From: Cylindrotheca closterium | Lineage: Eukaryota > Bacillariophyta > Bacillariophyceae > Bacillariales > Bacillariaceae | Assembly (NCBI GenBank): GCA_933822405.4 | Contig: CAKOGP040002291.1 | Span: forward strand, 1 to 64,000 | Length of the DNA: 64,000 bases | Direction of reading: 5' to 3' | Part shown: positions 1 to 64,000 of the stretch, one piece after another | Position numbering within the stretch: position 1 is the stretch's first letter | Layout: every line of letters starts with the position of its first letter | Translations under genes and position numbers: made by a program | Notes under the pieces: generated by a model | Seen by the model: the letters and a program-made list of their open reading frames with translations, nothing else | The model's database searches: none | Told to the model about the DNA's origin: nothing

Positions 1-343
1 ACAAGTTCGATAAACTGATCGGACTTGGTGTTGCTGAGCAATGCTATTGTGACGGTCGTTCGACCGTCGTCAGTATGATGAAAGGAATCCAATGATTCGT
101 TCTCGAGCTTTCGTCTACGTTAGAAGACTGGACTCAACGGTTTTAGCGAAAGCAACGACTGAAACAACAAGAGACATTCAAATCATTCATCAAGATGCGG
201 GATTAGATTCATCATGTAATGATCTTCTAATATAAGTGTCACAAATCGGTACCGCGGTAGAACTGAAATTATTGCCAACATAGCAACGAACATTTCATAC
301 AACCACCTCAATCCTTATTGACACAACTTACGCCCCAAGAAAT
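1..343. other. Upstream flank, no gene seen
   Basis: No convincing coding sequence. It holds a small perfect inverted repeat at 51-68 (8-bp arms GACGGTCG/CGACCGTC around TT) and presumably the promoter and 5'UTR of the F-box-like gene that starts at 344. Confidence 0.5.
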
Positions 344-1594
344 ATGTTCACTGAAACCTTTCTCCAAGCCAAAAATCAGGATTGTCTTGAGCAAGTGCTT
401 TCATTCCTAGCCTGCAAGGAGCTTGCGAATGTTGGTAGGACTTCGAAATCTCTCCACCATAGTATTTTTGAAGCGAACGAAACAGAAGGAAATGTCAGCA
501 TGATATGGCAAGGGGCAGAACAAGCACTGACTAATCCTGGTCGTGACAAACGGGAGTTTTTCAGTGCAAAAACACAAAGAATCGGTTCCAATGCTCGGGA
601 GCATTGTCGTCTCTTTGCGACAGCTTCCAAGGCTGCAAAGGTATTTGAAATGATTGATGAGATGGTTGAAGAAGAAGATAGAGTCATGGTCGACGGAGTG
701 TTGGCAAATCTAATGAATGTTCGAGATCATGACGCTAAGAACGTCGCTGAGAAAAAGGCAATTGGAGCCAAAGACGAGCAAAAGACACTCGAAGAGGGAG
801 CTTCGGAGCAGGAATGGACTCGGGTGGAAATGGACGAAGATTTTGCCAAGTCTCGTAAGGAAAAGGAATTACGACGCGAAGAAAGAATCAATGAACTGCG
901 ACAGCTCAGCCCGCCGGACGCACCTGATAATCATGAAGTATTTGTTCGCATCACTCGAGCGTCGTCGGGAGAAGTCATTTCGCAAGGATTTTGTGGAACG
1001 GGGCAGAAGTTCCCTTGGTGGTTTGGTTTGGACATTGGCAAAGAGGCTGTGGCTTTTGGTCCTCCGCAAGGCTTTCAAATATTTCTTGATTTCGAATCGC
1101 TCAAGCAATCCGAAGAAATGCAATCGTTTCAAGAGTACTACAGTGAACCTGAAGGACAACACGGTGACAATAGTACGACTGGATTCATGACGCTTGGATT
1201 CAACATGACGGCATTGATCATTGACAAGCGAAATTACAAGGTTCATTGCCTGTTTCAACATGATCAAACGGAGGATATCACATGCAGGCGATCTATGAAT
1301 CAATCATTCGGATTTACTCGAGACTTGGACGTTTACGAGTATCGTTTGAATCCAAAGTGGGGTCATGCGGTAGTGCAATTAGGGCCATCAATGTGCGATG
1401 ATCGATACTATCTATCGTATTCTCTTTCCCTTTATGTCGCCCACTTGAAGAATGGCGGCTGCCTCTTCTTGCCGTCTTTGGATGTTGATATTTCTCCGGA
1501 TTCGTCGGTTTGGAATCTCTCAATGCAAAGACTAATGGAATCCGACAGCAGTATGATCCCTTCTGCTTCACCGCAAACGACGAATGATATATAA
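344..1594 (+). CDS. F-box-like protein, function unknown
   Basis: Single-exon frame of 416 aa with an ATG start. Residues about 14-45 (LEQVLSFLACKELANVGR and onward) have the hydrophobic pattern of an F-box, the segment that binds SKP1 in SCF ubiquitin ligases. A charged Glu/Lys-rich, probably helical stretch follows (about 120-190). The C-terminal half (about 200-400) is a globular region rich in aromatic residues and Cys that I do not recognise. If the F-box is real, the C-terminal half would be the substrate-binding part. No signal peptide and no membrane segment, so cytosolic or nuclear. The F-box assignment rests on one short motif and is tentative; the coding call itself is good. Confidence 0.7.
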   Translation: MFTETFLQAKNQDCLEQVLSFLACKELANVGRTSKSLHHSIFEANETEGNVSMIWQGAEQALTNPGRDKREFFSAKTQRIGSNAREHCRLFATASKAAKVFEMIDEMVEEEDRVMVDGVLANLMNVRDHDAKNVAEKKAIGAKDEQKTLEEGASEQEWTRVEMDEDFAKSRKEKELRREERINELRQLSPPDAPDNHEVFVRITRASSGEVISQGFCGTGQKFPWWFGLDIGKEAVAFGPPQGFQIFLDFESLKQSEEMQSFQEYYSEPEGQHGDNSTTGFMTLGFNMTALIIDKRNYKVHCLFQHDQTEDITCRRSMNQSFGFTRDLDVYEYRLNPKWGHAVVQLGPSMCDDRYYLSYSLSLYVAHLKNGGCLFLPSLDVDISPDSSVWNLSMQRLMESDSSMIPSASPQTTNDI

Positions 1595-2330
1595 AAGTTG
1601 TTAGGTCCCTTGGTTTTTCTTTTGCTACTTCGTCTTATTGCTTGTGAATGAATGAATGAATCAATCGTTCATGTTCATCCGCCCAATCTTTGAGTCGACC
1701 ATTGATGATGATGATATGACAATGGGATTTACTCATTCAACATGACAACGTTGATCTTTCACAGTCGATATCATAGCGTTTTATTTTACTCTTTGTTTCC
1801 TTCATGTTTCCCCTTTGCTTGAAGAGTACGTACTATAGCGGTTGAATGAATGAATCAATTATCTTGAAAAAATGATTGCATTTCGGCAGTTGTTTCCGGA
1901 TACGTTGGATTGTTTTCAACTTGATGATGCAACGACGATTCGTGGAATCATCCCAGTGCATAGGTGGTAAAAAACCACCATTTCTCCCAACAGGATATCT
2001 ATAGCGTTTGTTTGTTCGTTGCTTCCTCCATGGTGAGAATGATGAATCAATCAATGAATCAATATTTTCCTCGCCTGTTCAATATGGATAGCTGCTGCGG
2101 CAAGTGATTTGGAAGTCCCGTACACAGTTTGGAGAAAGGCGCAACTTCATAACACTAGATCCAGTAAAACAAAGCAACTCGCATGCGCAACTGTTGAGAT
2201 GTTGCAAGCGTCTGTTGCCCAATTCATTTCCCCTTTCAGACAACATAGTAGTAGCCTGAGGTAATATAATGCATTGTATGGAAGGAATCAATCTGTCGTT
2301 CGTGATAGTCGCACTAGTTGCACCTTTCAA
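1595..2330. other. Intergenic with possible remnant of the F-box-like gene
   Basis: No intact gene. Short TGAA/TCAA-type simple repeats occur around 1647-1667, 1843-1858 and 2040-2060. The stretch 1719-1830 shows patchy resemblance to 1164-1460 of the preceding gene (for example ATTCAACATGACAACGTTGATC against ATTCAACATGACGGCATTGATC), which may be a decayed duplicate of its 3' half. The resemblance is weak and unaligned. Confidence 0.3.
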
Positions 2331-3392
2331 TCATGGTGCATCCGGTGCTTGATTGAGTAGCATGGAAAGAAAGATAGTCCAAAAGAAAAAGACCAGATTG
2401 TCATACAACACTCTCAGATCGGGCTTGACAAAGGCAATGTTCACCACCGTGGCTGGTATCCATAGTTCCCCTAATCATACATACAAACAGAAACAAAATG
2501 GGTGTGTAAGCAAAAGAAGTATGAACTGATATGGCCTATCCGAGTCGAACATCTTTCTCATCGTCAGCATGCAATACAAAACTCTCGAATACTTACAATT
2601 CTTAATCAGAGCTTCCACATACTGATTCTCCATATCAACAGTGACTCCTGAGATACCTCGACCTTCCATTAGAGCCATGCCCATAATCATGACGGCAAGA
2701 AGCGCTGGGGCTTGTAGGAATTGATCAATGACAACCTTGACTAAAAGTTGGAGTGAGGTCATCATACAAGAGTTAGTATCACTGTTCTTTGCAAACACAA
2801 GCGCACAAAAAGCTCAAGCAAGTAGATCCAACAACAGCAACAACAACAGCAATAGCAGCAACGACAACAACAAGAACGAATAAAACTCACTTGCAGTCGT
2901 CCATGTCCAAGGATTTTGTGTAGGAGGCAAAACAGTGTCCAACCAACCATAATAGTAGTGCGTCCAGGGTGCTCCGGCCAAACCAAAGAACCCAAATCTT
3001 GCCACTCGATACAAATTGAAGGCTTCTTCTGCACTAGAGTTATTGTGACTATCGCGTATTCGTTCAAAGCATTGGGCGATGACATCCGCAAATCCCAATA
3101 GTACAAACGCCGTAAGGCTCTTGACCAACAATGGGTAGGTTAACAATGCGCCGTAATAGGCTTCCCATAATCTTTTCAGGCAGCCATCATTGTGATTGTC
3201 CACCACAGTATCGTACTTTTCCTCCTCATCAATGGACGAAGCACTAACCGTGTCCGTAGCAGCGGTAGAACTCAAGTAGGAATCTTGGGAATACAAGGCA
3301 TAGTATTTCTCATCATCATTGACTTGCTGTCGGAACAGCAACAAAGATTCCTCATCAATGACAATGCCACTGTTAGTATTATTGCCCTCCAT
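2331..3392 (-). CDS. Mpv17/PMP22-family membrane protein (copy 1, three exons)
   Basis: Three exons on the minus strand: 3392-2891, 2740-2597 and 2470-2331, giving 261 aa. Both introns (150 and 126 bp) have GT..AG ends and keep phase. Splicing restores the Mpv17 pattern: YPLLVKSLTAFVLLGFADVIAQ, then RVARFGFFGLAGAPWTHYYYGWLD, IKVVIDQFLQAPAL, and a final WELWIPATVVNIAFVKPDLRVLYDNLVFFFW. Mpv17/PMP22 proteins are four-span proteins of mitochondrial, peroxisomal or plastid membranes, thought to form pores. The first about 85 residues are hydrophilic and acidic with no clear signal peptide, unlike copy 2. The ATG at 3392 was chosen because the longer upstream frame lacks an ATG. It is divergently oriented to the paralogue at 3931. 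Confidence 0.85.
2829..2872. repeat. CAA/CAG-type trinucleotide repeat inside an intron
   Basis: An imperfect CAA/CAG run lies in intron 1 of the minus-strand Mpv17-family gene. Read through, it would encode a poly-Leu/Cys stretch, but the flanking GT/AG sites and the restored Mpv17 motif show that it is intronic. Confidence 0.6.
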
Positions 3393-3930
3393 TTTATTAT
3401 ATAGACACTGTATGTAAGGAAAGATTTGTGAATGCCGTGGGGTTTTGTGGCTGCCAATGACTGCTTTTTCCGTTGCCGATGAATGAATTGAGCAAATACA
3501 ATGAGATACAATGAAAGATTCAACTACGTAACCAAAGTCGTTATGCAGGCTGAATCTTCGTCTTTTTTCCACGGTAGCAAACTTCCAAAAAAAAGACTTC
3601 GTCACACATTTTTCCCGTTCCAAAATTGAATTCTTGTACCACCAATAAGTACCAAGACGTGGAAAACGACAGTCGGCCTGCTCGAGGCCAACTGTTTGTT
3701 TCGTGTGTGATCTCCAGCTTCAAAACCGAACACTAAAGAGCCTCCCACTCAATAGCCTTCCCTCATCAATGAGTCAGTCAGACCAGTCGTGTGTTTCCAA
3801 ATCTGACGCGACAAATATGAATGATGTGAAACTGTCGATCCAATAAAACAATCACATATCATTCATACATCTTCCGCCTTTATATATTATACTCCCACTC
3901 TACGACACACACTTGCACACAAGTCACAAC
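3393..3930. promoter_or_regulatory. Shared upstream region of two divergent Mpv17-family genes
   Basis: This 538-bp stretch separates two divergently oriented paralogues, so it must hold both 5'UTRs and promoters. A TATA-like tract (TTTATATATTATAC, about 3879-3892) lies about 40 bp upstream of the plus-strand ATG. A TGACGC hexamer sits at 3804-3809. A bidirectional promoter is inferred only from geometry. Confidence 0.5.
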
Positions 3931-4656
3931 ATGAAGATCTTTCAATCCCTTGGTCTTCTATTCGCTCTCTGCAGCGTGGCACCCATTAGTACTGTTGCCT
4001 TTACAACAACAACTCCCAGCACTACCAGTATGATGACACAACGACTGTCTACATCGTCGTCATCATCATTACACATCGCAGGAGTCCAAGAAGCCTGGAC
4101 TGCATACAACGACGCTTTGGAAGCCAATCCACTATTGGTCAAGAGTGTGACGGCCAGTGTCATTTTGGGAGCCGCCGATGTGACGGGACAAGCCATTGAA
4201 CGTGCCCAACCCGAATCGGACGTGACAGAATTGGATATTGCCCGTACGGTACGGTTTGCCTTTTTTGGACTCGTCTTGCAAGCTCCCTGGAATCATTTTT
4301 ATTACAACTTTTTGGATGGTGCCATACCTCCAACAGAAGAACCCTTTACTCCGACCACTGGAATCAAGGTGGTAATTGATCAATTTGTTCAAGCCCCTAT
4401 TTTTACAGTTTTGATTTTTGCCTTTTTGGGTTTGTTGGAAGGAAAGACCACTGAAACCATCAAGAAGCAATTGGACGAAGATTATGCGGATACCATGGTG
4501 GCCAACTGGAAGCTTTGGGTGCCTGCCACAGTAGTCAACCTTGCCTTTGTGCCACCCATTCTACGAGTCTTGTACCTGAATTGTGTCTTTTTCTTTTGGT
4601 CCATCTTTTTGTCACTCAAACTCAACAACAAGGATGAGAATGAAATAGAAGCATAA
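3931..4656 (+). CDS. Mpv17/PMP22-family protein with plastid-type leader (copy 2)
   Basis: Single exon, 241 aa, from the ATG at 3931. Residues 1-23 form a signal peptide (MKIFQSLGLLFALCSVAPIS) ending at VAF, and a Ser/Thr-rich transit-like stretch follows to about 50, the bipartite layout of diatom plastid proteins. The mature part has the Mpv17 signatures ANPLLVKSVTASVILGAADVTGQ, RTVRFAFFGLVLQAPWNHFYYNFLD, KVVIDQFVQAPIF and WKLWVPATVVNLAFVPPILRVLYLN. It closely parallels copy 1 but has no introns. Placement in a plastid membrane is inferred from the leader. Confidence 0.88.
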   Translation: MKIFQSLGLLFALCSVAPISTVAFTTTTPSTTSMMTQRLSTSSSSSLHIAGVQEAWTAYNDALEANPLLVKSVTASVILGAADVTGQAIERAQPESDVTELDIARTVRFAFFGLVLQAPWNHFYYNFLDGAIPPTEEPFTPTTGIKVVIDQFVQAPIFTVLIFAFLGLLEGKTTETIKKQLDEDYADTMVANWKLWVPATVVNLAFVPPILRVLYLNCVFFFWSIFLSLKLNNKDENEIEA

Positions 4657-4834
4657 GAAGAAGGGATAGAGATGTAGATGCAAATACATAAAAGAAATGA
4701 AGAAGCAAAAAGTGCAACTAGATGGATGTAACCAACAACCCAATAGGACATTAGAAGCTGTGTGATTCTTTTTCTATCGGACCACCTCCTTGTAGATTGG
4801 TCTGATTGTAGGACACCAAACAGTTCCATTTTTA

Positions 4835-7129
4835 CTACCTCTTTTGCTGACCATGCTTTCGCTTTTGGTGATCTAGCAGCTGCTTCAACATACCCTTGAG
4901 ATCCTTTCGGTAGGTATCCCGATGACCGGGTGGGACACTCATGCGGTATTCCAACTCTTCGGTCGTCAGACTTTCGGATAACTCCAAAAGAGTACCCAGA
5001 ACGGTGGTAATATGATTGGGAGCAATCTTATCGGGACGCATCGTCAAGTAATACCATTCGCCAGTTTCGGGATCAAAACCCACTTCGGCAATCCGAGACC
5101 CTGATTCAAACTTGTCGGCCTCCAACCGCAATCGTTCACTCTTGGGCAAATTGACATGACGCGTCATATCGACGGTAGTTTGTTCGTTCCCCATGACACC
5201 GACATTTAATTCGTCTTCATCGCCTCCTCCGTGGTAATTTTGACGCATTGGTAACAGCTCCACGTCAATCGTCACAGTGTCCAAGTACTTCCATTTCAAC
5301 AAATTCAAATCCGTACCACAAGCATACGGCAAGTTGGGTTGAAAGATTATTCCATCTGTCAGGTGATTGTGCAGTGGGGGGTTGCGATAGGATCTTGTGC
5401 CCTTTTCTTCAATGACGTGCCCCAACAGGGTTGCCAATTCCGATCGTTGGACAAAGTTTTTGCGGACCAATGGCATTGGAATGCTCGGGTCGGAAAGACT
5501 GGTGGCAAACATGTTCCGATCGGCAGTATCGGTGCGGAAACTAGATTGCTTCAAGTGATACAATCGTTGTTCAAAGGGCAAGTGCAAGATGGCTGCCGAT
5601 GCGCCGACTGTCAAGACATCAAAGACAATGAAAATGGGCCGTGCCTTGTGTCCACTTCCACCACGGTGCATGACCACTTCCCCATCGAATACTGTTCCAG
5701 GCTTGATGAGAGGTAGGACCGACGCCATGGGCTCTTGTCCAGGCTTGGTGGGTATGGCCTGTTTGCCCTTCATGGCACGATCGACCAGAACGACCGTATC
5801 TCCCGTAAAGATCATGAAATGCCGGACTCCATCCGTCTTTTCCGACAAAAAGTAGGCATTCTTGGCCGACTGTTGGATTTCGTCAATGTTGTGTCGGGCA
5901 AAATTGACGGGCATGCAGCCACAGAATTTGACATTGGACAGTGCCGGACTGGGGGCTTCATTTGGTTTGCTGATGGGTGCGTCCATATGGACCGGCTGTG
6001 CCTTGGAACCAGGTGCGGGAGGGCGTTCCATGAATCTCTTGAGAGCACCGCATGTAGCTAGGGCTAATTGTACAGCCTTTTTGTTGGGATGGGGTTGGAG
6101 ATATTCTTCCACGTCCACTGTATCTTCCAGTGGATTGATTTGGCCCAGAATCCACCACAATTGTTGGGAATATGCTTTGGCCAAGCCAGACGCCTTTTCT
6201 GTAGATTCAGCATTGAGGAGTTTCAGCATGTTCTCTGCACGAAGTTCCATTTCAATTTCAAACAGCACAGTCTTCTTGTGTGGAGAATCTCGTGGGGTGG
6301 ACGTGATTTCCGTCACATCAATTTGCCAGGCAATGTTGCCGTCCCGTCGGGTGTAGGACCGCCGTCGTTTGATGCGCTGAATGGACCATCCATCCGGTAC
6401 CGATTTGACCGATTTGTCGACCGTCTTTTCACTGGCCAAGGCTACTCGAAAGTCGTATTTTGCTGCAGGGATAGCCCACTCCATTTGAACCAATTTCTCC
6501 TTGTATTCCATCGCCCCAACTGTAGTACTGTCCGGAAGCTTCCCATTCAAAGGAACTATACAGGGAAAGGCAACTCGACGATCACCAGGATATCCAGCAA
6601 AAACCGTTTCCACTAGTTCCTTTTCTACCAAATCTCGCTTGATCATTGCCACCACCTCTTTATTCGGCATGTTGGGCTTGACCATGACTCCCAAGGCAGC
6701 CGATATCGGGGATGCTTCGGAGAGACCCGCTTGCGTCCAATGGACATAGTGTGATCGAGAGACTCCTGATTCCATGCTTGGTTTCTGCTGCAGTGATGTG
6801 CAGTCAAAGGCTTGTACGAGTGCATTATTGATTCTCTTGGGGCCACTGGAGGTTACCCGCCGATCGTTAATCTTGAGGACTCCGATGCGAGCTTCAATTT
6901 CGCAGAATGGTTTGGTAAACGGAGGTTTGGTAGGTTCATAATTCAATGCTGATCGTCTGGCTTGTACAAGAAACATTTGCAGTGTTTGTCCAGGTTGGAT
7001 TGGTTTGCTTAAAAAAGGATTCTTGTTCTTATTGAGAGCGGCGGAGGATTTTGTTTGTGCTGTATCCTTCTCCAGTTTGTTTCTCTTGTCCATCAAGGAC
7101 GCGAGATTGCCTCCCATCCGCTTTGACAT
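4835..7129 (-). CDS. Bifunctional mRNA capping enzyme: tunnel-type RNA triphosphatase plus guanylyltransferase
   Basis: Single exon of 764 aa starting at the ATG at 7129 (MSKRMGG). The N-terminal half carries the paired acidic strands of the metal-dependent (Cet1-like) triphosphatase: EIEARIG at about 77-83 and EIEMELR at about 291-297, with a basic segment (IQRIKRRRSYTRR) between them. The C-terminal half carries guanylyltransferase motif I, KTDGVRH, with predicted catalytic Lys about 431, then DGEVV, FIVFDVL, a TDGIIFQP-type motif and LLKWKY. Together these remove the 5' gamma-phosphate of nascent mRNA and add GMP in the nucleus. I see no methyltransferase. The first about 65 residues are low-complexity and probably a flexible tail. 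An upstream in-frame extension has ATGs but no recognisable content. Confidence 0.88.
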   Translation of the reverse strand: MSKRMGGNLASLMDKRNKLEKDTAQTKSSAALNKNKNPFLSKPIQPGQTLQMFLVQARRSALNYEPTKPPFTKPFCEIEARIGVLKINDRRVTSSGPKRINNALVQAFDCTSLQQKPSMESGVSRSHYVHWTQAGLSEASPISAALGVMVKPNMPNKEVVAMIKRDLVEKELVETVFAGYPGDRRVAFPCIVPLNGKLPDSTTVGAMEYKEKLVQMEWAIPAAKYDFRVALASEKTVDKSVKSVPDGWSIQRIKRRRSYTRRDGNIAWQIDVTEITSTPRDSPHKKTVLFEIEMELRAENMLKLLNAESTEKASGLAKAYSQQLWWILGQINPLEDTVDVEEYLQPHPNKKAVQLALATCGALKRFMERPPAPGSKAQPVHMDAPISKPNEAPSPALSNVKFCGCMPVNFARHNIDEIQQSAKNAYFLSEKTDGVRHFMIFTGDTVVLVDRAMKGKQAIPTKPGQEPMASVLPLIKPGTVFDGEVVMHRGGSGHKARPIFIVFDVLTVGASAAILHLPFEQRLYHLKQSSFRTDTADRNMFATSLSDPSIPMPLVRKNFVQRSELATLLGHVIEEKGTRSYRNPPLHNHLTDGIIFQPNLPYACGTDLNLLKWKYLDTVTIDVELLPMRQNYHGGGDEDELNVGVMGNEQTTVDMTRHVNLPKSERLRLEADKFESGSRIAEVGFDPETGEWYYLTMRPDKIAPNHITTVLGTLLELSESLTTEELEYRMSVPPGHRDTYRKDLKGMLKQLLDHQKRKHGQQKR

Positions 7130-7518
7130 GATTGATTGATTGATACAGTAGTGACAATGAAGTGATTCAAGAGTGAGGTGAAAGCAATGAAGGCTAACTA
7201 TGATGCATAATGAATAGGAAATAATAAGTCTATCTTTTGCTCTATGTTTGGACTTCCGACGCCATGCAGACGTTGTTGCGAAATGTCTGATGTCTGCAAT
7301 TATTATCATTATCCGTGTCCATCTCAAATCAATCACAACACGAACTCTACGAGAACACGAATCGATCTCGGTCTTATAATTGCCAGCAGCAGATACATCT
7401 AGCGCCAATCCAAGGATAGACAATAAGAGTCTAAGAAGCCACATCAGCCCCCATAAAATATTCCTTCAATTCAGAGGACCTTTCATTAGCGAAGCGCTGA
7501 ATTTTAAAAAAAGAAAAC
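7130..7518. promoter_or_regulatory. Divergent upstream region of capping enzyme and acidic repeat protein
   Basis: 389 bp between two divergently transcribed genes, so it should carry both promoters. A (GATT)n tract lies just upstream of the capping-enzyme ATG. No TATA box I would defend. Confidence 0.4.
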
Positions 7519-9621
7519 ATGGAATCGCAACAAGTTGATGGCGGATCCGAGCCCAAACGTTTGAAAACTGACGAATCCTCGATTCCAAAAGAAAGCACAG
7601 GGAACGGAGAGGCTGTGCCGGTTTCCGAAGCAGCCAAGCGCCAAATCATGATCGAAACCGAACTGAACGGCATGATCCAAGAAATGATGGCCTCGGAAGA
7701 TTTTGAAGAGGAAGATGAAATGGAACCAGAATCGTATGCGGCAATCATGAAAGCAGCCAAGGAAATCTGCTACACACGAAAGATCTACGATGTTTCTGCC
7801 GACAAAATTGTCTTCTTTCCAAGCATAACCAAAACAATTGTCAACATGGATCTGTTCGAGAAAGCGGAGGAGTACTATTATGATGAAGGTGACGAATTTC
7901 CAATGGAGTACTCGATGGGTCTTCGAAACGTCGCTTTTGAAAAGCTCGAAGCGGAAGGGGACGATGACGAGGAGGAGATGGATGATGATATGATGGAACG
8001 GCTGTCAATGGCTGTGCAACTGACGGAAGATGACAAAGACGAGCTTCAGGAAGCGATTGCCGCCGCCGAAGCAGCAGATGAAGAAGAGGCAGACCAACAA
8101 GACACCGACGAGAAGGAAGATTTTGTAATGGATCCGGTCACTGCAGCAGCAGATCAAAAGGAGGAAGACCAAGATACCGATAAGAAGGAAGATTATATAA
8201 CAAACCCGATCAGCGATGCATCAGATCAAGAAGAGACAGATCAAGGCGTAGGCGAGAAGGAGGATTCTGCAACGGAGCCGGTCAACGAAGTTACAGATCA
8301 AGAAGACGTAGACCAAGAAACCGACGAGAAGGGAGTTTCTGCAGCAGACCCGATTGGCCCTCAAGTGGAAAGTTCTTCTGCGAGTCCAAACGAAAATACA
8401 GCCTCTGATACGGTCTCGAAGGGAGAAGCTGTACCAGTTTCCGAAGCAGCCAAGCGCCAAAACATGATCGATACCGAACTGAACGGCATGATCAAAGAAA
8501 TGATGGACTCGGAAGATTTCGAAGAAGAAGACGAAATGGAACCAGAATCCTACGAGGCAATCATGAAAGCAGCCAAGGAAATCTGCTACACACGAAAGAT
8601 CTACGATGTTTCTGCCGACAAAATCGTCTTCTTTCCAAGCATAACCAAAACGATTGTCAACATGGATCTGTTTGAGAAAGCGGAGGAGTACTATTATGAT
8701 GAAGGTGACGAATTTCCAATGGAGTACTCGATGGGTCTTCGGAACGTCGCTTTTGAAAAGCTCGAAGCGGAAGGGGATGGCGACGATGACGAGGAGGAGA
8801 TGGATGATGATATGATGGAACGTCTGTCAATGGCTGTGCAGCTGACGGAAGATGATAAGGACGAACTCCAGGAAGCGATTGCTGCTGCCGAGGCAGCAGA
8901 TCGAGAAGAGGCAGAGTCTGCAATGGATCCGGTCAATGAAGTAACCGATCGAGAAGAGGACGACCAAAACACCGACGATAAGAAAGCTGCTGCAATTGAT
9001 CCGGTCACCGAAGCACCAGGACAAGAAGGCGCAGACCAAGAAATCGACGACAAGAAGCAAGATCCTGTAGTGGATTCGGTCACAAAAGCAGCAGACCAAG
9101 AAGAGGCAGACCAACAAGACACTGACGAGAAGGAAGATTCTGCAGTGGATCCGGTCACCGAAGCAGCAGATCAAGCAAAGGCAGACCAACAAGACACTGA
9201 GGAGAAGAAAGACTCTGCAATGGATTCGGTCACAAAAGCAAAGGACCAAGAAGAGGCAGACCAACAAGAAACTGACGAAAAGGAAGATTCTGCAGTGGAT
9301 CCGATCAGCCCTCAACAATTAGAAGCATCTTTTGAATCATCACTCGCGAGTAGCAGCGATGTTGGTGGTGATGAGCCTACATTGACTCATGATGAGAGAT
9401 CTGCTGAGGTCGTTACGATTGGCAAATCGAATCTTGCGCCAGACGAATCCGGCACGCCCGAAACTGTTCCTTCAGAAGAGCCAGCTACAAAAACGAAAGC
9501 AGGAATATTCACCAAGGGTCTCGAGACGGCAAAGGGATTATTTAATGAGCACACTGAAATGGCGGCTGTGGCTTGCTTGGCGATCTTTGCTGCAGCTGCA
9601 ATTTCTGCAACGAGGAGGTAA
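7519..9621 (+). CDS. Acidic two-module repeat protein with C-terminal membrane anchor
   Basis: Single exon, 700 aa, ATG at 7519 (MESQQVDGG). Two copies of a module of about 160 aa occur, starting at residues about 30 and 302. Each runs GEAVPVSEAAKRQ, then MESYEAIMKAAKEICYTRK-like and KIVFFPSITKTIVNMDLF segments, then EYYYDEGDEFPMEYSMGLRN and an EEEMDDDMMERLS helix. Spacers are acidic 20-30 aa units of the type DQEEADQQDTDEKEDSA. The last about 40 residues (ETAKGLFNEHTEMAAVA, then an Ala/Ile span and TRR) form one membrane segment. The module is shared with the channel gene at 15716-20170, and the C-terminal segment with the protein at 20566-21669, so the gene looks chimeric. Its function is unknown. 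Confidence 0.85.
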   Translation: MESQQVDGGSEPKRLKTDESSIPKESTGNGEAVPVSEAAKRQIMIETELNGMIQEMMASEDFEEEDEMEPESYAAIMKAAKEICYTRKIYDVSADKIVFFPSITKTIVNMDLFEKAEEYYYDEGDEFPMEYSMGLRNVAFEKLEAEGDDDEEEMDDDMMERLSMAVQLTEDDKDELQEAIAAAEAADEEEADQQDTDEKEDFVMDPVTAAADQKEEDQDTDKKEDYITNPISDASDQEETDQGVGEKEDSATEPVNEVTDQEDVDQETDEKGVSAADPIGPQVESSSASPNENTASDTVSKGEAVPVSEAAKRQNMIDTELNGMIKEMMDSEDFEEEDEMEPESYEAIMKAAKEICYTRKIYDVSADKIVFFPSITKTIVNMDLFEKAEEYYYDEGDEFPMEYSMGLRNVAFEKLEAEGDGDDDEEEMDDDMMERLSMAVQLTEDDKDELQEAIAAAEAADREEAESAMDPVNEVTDREEDDQNTDDKKAAAIDPVTEAPGQEGADQEIDDKKQDPVVDSVTKAADQEEADQQDTDEKEDSAVDPVTEAADQAKADQQDTEEKKDSAMDSVTKAKDQEEADQQETDEKEDSAVDPISPQQLEASFESSLASSSDVGGDEPTLTHDERSAEVVTIGKSNLAPDESGTPETVPSEEPATKTKAGIFTKGLETAKGLFNEHTEMAAVACLAIFAAAAISATRR
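7606..8902 (+). repeat. Two coding module repeats, 816 bp apart
   Basis: The module beginning GEAVPVSEA starts at 7606 and again at 8422, an offset of 816 bp (272 codons). The two copies are nearly identical over about 480 bp and diverge in the acidic spacers. Confidence 0.85.
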
Positions 9622-10005
9622 TGCCGTATATACGACACAAGATTATTTGAAAACAAAATCTACAGTAGGATTCGAATAGAAATACATATTCCCCTAGAAT
9701 ATTTTCTTGATTATATATTGCTAAGAATGGTGGTGGTGGATGTGACCAGCCATTCTACCATTGCGGAGATTTTTCATTAATGTCGGCAATGGCGTGTAAG
9801 TTTTTGAAAGCGGTGTACCCCAACAGCGAGGATGCTAATCAAGGCCTTGGCGGCCAAAGCACGGAAGGAAATCAAGGGTGATTTCCACGCTCGGTGCTTG
9901 GTCCAAGGTATGATTGATCGCCTCCTCATCAGTATCTGCCAGATCCAAATCCCCCCCCCTCCCCTCTTTCCCCTTGGATCGAAGTAGTTATGCAGTCACC
10001 CGCCG
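9622..10005. other. Intergenic, convergent 3' ends, C-rich run
   Basis: This lies between the 3' ends of a plus- and a minus-strand gene. A C-rich tract is at 9951-9974. The stretch 9820-9910 is GC-richer and looks faintly coding in places, but no frame is long enough to call. Confidence 0.4.
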
Positions 10006-10887
10006 CTATCCAACATAGGTCATTCGTCTGGAAGCACCCTTTGGTGTATGAAGCGACCGGCTGATGTCTGTCATGGAAGGATCAGACGAAGCTCGTCTGG
10101 GAGCCCTTTTTGGTGCATGCAGAGACTGGCTCAGGCCAGTTCTTGCTGTTGTTGAAGACCCTCGTGTAGCAGCATCAGCAGTAGCTAAAGGAGAAGAAGA
10201 AACTCCAGCAGCCATAGCATCAATCTTTCCCAAGTAGAGGGCCGCAATGGTGGTTTGAGACGAGAAATGTTGAGAAAACTCCTTGATCCACTCCTCACAA
10301 AGAGTCTTTTTCTTTTCCTGCTCTTGAAGGACCTTGGACACTACAAATTTGATGCGTTGTTCCCGTTCGTATCGTGCTCGTGACACCAACAAACCCCGGT
10401 AGTAATGCGTTTCCGAAGCAGGATACTTTTTCTCTGCCTCCATCGTCTTGATGGTATCAATGTTCTCATTGTAGATTCGCTTGTAATCTTCTTTGGAGTA
10501 AAACAAGGCGTTCTTTTGAGAAGGAGTCGGTGGTTCAATGTAAACACATTTGGACTTGGACGAAGAGAAGGAAACCCGTCTGGATGATGATTCTTGTGAT
10601 AGTAGTAGCTGCTCCCGTGTGCTGGTTTCCATGACACCATTGTCGTTATCGCAATCGTTGTCGTTGTGATTGACACGTTCCGAATCTTCCAACAAGGGAG
10701 GTGGAGGCATTGCCTGAAGAAGATTCCTAACGCTGTTGCGGGGATGAGATTGAACCTCCGTGAACGCGTGCTGGTTCCTTTGTGCTCGGTTCATTTTGTT
10801 TGCCGTTTTCAAAATGCTAGAGGATGAAACCGATCGGCGGAGTAGCAAATCTCTTGGTTGATTCCGACGCATATCCATTGTGCCCAT
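10006..10887 (-). CDS. Orphan diatom-type family protein (paralogue A)
   Basis: Single exon, 293 aa, ATG at 10887. Residues 1-115 are Ser/Arg-rich and probably disordered. A conserved block at about 117-215 reads RVSFSSSKSKCVYIEPPT, FYSKEDYKRIYNENIDTIKTMEAEKK, ETHYYRGLLV, RIKFVVSKVLQEQEKKKTLCEEWIKEFSQHFSSQTTIAAL. The same pattern occurs in the neighbouring gene at 11763-12293 (FYCSKDYRQIERENGEILQQME, ETESLYFRGLEV, RFVVSEVLREQ, EWVENFSSRFTSQNAAAAQRRG). The block is charged and helical, with no membrane segment. I know of no function; the YYRGL/YFRGLE signature is typical of a family of intracellular proteins found in diatoms. Confidence 0.75.
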   Translation of the reverse strand: MGTMDMRRNQPRDLLLRRSVSSSSILKTANKMNRAQRNQHAFTEVQSHPRNSVRNLLQAMPPPPLLEDSERVNHNDNDCDNDNGVMETSTREQLLLSQESSSRRVSFSSSKSKCVYIEPPTPSQKNALFYSKEDYKRIYNENIDTIKTMEAEKKYPASETHYYRGLLVSRARYEREQRIKFVVSKVLQEQEKKKTLCEEWIKEFSQHFSSQTTIAALYLGKIDAMAAGVSSSPLATADAATRGSSTTARTGLSQSLHAPKRAPRRASSDPSMTDISRSLHTPKGASRRMTYVG

Positions 10888-11762
10888 TATGGTAGATGGT
10901 CTGTTAGTTTATTTGTGCTTTGTTGTTGTGCATGTGTGTGTGTGTGTGTGTGTGTTTTTAAGTTGATGTTACCACTGGTACCGGTACTCGTATTTTAAAA
11001 AAGTACAAGTACCCCAGTAGGGAGGTGACTTTGGACAAAAATGCCGATGTCATGAGTTCCACCGGATATACTGTATAATATCAAAATATCCAGCACTTGT
11101 GTAAGAACTTGTAGTAGGGGAAGAGAGAACGTCAACTTTATTTAACAGCCGCGGCATTTGGTTCTCAATTGGGGGCTTAGGTAAATTGAATTTCCTAACC
11201 TTCCTTCGGAGCAAAAGGCTCCAACGCACCGAACCTCCAATGAGATTGACCGAACCGCAACCTTTAATAGCGCCCCAAAATAACACGTTCCTCTCCCTTC
11301 AAATGGAGTTATTTTGGTCGTCCCCCAATGCCAGTCACTTTCAACATCGACGTCGTCGGCAGTGTCTTGGCTTTTGAGTTGAGGTGTGTGATGAGTGTAA
11401 AAAAAAAGGTGAGAAACTAAAAGCCGTCGCTAAGCAGGATCCACCAATGTTGCTGTGAATGAATGGGAATATTAGATGCCCTCTTACTACAGTACTGTCT
11501 AATGAAAAGTCCAACTCTTCAAGATCTTGTTAACATTCTATATCTACTATTGTTTTAGTTCCCCCCTTTCTGTGGTCAAGAAGGATCAGCACATGGGTGC
11601 CATTTGATGAATAATGTAGTGAACATGTTGATAATGTAGGACTCTCTATCTATTGGTTTGTTATGTCCTCCATTCGAATGTACGTTATTCGTAGTCTATG
11701 AACTTTGTGATGCGTATGCGTATTCTTTTCTTTTAATAAACACTGGCGAGAGTGAGTGGGTG
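10888..11762. other. Intergenic with TG microsatellite and CCGGTACC palindromes
   Basis: 875 bp. It carries a (TG)n tract at 10933-10954 and the palindromic cluster GGTACCGGTAC at about 10977-10988, both upstream of paralogue A. The remainder lies downstream of paralogue B. Short frames at 11050-11377 have no recognisable content. Confidence 0.45.
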
Positions 11763-12293
11763 TCATTGAGAACAAGAAGAATCATCACTGTCCTTGGCAG
11801 TGGCTCTCATGTCCCATGCTCCCCGTCGTTGTGCCGCTGCTGCATTCTGTGATGTAAAGCGTGAAGAAAAGTTCTCCACCCATTCCTTGCGAATTCTTCC
11901 ATAGCGACCTTGCTCTCGCAAGACTTCCGAGACCACAAATCTTCGTAGTCGTGACCGTTCTTGCATGGCTCTGGGCAATTGAACTTCCAAGCCACGAAAG
12001 TACAAGGATTCAGTTTCAACTTCGACTTTCTGCTGCCTCTCCATTTGCTGGAGAATTTCTCCATTCTCTCGTTCAATCTGTCTATAGTCTTTGGAGCAAT
12101 AAAAGGTGGAACGATACTCTTGTTTGGTCATCTCCGAAACGGAAGGGACTTCTACAGCTTGTACGCAATAGGCAAAGCTAACATTCTTTTTGGGTTTGAT
12201 GTCAGTGAGCTGCTTGTTGGAATCAATAGCGGGGAGATAGAGTTTATCAAAGGTGTTGTTACAGGGGGCTGTTTGGCACAGCAAAGGAGCCAT
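11763..12293 (-). CDS. Orphan diatom-type family protein (paralogue B)
   Basis: Single exon, 176 aa, ATG at 12293. It is shorter than paralogue A because it lacks the Ser-rich N-terminal 100 residues, but it keeps the conserved block: KKNVSFAYCVQAVEVPS, YRSTFYCSKDYRQIERENGE, ETESLYFRGLEV, RLRRFVVSEVLREQGR, WVENFSSRFTSQNAAAAQRRG. The order of elements (short acidic/aromatic strand, helix with YK/YR, RGL, basic helix, FSS-F-S-Q) is the same in both. It probably arose by local duplication in the same orientation. Function unknown; soluble. Confidence 0.75.
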   Translation of the reverse strand: MAPLLCQTAPCNNTFDKLYLPAIDSNKQLTDIKPKKNVSFAYCVQAVEVPSVSEMTKQEYRSTFYCSKDYRQIERENGEILQQMERQQKVEVETESLYFRGLEVQLPRAMQERSRLRRFVVSEVLREQGRYGRIRKEWVENFSSRFTSQNAAAAQRRGAWDMRATAKDSDDSSCSQ

Positions 12294-12956
12294 GACTCTT
12301 CCTAATAATAAAAATATGCGATGCTTGTTTTTTTGTGTGAAAGTGTCAGTGGTGAGGATGGTTTTCGAAAGCGCAGTTCCAGTGCTGGCGGAAGGCGGAA
12401 ATGTTCAGTAATGCTCTTGGGACAGATCCCGTGTACGTGTGGTACTTGAAATGTGATTTTTGCTGTAGCCGGAATTTTCCATTATGTTTTTTCTGTGACA
12501 ATAATTTTCCTTAATGTTTTTCTCGCGGTATTCGTGGCGATCGGAACGTTGGAAAATGATTTCGGCCATATATAGCATGTCGTACCAGCGTCACACGACA
12601 AGAAACCTATGAAGAAACTCGCGATATTTTCCACGATCTTATATGTTGGAAGGGTTCTTGATCAGATCGTGCTTGGAATTCGACGGAGAATGCTTCGTGT
12701 TTTGTGTTTGAAAGTTCAAGTTGAAAGCAAAAGGAACGATCTTCTGATCAGACGCACTGCTTTCAAGGAGGACTAAGCCCCCTTTGCTATTCCCTTTATT
12801 CTTTTTAAAAATATCGTGTCCCCTCCCCGACATTTATTGGAAGGCAAACGACAACGCAAGAAAGATATTCACATGTATGTGGTAGGTACAAGTACAACGG
12901 GAAACCAATCGCATTGACTGGAAAATACAGTATTGCACACCAAACATAGCAGCAAT

Positions 12957-12994
<38 letters not shown>

Positions 12995-13004
12995 AAGTAA
13001 CACA
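12294..13004. other. Divergent intergenic region with (AAC)n tract
   Basis: 711 bp between divergent starts (12293 minus, 13005 plus), so it holds two promoters. A pure (AAC)n tract at about 12955-12994 ends ten bases before the ankyrin-protein ATG and is most likely 5'UTR. It is open in frame with the gene but has no ATG, so I exclude it from the protein. Confidence 0.55.
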
Positions 13005-14351
13005 ATGGCAGCATCACCAAGCAAGGCCCAAACGCCAGTGAAGAATATCAAGAAAGAAATCAGTCTGAATCCCGACAAATGCGACAAGCTTGTGGCACGT
13101 TACAGGAGAATGAAACTGGATGCTCAGTCCTTTCTCGACGCCACGGATCCAATGGATCAAGGTGGCTTTACACCATTGCACGAAGTCATGCGGATTTGTC
13201 ATGGAAATCATGTCTTGGATCTGGTCGAATACATTGTCGAGACGCACCCAACTAGCGTCGAAACCAAAGATGCCAATGGGAATCTGCCAATTCATGTCTT
13301 GCCGCGGTTTTTGTCGGCCGAGAACAAGAAACAAATTCAATTGGATCAAATCCAAGCACGTCGCTTTCTACTGTCAAAACATCCAGAGTCCATTAAAACC
13401 AAGAACAATAGGGGCAAAACTCCATTGTCCAAAGCTATCATGTTTGAATACAATATTTTGGTTCAGACCATGTTGGACGACAATGAAACACTGCTGACAC
13501 AACCAGATGAAGACGGAAAAGTGCCATTGAACCATGCTATGGAGAATTTTAGTATAAGTACCGTCAAAATGTTCTTGGAACAGCGCCCCGATGATATTTT
13601 GACCATTGCCGAATTTCCAAAAGGAGACCTTGAAGAACGACAACAATTGTTGGCTGCGATTGGTCACGCCATTCCAGAGACCTTTGATACGGAATGCGAG
13701 GCTTCGGAAGAAGGAGAAGAAGGAGAATGGCAACTGTCTAGCAATCTCATTCGCCAATTCTTGTCCGAGGCCAAACTGGAACAATGGGGACAAGATGTCA
13801 TTTGGAGAATGATGAAGAGCTCGGTTTATCGAAATCGACAGGCCTTTCCCCAAAAGATTGAGGCCTTATCGAAACAGTTGCAACAAGAAAAAAAGAGATC
13901 CGTCGCTCATTTGGAAGAAACCATTTCTGACTACGAAGAAAAATTGAATCAATTAAAGATTGCAAACGAACGTACCAGACAAGAGTTGAAGGTGTCCAAA
14001 GCGATGCGCTCGACCGTATCCATGAGGCTGAAACAGCATGAGACATTGGCACAAGAGCAAGAAACTAAATACATCGAGCTGGCCATGAAAGTTCAGAGTT
14101 TGCAAGAAGCCCGAAACTTCAATTCCGAAAGCAAATATTTTGCGAAAGTGGATACGGAAAAGTGGACCGTAGAGGAACTCAAAGCGGTCCTCCAGTCGTT
14201 GATTCAGCGACTCAACTATCTCATTCCTGAACACACAAAATTATCCATGGCTCATGTTGCCGGCTCCTATCTCGCTCAAGATGAACATGCTGATAAAGCC
14301 ATGCTCATTGATACCATCGAGGCGCTGAATAAGGAGCTGTTGGAGCTTTGA
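13005..14351 (+). CDS. Ankyrin-repeat and coiled-coil protein
   Basis: Single exon, 448 aa, from the ATG at 13005 (MAASPSKAQ). Residues about 45-215 hold degenerate ankyrin repeats: GGFTPLHEVMRICHGN, ETKDANGNLPIHVLPRF, TKNNRGKTPLSKAIMFEYN, QPDEDGKVPLNHAMENF. Residues about 290-390 form a long charged coiled coil (KIEALSKQLQQEKKRSVAHLEE and onward). A conserved-looking C-terminal segment (EKWTVEELKAVLQSLIQRLNYL) follows. This layout of ankyrin repeats followed by a coiled coil is common among diatom proteins of unknown role and implies protein-protein scaffolding. No signal peptide; cytosolic by default. Confidence 0.82.
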   Translation: MAASPSKAQTPVKNIKKEISLNPDKCDKLVARYRRMKLDAQSFLDATDPMDQGGFTPLHEVMRICHGNHVLDLVEYIVETHPTSVETKDANGNLPIHVLPRFLSAENKKQIQLDQIQARRFLLSKHPESIKTKNNRGKTPLSKAIMFEYNILVQTMLDDNETLLTQPDEDGKVPLNHAMENFSISTVKMFLEQRPDDILTIAEFPKGDLEERQQLLAAIGHAIPETFDTECEASEEGEEGEWQLSSNLIRQFLSEAKLEQWGQDVIWRMMKSSVYRNRQAFPQKIEALSKQLQQEKKRSVAHLEETISDYEEKLNQLKIANERTRQELKVSKAMRSTVSMRLKQHETLAQEQETKYIELAMKVQSLQEARNFNSESKYFAKVDTEKWTVEELKAVLQSLIQRLNYLIPEHTKLSMAHVAGSYLAQDEHADKAMLIDTIEALNKELLEL

Positions 14352-14864
14352 GAGACGTGATAACAAAGTTCAGCTAATTGAGGTGACCATATCGGAATGC
14401 GAAACAGGAATTCTTCACACATTGATCTTGCAAAAGTTAGGGTCCTTTCTTTTTCGGCTTACCTCTGTTGCCACTGCCAATGCTTCCATTCTTGAACAAC
14501 AAGAAGAAGAAGGCATATTTGGGTCCAAATGATGATTTACGGTGAAAAATCGAATGGCTCTGTAAGGGTGCCTACTAGGAGTCCATGATTACGAGGTTTG
14601 TAGCATATCATCATTATTCTGTTAGAGGAGGAAAATAAACCAACTTGGCACATTGAAATGAGGCCCAGTTGACTTCCAAGTGTCGAATGAAATGAAACGA
14701 AAGTTGCGGTTTACATTTATAATACGTTTGCCTTTATTATTGTTTTAGCGTTTTCAATCACGAACGAGCAAAGCGGGACTTGCCCCATCGACTGACTGAC
14801 TGACTCATCATGCCGATTTCTGCAACATCCTCAATCCATCATCATCAATGATAATGGCCACAAC
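14352..14864. other. Intergenic, short GACT repeat
   Basis: 513 bp between a plus-strand 3' end and a plus-strand start. A (GACT)n tract is at about 14789-14806. No gene seen. Confidence 0.45.
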
Positions 14865-15314
14865 ATGAATGTTCTGAAGCTTCTAGTTCTGGTATTGTGT
14901 TTCCATATGACAATGACGACAGCAAGTGCTATATCGATTCGTGTGCGGGGTGCCGGCGTTACATCGGTAAACGGCATCTACAAAGCCAAGCCATATTCTA
15001 GAGTTCCTGCTGGATTTGCCAAGACATGCGACAAAATGGGTTGGCCCAGTGAAGCAACTTGGATAAAACTGGCAGTTCCCTCCATCGACTGGTACGAAGC
15101 CGACAATGGATCTTACATCTACCTGCACAAGGAAGGACAATGGTGGATCGACGATCCATCTGGTGCTGGTGTCTACATTGCCAACAACAATAACAACAAC
15201 AACATGAACGCAAACAAGCCTTTGCCACTGAATCCATCTTCAGATTGGAGGCCATTGGGACAAGGAACACTTCCGTTGCCCTCTATTGAGTTGGTCGACG
15301 GAAAGGAACTGTAA
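14865..15314 (+). CDS. Small secreted protein with VNG-Y motif
   Basis: 149 aa from the ATG at 14865. Residues 1-22 are a classic signal peptide (MNVLKLLVLVLCFHMTMTTASA). The mature chain begins ISIRVRGAGVTSVNGIYKAK and contains WIKLAVPSIDWYE, GSYIYLHKEGQWWIDDPSGAGVYIA, a poly-Asn linker and a Pro/Trp tail (SSDWRPLGQG). The spaced GAG..VNG.Y and W-I..P....Y residues match a small beta-rich unit seen in many protist and algal secreted or cell-surface proteins, usually as repeats; here there is a single unit. Role unknown. No AF motif at the cleavage site, so secretion rather than plastid import is more likely. Confidence 0.72.
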   Translation: MNVLKLLVLVLCFHMTMTTASAISIRVRGAGVTSVNGIYKAKPYSRVPAGFAKTCDKMGWPSEATWIKLAVPSIDWYEADNGSYIYLHKEGQWWIDDPSGAGVYIANNNNNNNMNANKPLPLNPSSDWRPLGQGTLPLPSIELVDGKEL

Positions 15315-15715
15315 CTACTTTCTTGCAAAACAATTGAAGGATGGATCGATCTTTTGGCAGTGGTTCTTGTTCACACGAGGTGCTCCTGAAGACATTCGAA
15401 AAGTGGACGACACGTTGGCAAGATTGATTCAAATCAAGCTGATGTGACTGTTCACTAGATCCAAGCGGCCTCGAAAGTGGGTCGAGTGGACAGGCGTCAT
15501 CTCTTCAAATCGAAGCAAACTTTATGTTATGGCGCACACTGGCAGAATGGGCATTGTGTGGTTTGAATTTATCGTCATGAATCATAGAATAAAAATTTAC
15601 TGTCATGGATCAATCAATTGGCGTGTTAACCTATCCTTGGTTGTCTCGATTGTGTTGGAAAAGCTGTATATCTGAAAGAACAACAGGAGTTTTACTAGAA
15701 CTATAGAATGTAATT
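15315..15715. other. Convergent intergenic region
   Basis: 401 bp between the 3' ends of the secreted-protein gene and the potassium-channel gene. It should hold both polyadenylation sites. Nothing else seen. Confidence 0.45.
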
Positions 15716-18700
15716 CTATGATACCTTTTCCTTGTCAAATGCCGCGATTTCCTCAGGAGAAGTCGTTGGCCTGCTGGTCTTTCTCTTGGACGCTCCAGAA
15801 GGCACATCTGGATCTTTCACGGCGCAAAGTGATTCCAACAATTCTCTCACCTGGCCCAAGAATCCACCCATTACGTTGCAGTTTGCAATGGCATATAGTG
15901 CCAGGAAAAATCGACCAGCGTTCGTCCGAGGAGTCAAATCACCATAACCAATCGTTGTCCCTATAGTTGTTTTGCAAAAGTTTATTGGGTGCATTCCGCG
16001 ACGTGAGACCATGGAGAAACCAATCTCACCGACAATGATTGTTGTAGAATTCAGTATTTCCGACTCACCTGTAATTACACATAGATGGACCGCTTCCGAG
16101 TAAGACAATCCTTCTATTGTTGTCAACATGGATACGCCCATCACCAACATCAAGGTTCCTACGGAAAGAGCCCCTCCTGGTACCATGTTCTGCCACGAGG
16201 ATGCCAACTCCATGATTGGACCGCAGAAAAAGCCCAATCCAAACAACGGCAACATGGTCAAGAATATCCTTCCTACTACATCCGTTTCTCCTGGACAAAT
16301 GTCACCAAATCTACATTCAGTCAAATCAGGGCACTTCTTGTTAGTAAAGATCGAGAAACAACATGGCAAACTGGCAAGTGAGGAGTGCGTCGTCTTACCC
16401 AACTCTATTGTGTTCCAAAATTCAAAGTTTGAAATCTTCGTGAGATTACAGCATGTCACCCAGTTACGAATTAATACCCGCTTGCTTCAAAGAAATACTC
16501 ACGTCGTCAAGGACATTACTACAAGGCGATTGATTGATTCGACGGCCAACAACAAAATGAATAACATACTGTACATTTCGTAGTAACAAGATAATTCACG
16601 CACTCACCCGAACAATAAAATGAATTCACCAGCTTGGATCCTTCCGCTCCATCTGCAATCATTCCTGGAATAGTGTAGAACCCTAAAGCAAACAACGTTA
16701 GTCACTGATAAGGTAGGCCGATACCATATCATCTCATATGCAAAAATCTTGTGAAAACATGTTTCTAAATACCGACCTGTCATTCCAAAAAGAATCAATC
16801 CAGCCCCCGATGATATCACTCGATGTGTAGAAAGAATTTTCTTCGTGGTTGCTTTTGATACCAAATAATCTTGTTCAGGAACGCTTTCTGGCACAATGGA
16901 TCGGTCTGGTGGCCGGTCCAATTTGTCAATCTTAGCTTCAGATCCCTCGTCAGTCAACTTCGCTTCAACAAGATCGCTGTTCGCGAGTGCTTTGGAAGAT
17001 GCTTCCAATTGAGGGCTAGTCGGATCGATTACGGAAAGTTCTTTATTGTCGATGTCTTGGTCTGCCTCTTCTGAATATGCTGCTCCGATGATCGGATCAA
17101 TTGCCGAATCTGCCTTATTATCTATGTCTTTGTCTGTCTCTTCTTGATCTATTACTTCGGTGACCGTATCCATTGCACAATCTTCCTTCTTATCGATGTC
17201 TTGGACTACATCTTGATCTGCCGGTTTGGTGACTGTATCGATAGCAGAATCTTCCTTATCCTCTTCGACGTCATTGTCTGCCTCTTTTGGATCGGATACT
17301 TCATTGACTGTATCGATTGCAGAATCTTCCTTATCCTCGTCGATGTCTTTGTCTGTCTCTTCTTTAGGGCTGATCGCATCGATTGCAGAAAGTTCGTTCT
17401 CGTCAGTGCTTTGGTCTGCCTCGTCTTGATCTGTTACTTCGTTTACCAGATCCATAACAGAATCATCTTTCTCGTCCGTGTATCTGTCCTCCTTTTCTTG
17501 ATCTGTGATTTCGGTGACAGTATTCATTGCAGAATCTTCCGTACTACCCATTTCTCCTTCTGCCTCTTCTTCATCTGCTGCTTCAGTGACCGGATCCATT
17601 GCACCATCTTGGTCTGCCTCTTCTTTATCTGCTGCCTCGGCAGCAGCAATCGCTTCCTGGAGTTCGTCCTTATCATCTTCCGTCAGTTGCACAGCCATTG
17701 ACAGACGCTCCATCATGTCATCGTCCATTTCCTCATCGTCATCATCCTCCCCTTCCGCTTCGAGCTTTTCAAAAGCGACGTTCCTAAGACCCATCGAGTA
17801 CTCCATTGGAAATTCGTCACCTTCATCATAATAGTACTCCTCCGCTTTCTCGAACAGATCCATGTTGACAATCGTTTTGGTTATGCTTGGAAAGAAGACG
17901 ATTTTGTCGGCAGAAACATCGTAGATCTTTCGCGTGTAGCAGATTTCCTTGGCTGCTTTCATGATTGCCTCATACGATTCGGGTTCCATTTCGTCTTCCT
18001 CTTGGAAATCTTCCGAGTCCATCATTTCTTTGATCATGCCGTTCAGTTCGGTTTCGATCATGTTTTGGCGCTTCGTTGCTTCGGAAACTGGTACGGCTTC
18101 TCCCGTCGAGACAGTAGCAGAGGTTGTAGTTTCGGTTGGACTCGCAGAAAAACTTTCCACTTGAGGGCCAATCGGGTCTGCTGCAGAAACTTCCTTCTCG
18201 TCGGTTTCTTGGTCTACGTCTTCTTGATCTGTAACTTCGTTGACCGGATCCATTCCAGAGTCTTCCGACTGCCCCATATCTTGTTCGTTTCGATGTGATA
18301 TTTCGATGATCGGGTCATTTGTAGCATCTTCCTTTTCGCCGGTGTCTTGGTTTGCCTCGTCTTGATCTGTTACTTCGTTTACCAGATCCATAACAGAATC
18401 ATCTTTCTCGTCCGTGTATCTGTCCTCCTTTTCTTGATCTGTGATTTCGGTGACAGTATTCATTGCAGAATCTTCCTTACTACCCATTTCTCCTTCTGCC
18501 TCTTCTTCATCTGCTGCTTCAGTGACCGGATCCATTGCACCATCTTGGTCTGCCTCTTCTTTATCTGCTGCCTCGGCAGCAGCAATCGCTTCCTGGAGTT
18601 CGTCCTTATCATCTTCCGTCAGTTGCACAGCCATTGACAGACGCTCCATCATGTCATCGTCCATTTCCTCATCGTCATCATCCTCCCCTTCCGCTTCGAG

Positions 18701-20170
18701 CTTTTCAAAAGCGACGTTCCTAAGACCCATCGAGTACTCCATTGGAAATTCGTCACCTTCATCATAATAGTACTCCTCCGCTTTCTCGAACAGATCCATG
18801 TTGACAATCGTTTTGGTTATGCTTGGAAAGAAGACGATTTTGTCGGCAGAAACATCGTAGATCTTACGCGTGTAGCAGATTTCCTTGGCTGCTTTCATGA
18901 TTGCCTCATACGATTCGGGTTCCATTTCGTCTTCCTCTTGGAAATCTTCCGAGTCCATCATTTCTTTGATCATGCCGTTCAGTTCGGTTTCGATCATGTT
19001 TTGGCGCTTCGTTGCTTCGGAAACTGGTACGGCTTCTCCCGTCGAGACAGTAGCAGAGGTTGTAGTTTCGGTTGGACTCGCAGAAAAACTTTCCACTTGA
19101 GGGCCAATCGGGTCTGCTGCAGAAACTTCCTTCTCGTCGGTTTCTTGGTCTACGTCTTCTTGATCTGTAACTTCGTTGACCGGATCCATTCCAGAGTCTT
19201 CCGACTGCCCCATATCTTGTTCGTTTCGATGTGATATTTCGATGATCGGGTCATTTGTAGCATCTTCCTTTTCGCCGGTGTCTTGGTTTGCCTCGTCTTG
19301 ATCTGTTACTTCGTTTACCAGATCCATAACAGAATCATCTTTCTCGTCCGTGTATCTGTCCTCCTTTTCTTGATCTGTGATTTCGGTGACAGTATTCATT
19401 GCAGAATCTTCCTTACTACCCATTTCTCCTTCTGCCTCTTCTTCATCTGCTGCTTCAGTGACCGGATCCATTGCACCATCTTGGTCTGCCTCGTCTTTAT
19501 CTGCTGCCTCGGCAGCAGCAATCGCTTCCTGGAGTTCGTCCTTATCATCTTCCGTCAGCTGCACAGCCATTGATAGCCGCTCCATCATGTCATCGTCCAT
19601 TTCCTCGTCGTCATCATCCTCCCCTTCCGCTTCGAGCTTTTCAAAAGCGATGTTCCTAAGACCCATCGAGTACTCCATTGGAAATTCGTCACCTTCATCA
19701 TAATAGTACTCCTCCGCTTTCTCAAACAGATCCATGTTGACAATCGTTTTGGTTATGCTTGGAAAGAAGACGATTTTGTCGGCAGAAACATCGTAGATCT
19801 TACGCGTGTAGCAGATTTCCTTGGCTGCTTTCATGATTGCCTCATACGATTCGGGTTCCATTTCGTCTTCCTCTTGGAAATCTTCCGAGTCCATCATTTC
19901 TTTGATCATGCCATTCAGTTCGGTTTCGATCATGTTTTGGCGCTTCGCTGCTTCGGAAACTGGCACGGCCTCTCCATTCGTTGTGCTTTCTTTTGGAATC
20001 GAGGATTCGTCAGTTTTCAAACGTTTGGGATCGGATTCACCATCAGTGGAGGTTTCCGTTTCGTTTGGAAGCGACTCGCTAGCTTCCAAACGTCCTGAAT
20101 CGGATTCAACTGCAGACGATATTCGTTTCCAAACAATGGGCTCGGGTCCGCCATCTTCTTGCGATTCCAT
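15716..20170 (-). CDS. Two-pore-domain potassium channel with a giant acidic repeat N-terminus (six exons, two micro-exons)
   Basis: Exons 20170-16777, 16682-16608, 16518-16503, 16404-16399, 16310-16069 and 15960-15716 sum to 3978 nt (1325 aa) with phase kept across all five GT-AG introns (94, 89, 98, 88, 108 bp). Residues 1-1090 hold three acidic modules like those at 7519-9621, two inside a 936-bp tandem unit. The remainder is a K2P-type channel: TM1 about 1118-1141, pore 1 VMSLTTVGFGD (filter 1161-1167), TM2 about 1177-1200, TM3 about 1208-1230, pore 2 CVITGTTIGYGDLTP (filter 1246-1252), TM4 about 1261-1282, and a short basic tail. Both filters are of the potassium-selective type. The large exon and the pore-2 frame look like separate genes until spliced. 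The membrane and role of the acidic N-terminus are unknown; Ca2+ or partner binding is speculation. Confidence 0.85.
16399..16404 (-). other. 6-nt micro-exon in pore 1 of the K+ channel
   Basis: AGTTGG is flanked by ..ATAG and GTAAGACG. Insertion between the neighbouring exons gives AC|A GTT GG|A TTT, that is T-V-G-F, restoring TTVGFGD. Without it the filter would read TTFGD. Confidence 0.75.
16503..16518 (-). other. 16-nt micro-exon in pore 1 of the K+ channel
   Basis: TAATGTCCTTGACGAC is flanked by ..TTGTAG and GTGAGTATTT. In phase it encodes V-M-S-L-T-T, the pore helix leading into the selectivity filter. Confidence 0.8.
17416..19979 (-). repeat. 936-bp coding tandem repeat, about 2.7 copies
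   Basis: Units start at 17416, 18352 and 19288 (constant offset 936 bp, 312 codons); the last is cut short near 19979. Units differ by only scattered substitutions, including synonymous positions such as CTTTCGCG/CTTACGCG at about 17930 and 18866. This indicates very recent expansion or ongoing homogenisation. Confidence 0.9.
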
Positions 20171-20565
20171 GTTGACTTGAGCACTTGCGAGATGAACTGG
20201 CCCCTTGGTGTAGTATTGCCTATGCGTGAAGCAAGCGCTAGAGGTAATGTATCTGCTCGATTGATTGATTGATTCATTCGTTGTTCGCTCTCAGATCCGA
20301 CGAGTTCTTGTTGTTACAGACATTTCCGACTAGTAAGACTAAACCCATTCTCCGGACTTTTGTCCGGAATTTGAAAATAACTGGACATTTTGTTTTCGAA
20401 CCACAGGCCACCGTGGGTGGGATGGACAATACCCCGGTAGATATAGTGATAGATAACTGTGTATACTGTATAAAGAATTGCTATCAATAGCTAGCTATGT
20501 AAGGTGCTGCCTCCAGATTATTCCTGGCAGAAAAATGGTAGCACTTGACAGAATGAATAAAAAGC
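20171..20565. other. Intergenic, upstream of the K+ channel gene
   Basis: 395 bp between two minus-strand genes. (GATT)n-type repeats are at about 20259-20278. It must contain the channel gene promoter and the 3' end of the next gene. No gene seen. Confidence 0.45.
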
Positions 20566-21669
20566 TCATTCCTTCTTGCCCTTTTTCTTGCCCTTCTTGT
20601 CCTGTTCTCTTCGTTTGGCCTCTTCAATGGCTTCCATATCTTCGCTTACAGCAACACCCGCAAGTGCCGAGCAAAGTCCAGCCCCAGGTCCAAAGACGGC
20701 GCTAATTGACATGGCTTCGATGACCGCTTGCGGGGACCCGGACTGGACCCCAATGTAAACGAGACCCGAGAACCAGAGCGCCAACAGTTCCAGAGACTTG
20801 TAGCTTAGCTTGGTTGGTGCATTAGTCCATAATTCGTCACAGACACCTTGGATAGAAGACCATCCAAAAGCCGGTATGATCATGAAAAAGAGCAACCAGA
20901 GCCACGTAGCGACTGACAAGAGGCCAGCAGCTCCATACATCAACGCCATTAGTCGCCGTGAAGTTGTAGCAATTTCCTTCTTTTCCTTTGTTTCTTCGGT
21001 CGATGGATCTCCAATCAAACTCAACAGCATGCTGCATCCAGAAAAGATTGGCCCCGCCAATAATCCGACACAATTCGACCAACCGGAACTTCCTGGATTG
21101 AGGTAAAATATCAAAATTGTCAAAACCAACTGAGGCAGCACCAAGGGCAAGGAAGCATAGACTCGAAGGGGGTTAATGGCACTCTTGGGTTCGCCTTTAT
21201 AGGCACAGTAGAGCGGTAACCACAGTAGAGGGAAAACGACGGCCAAACCAAATTCCTGACTCAAGATCCAAAAAATCAATGGCATTTTCAATGCACCTCC
21301 AGCATCCCCACGTCCAGCTTCCAACAACATTGCCATGAGCAATGGCATGGAGGTGGTTGCCGACAACATCATAGCAATGGCACTGGCATTGTATTCATTT
21401 AGCTGGTAGTAAAGTTGCGTTTGGCGACACACCATTCCGCTGAAGGCTCCGAATTCAAAGTCTTCCGCATAACTGACCATACCTGGATGGTCTTGAAGCC
21501 ATTGTTCCATATTGCCATTGGTGGGATCTTTGCAGGCTTGGACCCAATCGGCCTCGTAAGTGTCACTGGTTTGGTACCATATGAAGGCACCGACAATTAC
21601 ACTGGAGGTAGCCACGGCCAACATTTCAGTGTGTTCATTGAAAAACCTCTTTGCAGTCTCGAGATCCAT
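20566..21669 (-). CDS. Multi-pass membrane protein of unknown function
   Basis: Single exon, 367 aa, ATG at 21669. It begins MDLETAKRFFNEHTEMLAVA followed by a first membrane span, the same segment that ends the protein at 7519-9621. Further hydrophobic spans occur at about 95-115 (IAMMLSATTSMPLLMAMLLEA), 125-160, 165-190, 195-215, 240-265 (LMALMYGAAGLLSVATWLWLLFF), 295-315 and 325-345. The lumenal or cytosolic loop between spans 1 and 2 contains Cys and acidic residues (WVQACKDPTNGN). The C-terminus is a Lys-rich tail (KKGKKKGKKE), which may act as a di-lysine-like ER retention signal, though this is inference. I do not recognise the family. It lies head-to-tail upstream of the K+ channel gene. 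Confidence 0.8.
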   Translation of the reverse strand: MDLETAKRFFNEHTEMLAVATSSVIVGAFIWYQTSDTYEADWVQACKDPTNGNMEQWLQDHPGMVSYAEDFEFGAFSGMVCRQTQLYYQLNEYNASAIAMMLSATTSMPLLMAMLLEAGRGDAGGALKMPLIFWILSQEFGLAVVFPLLWLPLYCAYKGEPKSAINPLRVYASLPLVLPQLVLTILIFYLNPGSSGWSNCVGLLAGPIFSGCSMLLSLIGDPSTEETKEKKEIATTSRRLMALMYGAAGLLSVATWLWLLFFMIIPAFGWSSIQGVCDELWTNAPTKLSYKSLELLALWFSGLVYIGVQSGSPQAVIEAMSISAVFGPGAGLCSALAGVAVSEDMEAIEEAKRREQDKKGKKKGKKE

Positions 21670-22170
21670 GATGGATGAATGAATGAATGAATGAATAGCG
21701 GTATTTATTAGTAGATATGATATGATATATACTAATACTTTCTTGAGGTATGTATATTTTATGGCGTCAAGTGATAGGTGAGTTTTTCGTCTCTTTCAAA
21801 TAGGAGAAGGTGAAGAATTACCAAAGATCCCAAAGACTCGATGATGTCAGAAATAGTGAGGTGATTGTCGTCTTGCGGAAAGAAGAGAAGGTGAAGAATA
21901 ATGATGGTGAGATGTGATGATGTCAGAAATCAGAAGACGGATTTTCATTCGTGATTATTTTATTTAGATGTTGTTCGACTGAGTCGAAAGTATCGTCTGT
22001 CTGTTATACGCACAACCACCCAACGGAAAACCGTGCCAATCAATCAAAATCAATGAAATCCCCAACAAAATAATAAGCCGATTGATCAATCAAGTCATCA
22101 ATCCAACAATAGCAGAGAACAACAAGCAGCAAACCAAAAGAGAACCCGCTACAACAAATAAAAAAATACA
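21670..22170. promoter_or_regulatory. Divergent upstream region with imperfect duplication
   Basis: 501 bp between divergent starts. A (TGAA)n tract is at 21674-21697. The phrases GAGAAGGTGAAGAAT and GATGATGTCAGAAAT each occur twice (near 21802/21887 and 21840/21917), an imperfect local duplication of about 80 bp. Confidence 0.45.
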
Positions 22171-22746
22171 ATGAAGACCTTTGCACTGATACTACTTGCA
22201 ATCGCAATACAGAATGCATCAAGTTTTGCTCCAATCTCCTCAGCAACTCGCATCATGACAGCATCGTGCCACGTGACACCATCCTTGCAAGCCAGCAACT
22301 ATTATGACGATGACGATGAGGGTGATCTCGCTAAGGTGCCGAGACGACGAGAAAGGGGACGCATGTTTGATAGCGAAGAAGAAGAGAGTGAATTCTACGA
22401 CCGAGTGGAAGAACGGGTGTATGCCAATGTAGAGGATGACGAGGAAGAATACGATGATGACGATGAAGACGACGACTTGGATGACGAAGAATGGGAAAAT
22501 TATGATACTTTTTCCAATGTCGTTATTGACAATCCAATATTGGATGCCATCGATCCCGATGGTGCCTTTGCTAGATTTCCAGAACTCGCTCGAGACCCTC
22601 GCTTTTGGATTGATATGATTCTGTTCATTTGCTTTTTGAACTTTTTGAGTGACATTGGTCCTCGAAACACGTTACCAGACACTTCATGGTATCCTGATGG
22701 AGTCAATATCAATATTGTTGGGGTCAATACCCTAAATCCAATGTGA
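22171..22746 (+). CDS. Acidic plastid-targeted membrane protein, unknown
   Basis: 191 aa, ATG at 22171. The leader MKTFALILLAIAIQNASSFAP is a signal peptide ending in SSFAP, the canonical diatom plastid cleavage context. The mature protein has an acidic, low-complexity middle (about 45-115, runs of Asp/Glu) and a conserved-looking C-terminal part: VVIDNPILDAIDPDGAFARFPELARDPRFWIDMILFICFLNFLSDI, including one probable membrane segment at about 150-165. The DPDGA..RFPEL and RFWID motifs suggest a real family, but I cannot name a function. Confidence 0.78.
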   Translation: MKTFALILLAIAIQNASSFAPISSATRIMTASCHVTPSLQASNYYDDDDEGDLAKVPRRRERGRMFDSEEEESEFYDRVEERVYANVEDDEEEYDDDDEDDDLDDEEWENYDTFSNVVIDNPILDAIDPDGAFARFPELARDPRFWIDMILFICFLNFLSDIGPRNTLPDTSWYPDGVNINIVGVNTLNPM

Positions 22747-23258
22747 ATATGGTTATCAGCAAGAAGGGGAGAGATGATAATAGATGGTGAGGAGGGACAT
22801 GATGGAACGAAACAAAAAGCACCAATTTGAAATGTAGCAAAAGTCACAAACTTCCACTGTTTCGCTTATGACACAGTCCATGGTGGAGTCTCAATACAAG
22901 TCAATGACGGAATCACAAATGTTGAAAGACTCAAGAAGAAATTGCTGACAAAAGCCAACAGAACGCCAAGTAGTCACAAAAATAGAATAATTGTCAGTAA
23001 AACCTAAATCGTGTACATGATTCAAATCATCTTAACAGCACAGGCTAATATCCCCGTAATCTTTTCTGAATATAAAAGCGACTGTAAGATGTCAGCGTAC
23101 AGTATCATACAAGTACAATGGCAGATTTGAGGTGCGAGGCACCCAGTTGAGATTTTCTGTGACGTCATCCAATCATCGGCATCTGACAGGTGGCACTATA
23201 AAAATATTTGTATCTTTGCAACAAGGTCTGTCAAAACGGTTGTACCAGATAGGTGAAC
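22747..23258. promoter_or_regulatory. Upstream region of the lumenal cyclophilin gene
   Basis: 512 bp. A perfect TGACGTCA palindrome at 23160-23167, a CCAAT at about 23168-23172 and a TATAAAAAT at 23197-23205 are stacked 55-100 bp before the ATG at 23259, a plausible core promoter. Confidence 0.55.
23160..23167. promoter_or_regulatory. TGACGTCA (CRE/bZIP-type) palindrome
   Basis: Perfect CRE palindrome 92 bp upstream of the cyclophilin start. TGACGT/ACGTCA elements are known CO2/cAMP-response elements in diatom carbonic-anhydrase promoters; function here is inferred. Confidence 0.45.
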
Positions 23259-24090
23259 ATGTATTCCACTACACCGGTGCTTATTCTGCTGCTGTCAAGG
23301 TTTATTCATTCTGCGTATGGATTCTCCTTCAACTCGGTGACAACGAGTGGCATCACGATTCAGTCATCACCAGCATGTGATGATGATGATGTCGAGTTTG
23401 GTCGTCGAGCTTTTGTCCAATCGACCCTGGCGTCAGCCTTCTTGGTGGCAACTACAACTTCACCTGCGCATGCATCATACATTGATCCAACCACGAATCC
23501 CCCTGAAATCACAAAACGCGTCTTCATCGATGTCTTGATCAATGGCAAGGGTGAATACAGAATAGAGATCGGACTTTTTGGTGAACTCATGCCACGCACT
23601 GTCGACAACTTTGCAAAGCTATTTGAATCAAACGCATATGCAGGAACCGACTTTTATCGGGTGCTTTCGGACTTTTCAATTCAAGGTGGGGCAATCGGAG
23701 ACCCATCCGGCAAAACAGGACAATCCTCTTTGGATGGAGGGAAACCATTTGAGCCTGACAACTTCAATCTAAAACACACGAAGGAAGGCCTAGTGTCAGC
23801 TGTTCGCGGATTGGACGGTAGGATCGACTCTCGCTTCTTTATCAATTGCAAGGATGATGCAGGTACGCATAGTACATAAGCAATTTGGGAGTCTCAAGAA
23901 TTGAGCCCTCTTCTCATCATTTCTGTTCTTCGTGTTCAAAACAGGATGGGCTGATGACCGCTATGCCGCATTCGGTATAGTTCTTGGAAACGGAATGGAT
24001 GTCGTCAAGCGCATCGAGAAAGTACCTGTGAAACCTCCAAAAAACAGCCCATTGAACGAAGTTAGGATCTTGAAAAGCGGTGCCCTTTGA
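23259..24090 (+). CDS. Thylakoid-lumen cyclophilin-type peptidyl-prolyl isomerase
   Basis: Two exons, 23259-23862 and 23945-24090, joined across an 82-bp GT-AG intron, giving 249 aa. The leader has three parts: a signal peptide ending AYGFSF, a short acidic stretch, then a twin-arginine signal (EFGRRAFVQSTLASAFLVA..AHA), which predicts Tat export to the thylakoid lumen. The cyclophilin domain has ELMPRTVDNF, GTDFYRVLSDFSIQGG (the Arg and Gln of the active site), RFFINCKDDAGWADDRYAAFG (the Trp) and GMDVVKRIE. It would catalyse proline cis-trans isomerisation in lumenal protein folding. The ATG at 23259 is the first in frame. Confidence 0.88.
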
Positions 24091-24322
24091 TGAACATGCC
24101 AGTGTAAGATGGGAGAAGTGCAATAGCTAAATATATAGAATGGATATCAATGCTGGATCCAGTGCCCCACTTGGCACGCAAACAACAATGAAGGTTCCAG
24201 GCGACGAATATAGAATCTGCAACAAGGAATCACAAATTCTAGCACTCTGGAATCAAAACCTTTAAATTGGTGGTATTTACATACTACTGTAATGATGGCA
24301 ATAAAACTATTTCACACTTTCT

Positions 24323-26275
24323 CTAATCGGCATGGGGGAACGGCATACTGACACCTGCACCACCATCTCCTGGGGCTCCGTTCATCTCCTTTTGTCGCTG
24401 AATATCACGGTTGCGACGACCACGGAAGATCCATCGGATGGGAGTAGCTTCAAAACCATCCAAGGATTCTCGGAATTTACGATCCAAGTACCGTCTGTAA
24501 TTATCATTGAGAAGTTTTGGATCGTTGACAAAAACAACAATGGTAGGAGGACGGGTACTGACTTGATTGCAGTAGTAGATCTTAGCTTGTGCACCGTTTC
24601 TTTTTGCGGGTGGTGGTTGCCACAAAATTGCGTCTCTGAGAACTTCATTCAGAACCGATGTCGAAACTCGCTTGCGGTGCGCTTGAATGGCTTCATCGAT
24701 AATACCATAGAGCTTTCCAACGCGTTGGCCAGTTGCGGCGGAAATGAAAAGGATGGGGGCCCATCGAATCATTGGCATCTCTGCTCGCATGTACTTGACA
24801 GACTTGTCGTATGTAGTCGAGTCCTTATCCACAACGGCATCCCACTTGTTGCAAATGATGGCACAGGCGCGTCCGTCATCTGCAATCTTTTGGGCAAGAA
24901 TACGATCTTGTTCTGTCACACCAGCGGTGGCGTCAAGAATCAACAAAGCTATCGACGCAAGACGAATGAGTGAGGATCATCAACTGGTCTGGTTTTGCAA
25001 GCTATGTGTCGGTGTCCAGAACTTACCAACATCAGAACGTCGAATAGCTCTAAGTGCTCGGTTGACCATGAAGAATTCAGGTCCAAACTCAACCTTTCCC
25101 TTACGACGAATACCAGCGGTATCCACAAAACGGTAAATGGTTGGCAAGTCTCCCTCGATTTCGGGCGGTCTTTCCATGGCACAATCAATCGAATCTCTGG
25201 TGGTACCAGCCATGTCACTGACGATGGCACGGTCATCTCCAAACAAGTTGTTCAGCAAACTAGACTTTCCAACGTTGGGTCTGCCAACGATGGCAACGTT
25301 AATTTCTTCCGGTCGCTCTTGATCATCAAAAGCCTTCAATGCTGCTTCGTATTCTTTTTCAATTTCCTTGCCAACATCGCCAAGACCGTACTTTCTAATT
25401 TTGAAATCAATTTCATCTTCTCCAGGCAATGGCTTCTTGGAGTTCTTTCGAATCTTTGCTTCATGCAATCGCTGTACCTTGGTTCCAAATGTATCAATTC
25501 CAGCTGTCTTGGCCTCGACAATCTGCTGAAACAATCCTTCAAGAAGTTCGGCAGTTCCAACTCCATGAAAAGCTGAAACAGGGACTGGTTCCCCCAATCC
25601 TAGATTCCAAAATTCGGCAGCATTGAGTGCTCCATGTGTTTCACTTTCACACTTGTTGACAGCCACTGTAACTGGCATTCGAGGCAATACCTCGCGTCGC
25701 AAAAAGTCGGCAATGGCCAAATCCATGGCAGTCAAACCTACTTGACCATCTACGACCATGATAACACCCGAAGATTCATCAATTGCAACATTTGCTTGTT
25801 GTCTAATTTCCTTGGCAAAGAGTGTACCTTCATCGTCATCAAACACCAAACCACCCGTGTCCACCAATTGAAAGTTCTCTCCCAAAAAATTGGCCGGACG
25901 GTAGGTACGATCTCTGGTGATGCCCGATTCATCCGCCACAATGGCACCTCCCTGGAAGCTTCCAGCAATGCGGTTCACCAAGGCAGACTTTCCAACGTTG
26001 GGACGTCCAATGATGGCAATCAATGGCTCTCGCTTGACCGTACGATAACGCCGAATGGGTTTGGAAGATGGCTTGGGTGTGGAAGAAGCATCTCGGGAGG
26101 CATTAGTGCTATTGGTACTAGCATCGGTACTGGTGGATACCATGGAGCGAATAGTCCATCTATTATGATAGATATTTGTGCTCACTCCACCGGTAGGTGC
26201 CAAGGTAAAGCCAGTGGCAGTTGGCAACACCATAAGGAGAAAGGCTGATATTCTGAATAGAACCTGATTCATCAT
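24323..26275 (-). CDS. der: Plastid GTPase Der (EngA), double G-domain
   Basis: Two exons, 26275-25027 and 24948-24323 (78-bp intron), 624 aa. The leader [27 protein letters not shown] gives a GF-type plastid signal. G-domain 1 has [14 protein letters not shown] (from about residue 90), ESGITRD, DTGG and NKCE. G-domain 2 has [16 protein letters not shown] (from about 330), [19 protein letters not shown] and NKWD. The intron falls inside G-domain 2 just before [18 protein letters not shown]-like C-terminal domain follows. Der proteins bind and mature the 50S ribosomal subunit; here most likely plastid ribosomes. The tail is extended after the KH-like domain ([14 protein letters not shown] onward). 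Confidence 0.92.
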
Positions 26276-26674
26276 GATGATTCCGTGTCAGTAAGTTTTC
26301 AATTTCGATTCGATAGCTACTTCTCTGCTTGTGTTTCTGGTCTATTTAGATTAGATGAAAGAGAGCAATGTACGTGTTTTGTAAAGTGAAATGGATATTG
26401 AGTAGTAGCACTGCAATACACCCCGATGTGATGTGTCTCCTCAACGTCAATGATGTTCTTTTGGGACATCTGCGTTCAACCCGTTGGTTGTGATGGGTGT
26501 TCGCACGGCATGACAGACAGACTTCGCCTCTTTAAAATTATTCATTCGAGTCGAAAAAGAAGGGTCCAGTTGACATGACTCAAGAGGTTTAGGTTTAATA
26601 ATACAACTAGCTAGTTTGATGAATATGGATAGCTCGGATTCGCCGTTGTGGTGAGAGACTAAAACAGATTTCTT
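26276..26674. other. Upstream region of der
   Basis: 399 bp between two minus-strand genes. An ACGTCA hexamer is at 26444-26449. 26600-26660, just past the SnoaL-type gene, is similar to 29400-29450 past its duplicate, so the duplication includes the 3'UTR. Confidence 0.5.
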
Positions 26675-28090
26675 TTAAGCGACGGCAACTTCCTCTTTCT
26701 TGATGGAAGCCTTTGCGACGACTTCTTCCGGCATTTGAGACGAATGGTGATGGACAATCTTCCATGCATCTCCCTCCTTGGCATAGACAAAAGAGTAGCG
26801 AGCCTTGACCACCGCACCTGTAGCTCCCATGGTAAACTCGTAGATTCCATCGTCCATGCACCAGTCGTCACCGGCGGTGACATAGGATTCCAAGATTACA
26901 CCTTGGGGTTCCAACTTGAGGAAGTTAACAAAATAGTCCTTGATAGATTCGTGATCGGTTCGTGGAAGATCGCTAACGGTTGGGAGCAGGCATGGGCTCT
27001 TGGAGTATCTCTTGGCCACAGTCTCGGGGTCAAGAGTTGCCAAAGCATCATTCCACAGGTGGAAAAGACTACGGACTTCAGAGTCGGTGGGCTTGGAGGA
27101 TGCTTTGGAAGCGCCAGCATTGGCTTTTGCGAGCTGTTCTTCGGGCATGACGGACGAGTGGTGGTGAGCAATCTTCCATTGACCATCTTCCCACTGGTAC
27201 ACAAAGGAGTAACGACCCTTGACAACAGCCCCAGAGGCGCCCATCGTGAACTCGTAGATACCAGTGTCTTGGCACCAGTTGTCACCGATGAGCACGTTAG
27301 ACTCGAGGATTTCTCCTTGAGGTTTCATCTTCAGGAAGTTATCAAAGTAGTCAACGATTCCTGCCTCGTCGGTGCGTGGAATATCACTGACAGTAGGAAG
27401 GAGGCAAGCATTCTTGGCGTAACGCGATGCCACGGCCTTGGAGTCAAGAGTGGCAAGGGCCGAGTTCCAAAGCTGGAAGAGTCCTCGGACTTCTTCGACG
27501 TTGATTTCCTTGGAGATGTACAGGTTCTCAGGCATCACAGAAGAATGATGATGGGCAATCTTCCATTGCTTATCTTCGTAAACATAGGTGTATGTGTACC
27601 GAGCCTTGACCTTATCACCAGTGGCTCCCATTGTGAACTCATAAATACCACAATCTTGGGCCCAGTCAGCGCCGATGCGGATATCGCCTTGAAGGATTTG
27701 ACCTTGTGGCTCCATCTTGAGGAAGTTATCAAAGTAGTCCTTGATTGAGTCGTAGTCACAACGAGGAACGTCAGACACGGTTGGGAGGAGGATGGGGTCC
27801 TTGGCGTAACGCTGCGCAACGATGCGAGAATCGCCGGTTGCGAGAGCGCTGTTCCAGAGAGAGAACAGTGAACGAACTTCGGCTTGGCTAATCACGGAGT
27901 CGGCAACTGCAACATCGGCCTGCTGTTTCTTGGCCTTGGGTCTCTTGTTCCTCTTCCTCTTGCCAGCAGCATACAGAGTTGTGGATGTACTAGCTGTTTG
28001 GCTGAGAGACAAAGCAGGTTGAGGAAGAGGAGCAAAACCTTCTACGGCCGCGGCAAAAGCGAGGATTAAAGCACCAGTAGAGAGCTTCAT
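26675..28090 (-). CDS. Triple SnoaL/CaMKII-association-like domain protein, plastid-targeted (copy 1)
   Basis: Single exon, 471 aa, ATG at 28090. The leader MKLSTGALILAFAAAVEGFAP is a plastid-type signal (GFAP), followed by a Lys/Arg-rich transit stretch. Three tandem domains of about 125 aa follow, at about 70-190, 195-315 and 325-450. Each runs EVR.LF.LWN.ALAT, V..RY.K...LLPTVSD.PR, S(I)KDYF.NFLK..PQG, D(W/C)...GIYEFTMGA(T/S)G..VKARY.(F/Y)VY and W.I.HHHSS.MPE. This is the cone-shaped NTF2-like fold of the SnoaL/SgcJ and CaMKII-association group. The HHHSS motif and internal cavity suggest a small-molecule ligand or oligomerisation role; substrate unknown. Confidence 0.88.
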   Translation of the reverse strand: MKLSTGALILAFAAAVEGFAPLPQPALSLSQTASTSTTLYAAGKRKRNKRPKAKKQQADVAVADSVISQAEVRSLFSLWNSALATGDSRIVAQRYAKDPILLPTVSDVPRCDYDSIKDYFDNFLKMEPQGQILQGDIRIGADWAQDCGIYEFTMGATGDKVKARYTYTYVYEDKQWKIAHHHSSVMPENLYISKEINVEEVRGLFQLWNSALATLDSKAVASRYAKNACLLPTVSDIPRTDEAGIVDYFDNFLKMKPQGEILESNVLIGDNWCQDTGIYEFTMGASGAVVKGRYSFVYQWEDGQWKIAHHHSSVMPEEQLAKANAGASKASSKPTDSEVRSLFHLWNDALATLDPETVAKRYSKSPCLLPTVSDLPRTDHESIKDYFVNFLKLEPQGVILESYVTAGDDWCMDDGIYEFTMGATGAVVKARYSFVYAKEGDAWKIVHHHSSQMPEEVVAKASIKKEEVAVA

Positions 28091-28430
28091 TGTATTTGCA
28101 GGTTGTTTTTTCAAAATCCTGAAATGAAATTATGGTTGCTAGAAAAACGGGAAATGATGACGTCGTGGTTTCCTCTGACAGGGGAGGAAGAGCCTTGAAA
28201 ATCCTGGTCAGCGTCTGGGTTGCGGTTCGGATTTTGGCAATTTGTCGTTTCTGGTTCCCTTCATTGGTCACAGTTCTTCCGATGTTTCCATTCACATGAT
28301 TCATTTGGCCGGATCTGTACCCTCTTCCATGTATTCTCAGACATTTATTTTCGTAATACCGTACAGCAGGTGTACATATTGATATTACGTTATATACATA
28401 CATATGAACACAGGTAGGACTATGATAATA
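28091..28430. promoter_or_regulatory. Upstream region of the SnoaL copy 1 gene
   Basis: 340 bp between the copy 1 ATG and the MITE. A TGACGT hexamer at 28158-28163 lies about 70 bp upstream of the start. No gene seen. Confidence 0.4.
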
Positions 28431-28906
28431 GGGGTTGTCAATGAACCCAACCCAACTCTTTTCTTTTTTTTGGGCAGCTGTGATTGGTCGAGCCAAAAAA
28501 AAAAATAGTTGGTTTGGGTCAGAAGAAAAAAAATAGTTGTGCCGAAAAGAGACCCAACTATATTATAGTTGGGTCTTCAATGACCCGGAGATAATTGATT
28601 CGCGGGATAAAAGATTTACAATTCTTGTCCAATGTTTTAGATTTATCGTGTGGAACAGTTCAATTTTGAGTAAACGTAGCCCAAACTTAAACAAAGAATA
28701 GTTGGGTCATGCTATTTTTCGACGAAAAATAAGTAGGCAAATATATCTACGAGATATCGTACGTCTCCCTAAACTACCGGCTTTTCCCCAAAAATAGTTG
28801 GTTCGTGGCTTCAAAGGGGGTGGTCAAATATCGGGGAAAATACTGCCCTTCTATTGGTCAATAAAAATAAACCAAAAATAGTTGGGTTGGGTTCATTGAC
28901 AACCCC
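28431..28906. mobile_element. MITE with perfect 27-bp terminal inverted repeats, TA target site
   Basis: The ends are exact inverse copies over 27 bp: 28431-28457 starts GGGGTTGTCAATGAACCC and 28880-28906 ends GGGTTCATTGACAACCCC. Both ends are directly flanked by TA, the target duplication of Tc1/mariner-type elements. The 476-bp interior is AT-rich, encodes no transposase and repeats the subterminal word AATAGTTGG or its complement at least six times (near 28505, 28533, 28565, 28700, 28795, 28880). A near-perfect palindrome with GACCCAACTA arms is at about 28551-28575. It is a non-autonomous element lying between two duplicated genes. Confidence 0.88.
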
Positions 28907-29496
28907 TAATGTCGCTACAGTAGTGTTTTTTAAATCTAACGGACAAGAAATGCAATGAAGAGTTGGCTTTTCTTTCCTGCGCCTGCGCTTTGCTTCGTGA
29001 TGACGACGCTGCACAATGCTCCTTTATGCCCTGGTGGGTTCGTAGTCTCTGCCTTGGTCTACGTGCCTTCTCTTCCAAGCTACAACGCCAGGATCCTTTT
29101 GCATACTAGACAACATGTTCATGAAGTTTGTGGCGATGCGAACCTTGCCATCACTTTTACCAATCCTTGGAACCAGAAGGCTGCAATGGATCCGAAGGTG
29201 ATACCACTGTGAGTGAAGTGTCACCGTTGCAATGGGTGTTCAATGCACCTAACGGTAGCGGTATCTTATCCTGCAGTAAACACGTGGGTCCTTGATCTTA
29301 ATCGAAAGAAGCAAGTTGCCAAGGTGAGAATGCTGGCCGCATGCCATCAAAAATTAAAATGATATTTAAAGTATTAGTAGCAGTACTCTCTACATGCTGT
29401 AATACAATAGGTCGACGAATATGGAAAGCTCGGATCCACTGTTAGCAACGGTGTGTGTGGGGGGGGGGGGTGGGGGGTCAAGTAGGCTTTGTTTTT
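28907..29496. other. Intergenic with poly-G run
   Basis: 590 bp. A G-run interrupted by one T is at 29459-29478, close to the stop of SnoaL copy 2. An 85-codon plus-strand frame at 28955-29212 has an ATG but no recognisable content. The 29400-29450 stretch resembles the 3' flank of copy 1. Confidence 0.45.
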
Positions 29497-30915
29497 TTAA
29501 GCTGCCAAGACCACTTCCTCCATTTTGATGGAAGCCTTTGCGACGACTTCTTCCGGCATTTGAGACGAATGGTGATGGACAATCTTCCATTCATCTCCCT
29601 CCTTGGCGTACACAAAAGAGTAGCGAGCCTTGACCACCGCACCTGTAGCTCCCATGGTAAACTCGTAGATTCCATCGTCCATGCACCAGTCGTCACCGGC
29701 GGTGACATAGGATTCCAAGATTACACCTTGGGGTTCCAACTTGAGGAAGTTAACAAAATAGTCCTTGATAGATTCGTGATCGGTTCGTGGAAGATCGCTA
29801 ACGGTTGGGAGCAGGCATGGGCTCTTGGAGTATCTCTTGGCCACAGTCTCGGGGTCAAGAGTTGCCAAAGCATCATTCCACAGGTGGAAAAGACTACGGA
29901 CTTCAGATTCAGGAAGAGCGTTGGATGCCTTAGAAGCGCCAGCATTGGCTTTTGCGAGCTGTTCTTCGGGCATGACGGACGAGTGGTGGTGAGCAATCTT
30001 CCATTGACCGTCTTCCCACTGGTACACAAAGGAGTAACGACCCTTGACAACAGCCCCAGAGGCGCCCATCGTGAACTCGTAGATACCAGTGTCTTGGCAC
30101 CAGTTGTCACCGATGAGCACGTTAGACTCGAGGATTTCTCCTTGAGGTTTCATCTTCAGGAAGTTATCAAAGTAGTCAACGATTCCTGCCTCGTCGGTGC
30201 GTGGAATATCACTGACAGTAGGAAGGAGGCAAGCATTCTTGGCGTAACGCGATGCCACGGCCTTGGAGTCAAGAGTGGCAAGGGCCGAGTTCCAAAGCTG
30301 GAAGAGTCCTCGGACTTCTTCGACGTTGATTTCCTTGGAGATGTACAGGTTCTCAGGCATCACAGAAGAATGATGATGGGCAATCTTCCATTGCTTATCT
30401 TCGTAAACATAGGTGTAGGTGTACCGAGCCTTGACCTTATCACCAGTGGCTCCCATTGTGAACTCGTAGATACCACAATCTTGGGCCCAGTCAGCGCCGA
30501 TGCGGATGTCGCCTTGAAGGATTTGACCTTGTGGCTCCATCTTGAGGAAGTTGTCAAAGTAGTCCTTGATTGAGTCGTAGTCACAACGAGGAACGTCAGA
30601 CACGGTTGGGAGGAGGATGGGGTCCTTGGCGTAACGCTGCGCAACGATGCGAGAATCGCCGGTTGCGAGAGCGCTGTTCCAGAGAGAGAACAGTGAACGA
30701 ACTTCGGCTTGGCTAATCACGGAGTCGGCAACTGCAACATCGGCCTGCTGTTTCTTGGCCTTGGGTCTCTTGTTCCTCTTCCTCTTGCCAGCAGCATACA
30801 GAGTTGTGGATGTACTAGCTGTTTGGCTGAGAGACAAAGCAGGTTGAGGAAGAGGAGCAAAACCTTCTACGGCCGCGGCAAAAGCGAGGATTAAAGCACC
30901 AGTAGATAGCTTCAT
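29497..30915 (-). CDS. Triple SnoaL/CaMKII-association-like domain protein, plastid-targeted (copy 2)
   Basis: Single exon, 472 aa, ATG at 30915. Nearly identical to copy 1 at 26675-28090, including the GFAP leader and all three domains. Visible differences are confined to the linker before domain 3 (KASNALPESEVR against KASSKPTDSEVR), the C-terminus (KMEEVVLAA against KKEEVAVA) and a few codons. The two lie head-to-tail with a 2.8-kb period. Such similarity, including synonymous sites, means a recent duplication or gene conversion. The upstream regions differ, so expression may have diverged. Confidence 0.88.
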   Translation of the reverse strand: MKLSTGALILAFAAAVEGFAPLPQPALSLSQTASTSTTLYAAGKRKRNKRPKAKKQQADVAVADSVISQAEVRSLFSLWNSALATGDSRIVAQRYAKDPILLPTVSDVPRCDYDSIKDYFDNFLKMEPQGQILQGDIRIGADWAQDCGIYEFTMGATGDKVKARYTYTYVYEDKQWKIAHHHSSVMPENLYISKEINVEEVRGLFQLWNSALATLDSKAVASRYAKNACLLPTVSDIPRTDEAGIVDYFDNFLKMKPQGEILESNVLIGDNWCQDTGIYEFTMGASGAVVKGRYSFVYQWEDGQWKIAHHHSSVMPEEQLAKANAGASKASNALPESEVRSLFHLWNDALATLDPETVAKRYSKSPCLLPTVSDLPRTDHESIKDYFVNFLKLEPQGVILESYVTAGDDWCMDDGIYEFTMGATGAVVKARYSFVYAKEGDEWKIVHHHSSQMPEEVVAKASIKMEEVVLAA

Positions 30916-31434
30916 TTTAATTTTATTTGTATTTGTCGGTGTCTTCTCAAACAAAAGGCAAAATATGATGGGATGAAATGGACGACCAGGATACCAAATT
31001 CCTTGACATCCACGCATGCGTGGTGGTTTGTTTTAGTGCGTCTTCAATTTTGCGAATCTGTGGCTTTTGATTGGTCGTAATACTTGTGATGCCAAATGAC
31101 ATCATTCACTGGGACCACGAATCGTTATATGGTGTTGCAGTGCATCTGCCGGCAAAGCCTGGAGGCTTACGCTCGGCATTATTTCAAGAAATTCCTTCTC
31201 CTTCTGATCATAATCATTCATGAGATGCTTGGATATTTGTTGAAGGTAGAGGGTTCTCCGCTCGGTCAGGGATTGATTCGATCGACTAAAGTCTGACGTG
31301 CGTGAATTCTCTGGAACCAAAACCTTGGAAACCTGCACCTGGTGATGCACCACACAAAAAGATATCCTCATAATACTGTACCGGTACCTGGTACATCTCC
31401 ATAGTATCAAACTTCTGACAGTCGACTGTGAAGA
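30916..31434. promoter_or_regulatory. Divergent region between SnoaL copy 2 and the MATE gene
   Basis: 519 bp with two divergent starts. TGACGT is at 31294-31299, about 136 bp before the MATE ATG, and a GTACCGGTACCTGGTAC palindromic cluster is at about 31378-31394. Confidence 0.45.
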
Positions 31435-33036
31435 ATGAAGTCGATAAGCCTTGTGTTGATACTTCCTGTCTATGGGTTTTCCCTCAACCCAAGCCTGCCA
31501 TCAGTGACTAGAGTGCGTTGGTCGCCACACTGCTCCTCGTCGACGAAAATATCATCATCATCATCTCCTACCGGTACCGGTATCAATCACAAAACTTCCT
31601 TTCTGCGATCGTCAGAAGAGACACAACATTCAGATATTGACGCCATACCAGAGGCAGAAGACACGCAAAAGGATGAGACTACTCTGGCATCGAAGCGCCA
31701 AATGATGAGCTTTGCCATTCCGGCACTTGGAATTTTCCTTGCCAATCCTCTTCTTTCCAACATTGACAATTCTTTTGTTGGAAAGACAGTGGGAACTGCA
31801 GGACTGGCTGCTTTGTCTCCAGCAACCATCTGCACGGATCAAATGCTTTACTTGTTTTCATTTCTGTCTCGAGCGACAACTGGATTGGTTTCGAGAGCTT
31901 ATGGTTCCAAGACAAACGACGTGGAAAAGAATGAGGCTGCTGCCGAAGCTGGATCTGCACCTCTGACGGTAGCCTTGATCTCGGGATTTTTCCTGACTAC
32001 TGTCTATGCGTTGTTTACCCCGGCCATGCTGGCTGCCTTGAAGGTCACTCCTGCCTTGCGCGGTCCTGCTGCATCCTACATTTATTGGCGGGGTGCCATT
32101 TCCTGGGCGGCCCTCGCCCAATCGGTGTGCCTCAGTGTCATGCTGGCCACTCGCGATGCAATTACACCCTTGAAGATTGTTGGCATGGCAGCGGGGGTGA
32201 ATATTGTTGCAGATTATCTTGCTTGCGTTTGGCCCCTTAGATTGGGATGTTCAGGAGCAGCCGCCGCCACATCTTTTGCGACCTTGTTTAGTTGTGGGTT
32301 CATGATCAAGGCCTTGAAAAAGAAAGGAATACTTCCAAAGATTCGATTGCCGACCAAGAAGGAGCTTGCTAGTCTCACCGAGTTCACCGGGCCACTCCTG
32401 GCGATCACCATTACCCGATTGATTGGATTTGTCAGCATGCAACGGACAGCCATGACCCTTGGGGTCAAACATACGGCAGCCTACCAAATGAGTATCAACC
32501 TCGTCATCTTTTATCTACTCTTTGCCGAGCCACTCAGTCAGCTGAGTCAGACGCGGTTACCAGGATTGATTGATTCGAATGATACCAAAGGTGTTTTGGA
32601 CACCCTCAAGTCTGTCTTGGTGCTGGGAGGAGGAACCGCTTTGACAGTTGGAGCCGTGGCAGGACTAAGTCTTTTCTTTGGGTCCGCAGTCTTTTCTTCC
32701 GATCTAGCGGTACAGGCGCTAGCCAAGAACGCTGCACCAGCAGTCTTTCTGACTGTACTAACTGCCATTTTTGCTGTCACAATTGATGGAGCAATGCTAG
32801 CAAGCAGAGATTTCAGCTTCATGCTGATACAGGGTGTTATGACGATGATCTTACAATTATTCCTATTGAAGAATTGGTGTTCAAGCATACCTCAAGTTTA
32901 TGCCACGTTTACCATCCGATTAGGTTCCTATGCGGCGTCTTCTCTTTTGAGAGTGTTTTCAGGGTTCGGGCCACTTGGCCGTGTTATTCGTGGGAATAAG
33001 AAGGAAGAAGATTACAGACAAATGCTTAGCCTGTAA
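31435..33036 (+). CDS. MATE-family transporter with plastid-type leader
   Basis: 533 aa, single exon, ATG at 31435. The leader MKSISLVLILPVYGFSLNPS matches a signal peptide with a GF cleavage context, followed by a Ser-rich transit stretch to about 80. The rest is a 12-span MATE (multidrug and toxin extrusion) fold in two halves: first SFAIPALGIFLANPLLSNIDNSFVGKTVGTAGLAALSPAT, then LTEFTGPLLAITITRLIGFVSMQRTAMTLG. It is of the DinF-like branch found in plastids, which exchanges organic cations or acids with H+ or Na+. Substrate cannot be told. One CCGGTACCGGT run falls inside the transit region (about 31570-31583). Confidence 0.9.
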   Translation: MKSISLVLILPVYGFSLNPSLPSVTRVRWSPHCSSSTKISSSSSPTGTGINHKTSFLRSSEETQHSDIDAIPEAEDTQKDETTLASKRQMMSFAIPALGIFLANPLLSNIDNSFVGKTVGTAGLAALSPATICTDQMLYLFSFLSRATTGLVSRAYGSKTNDVEKNEAAAEAGSAPLTVALISGFFLTTVYALFTPAMLAALKVTPALRGPAASYIYWRGAISWAALAQSVCLSVMLATRDAITPLKIVGMAAGVNIVADYLACVWPLRLGCSGAAAATSFATLFSCGFMIKALKKKGILPKIRLPTKKELASLTEFTGPLLAITITRLIGFVSMQRTAMTLGVKHTAAYQMSINLVIFYLLFAEPLSQLSQTRLPGLIDSNDTKGVLDTLKSVLVLGGGTALTVGAVAGLSLFFGSAVFSSDLAVQALAKNAAPAVFLTVLTAIFAVTIDGAMLASRDFSFMLIQGVMTMILQLFLLKNWCSSIPQVYATFTIRLGSYAASSLLRVFSGFGPLGRVIRGNKKEEDYRQMLSL

Positions 33037-33346
33037 TTTAGATGGTTCCATTCGGACCAGTTGCGCAATTTTTGTTTGACTATTACTCTAATCTCATCGT
33101 TTTACTTTCATGGGTGTTGGTGTCATATGTCTGTCGTCACCTGCCTAGTGACTGACTGACTCGCGCGACTGAATGAAAGATTTTCGGAGTTTCAGACTGG
33201 AACACTTCTCACTCGATATGGGACTTCACGTAAGATACTGCATGAAGTCGGGACTCTTTCTCTTTTCACCGCACAATGCCAGTCGCCTCAAAGGTGCAAG
33301 ACATTCTTACATTCTATTGTTCATTTGAGTTTGAAGCACATTCATC
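33037..33346. other. Intergenic
   Basis: 310 bp with a (GACT)n-like tract at about 33152-33164. Nothing else seen. Confidence 0.4.
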
Positions 33347-35521
33347 ATGGTGCTGTTTTCAATGAATAGTAGCAGGTCCCTCAATTCTGAGGGGTCTACG
33401 CTATCAACGGGAAGAGACATTAAAAGATCCGTAGAGAAGGTGCCTCTCCTTCCGGTGCAAACACCTACCAAAATCGATTTTGAAGGTGACGAAGCATTGG
33501 AAAGGATTGTGCGAAAGCTTGGGAAGTTTACTGGTGTCAAACCGAATACTCTCATCGATACCAAGTTGCGACAACCGTTGATAGTGGAATTGAGTACAAA
33601 GCGACAAGAATTGTTTCAGGAGCTACTTCAATTGGCCATTGACGAACGCGGTGAGGTAGAAGACTGGACCGATAAGGCATTTGCAACAAAGATTATTGAG
33701 ATAGTGCACGGCACATACTCAAGTATGCCCCCTCTGCATCCACAAACGAGAGCATTCCAGCAACATGCGGCAAAATTTCTCGATTGCAGAAGCCGGATGG
33801 ACGCAGAGTATTTCGAAAACAAGGAGTTTCAGCAGATTGCGCTGCTGTGTGTTCAAACGAATTCAGCTGGCATTGAATCCGACACTCAACAGTATAAGCA
33901 GCAATCGATGACGGGAGCGCCAGTCGATTCATTTGACGAGCTGTACGAGGCTGCGACTATTGCAAATCCCATCTTCAAAGATACTGTGATGCGCCTCCTT
34001 GATCGAACACGCAAGGACTGTGGCGGTTCTGGAGACGGCGTCGCTATAGAATTTCCGAGATTGAAGGACAGGGAGCGCGCATTGCAAAAGGCAGACGACG
34101 ACTACATGAATCGCACATCGGGTCCTGCCATGTGTTGGTTGTATGACATTGTGAGATGCAGCATCGAGTTTAATTCAGTAGATCAGATCACAAGGTTCTT
34201 GGATCTAATGAAGGCCGATGACTCGATCTATATCGTAAAGTCCAAAAATCGGTTCGCACAGCCAGGACTTTCGGGGTATCGAGACTTGTTGTTTCATATC
34301 CAAATTAGCACACTGCATGGATTCAAGCACATCTGCGAGATTCAGATTCATCATAAGGAAATGAAGAAACTGGACAAAGAACTTCTGTCGCATTTCTACT
34401 ATGAATTCTTTCGCTCGTACCTGACTCGAGATGAAGATGCGCTGCAGGATCGTTTGGACGATTTGGAAGTCATCACAGGAGAAGCATTTCTCGATGAGCA
34501 TGCTTTGGAGAATCTGCTTCGCCAGCCAATGGAAGTGTCGGAAATCAATAGATTCGTTAACTTGTTCAGTGATCAACTCGGTGAGGATGAATGGGCAATG
34601 CGCTTCGTTGCCAAGTTGTTGTGGCGTGACATGAATACGAACGGACCATCCACTATCACCATTGCAAATGCTTACGATAAGCTCGGAAAAATTCTTCAAA
34701 AGACATATCGTGGGAAAATGGACGAGGAGGCACTTCTGCTACACCTGAGATCTCTCAGTATCAAGAAGAAGGAGCTCGGAAACAAGGATATTGCACTGGC
34801 CCAAACCTACGAAAACATTGCCCTACTTCACATTTCCATGGACGAACACTTGGAAGCCATGAAGCATCTCAAAGGTGCACTCGAAATCAAAACGAGGAAT
34901 CTAGGAGAATATCACCTCTCTGTAGCACAAACTTACAATCACATGGTCACTCCAAGTTTACAGCTGAAGAGAACCGCTGACGTCGTAGAGCTGTGTCATC
35001 GATCAGTGCAAATCAGATCAAGCAGAGTAGGCAAGGATCACCCTGATCTTGCTGACGTCTACCGGTTGTTGGCAGGTGCCTTCCTCCGACAATCCAAGTA
35101 CTACGATGCCCTTGAGAACTACGAAAGATCGCTTGAAATCAGAAAGAAGCTGGTTGGAGAGAACGACGAATCTCTTCTGGAAGACTATAAAGGGTTATTG
35201 CATGTCCAGTTCCATCAAGGTCGCTTGAATAGAGTCCAGGAGCTGCATCAGCGAATTTCATACATAAGGCTTAAAATGTCAAAGGGAAAATTGACCAAGC
35301 CTTTGCCTGGAAAACATTTTATCAAGAGCCTGAAAGTACTTCGAATAGCGTCTGCTCCGGTATCCTTCTGCTTGAATGGATTTTGGTGCCGAAGAATGAG
35401 TTCGATGGGAATTTCCCAGAAATATTTGAAGGGATGTTTCATCGATGAGGCGTTTGAAGGGTCTGACGGGGAGGATGCGCTTTCGGGTTTTCTAAGAAGT
35501 GCTCATTTGTGTTTGGTCTAG
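33347..35521 (+). CDS. RelA/SpoT-like nucleotidyltransferase-fold protein with TPR repeats (paralogue 1)
   Basis: 724 aa, single exon, ATG at 33347. An all-helical N-terminal region (about 50-230) precedes a domain resembling the RelA/SpoT synthetase fold: LKDRERALQKADDDY (about 239-253), WLYDIVRCSIEF (about 264-275), KNRFAQPGLSGYRDLLFHI (about 300-317) and HICEIQIHHKEMKK (about 328-341). In (p)ppGpp synthetases the matching elements are R.K..S..K, D..G.R, K.YI..PK.NGY.S.H and E.QIRT. The Tyr and EIQI are kept, but the SLH histidine is replaced. The C-terminal half (about 450-660) has kinesin-light-chain-type TPRs (SLSIKKKELG, ALEIKTRNLG, EIRKKLVGEN). Signal-nucleotide synthesis is only a possibility. 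Confidence 0.75.
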   Translation: MVLFSMNSSRSLNSEGSTLSTGRDIKRSVEKVPLLPVQTPTKIDFEGDEALERIVRKLGKFTGVKPNTLIDTKLRQPLIVELSTKRQELFQELLQLAIDERGEVEDWTDKAFATKIIEIVHGTYSSMPPLHPQTRAFQQHAAKFLDCRSRMDAEYFENKEFQQIALLCVQTNSAGIESDTQQYKQQSMTGAPVDSFDELYEAATIANPIFKDTVMRLLDRTRKDCGGSGDGVAIEFPRLKDRERALQKADDDYMNRTSGPAMCWLYDIVRCSIEFNSVDQITRFLDLMKADDSIYIVKSKNRFAQPGLSGYRDLLFHIQISTLHGFKHICEIQIHHKEMKKLDKELLSHFYYEFFRSYLTRDEDALQDRLDDLEVITGEAFLDEHALENLLRQPMEVSEINRFVNLFSDQLGEDEWAMRFVAKLLWRDMNTNGPSTITIANAYDKLGKILQKTYRGKMDEEALLLHLRSLSIKKKELGNKDIALAQTYENIALLHISMDEHLEAMKHLKGALEIKTRNLGEYHLSVAQTYNHMVTPSLQLKRTADVVELCHRSVQIRSSRVGKDHPDLADVYRLLAGAFLRQSKYYDALENYERSLEIRKKLVGENDESLLEDYKGLLHVQFHQGRLNRVQELHQRISYIRLKMSKGKLTKPLPGKHFIKSLKVLRIASAPVSFCLNGFWCRRMSSMGISQKYLKGCFIDEAFEGSDGEDALSGFLRSAHLCLV

Positions 35522-35906
35522 TTCTTGCCAGCACGCACCACCACGATTGGATCTATTTCTGGAAATAATGGCTCCGCCTTCGGCGTTAAAACTTGAAATC
35601 AGATGCATGTCCAATTCATTTGTGCTTCAATGTAAACTAAACATGATACATTTGTGTACCAATTGAAAAACCGTGGCGAGCATGATAGAGGATCGATTGT
35701 ACTCGTAGTGTAGTAACCAGCTAAACTCCAGAATTGATTCACACGAATGAATCGTCGATGACTGCTTGACTCGATGAGACCCATTACTCGATCTGCTGAT
35801 CTTATTCGACAGTGCAGTGCAGTGTGTCATGGAAACACTCACCGGATGACTGACACCACAACTGGTTTGTTTGAAGCATGAACATACAATTATCAGGTAA
35901 TTAACA
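35522..35906. other. Intergenic between RelA/SpoT-TPR paralogues
   Basis: 385 bp between tandem, same-strand paralogues; should contain the second promoter. No gene seen. Confidence 0.4.
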
Positions 35907-37886
35907 ATGCAATCAATAGATAAGAGTCGAGAGCGAGAAGTCAGAAAGTTGGCCCTGAAGCGGAAACAAATATTTGATGCCCAACTTCGCACAGCAATTA
36001 AAGAGCATGGACCGATGGAGACTTGGTCTGATATGACATTTGCGACGAACACCATTCAGACAGTGGATCTGGCGTATTTGACAATGCCGCCCTTGCATCC
36101 GACCTCGAAAAGTTTCCTGGATCATGCTGCCAAGTACCTCGATTGCCGGCGCCAAATGGATACCAAATATGAAGAAATTGACGAGTTTCAGAAGATTGCA
36201 CGATTTTCGGTTCAAACGGATTCGGGTGGCATTGAAATCGAAAACAATGATAGTATCGAGTTTAAGCAAGAGTACCAGCAACAGGCGACGTCGGGAACAC
36301 CGGTCAGCTCAATGGAGCAACTTTATGAGGCAGCACAAATTGCAGAACCTGTCTTCAAAGATATTGTGACGAGCCTAGTTGACAGAGTATGCACCGCCTG
36401 CGGAGATTCGCGAGAAGCTTTAACCCTGAAATTTCCGCCTTTGAAGGGAAGAAAGAGAGCTAGAGAGAAATCAGATGACGACTACATTCATCGAACGCCG
36501 GATCCTGGACTTTCTTGGTTGTACGATATTGTGAGAGGAAGTATCGTGTTTTCATCTGTGGACCAGATTGCAGCTTGCTTGGAGATTATGAAGGCCGATG
36601 ACGCTATCCATATTGTAAAGGCTAAAAATCGCTTTGCGAAGCCGGGACTATCAGGATATCGGGATTTGGTATTTCATATCCAGATTGATACGCTGGGTGG
36701 CTTCAAGCACATCTGTGAGGTTCAGATTCACCATGAGGAAATTAAGAAATTGGAGAAGGAACTTCAGTCGCACCTATACTATGAGTTCTTCCGCTCGTAC
36801 TTTGCTGGGGGCGAAGATGGGCTCAAGGATCGTTTGAACGACTTGGAACTAATCATGCAGCATAAAGATGCTGGGAAAGTATCCAATGGTGAAGATTTGA
36901 AAGACAAGGAATTGTCCAGCACTGGTGAAGATTTCTTTGAGAGTATGCTGCAACGACCGATGGAAGCTTCAGAAATCACACGCTTCTGTACCTTGTTCAG
37001 TGATCACCTCAATGAATATGACTGGGCCGCTCGATGTTGTATCAAGCTATTGCGATGCGAAATGGATTCGGATGGGCCGTCAAGTGTCGCTGTGGCAGAT
37101 GTGTACAGTAGGTTTGGGAGGATTCTGCTGAAAGCTTATGCTGGAACAATGCTCGAGCAAGCGGAACAGCTACATCAGAGATCACTACAGATCAAGACGA
37201 AGGAGCTAGGAGAGAAAAATATTGCTCTAGCTCATACTCACGAAAGCATTGCTCTTGTGCAAATACGCCTGGAGCGTCCTTTGGAAGCCATGAAACACCT
37301 TGAACTAGCGCTCGAGATAAAGAAGAATATGCTAAGAGGTGATCCTCTCTCTCTTGCAAAAACGTATGATCATATGGCGACGGCAGCTATAGACCTCGAC
37401 GAGAAACCTGAAGCTATTCTGGAACTGTGCCAACGGTCTCTTGAAATTCGATCGAGCAAGGTTGGTGAAGACCATCCCGACCTTGCCGGTGTATACCATA
37501 ACATGGGCGATGTCCTGTCGAAGCAATCGAAGCATCGCGATGCCCTGCAGAAGTATGAACGGTCATTGGAACTCCGAAAGAGGCACTTTGGAGATGACCA
37601 CGAATCTCTTATGGAGGATTATAGGGCGATGTTGAAGATCCATTTCGAAGAAGGGCGCTTGTACGAAGTAAAGGCTCTGCAAAAGAAAATCACCCCAGTC
37701 ATAATGAAGGTGGCTTCTGGTAAATCACTGGCATACTATGCATACTGCAGGGAAAACGAAGGTTTTGTCCGGCGTCTGATTGTGTTTCGAATGTTGTGTT
37801 TTCCTTGTTTCATGGCTCCTTCCTTCAAAGCATTTGCCTACGGAAAGATGAGTAATTGGAAGATGGGGACGGATCCACCCAGATAA
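35907..37886 (+). CDS. RelA/SpoT-like nucleotidyltransferase-fold protein with TPR repeats (paralogue 2)
   Basis: 659 aa, single exon, ATG at 35907. Same order as paralogue 1: helical region with TMPPLHPTSKSFLDHAAKYLDC, then LKGRKRAREKSDDDY, WLYDIVRGSIVF (about 203), KNRFAKPGLSGYRDLVFHI (about 240-258) and HICEVQIHHEEIKK (about 268). A linker absent from paralogue 1 follows (HKDAGKVSNGEDLKDKELSS), then TPRs of the kinesin-light-chain type (SLQIKTKELG, ALEIKKNMLR, SLEIRSSKVGEDHPDLAG, SLELRKRHFGDDHESL). It lacks the about 75 N-terminal residues of paralogue 1 and ends in a different Cys/Phe-rich tail. The same catalytic-type residues are conserved in both, which argues the domain is under selection. 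Confidence 0.75.
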   Translation: MQSIDKSREREVRKLALKRKQIFDAQLRTAIKEHGPMETWSDMTFATNTIQTVDLAYLTMPPLHPTSKSFLDHAAKYLDCRRQMDTKYEEIDEFQKIARFSVQTDSGGIEIENNDSIEFKQEYQQQATSGTPVSSMEQLYEAAQIAEPVFKDIVTSLVDRVCTACGDSREALTLKFPPLKGRKRAREKSDDDYIHRTPDPGLSWLYDIVRGSIVFSSVDQIAACLEIMKADDAIHIVKAKNRFAKPGLSGYRDLVFHIQIDTLGGFKHICEVQIHHEEIKKLEKELQSHLYYEFFRSYFAGGEDGLKDRLNDLELIMQHKDAGKVSNGEDLKDKELSSTGEDFFESMLQRPMEASEITRFCTLFSDHLNEYDWAARCCIKLLRCEMDSDGPSSVAVADVYSRFGRILLKAYAGTMLEQAEQLHQRSLQIKTKELGEKNIALAHTHESIALVQIRLERPLEAMKHLELALEIKKNMLRGDPLSLAKTYDHMATAAIDLDEKPEAILELCQRSLEIRSSKVGEDHPDLAGVYHNMGDVLSKQSKHRDALQKYERSLELRKRHFGDDHESLMEDYRAMLKIHFEEGRLYEVKALQKKITPVIMKVASGKSLAYYAYCRENEGFVRRLIVFRMLCFPCFMAPSFKAFAYGKMSNWKMGTDPPR

Positions 37887-38426
37887 AGGAAAAAGTGATT
37901 GAAAAGAACAGGCGAGAAGACTTTTCCAAACTAATTTCTTCAGGATCAGTTCAATCAAAGCGTAAGGAGGCCATGCAAATGTACGATCGGCCGCTGGATC
38001 TCTGTAAGACACTTTGAAGAGGCGGACCACAAAGCTGTCTCTATGAAAGGATGAGTGATTGGAAGATGACAACAGTGTAAAATTCAAAATAGTATTTTTA
38101 GATCATGTCACATGATGTGATATATTTCATCTGGCGTCTTGCAGTCATACGCACGCAAATTATTTTAACGTTCCGTTAACGTCTCCTTCCTTTCGGATCC
38201 TCGTCCTTCGTTGTTGTTTCGATCGACCCGTTTCATGATCACAATGGCATATTAGTGAAATAAAGAGGCTAGAAGACGTACTTGCAGCTTGTTTTTCATA
38301 AAAGCAACAACACAACAAAATCGATAAGAGACTGAAGTAGCGGTACCACCAAGTGTTCAACCTACTTATTCCTAGACAACGATCCAATTCAACAAACAGA
38401 CAACTTAACATCCAACAAAATTCAAA
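37887..38426. other. Intergenic with possible 3' remnant of RelA/SpoT-TPR gene
   Basis: 540 bp. 38044-38070 (GGATGAGTGATTGGAAGATG) resembles 37842-37866 in the 3' end of paralogue 2 (AGATGAGTAATTGGAAGATG), suggesting a decayed partial duplicate. The rest should carry the RPT5 promoter. Confidence 0.35.
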
Positions 38427-39913
38427 ATGAGTTCGAACGATTTGGAAGGAGACGATATCTGGGGAGATGGAGGCAACGAAGAAGCCAAAGAAGAGACTAA
38501 AGAAGAAGCCCCACAGGAGGAAGACGTCGAAGATGATGAAACTAGACACATGACTGTTGGGGAATTGAGACAACGCATGCACTTGATTCAAAATGACATT
38601 CGAGTGATGAAGTCGGATGTTCAGAGAATCACGCACGACAGTCGTTCCCAACGAGAGAGAATTCGTGAGAATCAAGAAAAGGTCAAGCTGAATAAGCAAC
38701 TTCCCTACCTTGTGGCAAACGTTGTTGAGATTTTGGAGCCTGATGCGGAAGATGGTATGTTTTGCATGGCGTTTTAGTCTTTTTCTGAATTGCTATATAT
38801 GGTTGGAACTCACACATTACGCGCAATTCCTTTTAACTTGATTTTACTTTCTATCTTCGTCGTCATCAAGGCATGGAAGTAGAAGACAACGAAGCTGGAG
38901 GATCCGCGGATGCAGATGCCGAACGCAAGACTCGATCAGCTGTCGTTCGAACATCCACCAGACAAACCATCTTTCTGCCACTTCCTGGTCTGGTCGATCC
39001 TGACGAACTCAAGCCCAGTGACTTGGTCGGCACCAACAAGGACTCTTATCTCATTCTAGAAAAGCTCCCTGCTGAATTTGATTCGCGGGTACAAGCCATG
39101 GAGGTTGATGAAAAACCCTCTGAAGAATACTCGGACATTGGAGGAGCCGATCAACAAATTCAAGAATTGATTGAAGCTGTCGTTCTTCCAATGACCCACA
39201 AGGATATGTTTGATGCTATTGGAATCCGTCCTCCCAAGGGTGTCTTGCTCCATGGACCTCCCGGAACTGGAAAGACTCTTTTGGCCAGAGCCTGTGCCAA
39301 CCAAACTAATGCCATTTTCCTCAAGCTTGCTGGACCCCAATTGGTGCAAATGTTCATTGGTGATGGAGCCAAGCTCATTCGTGATGCCTTTGAACTTGCC
39401 AAGGCAAAGATAGAAAAGGGCGTGGCCGCTGGAGCTATTCTCTTTATTGACGAAATTGATGCCATTGGTACCAAGCGTTTTGGGGGTGATCAATCGGGAG
39501 ATCGTGAAGTCCAGCGAACAATGTTGGAACTCCTGAGTCAATTGGATGGTTTCTCATCCAATGAGATGATCAAGGTCATTGCTGCCACAAACAGACCCGA
39601 TGTTTTGGATCCTGCGCTATTGCGATCAGGTCGACTGGACCGAAAGATCGAATTGCCACATCCCAACGAAGATGCCCGTGCAAGGATTATGAAAATTCAC
39701 TCCAAGAAGATGACTGTCAGCAGTGAAGTTGTCTATGAAGAATTGGCTCGAAGTTGTGACGACTTTAATGGTGCCCAATTGAAGGCTGTCTGTGTGGAAG
39801 CCGGTATGTTGGCCCTTCGACGGGAGATGCCTGAAATTATGCACGAGGATTTTGTGGAAGCAATCACTGTAGTTTCAGCCAAGAAGAAGGGAAGTCTAGA
39901 TTACTTTGCTTAA
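38427..39913 (+). CDS. RPT5: 26S proteasome regulatory ATPase subunit RPT5
   Basis: Two exons, 38427-38754 and 38871-39913 (116-bp intron), 456 aa. The acidic N-terminus is followed by the coiled coil of Rpt subunits (about 50-95), an OB-type segment, and the AAA+ domain. That domain holds Walker A GPPGTGKT (about 238-245), Walker [15 protein letters not shown] (about 297-310), [28 protein letters not shown] with the sensor and arginine-finger region, and a C-terminus ending [10 protein letters not shown]. The last three residues are the HbYX-type motif that opens the 20S gate, and the KK..LDYFA tail identifies RPT5 (PSMC3/6A) among the six subunits. It unfolds ubiquitinated substrates with ATP. 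Confidence 0.96.
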
Positions 39914-40181
39914 AAAATGATAAAAGGAAACACTTTCGACATAGCATCATTTCTTAATAATTATCATAGAATTCTGGTTCTTTCCTTTCAACGTGACAAG
40001 GTTTTGAATTAAAATCAACAGAAACTAGTAAAAATAGATACCATGACTAATGCACAGAATGGTGAAACAAAATAGAGCGAAGTATAGATATATTAGGATC
40101 CCCTCTAGAGTACAGTTAAGTTCTAAAAAAGTAGAATTTCTTATTCCTTTCAACCTGACAAGATTTCAGCCGACAGAAACT

Positions 40182-41849
40182 TCAAAGGAATACCATGCCT
40201 GCTGGTGCATCGACAAGAGGCCCGTCAAGCTCATCGGAAATTCTACGCATCGCCACTGCTGGAGGTGAATCCATTTCACTCCCACCAGCAAATTTCCCAG
40301 CTCGCCTCCCATTTGTCGGTACCACCTCCTGCACCGTCTCTATAGATTCGGCCTGTGCAGGTACGACTATTTTCCGTCCCTCGGAATGATTATGAGGGGA
40401 AAGTGTTGGAATCTGTGAGAGACCTCCAATAGTAGATACTGAAGAAGAAGCAGTGTCCTGACGCAGAACCATCCTTGGCGCGGCCACATTCGGGACGGGG
40501 CTGTGCTCGGATAACTCGCCGAATCCAGTAGGAAGAGGTATCGACGATAGCCTGAAAGAGGTATCCGATACTCTTGTGTCTCCACCAATCCCAGGCAGCA
40601 TGGTCCTCTTCGTTCGCCCAGAAACAGACTTGCGAGGAGGACCAACAGGTGAAAGTGCAGGAGTCTGCGAGAGGCCTTCACTGGAGAGAGAACTTGGTGG
40701 AGTCTGCGAGAGCCCTCGACTGGAGAGAGAATTTGAAGTTCGACGCTGGGCCATTCTTGGGGGCAAATCCTGCACGTGATCACTGTTTTCATAGACGGAG
40801 GAAGTATCGGACTCTTGTCGCGACGCCACCGCGGGAGGTGCATCGTCTATGATTTCTGCGTTTCCCGTACTCGACTCCCTTTCATCCGAGCTCCATCGTT
40901 GTTGCATTTGTGGCTTTTTGGGTCGGATAGTGGGTTCTAGAACATCTAAATTTCTGCCCGCGATATGTTCTTGTTCTTTCAGAATTTCTGCCACAGAACG
41001 TCCACCGATAATAACTCCTACTTCCTCAGTAGCCGCAGTAGAAAAGCTTGCTCCAGTATTGAATGAGCTAAAACTACCTGCTGAAACATCTTCTTCCACG
41101 ATGCCTCCCAAGCCTGGCATAATGGAACTGTGTCCACTCCGATCCATGCTGTAATCTGCCAAGCTTGGCATGCTACTGGTGCTTCCCATTGCACTGAATT
41201 CAGATAAGCTCGGCAAAGTAGCTGTGCTCCCATTCCCACTCCCACCCGACACTCTAGGGCCCCTGTTTGTACCTTGGGCTTGATAAATGTTTGTAGGTGG
41301 CTCGAGAAGCTGGCCCAAATCACCCATACTTTCAATAATATCCCCGCTGATACCAAGAGTACTCTGGGATGACTTGGAGAAGGCATGGCTTGATATTGAG
41401 CAAGAGAATGAATCAAACTGCGAATTGTATGAAATGTCATTGGATGATAAGCTGTACCTCTCATTGCTACCACCAAGGCTGTCCATTGATTGGAACTGTT
41501 CTGGCACGTGTTTTGCATTCAAAGACCCACTTCGTTTTCCTGATGATGAAGACGATGAAGCCGAAAAGATGCTCCGATCAGAGTCGTCTATTGTACTCAT
41601 TATGCTCATTGCACTTAGCCGTTTGAGAGCATCAGTGTCGATGCCGTCGAAAGACCTGACGGAAGCTGACAGGTCTTCGATGTCATCGCTTTCATCTCGC
41701 TCTGTCACTGGCTTGAGTTTACTTTGGTGCGAGTTGTTACGGGCTGGGATTCGGCTATGTGCTGGTGGCCGAGGTCGGACTCTACTGGCTGCACTTTGCA
41801 GCTCTTTTTGAGCAACTTCGCCTTCGATAATTTCTACAACATCAGTCAT
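40182..41849 (-). CDS. Ser/Pro-rich low-complexity protein, unknown
   Basis: 555 aa, single exon, from the ATG at 41849 (MTDVVEIIEGEVAQ). The whole chain is low-complexity and predicted disordered, rich in Ser, Thr and Pro. Repeated short phrases occur: STMPSLADYS/ATLPSLSEFS, SLSSRGLSQTP/SLSSEGLSQTP/TIGGLSQIP, and VASRQESDTSSV/MVLRQDTASSS. The recurring SLSxxGLSQTP..LSP units look like a kinase or docking-motif array. The C-terminus ends DELDGPLVDAPAGMVFL. A longer upstream frame lacks a convincing start. No domain recognised; probably a phosphorylated regulatory or scaffold protein, as inference only. Confidence 0.68.
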   Translation of the reverse strand: MTDVVEIIEGEVAQKELQSAASRVRPRPPAHSRIPARNNSHQSKLKPVTERDESDDIEDLSASVRSFDGIDTDALKRLSAMSIMSTIDDSDRSIFSASSSSSSGKRSGSLNAKHVPEQFQSMDSLGGSNERYSLSSNDISYNSQFDSFSCSISSHAFSKSSQSTLGISGDIIESMGDLGQLLEPPTNIYQAQGTNRGPRVSGGSGNGSTATLPSLSEFSAMGSTSSMPSLADYSMDRSGHSSIMPGLGGIVEEDVSAGSFSSFNTGASFSTAATEEVGVIIGGRSVAEILKEQEHIAGRNLDVLEPTIRPKKPQMQQRWSSDERESSTGNAEIIDDAPPAVASRQESDTSSVYENSDHVQDLPPRMAQRRTSNSLSSRGLSQTPPSSLSSEGLSQTPALSPVGPPRKSVSGRTKRTMLPGIGGDTRVSDTSFRLSSIPLPTGFGELSEHSPVPNVAAPRMVLRQDTASSSVSTIGGLSQIPTLSPHNHSEGRKIVVPAQAESIETVQEVVPTNGRRAGKFAGGSEMDSPPAVAMRRISDELDGPLVDAPAGMVFL

Positions 41850-42400
41850 GGTGATAACAATAAGAAAGATCTGGCTTCTGGCTGTGTCCTTGTGGGAGCG
41901 AGATCGAGTTTTAGTGGTTGCGTCAGCTGTGCTTGCTTGCTTGCGCTGTGAAGGGGATACTAATTCTCGTAGGGCTCTTAGACTTCTTACGTACACAGTG
42001 TTATCATTTAACAGGAAGTGGCTGAAAATGACCACCCAAACGAATCTCACAAGAAACTCGGGGTCACAAAATAAATACCGGTACATACAGTACCATGTAC
42101 TGTGGTAGGTCTGCAAAAAGTGAAAGTTATTTCATTCACGCCGTCAACAAAAGTGCCTATTGTATTGTAGAAACAAACATTAAGCTTTCAAGACAGTTTC
42201 CAATAGGTTCCGTGTAGGGAAAGCTTGGCTATAAAGGATCATTCACCTTCTCGACAATACGTGTCAAATGACCTGAAATTCACCATGCACACTGTGGAAA
42301 GTCGAGTACTACTATAGTGGTAGCTACCCTCAAGATCTTTTCTGATGGGTACGCTGGTGGAGAGATGATGCATATAACGCAGGTTGAATGGTCGCTAAGA
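41850..42400. other. Intergenic with CCGGTAC/GTACATG palindromic stretch
   Basis: 551 bp. ATACCGGTACATACAGTACC followed by ATGTACTG at about 42076-42102 is a self-complementary cluster. No gene seen. Confidence 0.4.
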
Positions 42401-44200
42401 TTATTCTTCCAATTCTCTCATCCCATTTTGTGGTAAGGGATCTCGCAATGTCAAATAGGCTGCCATGCCAAAGAACGGAACAAATTTGCAAATCTTCCCA
42501 AGCAGAGCATCGGGATCCATATTTCTTCGCTTTAAATCGTCATCTACCAGCCAGCCTTGGAAAGCGGCAAAGATTGCCAAGTCCACCAAGAAACTTGATC
42601 CGACACGATCAATGCTGAGTAGATCAAGGAAGCTTTGAAGGCGAGTGTCCCATCCAAAGTCTTGGATTCTGGCAAACAAGGCCCAAAAGATGGCACCAGT
42701 TCCAACGCCTCCCATTGCAATGCCCAGAATCGGGCTTTCGGTGGCTTTGGCTACAATGGAAAGGTCTTCTTGGTACACCAATGGTGACTCCTCTTCGTTA
42801 CTTCGTGTTGCCAAGAAGGGTAGCAAGAAAGCAGACGTCAAGAATTGCATGCCAATCACAATGGGCAACATTGGAAGAGGATTTGGTTTTTCTTTGCGTT
42901 CGTCACTCAAGAAGCCAGCAAACATGGCTGCCCAGGAAAGCAAGAGATTGAAGACACCCTCGAGCATCGGATGGACCACTGGAGCAAATGGAAGATGCAG
43001 AATGGGACTGACAAAGAAAAAGTTTAAAGAAAGATCTCGGACTTCTTCCCAAGTTCGTTGCTCCAATGAAGTGGCCGGCAAACCGAAAAACCAATCCGAA
43101 AAGAAGACCACGTACATATAGACAAGCCATGCAGCTGCTGGGACTAGTCGAATGGGTTCCGATAGAACTTTATTGGCGAGCAATGAAACACCTCCCAACT
43201 TGAACACGGCTGGTTCGACGACATCCACGCCCGTAATGATTTTGCCTCCCTTGATGTTGTAGAACGAACAACCCCGACTAAAGGGCATTGCATCTCCATT
43301 GTTATCCACGTGCCATCGTGTCATGAACTTGTCTCCGCCATCAATGGTGTCGTCGACCTCGAATGACATTGAAGGTAGCATACATTCAGAACACGTCGTC
43401 AAGTGAGCATTGAGCTTTTCTCTGCCCATAAAAGGAGCAGGAAATTGGGTATCATCATATTTGACATGGTCTACAAAGACAGAGCACGCTCTGTCAATGT
43501 CTCGTTCGTTCCATGCTTGAAAGTATTGTTCTGGTGGTGACAAAGAACCGGATACAGCAGATGATGAGGCTGCAGTAGTTTTGATTTCTGCTGTTTTGTC
43601 TTGCGTCAAGGCAATGATTTGAGATGCACCTCGTAGAATCTTCAAATTGGTTTCACCAGATTTGGCATGCTCCCTAAACACGAATACCTCTTCTATTAGA
43701 CCAGAAGATTCACCCAGCTTGAAGAAAGCATTTCCAATTTTTCCCCTTTGTCCGTCAGTTTCCATATGAAATTGGACACCAACCTTATTTTTGTTCTTGT
43801 CCACGGCAACATCGTCAATAATGAATTTGCTAGCAACACTCGTGGGACTCGAGGCAAGACGTAGGACCTTTTCCAGTTCTTCCTTGCCTTCAAAGGGTGA
43901 CGGAAAGTCGGTATCGATGAATTTTACATCTTCCCCGACAAGCATCATGGCATCATCAATTCGTTTCTCATTGAGAGCTGCAATGAATTTCTCAGCCAAC
44001 GTATTCGCTGATGACGACAATTTGAGCAAATTCGGCAGAGGGAAAGAAGGTGCTTCAAATGGATTGGCAAAGGCATGCAATCGACGATGAGGGTGTGGTG
44101 GTGGTGTTCTTTGTAACGTCGTCCGAGACAAAGAATGCTGTCCTGTAGACGTTTGAAAGGCAAGAGCACCAGGAACAAGGCAAGCGATGGCAACCCTCAT
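42401..44200 (-). CDS. Plastid-targeted protein: two NTF2/SnoaL-like domains plus a C-terminal membrane domain
   Basis: 599 aa, single exon, ATG at 44200. The leader MRVAIACLVPGALAFQTSTG fits a plastid signal with an LAF motif. Two NTF2/SnoaL-like domains lie at about 70-190 (AEKFIAALNEKRIDDAMMLVGEDVKFIDTDFPSPFEG) and 225-335 (EQYFQAWNERDIDRACSVFVDHVKYDDTQFPAPFMG). The C-terminal half has about five to six membrane spans (about 350-375, 400-420, 425-445, 455-475, 505-530, 545-565) and ends ADYLTLRDPLPQ-like. The GWLVDDDLKRR segment near the end resembles conserved plastid/cyanobacterial membrane proteins of unknown role. The fusion is unusual; ligand-sensing coupled to a membrane function is conjecture. 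Confidence 0.8.
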   Translation of the reverse strand: MRVAIACLVPGALAFQTSTGQHSLSRTTLQRTPPPHPHRRLHAFANPFEAPSFPLPNLLKLSSSANTLAEKFIAALNEKRIDDAMMLVGEDVKFIDTDFPSPFEGKEELEKVLRLASSPTSVASKFIIDDVAVDKNKNKVGVQFHMETDGQRGKIGNAFFKLGESSGLIEEVFVFREHAKSGETNLKILRGASQIIALTQDKTAEIKTTAASSSAVSGSLSPPEQYFQAWNERDIDRACSVFVDHVKYDDTQFPAPFMGREKLNAHLTTCSECMLPSMSFEVDDTIDGGDKFMTRWHVDNNGDAMPFSRGCSFYNIKGGKIITGVDVVEPAVFKLGGVSLLANKVLSEPIRLVPAAAWLVYMYVVFFSDWFFGLPATSLEQRTWEEVRDLSLNFFFVSPILHLPFAPVVHPMLEGVFNLLLSWAAMFAGFLSDERKEKPNPLPMLPIVIGMQFLTSAFLLPFLATRSNEEESPLVYQEDLSIVAKATESPILGIAMGGVGTGAIFWALFARIQDFGWDTRLQSFLDLLSIDRVGSSFLVDLAIFAAFQGWLVDDDLKRRNMDPDALLGKICKFVPFFGMAAYLTLRDPLPQNGMRELEE

Positions 44201-45610
44201 TGTATCTGTTTGCGGGTGACACAGTAGTATAAGGTGGTCAATGGTTCTCTTCTGCTATTCATACATCATTCGCCTTGTGGAAGATGCAGAATGCACTCGA
44301 TGATGTGGATGATGATGCATGCCACATCATCGTCTTACTGAATAGTCGAAGTAGTCGACACGGGCGAGAGGACAGATACCCCGGGACGGGACAAACGACG
44401 GGTCGAGGGAATCGTACTTTTGATCATGAACCTAGCTAGCGTATCCCGCGATTGCTCATCCTTCTCAATCGCTTTGGATTTCGCAGACTCCAATTGGGCC
44501 TAAAAGAGTTTCAATGATGTAACTATCTATTCCTAGACTTCAAATTCACTCTGTCAAATACAGAGCAGTCTTTTCAAAAGGAATGAGCTGTAACTGAGCT
44601 GCAGCTCCTTCACCAACTTCTTTCACAACCTCTTTGGTACGTAGCTTTCCACTGTCCTGCTACTGTACCTTCTTTGCATACGTACTTGGGCGTTCCGATC
44701 AGTCCGTCCTACACCTGCAGTACCAGGTAACCCGTACCTGGTACCGGTAGGTAGATATCATCTGATACTGAATGATGCTTCTGTTGTGAAATGAGAGGTT
44801 TCGGCGTACTGCACCCCAGCATGATGCTCCTTGATCATGAAAGAGTTGATAGAGGCTCTAGTAGTAGACTGCCTGCTACAACGCGCCTAGTGCTATTAGT
44901 CGTGGTCTCCCTCCTAATACTAGTCGTAATAAGTGCGGTGCAAAACCACAACAAAATGTCTGCCTTTTACAACAACAACTACAGTAGCTAAAGAGGATTA
45001 GCAGTAGGACCTATTAATATGTTGCAAAGCTATAAAAAAGTACATCTTCTCAGCTGCGTCTGGTAAAGTATTGCCTTGGCACCCTGGTAAATGTCCTCTC
45101 GGCGGTGAGTTCCTGCCGGTAATATCCTGGTCCCGCCAGTTGCTACCGGCGGTACTTTCAGGTACCTGGTACCGGTATCACTGGAGCAGGTTCGTTGCTT
45201 CAGAGCCACTTATTAGTGGCGCGCGAGTGGAGTTTTCGTGGCAATAGCCGACACCACAATCGAACTGATTCAAATCGTAAAAATAGCCTCCGCCTCCGCG
45301 TGCTATTATTCTTCCGGATTCTCACCAGTGAAATATATAAAAATAGATAAATACACTTCAACTTCTGATCTTAAAAAAGTTCGGGAGTCTTTTCCAAAGC
45401 CCCTGCTCGGCGAATTGAATAACGGCATTAGGTTTACCAGGTTGTTCAATGTCTTTCGCGTTAATCAATATTTCTCCGAAACTTGTTTACGAGCCACAAA
45501 AGTTCCAACCAGTGCCGGGCAGGAAGACTGACTGTACCATTCGTGTACCAAACCCACACTTTTTGGAGATATAAATTTTATAACTCAATAGCAAGCTACT
45601 GTACGACAAC
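44201..45610. other. 1.4-kb intergenic region with palindromic CCGGTACC clusters and one candidate micro-ORF
   Basis: This separates divergent starts (44200 minus, 45611 plus). Two similar palindromic blocks, CCTGGTACCGGTA at about 44739-44751 and again at about 45165-45177, are each next to CAGGTA(C/A). A 66-codon plus-strand frame at 44791-44991 (ATG, one hydrophobic span VLLVVVSLLILVVISAV) could be a small membrane protein but has no other support. No further gene seen. Confidence 0.4.
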
Positions 45611-46444
45611 ATGGAATTTGAAATGGATTCCCCAACCAGTGACAACTTCTCCGCCCCAATCGATCAATCCGTCCTTGATCGTCTTCCAGACTTTGACGAC
45701 TTTGACGGCGATGATTCGGAATGTGATTCCGTAGCCGAATACTCCCTTTGTGAAAGTAGTGACGATGACGACTCTTTCAGTTACGAAGGCGAACTATACG
45801 ATGATGAAAGTCGTAGCTTAATGGGTGACGAAAGCAGCCTTTTTACGATTGCGGAAGAGACAGAAGAAGACTTGATGTCTATGTGCTCCTGTGATGATAG
45901 TGACATGGATTCGGACAATGGCCGCATCCAGATGCCGAGACAAGTCTCGTTGCATGCCTTCCTTGCTAAGGACGGAAGGAGAAACAGAGCTAATAGCATC
46001 GACGTGACCTACCATCCGGGTCACGATGACCTCGATCTCGACAATGAAGAATCAGAATCCACGCATGCCGAAGAGAATTTTGTGCGAAAAAGAGAATCTC
46101 TCAACAGCTTTGCAAATGCAGACAGTGATGATGATGATGATGATGACGCCAAGTCTTTCGACTCCTGCTCCACAAGCGGAAGCACTAGTTTCCAAGTGGC
46201 CAAGCGAAGGCTTCAAAAGGAATTCTCTCTCCGCAAACTAAAGGACGCTGTCCAAGCAGCTGATATTACCTCCTCCTTCCGAAAGGATGACGAAAAGACT
46301 TTCAAGTGCATGGATTCAATTGAACAAACACTCTTGCAATCGTCTGGAAGCTCGCGATCTTCTGACGGACATCAAACAGCCAAGAACAACTTGCTGAGTG
46401 CCATTTCCTCGAGCAAGGCGGCCTTGAAAATTTCCAAAGAATAA
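45611..46444 (+). CDS. Highly acidic low-complexity protein, unknown
   Basis: 277 aa, single exon, ATG at 45611. The N-terminal two thirds are Asp/Glu/Ser-rich (DRLPDFDDFDGDDSECDS, SDDDDSFSYEGELYDDES, SDDDDDDDAKSFD). Islands of conserved-looking sequence occur at about 116-130 (MPRQVSLHAFLAKDGR) and 195-225 (FQVAKRRLQKEFSLRKLKDAV), the latter a basic amphipathic helix. No signal peptide or membrane span. The acidic tracts plus basic helix would suit a nuclear or chromatin-associated regulator, but that is a guess. Confidence 0.65.
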   Translation: MEFEMDSPTSDNFSAPIDQSVLDRLPDFDDFDGDDSECDSVAEYSLCESSDDDDSFSYEGELYDDESRSLMGDESSLFTIAEETEEDLMSMCSCDDSDMDSDNGRIQMPRQVSLHAFLAKDGRRNRANSIDVTYHPGHDDLDLDNEESESTHAEENFVRKRESLNSFANADSDDDDDDDAKSFDSCSTSGSTSFQVAKRRLQKEFSLRKLKDAVQAADITSSFRKDDEKTFKCMDSIEQTLLQSSGSSRSSDGHQTAKNNLLSAISSSKAALKISKE

Positions 46445-47051
46445 ATATTGCGGTGTTGTGTTGAATTGAATCCTAGATTCATTCAATGAATAGTATCTTG
46501 TAAATTTGTTAACTATACATATGTATATGCACTCAGATCTATAGAATGCTATTTGTTTCTGAGCTTGGTTGGATATTAGTAGTCCAAAGAAGGTGTCATA
46601 AGGCTAAGACTGGAACATTAAAATAGCGTGCCCCGCCGTTGTGTCATCACCCCATGTCTCTGTGATTCATAAATGTACAGCAGTAGGCACCCTTGCCATT
46701 GGATGATTCATGAAACGTCTAGATAATACGTCAGATTGGAGCACCTCGACAATACGGTATAAGAGTGCTGAAAGATGAAAAATGCGAGTGGGGCTGCAAG
46801 ATTCAGGATTGCTGGTCGAAGTCTACTATAGTTCTTTCGATGGTCATCATCAGAATAGAAAGGTCTACCTCTAGTGATTGTTGCTATCTTCTGGCATTGT
46901 CGGTTGTACGATTGGAATAAAAAGTTCCTACACATAAAATAATTGGCTTGTTCTTTCGTCATCAAAATATGTCGTCTAATAATATGGATACAGCTGGATC
47001 TACAAGGTGTGTTCTCACCACCGGCCCCGGGTCGATGAAGAAAATTGAAGT
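46445..47051. other. Convergent intergenic region
   Basis: 607 bp between two gene 3' ends. AT-rich, no gene or repeat of note. Confidence 0.4.
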
Positions 47052-47525
47052 TTACTCATCATCCTCGTCATCCTCGTAGTCATTGGCATCGTAGATACCG
47101 GTGAAGAAAGTGGCCGACTTCTCGGCAATCGCCTTGACAATGGCGGAGCGGTGGGCCGTGATGCCGCGGTTCTTGAGAAACTCCCAGAACTTTTGAGTGT
47201 GCTCCAGGGGTTCCACTTCGATCTCGTCCCCGTGTCCAGGTCCCTTGAGCATGAGGAACTTTCCAAAGAGTTGGTAGGTGTTGGTGATTCTGTCGGGACC
47301 GTCGTCGCTCTCAGCAAGTTTCTTGACGGCAGCAGGCCCGATTCCAGGGACCTCTTTCAAGTCTCCAGTGACCTGAGAAGATCTCCAGGTGTCCATGGTG
47401 TCATCACTGACTTTAGATTTGCGTGGATCATAGCCATCAGCCTGTTGAAGTACAAGGAAGCAACGATTGGTGAGAAAATCGGCCGTCGGGTTGAAAGTTG
47501 CCACGTTTGAATAAAGACACATCAT
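47052..47525 (-). CDS. Helix-hairpin-helix protein resembling BAF
   Basis: The supported frame runs from the ATG pair at 47525 (157 aa). The core reads GDLKEVPGIGPAAVKKLAE (a helix-hairpin-helix, about 52-70), ITNTYQLFGKFLMLKG, HTQKFWEFLKNRGITAHRSAIVKAIAEKSA and an acidic tail (DANDYEDDEDDE). The order hairpin, (Q)xxGxFL(v/m)L, then WL/WEFL resembles barrier-to-autointegration factor, a DNA-bridging chromatin protein, but the resemblance is at motif level. The frame stays open upstream (RHEQFKT), and an ATG at 47598-47596 directly followed by GTACGG with an acceptor CCAG at 47550-47547 could add a first exon holding only the start codon; that 49-bp intron would be short for this window. Confidence 0.65.
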   Translation of the reverse strand: MMCLYSNVATFNPTADFLTNRCFLVLQQADGYDPRKSKVSDDTMDTWRSSQVTGDLKEVPGIGPAAVKKLAESDDGPDRITNTYQLFGKFLMLKGPGHGDEIEVEPLEHTQKFWEFLKNRGITAHRSAIVKAIAEKSATFFTGIYDANDYEDDEDDE

Positions 47526-48628
47526 GGTTTTGAACTGTTCGTGCCGCTGGAACAAAGGAAAGCTTCAATGATCACAGACAGTGGAGCCACCGTACCATTT
47601 TGAATAGTCTAATTGATATGGGGGTTGGGAATAGAAAGGATAATGAATTTACAGGAATCCGTACGGTAAGTAGATGGGTTTGTCTTGCTTGTTGTGATGT
47701 GGTTTATTTGCTCCGTCTTTTTTTCAAATCGACGGTTCGCGTGAATCAAAGTAACGGTCAGCATGTCACGAAACACGACACTAAAAAAGGCCCTCAAAAC
47801 AGTTATGTCCTACAACTTTGAACTTTGAACTTATTGGTGGAACAATATTGGACACTTTACATGATCTAAATGCAAGAGATAGATTCCGCCAATAGAAAAG
47901 TTCGAAGTGGTTTAGTTCAAACGAAATCTTGGCCTTCTGACCTCTATCGACTGCTGCTGGTCTTCGTGTTGTTGATGTCGCTCTTATTGTTCTTGTTGTT
48001 GTTGACACTACTTGTAGTACAGACATAGTACACATCATCCCCAACAAGAATGGAGTGAAATCATTTTTCCTTTTCAGGTATTGCATGGCAAGTGATTGCC
48101 AAGATCAACGTGAAACAAAACCAGGAAAAAGAGATCTTTGCAACCTTTTGTCTCATGAGAATCTTGGCAAGCTGGAAGCTTCCTATCAAGCACAACAAGT
48201 GCTGTAATCTCTAATTGTAAATAGTGATTCTTTTGCATCCTATCTTTCTTCTTCTTGTATCTTCTTCGACTTGATCTATTCGTAGAAAATCTCTTCATCA
48301 GGAAAATATTTGACCATCCTTCCCAGCTTTCCGCAAAGTGCGTTGCTGAAGGAAGATATTGCTTCAGCCAGTTCTGTTTGCCATCGATCATTGTTAAGGC
48401 ATGCATAGCAAGACCAACGAAATACTGTACTGTACTGTAGGTATCTTTGCAATCATCACGTTGAGGATTTCATTTATCGAAAACATCTCCACGTGGAGGC
48501 AAGGAACTCAAAAAGTGTCATAACCAATCAAAAAACCCAACCATCGCGTCGCCAACAACATCATCATCATCCCCTTCTTCTTCCTCAAACGCAATAACTT
48601 TCAATACCAAACACGCACTATCAAGACA
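47526..48628. other. 1.1-kb intergenic region
   Basis: It lies between divergent starts. It holds a GTTGTT-type tract at about 47966-48004 and short frames without recognisable content. No RNA gene seen. Confidence 0.4.
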
Positions 48629-49384
48629 ATGTCATCACAAACGAAATGTCTCAGTAGCCCCCTGTTACTCATTCTATTGGCAGCAACGATGATTTCCACG
48701 TCTTCTGCCTTTCAATCCACGCTACCATCAAGAAGAAGCCTTCAATCCTCAAGAACTCAGGCAAACATGATAGATCCCAAGTCTACCATTGATGCTCTCC
48801 TATCAACCATGCTCGTTCAACAACCGGCTTCTGGACACTCCAACCCATTGTTTGGTCCTCCCGATCCTTATTTGGCTGCGGGCAAATCCATTCCACCCTC
48901 GGCCAAGGCTCTGGCCGAATTTGGAATCACTCCACGCAAGACGCCGGCTGACTTTGCTCCCGACGGCTCTCCCGAATACCTACAAAGCATTCAAAGTGCC
49001 ATGGATCGTGGTTGGAAGATTGCCACCATTGATGGTATCAAACCCGAGGGTAGTCCGACAACGCTGCCAGGATTTAGTGAGACACATGGCATTTTGCCCA
49101 ATCACAATTTGAATCTCTTGCCAAACAATCCAAACGGATTCTATGCGCAAGTGGACTGGTCGTCGAAATACTATGCAGTTTTTGATCACCTGCCAATTGC
49201 CATCTTTTGTTACTGCTTAGTGGAATTCTTTTTTCTAAGACCTGGAATTGATTTCTACAAGGAAGAGATCGAGGCCGACCCGACGGGAGCCACCATTGAT
49301 ACTGTAGCCGTGTTTGGAGTCCGCATGGTGGCGGTTGCTATCGTTTCTATCTTGACGGTTGGATTCTTTGGTACTAGTCAATAG
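48629..49384 (+). CDS. Plastid-targeted membrane protein of unknown function
   Basis: 251 aa, ATG at 48629. The leader MSSQTKCLSSPLLLILLAATMISTSSAFQST is a signal peptide with the SSAFQ cleavage context, then a Ser/Arg-rich transit region. The mature chain has a soluble part with Pro-rich motifs (FGPPDPYLAAGKSIPPSAKALAEFGI, SPEYLQSIQSAMDRGWKIA, LPGFSETHGILPNHN) and two membrane spans near the C-terminus (about 188-205 and 225-247). The phrase DHLPIAIFCYCLVEFFFLRPGID may mark a thylakoid membrane insertion. No function known to me. Confidence 0.78.
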   Translation: MSSQTKCLSSPLLLILLAATMISTSSAFQSTLPSRRSLQSSRTQANMIDPKSTIDALLSTMLVQQPASGHSNPLFGPPDPYLAAGKSIPPSAKALAEFGITPRKTPADFAPDGSPEYLQSIQSAMDRGWKIATIDGIKPEGSPTTLPGFSETHGILPNHNLNLLPNNPNGFYAQVDWSSKYYAVFDHLPIAIFCYCLVEFFFLRPGIDFYKEEIEADPTGATIDTVAVFGVRMVAVAIVSILTVGFFGTSQ

Positions 49385-49830
49385 ATGGCTCGACTGAAGC
49401 TGGTGTCGATATCTGTGGATTGAATGATCGTCATGAATCAATCATTGAGCGCATCAATCAATCAGCTGGCCACCGAACGGGAACATCGAATCATCAGATA
49501 ATCTGATCTGCTATTATATATAATCAGTGTACATTCCTATTATTGCTATGCTTTTGCAGTATTGCGAATATTGATCCACGCACTCTAGATAGGAAAAGAG
49601 AGTAGTGCAAGCCAATACCAGCAACTTGGATCATTTTCAATGTGTTCGATTGAATGACTTTTATTGTCGAACACAATCTTGCCCGTGTGACGTGTCGGGA
49701 CGTCTGCCAACGAGCCGTGTCTCACATTCAATGAATGAATGAATGACGTCGCACCATTTTCAATTTGTTTCCGAATTCGCCCTCACAACATTACTGCCGA
49801 ACAGCCATATATTCTTTAGAAAAGAACAAC
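49385..49830. promoter_or_regulatory. Upstream region of the sedoheptulose-bisphosphatase gene
   Basis: 446 bp. TGACGT at 49744-49749 sits 82 bp before the ATG. A (TGAA)n tract is at about 49731-49744. Confidence 0.45.
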
Positions 49831-51301
49831 ATGTCTACTGCCCAACAAAAACAAGAACAGTTTCAAAAGAAAGATTCTTCCTTTGGTGCCTCATGTACTT
49901 CGTTCTACACGACGGAAGAAAAGAAGGACTCTTACGAAACTTTGGATGACGTCTTGCTAGAGAAATGTGCAGATGAGAAAATTCGGGCCGTCATTCAAGA
50001 TTTGATGCAAGTTTGTGCCGATATCACCGAGGCTCTTCGAGTGGCATTGGTGACAGTAGAGGGATCCACAAATGACTTTGGAGATTCGCAGCTCAGCGTG
50101 GATGTAAGCCCTGATATTTTTACTGTTTGTCATGTTATTTTTTCTCAGAAATGGCCGGACAACTTTTCTTTCGGAACTTTAGGTGATTGCCGACAAGCTG
50201 CTTTGGGACGCGGTAAAAAAGTCTCCTGTTATCCGTGAAGGAGCTTCTGAAGAAGATCCTATTGTCCGCAATGTCGATGAAGGCGGCGAGGGTGAATTCA
50301 CGGTCTGTTGGGATCCCTTGGATGGTTCTTCGATTGTCGACAACAACTGGGCGGTTGGAACCATGATTGGCGTTTGGCCCAAAAAAACTGGATTGATTGG
50401 AGCCACTGGGAGGGATCAAGTTACAAGTGTTGTTGCCTTGTACGGACCTCGAACAACTGTGCTGGTGGCCTTGGACGACGGAACCTATGAATTCACCTAT
50501 GGATGTAACTCTGATGGAAATACCAGTAGTACTCCTCGTCGTCCAAGTATGGGTATCATCTCTGAGGGAAATACGGGTATCATCTCTGAGGGAAATGCTT
50601 CTCTAGCAAGTATGAGCAGCATCAAGGACGACACCTGGATTTGCTCTCGTCATGCGATTCGAATCAAACCTACTTCCAAAATCTTTTCTCCTGCCAACTT
50701 GCGTGCATCCCAAGAATTGACTGGTTACCGCAATTTGGTCGACCACTACATGGTCAACCGTTATACTTTGCGGTATACTGGCGGTTTGGTCCCCGATGTC
50801 TATCAACAATTTACAAAGAGACAGGGCGTCTTTTGTAATCCTACTTCCGAAAAGTCTCCTGCCAAGCTACGATTGGCATTTGAGGCAGCGCCCTTTGGAC
50901 TGCTGGTCGAAAAGTCAGGAGGAAAGACGTCGGATGGAATCACTGGTGGATCAATCTTGGATGTCCAAATCAATGCTGTTGACCAACGAACAGCATTGTG
51001 TCTGGGGTCGACCAATGAGGTCGACCGATTTAATGGTGAGTCTTTTTCTTTCAAATCGATCTACTTTTTGTCACAAGCTTCATCTGACTGATGTAGTGTT
51101 TCCTTTTTTAACCTCGTCCTGATGACATCAGAAATGCTTGGTTTGACCGATAGCGACAATAGCGACACGAAAGCTGACGCTATTGCCGAGGCGAGGGCGC
51201 TTGCGGCTAGCTTGCAATCTAAAGTTGTGGCTGAAGGGGGGACGCTTGCCGCTAACATGAAATCTAAGTTCACTGCTTTCACCGATAGGTTTGTCAAGTA
51301 A
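49831..51301 (+). CDS. Sedoheptulose-1,7-bisphosphatase (cytosolic-looking isoform)
   Basis: Three exons, 49831-50103, 50183-51035 and 51132-51301 (introns 79 and 96 bp, phases 0 and 1), 431 aa. It carries the signature FTVCWDPLDGSSIVDNNWAVG (metal-binding DPLDGSS at about 134-140), TGRDQVTSVVALYGPRTTVLVA and ALDDGTYEFTYG, which separate SBPase from ordinary fructose-bisphosphatase. It hydrolyses sedoheptulose-1,7-bisphosphate to sedoheptulose-7-phosphate in Calvin-cycle chemistry. The N-terminus (MSTAQQKQEQFQKKDSS) has no signal peptide, in line with reports of extraplastidic SBPase in diatoms. A repeated IISEGN(T/A) phrase near residue 210 and an Ala-rich C-terminal tail are odd. A missed upstream targeting exon cannot be excluded. 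Confidence 0.88.
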
Positions 51302-51902
51302 ATTGTCACTTCGGGTTCGCGGTTCTGGGGTCGAATTAATCCCAAAGATGTACAAGCACTGTTGTATTGCTGCAAAATTGGCAGGTATTTGTAACAAGGA
51401 TGAAAGTATTTTATCCCAAGTTGCTCGTGGAAGAAAAATAACGGGATCTCGATAGGTGGAGCGACTCGTTAAGGGATGGTTAATTACTTGTTGCCGATCG
51501 GACGATATTGCAAGTACACCAAAGGTGGAAGCTAATAATATTCAGCTAGAATAACAATTAAATTGCTAGTGTGTGCATGCCAGTCGGCTTGGAAAAATTA
51601 TTATGAATTATAAGCAGTTTGAAAAACTGATAGAATACTAAAAGTGGTCGGTTGTGTGATGGCATTGATGGTGGTAGTGGTACTCGTAGCAGCCCAACGT
51701 TAATGATCACAAGTCAAGGTGAGAAAGTGCTCAAGGTAGAGCTAGCGAGTGATTCCTTGCGTTTGGGGTGGGAATGCTACCTGTTGCTGTACAAGTTTTA
51801 GGTGCAAGGCGAGTTCAATATGCTGCATGAATGACGTTGATATCAACTTCAAGTTTTCCCGACAATCCGATTATCTCTGCTTCAATGCTGTTTCTGATTC
51901 AA
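51302..51902. other. Convergent intergenic region
   Basis: 601 bp between two gene 3' ends. AT-rich after 51530. No gene seen. Confidence 0.4.
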
Positions 51903-52952
51903 TCATCCAGCAGCAGTTGGAGCAATCAGCGAAGCTTTATCGCCTTCATAATCGACAGGATCTTGATGAGCATGCTTTCGACCGCGGTGTGCAAAGAATG
52001 AAACAACCGCTTGCCAAATGACGTCAATCATGTTCATAACCAAAACTCTGTAGCCCACAGAGAGGTATCGAAAACAGACAAACTCGAACGGGGCCAGAGA
52101 AAGGTTGGTGAACCCACTCGCCTTGACGGTGGACAAAAAGTTCTGCCTCAGAATCTTTTTCAGGTCGTGAACTTCACCTTCGACCATTGCCACCAAGACA
52201 AAGGAAAGGAAGATATAGATGGTGTCGACAACGTAGTCGGTCAAGAAAACATGAATGATGGATGATAGAATGGTGCCATCCTCTCCTTCCGTAGGAAAAA
52301 TGCTCTCCATAAGTTCAAAGGAATAATGTAGCAGTGGGCCTGAAAGAATGATACCATCCAGAATGAATGCAAACCCTCGACGCTTATCATAGTTTTCGAA
52401 GAAGGACTTGTCCGAATGTATCATTTCTCCAAACCCTTGGGCTATAACGTCACCCACCCATGTAAAGACTGCACTCGTCAGGCAATTGGTAACCAGAGGG
52501 TTTGCTTCCAATTTCTGCATATACCATGTTGAGAAGAAAGTACACGATGAAACAATCGAGCTCTGATCAAAAGATATCTGTGCCAAGACGACAGCACAGA
52601 GTAATGCCATAGTTCCAACGGATGATGCGAATGGGATCGATGAATCGTGGCTCGGTTTCAGAAAAGTGGATATCCGTTCAGTATTCAAATATGATTGATA
52701 AGCGAAATAGATCAGCGGTGCCAGAACAAAGCAAAACCAAAGCGGTGATATCCTATCTTGTTCAAACGAAGATGCGTCGTCTTCCGATTGATTGAATCTG
52801 GTATCATAACTTGCATTGACAATACTTGTAGGATGAATTGGGGAATTTGAAGGCATCTCTTCAACAGTTGGTTGAGCTGCTGCGCTAGGCACCAAGCAAT
52901 CTAATGCTTTGATCAAGACAAAGCTGAGCATGAAACATCGAACTAGTCTCAT
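51903..52952 (-). CDS. Mpv17/PMP22-family membrane protein (copy 3)
   Basis: 349 aa, single exon, from the ATG at 52952. It begins with a signal peptide (MRLVRCFMLSFVLIKALDCLVPSAAAQP), then has a long extension with two extra membrane spans (about 90-110, 130-150). The Mpv17 part starts at about 160: WYMQKLEANPLVTNCLTSAVFTWVGDVIAQGFG, DKRRGFAFILDGIILSGPLLHYSFELME, LRQNFLSTVKASGFTNLSLAPFEFVCFRYLSVGYRVLVMNMIDVIW. It is more divergent than copies 1-2 and closer in layout to copy 4, which has a similar long N-terminal extension. The frame upstream of the ATG lacks a start codon. Confidence 0.82.
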   Translation of the reverse strand: MRLVRCFMLSFVLIKALDCLVPSAAAQPTVEEMPSNSPIHPTSIVNASYDTRFNQSEDDASSFEQDRISPLWFCFVLAPLIYFAYQSYLNTERISTFLKPSHDSSIPFASSVGTMALLCAVVLAQISFDQSSIVSSCTFFSTWYMQKLEANPLVTNCLTSAVFTWVGDVIAQGFGEMIHSDKSFFENYDKRRGFAFILDGIILSGPLLHYSFELMESIFPTEGEDGTILSSIIHVFLTDYVVDTIYIFLSFVLVAMVEGEVHDLKKILRQNFLSTVKASGFTNLSLAPFEFVCFRYLSVGYRVLVMNMIDVIWQAVVSFFAHRGRKHAHQDPVDYEGDKASLIAPTAAG

Positions 52953-54588
52953 TATTGTATTGCTCCACTTAAACTTCGTTCGGACTTGATTATGGAGGGA
53001 GGTTTCAAGGTAGAACGACAAAAAGTGTTGCGTGAATCTGTTGTTCTGATAATGGTGAAGAGATGCAGAAACGATGCGTTTTACCTTTCTTGGAGCACAC
53101 GTGCATGTTTATTAGATTCATGTGGCAGAAAGAAGCAAAAAAATTGGCCAATAGGGTACACCAGATATCAGCGAATCGACAATCATGACGAAACCCTTAA
53201 ACAAAAATATACACCCTTTGGCAGGAGATTGTTTGTCTTGAGAACTGATGTACATACTACAAATTTGAAATACGCACGTGGATTTTCTGAGGGGTTTAAT
53301 GCTTTCTTCGTGGCGTTGTATCCTTTTCAATCAATAGATGGGTCAACCCTAAATGCGCCTGCACAGAATTTACTGCTCGCCACATATGGGAATCTTTTGG
53401 CCAGCACAGAAACTTCTTCCGTTCATCTCTGATCCTACGGTAGCATGATTATTGGATGAGAACACTGGAGTCCTACAGGATGACGTACTCACAGCTGAAT
53501 CAGATTCTCACATCATCAAAAGATACCCTCCACGTTGCGACATTTATGGATATCTTGATGAATCATCGTTTCTTCACGAACAAGAAGCGTCTTGGAAGGA
53601 TGACATCACAACAGCATCACATCATCGGCATAGTGATGCAATAGAAGCTGGGATCCAACAAGACTACATTCCGTCAATCAGAAGAGTACTTCATTATCTA
53701 GTTATATCCAGGATGCGTTCACAGTGCATCGTCATGCTAGAAAATGGACTTGAGACACATATGCATCCCTTCTTCAGGCCTCATGTTCTCCAAACCCATC
53801 GTCGGCAGTACTGTAGGCCTTAGTTTTCAACGATTACTGTACGAAAATTGCGTGCAATCGACGTAGGCCATTATTTGACCTGTTTCTACTTGCTTGATAG
53901 GCGCTTTTGCTACACTAATTTTCTCGTTCTGAAACCACAAAAGCATTCCTGGCAATACATGTTCCCCAGTATCCTAGCGATATGGCTTCCAGCGCATACT
54001 GTACGTCGTCGCCTCCTCGTTATTCGAAACAAAAGATCTGGTCTTCCAATTTGGATTTCAGTCCATCGAAACGCGGATGTACTGTGAAAAGCCTCAAGTT
54101 CGCATACTTCTTCTATTTTGTTGTTGGCTGGCCTACGACTAATTAGTGTGTCTACAACTATAATAAACCTACAGTAGGGCGAAAGTTGTCATACGCGTCA
54201 TCTCGTGGCAGTAATTGCAAATTTAAAATCACAAGCTTATTTCGAAGCAGACCGCACTATCGGAATTGAGAATCATAAACATGGGTTCAGACCTTGTATT
54301 ATCACTCTAGGTGCAGCGGAGGATGTCCCCACGCCACTGAAACCAATTTGGAACTGACAGATTTGGACTGACCCCCAAATAAGGATTGGGTCCTACCTTG
54401 TTTTCTTGCCACGTTGCGCCCAAACTACTTGGATCGTAAAAGCATTCTTGTCGAAACTCTTGCTGTTCGGAGTACTGTGGTCGCTCTTTGCACTGCTCTT
54501 GTCTACTCGAGCGGCTGGTGTGAGTTGGATCACTTGAAAATCCAATGATTCGATAACTTGATGATCGACCCCACCACCAAAGGCAATA
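52953..54588. other. Gene-poor 1.6-kb region
   Basis: No convincing gene. Plus-strand frames at 52986-53432 (148 codons) and 53452-53823 (123 codons, no ATG at the start) lack recognisable motifs and look like chance. Confidence 0.4.
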
Positions 54589-55143
54589 TCATCGTGGCCA
54601 AAAGAATATGATCCCAGCACCAACGAAGCATATGCAACCTCCAATAACATCACCAATGTCGGGTTTGTCGCCATCCACAGCCCATCCAAAAAGAAAACTG
54701 AAGACAATGAAGAATCCTCCATAGGCTGCATAGATACGACCGAAACTATCAGTGGGCTGAAGACATGGAATAAAGCCATAGATTATCAATACCAGGCTTC
54801 CCACCAATCCCCACCACCATGGTTTGTCAACATTGCTGTCGTTGTTGGCACTTGTTGTCGCTGTCGTGTTATTGCTTGTTTCATTGACAGCAACGTTGGC
54901 ATCACTTTTCCCTCCTCTGACGTACATCCACACCATCCAACCACCCACAATCTCTGCGACTCCTGCCAAGAAGAACAGAACAATAGCTTGTGCAATGGTC
55001 AAGGCAGTCCATTCAAAGCCACCACTGCTTTCGTGTTTGTTGTTGAGGTCACCAACAATGGTTTCATTATTCAGGCCCAAGTCGATATTGCTTCCTGTAT
55101 CATTCAATCCAGCTTGGGCAAAGGTTTCATCTTCCATGTTCAT
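54589..55143 (-). CDS. ynfA: YnfA-family (UPF0060) inner-membrane-type protein
   Basis: 184 aa, ATG at 55143. After a 45-residue soluble, acidic and Asn-rich N-terminus comes the YnfA pattern: IVLFFLAGVAEIVGGWMVWMYVRGGK, then PWWWGLVGSLVLIIYGFIPCLQPTDSFGRIYAAYGGFFIVFSFLFGWAVDGDKPDIGDVIGGCICFVGAGIIFFWPR. Four membrane spans. YnfA proteins are about 105-110 aa in bacteria and related to small multidrug-resistance transporters. This copy carries an added N-terminus and a 25-residue Thr/Asn insert (SDANVAVNETSNNTTATTS) between spans 1 and 2. A bacterial-type family in a nuclear genome suggests an old transfer. Efflux is assumed from distant homology. Confidence 0.9.
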   Translation of the reverse strand: MNMEDETFAQAGLNDTGSNIDLGLNNETIVGDLNNKHESSGGFEWTALTIAQAIVLFFLAGVAEIVGGWMVWMYVRGGKSDANVAVNETSNNTTATTSANNDSNVDKPWWWGLVGSLVLIIYGFIPCLQPTDSFGRIYAAYGGFFIVFSFLFGWAVDGDKPDIGDVIGGCICFVGAGIIFFWPR

Positions 55144-55325
55144 TGATCACTCGGCAGCTGACGATATTTGGATTTGTACCAAGACAACGACAAAGCAAAC
55201 TGCATATATTATCTCTGCTGTATAGTACAATGAAACTGCGGTTGCCCTGATTCTGCGATGATGACGTCACAATACGATCGGAAGAGGTTCATCACAACGC
55301 CGCATAATATGCCACTTCTCACACG
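55144..55325. promoter_or_regulatory. Divergent promoter with TGACGTCA palindrome
   Basis: 182 bp between divergent starts. A perfect TGACGTCA at 55262-55269 lies 56 bp from the plus-strand ATG and 118 bp from the YnfA start, so it could serve either gene. Confidence 0.5.
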
Positions 55326-57053
55326 ATGTTGATTTCTGAACTCTTATGGCTACTAGTCTTATTTGGATTATTGATTTCTCTGGCTTATGAAGGCGATGCT
55401 TTTGTTGTAGTAGGAGGTCTGAATACAAGGCAAAGACAATCGACGATACAATCATCATCGCCATCATCAGGAATCGACACTCCACCAACGCTTCAGTTCA
55501 ATCTTACTTCTCTCCTGCAAGCAGACAATGCTAAAAGAATACATCTTCAACAAATCTATGAAGATGCCTCATCTATCATGGAATCATCACAATCGACAAC
55601 GGCGGGGGTCCGTGACAAAGAGTTGGATCAGTCATCTGACGTCTCGGAGACATCAACCAGTCCGGCAGCATTGGATCCATTTCGACGTTTCCTTCAGCCA
55701 TACTCAAGCCATGACAATCTCAGGCACCATGGCCATTTCGCAGTACCGCCTTCATCAAGTACAGAAGAGAGAATGATGACTGTTCCTCCAAATGTGGCGT
55801 TTGCCATGGACGATCTACTTGATTTCCTTCCTGAAAAGTTATCGTCGTCATTCTCTTATTCATCAGCAAAGACGACGAGGACGACCAGTACTGGTCAAGA
55901 CGAGACAGTTGTCATGATGTCCAACCTACACCAGCCATTATCAACATCCTGGCAGCAGGTGGAATACGTATCAAAAGTCTTGACTGTAGAAGGTCAATAT
56001 CCATCCATCTCCCTGCTGCACGTTGGCACTTCTTGCACCAATACCTCTGATGACTTATCCATGATTCGAATGACATTGACACACGACTCCGTGGAAGCCC
56101 TCAAATCGTTAAACTTAATTTCGTTGCATCCCCAAGACGAACCTCTGACCGGAGAAAACGGGGAGGTGCTTATCCGGCGAAGGGACATTGATATACTCCG
56201 AGCAGTATGCTGTGGCATCAACAACGACGATTTGGTCGTTGAAACACTGATGAAACTAATCGACCTGACAGTCACCTCTTCGCAGCCTCGACTAGTACTG
56301 ATATGCTCCAGCATACAGTCGGTCTATGTAGCTGCAGCAATTGAGCAATGGAAAGAAATGGCAACCTCTTCGGTTCGACGATTGCCTCATTCTTCTGGAC
56401 TCACAGAGACTGAAGTACAGGAGTTGCTAAAAGAGAGACTTACGGTCGTTACTATGGGGCCTTTATCGGAGTTGCCCGTTGGACCAGCCTACATTCATGT
56501 TTCCATGTATGATGATGCCTTAGCCAAAACTATTGCTCTTCCAGTGAAAGAACATAAAAATCAAGATGGTGACGACAGCAACTTTCCCAACAACCCTGTT
56601 GTGTTGCAAGCCGTCTCTCCATATCCTTCAGCATCGTCAGAACAAAATAATTGGCCCACGGATGCACTATACAGCAATGACGCCCACAACATGTTGGTCT
56701 GTGCCATCCAATTTCTTCACTTGGTACTGCGCATCAATGGTCTCTCTTCCTTTCGAGAAGTTTTTGAGCAGGGATCGCAACCAACACCCATACTGGATAT
56801 CTCACAGTCACAATTCAACATTAACTATGCGGGGACGGCAAAAGGACTGCTCGCCTTGCCGCAGGATGAAATATTATTGGCAGTCCTGCAGGCCATGGGG
56901 GTTGGGCAATGGTTGTGGAACCCACAGGACGAGTACGATGACGACATCGTTGAAGAGGTTCTTCCACATTTCGACTATGCCAAGGCGACCGTTGAAGAAT
57001 ACTTTGGGTACGATACCTATGAAGAGCTCCAAGCGATAGCGGAAGCTAGCTAA
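55326..57053 (+). CDS. Large orphan protein with signal peptide and DAF motif
   Basis: 575 aa, single exon, ATG at 55326. The leader MLISELLWLLVLFGLLISLAYEGDAFVVVGG resembles a signal peptide ending in DAF, so ER or plastid import is likely. Residues about 60-200 are Ser/Thr-rich. A region at about 225-430 has alternating hydrophobic strands and helices (SISLLHVGTSCTNTSDD, PRLVLICSSIQSVYVAAAIEQW, RLTVVTMGPLSELPVGPAYIHVSMYDD), like an alpha/beta fold with an esterase or lipase flavour (the HVGTS and ICSSIQSV elbows), but no catalytic triad I would defend. The C-terminal about 80 residues are acidic and helical (VEEYFGYDTYEELQAIAE). Function unknown. Confidence 0.78.
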   Translation: MLISELLWLLVLFGLLISLAYEGDAFVVVGGLNTRQRQSTIQSSSPSSGIDTPPTLQFNLTSLLQADNAKRIHLQQIYEDASSIMESSQSTTAGVRDKELDQSSDVSETSTSPAALDPFRRFLQPYSSHDNLRHHGHFAVPPSSSTEERMMTVPPNVAFAMDDLLDFLPEKLSSSFSYSSAKTTRTTSTGQDETVVMMSNLHQPLSTSWQQVEYVSKVLTVEGQYPSISLLHVGTSCTNTSDDLSMIRMTLTHDSVEALKSLNLISLHPQDEPLTGENGEVLIRRRDIDILRAVCCGINNDDLVVETLMKLIDLTVTSSQPRLVLICSSIQSVYVAAAIEQWKEMATSSVRRLPHSSGLTETEVQELLKERLTVVTMGPLSELPVGPAYIHVSMYDDALAKTIALPVKEHKNQDGDDSNFPNNPVVLQAVSPYPSASSEQNNWPTDALYSNDAHNMLVCAIQFLHLVLRINGLSSFREVFEQGSQPTPILDISQSQFNINYAGTAKGLLALPQDEILLAVLQAMGVGQWLWNPQDEYDDDIVEEVLPHFDYAKATVEEYFGYDTYEELQAIAEAS

Positions 57054-57760
57054 CAAGTGGGTAGACAAAGACAAAGCGAATAGTAGGTCATTGGTTACTG
57101 GAACTCGAGTTTGCACCTATGGTCTTGGGTTTGGCATGGCGGACATGGTGGACATGAAGGAAGATGGACCAGTCAACACAGCTGAACAAGTCTTGGCATC
57201 ATTGACTATATTGGGTGTTTCTAGCATGCATGGGCACTTCGGTCATCCCCAACAAATCTTGAAAATCTATCCTACCTATTCAAACGAAACTTTAAGTCGA
57301 CCACGGCCGTGAGAATCAGGTATTGTTGTCATTACCGCTCCAGATCGGTTCATGTATCTCTATGACAAGGAAGCGAAACTCGTCCAATCACGGACGTACC
57401 TGGTACTGAAAGGTGCCTTTCCATTTCCGCTCCACAATTCTTTTTGCGAAATACGAAGAATTGTTCCTGAGAATTCAATCTTTCAATTAAATGAACAGGT
57501 GTTCCATATTCCCGTACCAATATTTTCACACGTGTACGTAGGTAAACGTATTCATGAAGTTTTCTAATCATTTTTTGTCACAAATCGAAACCGGCGTCAT
57601 CCGGGAACGCAATACTTTCTGCTTCCCGGAGCGGTAATGGGCAGTACCGCTACTACAACGGAGTACACAGTTTCATTCTTTGTTTTACCAACAGTTTCTC
57701 TCACAAAAAAACAAAACTCCTGTCCTTCCGTTGGAAAGAAAAGAAAAAAGACAAAGCACA
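57054..57760. other. Intergenic with hairpin upstream of the DJ-1 gene
   Basis: 707 bp. An inverted repeat TCCGGGAA (57600-57607) / TTCCCGGA (57623-57630) with a 15-nt loop lies about 130 bp before the first DJ-1-like ATG. Short frames have no recognisable content. Confidence 0.4.
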
Positions 57761-58714
57761 ATGATCAAGAAATGTCTTGGATTGCAAAGCGATCTCGACG
57801 ACGCAGGAATCGGATACGAACCGTCGCCGTTTTCCAAACGACTTGCCGTCGACAAAACGACAGATTACAAGGTCGTCGAGTTTGACAAAACGTACAAAGG
57901 CGACAAGAAGGTTCTCATGATTTGTACTGAAGAGCGTTACATGCTAATGGAGAATGGAAAGAAGTTTTCCTCAGGAAATCATCCGGTTGAATCATGCCAG
58001 CCCATCATGCACTTGGTCAATGCAGGATTTGACTTTGATGTTGCCACTCCAACTGGCAAGCCAGCATGCATTGAAATGTGGGCACTTCCTCAAAAGGACC
58101 AGGTTGTGTTGGGCTTCTTCAACAAGACTGCCAAGCCCAAGTTCGACGCTCCTCTCTCGTTGGCCGATATAATGGCAGATGAAAAGAAGTTGAGCCAGTA
58201 TGTCTGTTTCTTTCCACCTGGTGGTCAAGGGGCCATGCTGGGACTTCCTGAAGACGAAAATCTGGGCAAATTGCTAGGGTATGCCCGAGAGAAGGACCTG
58301 TTCATCATGTCTGTTTGCCACGGCCCCGCGGCCTTTTTGGCAGCAAAACAAGAGCCATTTCTCTTTGATGGATACAAAATTGCTTGCTTCCCAGATTCCA
58401 TCGACAAGCAAACTCCAATGGTTGGGTATTTGCCAGGTGCGTTCAAACTATTACTGTTCGTATACAATTATTTCAATCAATGTTCTGAAGCATGAATTTT
58501 TTTAATTTTTGATCTCATCGACACCACCGACATTGCAGGCAAACAGACTTGGTACTTTGGCGAAAAGTTGATTGAACGAGGTGTCACAATTGTCAACACC
58601 GGCGCTGACGCAACTGTAGCCGAAGATCGCAAGCTCATCACCGGCGCCAGTCCAAAAGCTTGTCAAGAACTCGGTGTCCGAATGGCCAAGAAGCTTTTGG
58701 AAAATTTCGCCTAA
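57761..58714 (+). CDS. DJ-1/PfpI-superfamily protein (tandem copy 1)
   Basis: Two exons, 57761-58436 and 58539-58714 (102-bp intron), 283 aa. It is of the Hsp31/glyoxalase III-like branch: KVLMICTEERY early, HLVNAGFDFDVATPTG, then CFFPPGGQGAMLGLPED and the nucleophile elbow SVCHGPAAFLA (Cys about 186, His 187). The second exon gives WYFGEKLIERGVTIVNTGADATVAEDRKLITGASPKACQELG. Family members act as glyoxalases, deglycases or redox-stress chaperones. No signal peptide, so cytosolic. The intron lies at the same place as in copy 2. Confidence 0.9.
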
Positions 58715-58956
58715 CAGAACGGTCGTTGAGCCATTCATTGGCGATATTATTGTTGTCGTGATGTACATCAAGGTTTTGTGAAGGAGTCGTGAAGGTATTG
58801 GTATCAGAAGTCCCATAGCTCACACTGTAGCTCATAGTTTGATAAAATGCTACTAGTACTGCTATAGTTCTTGCAGTCACGCAGACAGACATCCGGTATT
58901 ATACAGACATCATTTTGTTCTTCACAAAAAACTCATACTCACGAACTCAAAGCACA

Positions 58957-59915
58957 ATGATCTGGAACTGTCTTGGATTGGAAGGCGCTCTCGACGACGC
59001 AGGTATCGGATACGAACCATCACCGTTTTCCAAACGACTTGCTGTCGACAAAAAAACAGATTACAAGGTCGTCGAATTTGACAAAACGTACAAAGGCGAC
59101 AAGAAGGTTCTCATGATTTGTACTGAAGAGCGTTACATGCAAATGGAGAATGGAAAGAAGTTTTCCTCAGGAAATCATCCGGTTGAAGCATGTCACCCCA
59201 TGATGCATTTGGTCAATGCAGGATTTGACTTTGATGTTGCCACTCCAACTGGCAAGCCAGTATGCATTGAAATGTGGGCACTTCCTCAAAAGGACCAGGT
59301 TATGTTGGACTTCTTCAACAAGACTGCCAAGCCCAAGTTCGACGCTCCTCTCTCGTTGGCCGATGTTGTGACAGATGAAAAGAAGTTGAGCCAGTATATC
59401 TGTTTCTTTCCTCCTGGTGGTCATGGGGCCATGCTGGGACTTCCTGAAGATGAAAAGATGGGCAAAGTTTTAGCGTATGCCAAAGAGAAGGACTTGTTCG
59501 TCATGTCCATTTGTCACGGCCCCGCGGCCTTTCTGGCAGCAAAACAAGAGCCGTTTCTGTTTGATGGATACAAGATGGCATGCTTCCCAGATTCCGTCGA
59601 CAAGCAAACTCCTATGATTGGGTATATGCCGGGTAAGTTCGGACTCCTATCTGTTCATTTTCTTCATTCTTTTCTAATAAGCTGCTAATCTGACGAATGA
59701 ATCAATCAATCATTCAATCAATCGAATAATGTATCACAGGGAAAATGCCTTGGTACTTTGGCGAAAAGTTGATTGAACGGGGTGTCACAATTGTCAATAC
59801 GGGTGCTGATGCAACTGTAGCCGAAGATCGCAAGCTAATTACTGGAGCCAGTCCCAAAGCTTGCCAAGGACTCGGTGTCCTAGTGGCACAGAAGCTTTTG
59901 GAAGCTTTCGCCTAA
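58957..59915 (+). CDS. DJ-1/PfpI-superfamily protein (tandem copy 2)
   Basis: Two exons, 58957-59632 and 59740-59915 (107-bp intron), 283 aa, the same exon lengths (676 and 176 nt) as copy 1. It keeps the elbow SICHGPAAFLA and the motif CFFPPGGHGAMLGLPEDEK. Differences are scattered (MIWNCLGLEGALDDA against MIKKCLGLQSDLDDA; KMPWYFGEK against KQTWYFGEK). The intron sequence is unlike that of copy 1 and carries AATCAATCA repeats. This looks like a fairly recent tandem duplication with diverged non-coding parts. Confidence 0.9.
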
Positions 59916-60145
59916 GCTTTCAAAGAAAAATCGTTCGGTCATTGGCGACCTTGCGCTGTTGTTTTGGTTTCAAGGTTTTGAAATTGGAAGGAGCCATGTC
60001 TCAGTTTCGAAATCGATGAAATGCAGTCAGATTCATCAACTTCATTACGTCATTTTCGCGCAAAACTGGTTCCGAAAGCAAAGTGTATTATTTACACATG
60101 ATATTATATTTTTATTGTACATTACACTAGAGTACAGTTTTCTAT

Positions 60146-61363
60146 TTACGTCGCAAAGGAGAGGCCTTCCGGTGTAGCAGCAGCACATGATGATGGGGTC
60201 TCTCCTCCTTCGTGGAACCCTTGTGGTTGTGGTTCTTCCGGCTGGGCAGTTTCGGCATCTTCCCGTGCCATTCGGATTCGGCTCTTGTGAACTTGAAAGC
60301 TCAAGACACCGTCCCAGACAATGTCCACAAAGTTCATGCCTAGGACGCGAAAGCTCACGGGAAGGAACCGGAAGCAAGTGAACTCCAGTGGCATGAGCAT
60401 GAGACTAGCCGCCCAACCAGCCTTAAGGGTGGGAAAAAAGTCTGTCTTGAATTGTGTAAGAGTTCTCTTTCCGTATCCTTCTGTAAGTCCGGTAGAGATA
60501 AAGGTCGTTGCAACGAACAAAGAGTCGACGAAGATATCGTCGAGAAGCACTTGCGAGAGGGCAGCCAATGATGGCGGCAGAGCACTTCCAGAGACAGGAA
60601 TGAGCTTCTCTAGAAATTCGTATACAAAATGCAAGATGGGTCCAGTAATGAAAAGACCATCTGCAACAATCGACAAGCCTCTTCGTCTGTCATACTTGAT
60701 AGGTGAAGCAGTAGGTCCTTCTTTCTTGACTCTTGTTCTCTCTTCAATTTGCTGAGCGCAGGTGTCTCCTATGATGCCAATAATCGCGGACGAACAGGAT
60801 TTTGTCAATATTGGAAATGATTCCAGAATCCCAACGTACCAATTGGAACATTGTGATATCACAGTGGAAGCGGAAGCAATCAGGTTGCCTGCTTGAGGAA
60901 TCAATTGCCATCCAAGAAGAGCGATCGCAAGAAGTTGCTTCACTGACACTCGTCGATCCGTTCGCGAGTCTCGGATGAAAGATGCCGTCACAGCTGCCGA
61001 TGCAACGTTTTTTGGAACGGTTGAGAATGTTGGGAAGTTGGATGAGAATTGTGCGAACATGAGGACCATGCACGCCCAGAGAAGTCGCTTTGTGGAGCTT
61101 TCTTTCTTTCCCATGGACGAATCATCCACTGCTTTAAAGATTGCTTCACCATCATCGGGATCGATGGCTGAGCTTTGCAAAGCAAAGATTCGATCTATCG
61201 GTCGTGCGAAATTTGACGATGATTCAACGTTTTGTCTCGTCGAAGGGAATAAGGTTGCCGATCGTGGCGGACTTGCTTTCAGGCCAGTGCCAAACGCGTC
61301 AGCTTGATGTGAATACAATCCAGCAAGCAGTATGAGCTCCATGCATGTTTGAAGTTGCCTCAT
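60146..61363 (-). CDS. Mpv17/PMP22-family membrane protein (copy 4, long N-terminal extension)
   Basis: 405 aa, single exon, ATG at 61363. It begins with a signal peptide MRQLQTCMELILLAGLYSHQADAFG with a DAF plastid-like motif. Residues about 95-170 carry two hydrophobic spans unlike classic Mpv17. The Mpv17 part runs at about 175-370: WYVGILESFPILTKSCSSAIIGIIGDTCAQ, DRRRGLSIVADGLFITGPILHFVYEFLEKLI, LTQFKTDFFPTLKAGWAASLMLMPLEFTCFRFLPVSFRVLGMNFVDIVWDGVLSF. It is closest in plan to copy 3 at 51903-52952. The tail (about 370-405) is Pro/Glu-rich and unconserved. Confidence 0.85.
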   Translation of the reverse strand: MRQLQTCMELILLAGLYSHQADAFGTGLKASPPRSATLFPSTRQNVESSSNFARPIDRIFALQSSAIDPDDGEAIFKAVDDSSMGKKESSTKRLLWACMVLMFAQFSSNFPTFSTVPKNVASAAVTASFIRDSRTDRRVSVKQLLAIALLGWQLIPQAGNLIASASTVISQCSNWYVGILESFPILTKSCSSAIIGIIGDTCAQQIEERTRVKKEGPTASPIKYDRRRGLSIVADGLFITGPILHFVYEFLEKLIPVSGSALPPSLAALSQVLLDDIFVDSLFVATTFISTGLTEGYGKRTLTQFKTDFFPTLKAGWAASLMLMPLEFTCFRFLPVSFRVLGMNFVDIVWDGVLSFQVHKSRIRMAREDAETAQPEEPQPQGFHEGGETPSSCAAATPEGLSFAT

Positions 61364-62158
61364 GGTGGCTTTTTTGGAACTTTTGCTTCACTTTGTCTCT
61401 TCGGTTGACGTTGTGTGGTTTGAAAAACTTCCGAGGGCGGAAAATGGGTCATATTGGTCAACCCGTAGAACTTCGCGGTCAGAAAAGTACCAGTCCTTGT
61501 GTGAACGTCAGACACATGTTGCGTGTTGAGGAACTGCGATTCGGAATTGCATGCCGAGGTGACTCATCAACGAAACGGTAAGAGGTAATTCAACGTGGCG
61601 ACGCAACAGTTCGTTTTCAATTGAGCGAATCAATACCACCAACCCAACTCTATCACTTTGTGAAATCGACTGCAGAATTGTCTCAATTGATTTCAAAGGC
61701 CTCTCATTGTAAGGAAGCTCTATCATAGGAGGGAGCAGCAATCATAGCAGAGAGGAGTCATGATGTCAGTCAGATACCTCTGATGTCTCGGCAACTACTT
61801 CTTTGGCTGCTAAAAAGTCCTAATTTGTATCGTAGAACCTTGCGCATTTGAGCCACCGATGCTATTCTTCAAGAAGGGCTAAAGAGGTTGAACGGTTACT
61901 TTAGTAGACCGATGGGTGGACTACACCGGTATTTAAAAAATAGTAACGGTTTGGTGATGGTGCTGGTTCGCTTTTTATTTTTGCGAACGCAATACTGTGG
62001 TTGTCCGTCGTGAACTACTGTACCTAAAACGACTATTAGAGTCTGACTCAGTCTTCCCAAAATCTGACGTTGTCCCATCATCAAACAACAAGATCTCAAC
62101 CCTCCAACCATTCGTCACATCTCTCAACACAACCTTTTACAAAACAAATCCAAATAAA
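61364..62158. promoter_or_regulatory. Divergent region upstream of peroxiredoxin Q
   Basis: 795 bp. TGACGT at 62065-62070 lies 89 bp before the peroxiredoxin ATG. Short frames at 61345-61741 have no recognisable content. No RNA gene seen. Confidence 0.4.
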
Positions 62159-62725
62159 ATGAAACTCTCTCTCCTTTCCACCGTCGCTCTTATTGGAAGC
62201 GCAGCAGCCTTTGCTCCCAACTCCGCACCCAAGGTCAAAACGGCCTTGGATCTTGCAGTCGGAGAGACTGCCCCTGAGTTCTCCCTCGTGGACCAAAACG
62301 GCAAGACCGTCACTCGCTCCTCCTTCAAAAAGCCACTTGTTGTCTACTTTTACCCTTCTGACTCTACCCCTGGATGCACCGTCCAAGCTCAGACCTTCAA
62401 CGAGAAGATCAAGGAGATCCGCAAGACTTACGGAGCCGACGTCGTTGGTATCTCTGGACAAGGAGCCGATTCCAAGCAAAAGTTCGCCGAAGAACTTGGC
62501 TTGACCTTCTCCATCTTGGCCGATGAAGACAACGCTGTCCGTAAGGCTTTTGGAGTCCCTCGCGCTGCCTTTGGCTTGTTTCCCGGTCGTGTTACCTACG
62601 TTTTGGACAAGGCTGGTGTCTGCCAATTGGTCTATGATGAACTGGCAGATGCCGCTTCTCACGTCGACAAGGCTGCTGAGACTTTGGCCGAAATGAAGCC
62701 CACCAAGAAGTTTTCCCTTTTCTAA
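62159..62725 (+). CDS. PRXQ: Plastid peroxiredoxin Q (BCP-type) lacking the usual resolving Cys
   Basis: 188 aa from the ATG at 62159. The leader [22 protein letters not shown] has the textbook AAAFAP motif of diatom plastid import. The catalytic stretch is [17 protein letters not shown] with peroxidatic Cys73. In most PrxQ/BCP proteins a resolving Cys follows five residues later; here that position is Gln78. The only other Cys in the mature chain is about Cys155 ([10 protein letters not shown]). So it may act as a 1-Cys enzyme or resolve through Cys155 or a partner. It reduces H2O2 and alkyl hydroperoxides with thioredoxin. The longer in-frame extension before 62159 lacks a start. Confidence 0.93.
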
Positions 62726-63394
62726 ATCTGTATTGCTATCATAGAAATAAAAATAAATCGACACAACTACTTTTGGGAAAGCTCCCCATATTGCGTGGAT
62801 GACAACGATGGATACTCTTCTAATACCCTCCAGGCATGAACCAATGGAAGTTCTTTCTCCTTCTCCCTTAGATTGATGCATATCGTGTATTAGCAGGAGG
62901 AGGTTGCTTCCTCAGAGTATCGACAACGTGAAATCATTGGTCAGGCAGATAAACGAAGCCCGAATGATCGTTCCTTCAAAATCTAGTGCCAGTCTTACTT
63001 CTGAAGAAGAATGCCTATTGTTGTTACAGTATTATCACTTTGGTCGCGATATTGAGGCATTGTGTACAGTACTGGGTAACCCTTTCCTATTTTTTAATAC
63101 CTGTAGTGGTATTCCTCGGCGCATCGTCAGACACGATGAACGAATCAAAGAGGGGACAATATAAACATAGAGAGCTGTGCGGAATGCGGAATTGAAATAT
63201 AGCAATAGTCCTATCATTATATTGTATCTAAATTGCCCTTGTCGATTTTTTTAATAGCAAGAAGAGTCCAAGAGTTGTAGATATTCGACTCTCAGATTGC
63301 ACTCACGGTCACAACAGACATGGAATGCGTCTTCGAAAATTTACAGAAGACTACAGTCCAGTCAAAAGCGTTTGTCCCAGGATTCACGGCTGAT
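62726..63394. other. Convergent intergenic region
   Basis: 669 bp between the peroxiredoxin 3' end and the 3' end of the RS-rich protein. No gene seen. Confidence 0.4.
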
Positions 63395-64000
63395 TTACAC
63401 CAGCAGTGATGATCGATTTCTCGAAGTCGACCGAGATGATCTTTTGGTGCTCTTTCTGTCACGGCTGCTTTTTCGACCGTTGGAAGTCGAGCGTGAACGT
63501 TCCTTAGAATGTTGTCTTTCCTTGGATCGTGGGCGTTCCTTAGACCGTTGCCTGTCCTTGGATTGCGGACGTTCCTTAGATCGTTCCTTGGACCGTTGCC
63601 TGTCCTTGGATCTTTCCTTCGATCTTTCCTTCGAACGTGCTGGTCGATGCTCACGATCGTCCATTCTGTGGTATTCATCTCCCTTCGCAGAAGAAGATGA
63701 TTTGCTGCGTGTGCGAGTACCCGATCTTGATCGGGCTGGGCGGGACTTGGAGCTAGATTTTTCTGAACGAGAAGTGGCTCTTGAGGCGGCAGAGGAAACC
63801 TTCTTTCGTCGCCGTCTTCCGCTTAGGCATTTGAATACGATGACTGCAAAGGCAATAGCGATTGCTGCTGCTATTAGCTTCATCTCCATTGAAATACCAT
63901 CCGAATTGGCGGCACTAACTGAGACTCCATCATCATCATTATATTTTCCTTTGCTGGTGGCTGATGTCTTGGAGGACTCTGCCGCACCGCTGTTGTACTG
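63395..64000 (-). CDS. RS-rich single-span membrane protein, 5'-truncated by the window edge
   Basis: The minus-strand frame is open to the right edge (202 codons seen), so the N-terminus lies outside. Visible order: a hydrophilic segment (AAESSKTSATSKGKYNDDDG), one membrane span MKLIAAAIAIAFAVIVFKCL at about 41-60 of the visible part, a basic stop-transfer run (SGRRRRKK), then about 140 residues dominated by Arg, Ser, Lys and Glu. The tail contains a degenerate array of RSKER/RSKDRQ units (63480-63640) encoded by a decaying 12-18-bp repeat. RS/RE tails of this sort are typical of splicing-type proteins, but here the tail is tied to a membrane span. An internal ATG at 63889 could start a shorter protein, so truncation is likely but not proven. 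Confidence 0.7.
   Translation of the reverse strand, partial: QYNSGAAESSKTSATSKGKYNDDDGVSVSAANSDGISMEMKLIAAAIAIAFAVIVFKCLSGRRRRKKVSSAASRATSRSEKSSSKSRPARSRSGTRTRSKSSSSAKGDEYHRMDDREHRPARSKERSKERSKDRQRSKERSKERPQSKDRQRSKERPRSKERQHSKERSRSTSNGRKSSRDRKSTKRSSRSTSRNRSSLLV

Follow-up and report, generated by a model that had tools for sequence, protein, structure and literature searches.

A putative chimeric K2P potassium channel with a large acidic, module-bearing front end in the diatom Cylindrotheca closterium

Within a 64,000-nucleotide stretch of the Cylindrotheca closterium genome (contig CAKOGP040002291.1, positions 1 to 64,000; hereafter the window), a long open frame for an acidic repeat protein lies directly ahead of the exons of a potassium channel. 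The original prediction joined the two into a single gene, and the locus therefore raises the question of whether an ion channel has here acquired a very large extra domain, from where, and to what effect. Coordinates below are window positions unless another contig or locus is named.

Results

The spliced coding sequence of 3978 nt specifies a protein of 1325 aa and runs through six exons on the minus strand, from 20170 to 15716 (Table 1). The exons lie where they had originally been placed and add up to the predicted length, and all five introns, each of 88-108 nt, are indeed of the GT-AG type. At the donor of exon 1 the exonic AG is followed by GTCGGT, which is not the most frequent donor form; it is conserved in C267, a paralog in the same genome. 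Selectivity filter 1 is split by consecutive microexons of 16 and 6 nt in both K2P paralogs (exons 3 and 4 in Table 1; 5080-5095 and 5196-5201 at locus L031), the copies differing synonymously.

Table 1 Features of the fusion gene and its neighbour (window positions)
Feature	Position	Strand	Details
Neighbour paralog of the N-terminal half, no channel	7519..9621	+	700 aa; two modules, linkers, C-terminal hydrophobic segment
Exon 1: N-terminal leader, three modules with linkers, TM1 start	16777..20170	-	3394 nt; open frame from ATG at 20170
Module copy 1, residues 77-209	19544..19942	-	Profile match, 133 aa; copy included in profile
Module copy 2, residues 389-521	18608..19006	-	936-bp period; one nonsynonymous difference to copy 1
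Module copy 3, residues 701-833	17672..18070	-	936-bp period; amino acids as copy 2
Last acidic linker, residues 834-1100	16871..17671	-	Ends VPESVPEQ; net charge -71
Fusion junction	16867..16871	-	blastn similarity to module-free C267 begins at 16867
Exon 2: TM1 remainder, pore 1 start	16608..16682	-	75 nt; equal length in C267
Exon 3: microexon	16503..16518	-	16 nt; equal length in C267
Exon 4: microexon within selectivity filter 1 (TTVGFGD)	16399..16404	-	6 nt; equal length in C267
Exon 5: filter 1 end, TM2, TM3	16069..16310	-	242 nt; equal length in C267
Exon 6: pore 2 (TTIGYGD), TM4, C-terminus ...KEKVS	15716..15960	-	245 nt including stop

The joined sequence from TM1 to pore 1 is also seen in the protein of a relative, P0005, which like P0003 is a complete ORF listed from MMETSP transcripts. 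P0005 departs from the K2P sequence at the position of intron 5, before filter 2, in a way suggestive of intron retention. A seventh exon (15671-15603, adding IYSFSNTIETTKDRLTRQLIDP) possesses both a splice donor and an acceptor but was set aside, because P0003 ends in ...LTKEKAS and C267 in ...KEKAS, matching the stop after ...KEKVS. The position in C267 homologous to the donor of this exon reads GC; an alternative isoform that uses it is conceivable.

The channel is formed by the last 225 residues. Both selectivity filters can be read in the spliced protein as originally claimed, TTVGFGD being assembled from the 16-, 6- and 242-nt exons and followed downstream by TTIGYGD. Pfam Ion_trans_2 matches the spliced protein in two stretches (E = 1.4e-21), i.e., two pore domains in one subunit, and also matches at 15836-15979, in the region of exon 6. 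Hydropathy of the spliced protein (cut-off 1.2) places four membrane spans in the order TM1-P1-TM2-TM3-P2-TM4; together with an AF2 model of the relative P0004 (pLDDT 85.5), which is a short K2P rather than the fusion protein, this upholds the predicted four-span topology. The filter motifs recur among 34 aligned relatives, with GYGD or GLGD as variants of filter 1 and with either GFGD or a change of the last D to N or E in filter 2.

C267 is a module-free K2P protein of 240 aa, whose ATG is preceded by an in-frame TAA three codons upstream. Its exons of 136, 75, 16, 6, 242 and 248 nt have borders conserved with those of the fusion gene, the first donor GTCGGT included. The two proteins are identical at 194 of 223 aligned residues (87%), and blastn aligns their DNA with 79.6% identity over 1245 columns, starting at the junction. 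Over the 223 aligned codons, 51.5 synonymous and 32.5 nonsynonymous changes separate the two genes, which corresponds to a dN/dS of 0.165 (Fisher p = 4e-15, counts rounded). Chance can be excluded for the channel part because C267 has the matching exon pattern and donor and because the changes are in synonymous excess. With seven of eight outgroups, more amino-acid changes fall on the K2P half of the fusion than on C267, so some relaxation is possible; the counts are 11 versus 4 with P0003 as the outgroup and 3 versus 4 with P0006. This greater change counts against the main reading given below and could stem from a loosening of constraint or from a changed function.

The front end is strongly acidic, with 160 D and 193 E in residues 1-1100 and a net charge of -267. 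It contains two full units of 312 aa (936 bp), at residues 66-377 and 378-689, which differ at three amino acids, and a partial third unit that tracks the second over residues 690-918 with one difference and then diverges. Each unit contains one conserved module of 133 aa. The original description as acidic repeated modules was thus right about the repeats and the acidity, but understated the case, since each copy is a conserved domain of about 130 aa belonging to a gene family. Copies 1 and 2 are separated by six synonymous and one nonsynonymous differences, copies 2 and 3 by one synonymous difference. A profile built with these copies included matches exon 1 three times (2e-61 to 2.8e-61). 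When the three copies are compared with the modules of the neighbouring gene and of C278, dN/dS is 0.05-0.21; against the neighbour's modules it is 0.05-0.08, the differences being mainly synonymous. Judged from these substitution patterns, both halves of the fusion protein are shown to be under purifying selection, part of which may predate the fusion.

P0097, the only other protein labelled Cylindrotheca closterium that was found, is identical to the fusion over residues 1-224 (19499-20170), after which it has a different linker and a second module and soon ends; for these reasons it does not confirm the join. The comparison suggests that the array varies between assemblies, although P0097 may instead be a paralog.

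Two single-protein searches place the module family at no fewer than 13 loci in the genome, the fusion gene included: C549 (two genes), C278, C530, C23, C439, C79, C113 (two loci), C157, C542, C534 and C541. Thirteen diverse modules, module 1 among them, share nine invariant columns (R1, I5, E8, Y45, P61, A76, P88, Y91 and L95 in module 1 numbering). The closest modules found outside the fusion gene are those of the neighbour in Table 1, with 93 and 95% identity to module 1; the hydrophobic segment of this protein starts at residue 679, and the protein has no Pfam family at E ≤ 0.01. In C278, modules lie ahead of a choline-transporter-like domain (PF04515), and the same domain accompanies the module in the precomputed annotation of P0098 and P0103, both outside this genome and the latter labelled Bacillariaceae. 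C542 combines the module with cyclic-nucleotide-binding domains. C530 ends in a C-terminal hydrophobic segment, and in C439 a weak one occurs in a frame adjacent to that of the module. Five of the eight locus ORFs scanned, which came from loci other than C157, C534 and C541, show no hydrophobic segment, so membrane attachment is not a general property of the module.

Individual loci illustrate this range. L032 (1048-4494, minus strand) encodes two modules with a choline-transporter-like protein (PF04515), P0098 and P0103 being alike; L037 (3555-6239, plus strand) holds modules and cyclic-nucleotide-binding domains in a single frame; and L036 (3267-6362, plus strand) has six divergent modules in tandem, followed by a Lys-rich tail.

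No fold or family above cut-off was obtained for the module from Pfam (searched with the fusion protein), NCBIfam, PDB sequences, Foldseek or VIA-align. An AF2 model built from eight sequences reached a mean pLDDT of 70.7, and because this is modest we make no claim to a new fold. USP_UIM_N, Antimicrobial18, ARMC9_LisH, AlpA and other weak Pfam rows for the fusion protein fall below the cut-offs; AlpA on C530 and the CAMSAP2 CH domain on C113 pass them but cover only 31-56 residues, and were judged spurious.

The join itself can be mapped closely. Position 16867, where similarity to C267 begins, is the second codon of the stretch DYLVSKATTKK, and the linker just upstream (...VPESVPEQ) aligns with C278 (...VPESISEQ), P0098 and the neighbouring gene at 7519-9621. 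A chimera joined within a few codons follows from these two borders. A start-proximal methionine of the K2P lineage, kept in C267, P0005 and P0012, reads as threonine (ACG) at residue 1109 of the fusion. The simplest account of the gene sequences is that the 5' part of a module gene was joined to a K2P duplicate. The predictions of an in-frame fusion, of its splicing and of a K2P channel are supported by the module-free paralog, the conserved splicing and the selection on both halves.

A C267-type channel query found 95 proteins, their shortness being in part a consequence of a search that admits about 132-420 aa; named sources include Nitzschia inconspicua, Seminavis robusta, Fragilaria crotonensis, Amphora coffeiformis, Helicotheca tamesis and Epithemia clementina. 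A search for K2P channels with long N termini (proteins of about 356-1132 aa, a range too narrow to capture another full fusion of 1325 aa) gave 43 matches. The best, P0071, shares 32% identity across 75% of the channel; it is double-K2P-like, and its precomputed annotation lists SAP and IRK domains. The remainder have E values of 3e-21 or worse. By the module profile, the module is absent from all 43. Among the best 7996 candidates, a module search (about 385-1225 aa) found eight proteins, the window's own included, and of the 145 proteins from the three protein searches the profile matches these same eight and none of the other 137. Within the length ranges searched, no second case of the fused form was found. 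The metagenome proteins P0071, P0104 and P0105 are unusual K+ channels in their own right, the last two being multi-pore proteins with C2 domains.

Among the literature matches listed, no title or opening of an abstract describes the fusion or the module; the C. closterium assembly GCA_933822405.4 is named in PMC12159174. As far as these searches reach, the K2P chimera is new in its combination of parts. The parts are a known kind of channel and a module family for which these searches gave no name.

Discussion

We propose that the gene encodes a chimeric K2P channel whose front end acts as a scaffold or targeting module that places a K+ leak conductance, a reading from sequence to which we assign a probability of about 0.62. 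The sequence shows a duplicated diatom K2P gene preceded by the 5' part of a module gene (modules plus acidic linker), with the in-frame join only a few codons from where the channel originally began, and the encoded protein retains a complete channel. From K2P topology, the front end of some 1100 residues is expected to be cytosolic and present twice per dimeric channel, which would bring about -530 charges to the complex. The module could serve in the cytosol as a scaffold or targeting domain for whichever membrane segment follows it, the long acidic linkers serving as flexible spacers, and the fusion would then place the conductance in the membrane or complex where other module-bearing membrane proteins work. 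Of the roles suggested originally (cation sensor, tether, regulatory lever), tethering, or else targeting, seems more likely than a sensor specific to the channel, since different membrane proteins share the module. More tentatively, and with a good deal of doubt, this could be widened to a lineage-specific cytosolic module that has been shuffled onto a hydrophobic tail, a choline-transporter-like carrier and a K+ channel as a common scaffold that brings them together in one membrane or complex. The K2P would then be a recent recruit, with the variable array determining its gating or its location.

That two adjacent genes, or a misassembly, have been read as one is very improbable. The joined gene is known from genomic sequence alone and its array is repetitive; however, the TM1 half shares the open frame of the array, the join is in frame with a conserved donor, and between residue 1000, the site of the last in-frame ATG, and TM1 there is no further in-frame start codon. 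Misassembly from C267 was rejected on the DNA identity: the K2P copy differs by some 20% from C267, which was the one other close copy that the genome yielded, and was therefore not borrowed from there by the assembler.

Two further explanations accept the chimera and differ over what the front end does; we regard both as unlikely, and about equally so. The array might act on the channel itself, as in the sensor or lever suggested originally: it would bind Ca2+, Mg2+, H+ or polyamines, or exert a local negative field, and so alter gating or concentrate K+ at the inner mouth. The net charge of residues 1-1100 fits such a role, and precomputed EF-hand domains in some relatives (P0046, P0049 and P0079) make cation control plausible in this channel group. 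Yet the module also serves proteins that have no channel, no Pfam metal-binding family rises above cut-off in the array, and the differing linker and unit order in P0097 argue against a finely tuned sensor. This variability, along with the near identity of modules 2 and 3, suits instead a nearly neutral chimera, in which the added front end is no more than tolerated and channel function matches that of the paralog; the failure to find the fused form elsewhere within the searched length range and the greater change in the channel half (with seven of eight outgroups) lean the same way. Set against such neutrality are the long frame, which stays open, and the low dN/dS of modules 1-3 relative to the neighbour, although pre-fusion selection could explain part of the latter. 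A scaffold or targeting role for the front end remains our preferred reading.

An ion channel appears here to have acquired a very large extra domain, and the chimera, whose join is located to within a few codons, shares one genome with the unfused paralog and with a module gene that resembles the donor. Their co-occurrence makes the effect of a fused domain on a K2P channel testable with natural controls. The locus also draws attention to an uncharacterised domain family that several membrane proteins carry.

Among known systems, the neighbouring tail-anchored module protein has a leader and linker related to those of the fusion but ends in a single hydrophobic segment. The choline-transporter-like fusions (C278, P0098 and P0103) share modules and a homologous linker with the K2P fusion, whereas their membrane part is a PF04515 transporter domain and not a channel. 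Closest to the channel itself is a short diatom K2P subfamily (C267, P0004, P0012, P0033 and others), of which C267 shares introns and microexons; its members are without the module array, and the 32 aligned relatives (fragments P0001 and P0002 left out) have short N termini and lengths of 187-275 aa. Beyond the diatoms, the K2P or tandem-pore channels, i.e., animal TWIK, TREK and THIK and plant TPK, likewise have two pores, Ion_trans_2 twice and the predicted span order, and KCNK2 and KCNK13 are among the K2P entries matched in sequence. A long cap in the TM1-P1 loop is a feature of animal K2P channels, while the loop of the fusion protein is short and lacks it. What sets the fusion apart from known K2P channels is the stretch of about 1100 acidic residues before TM1.
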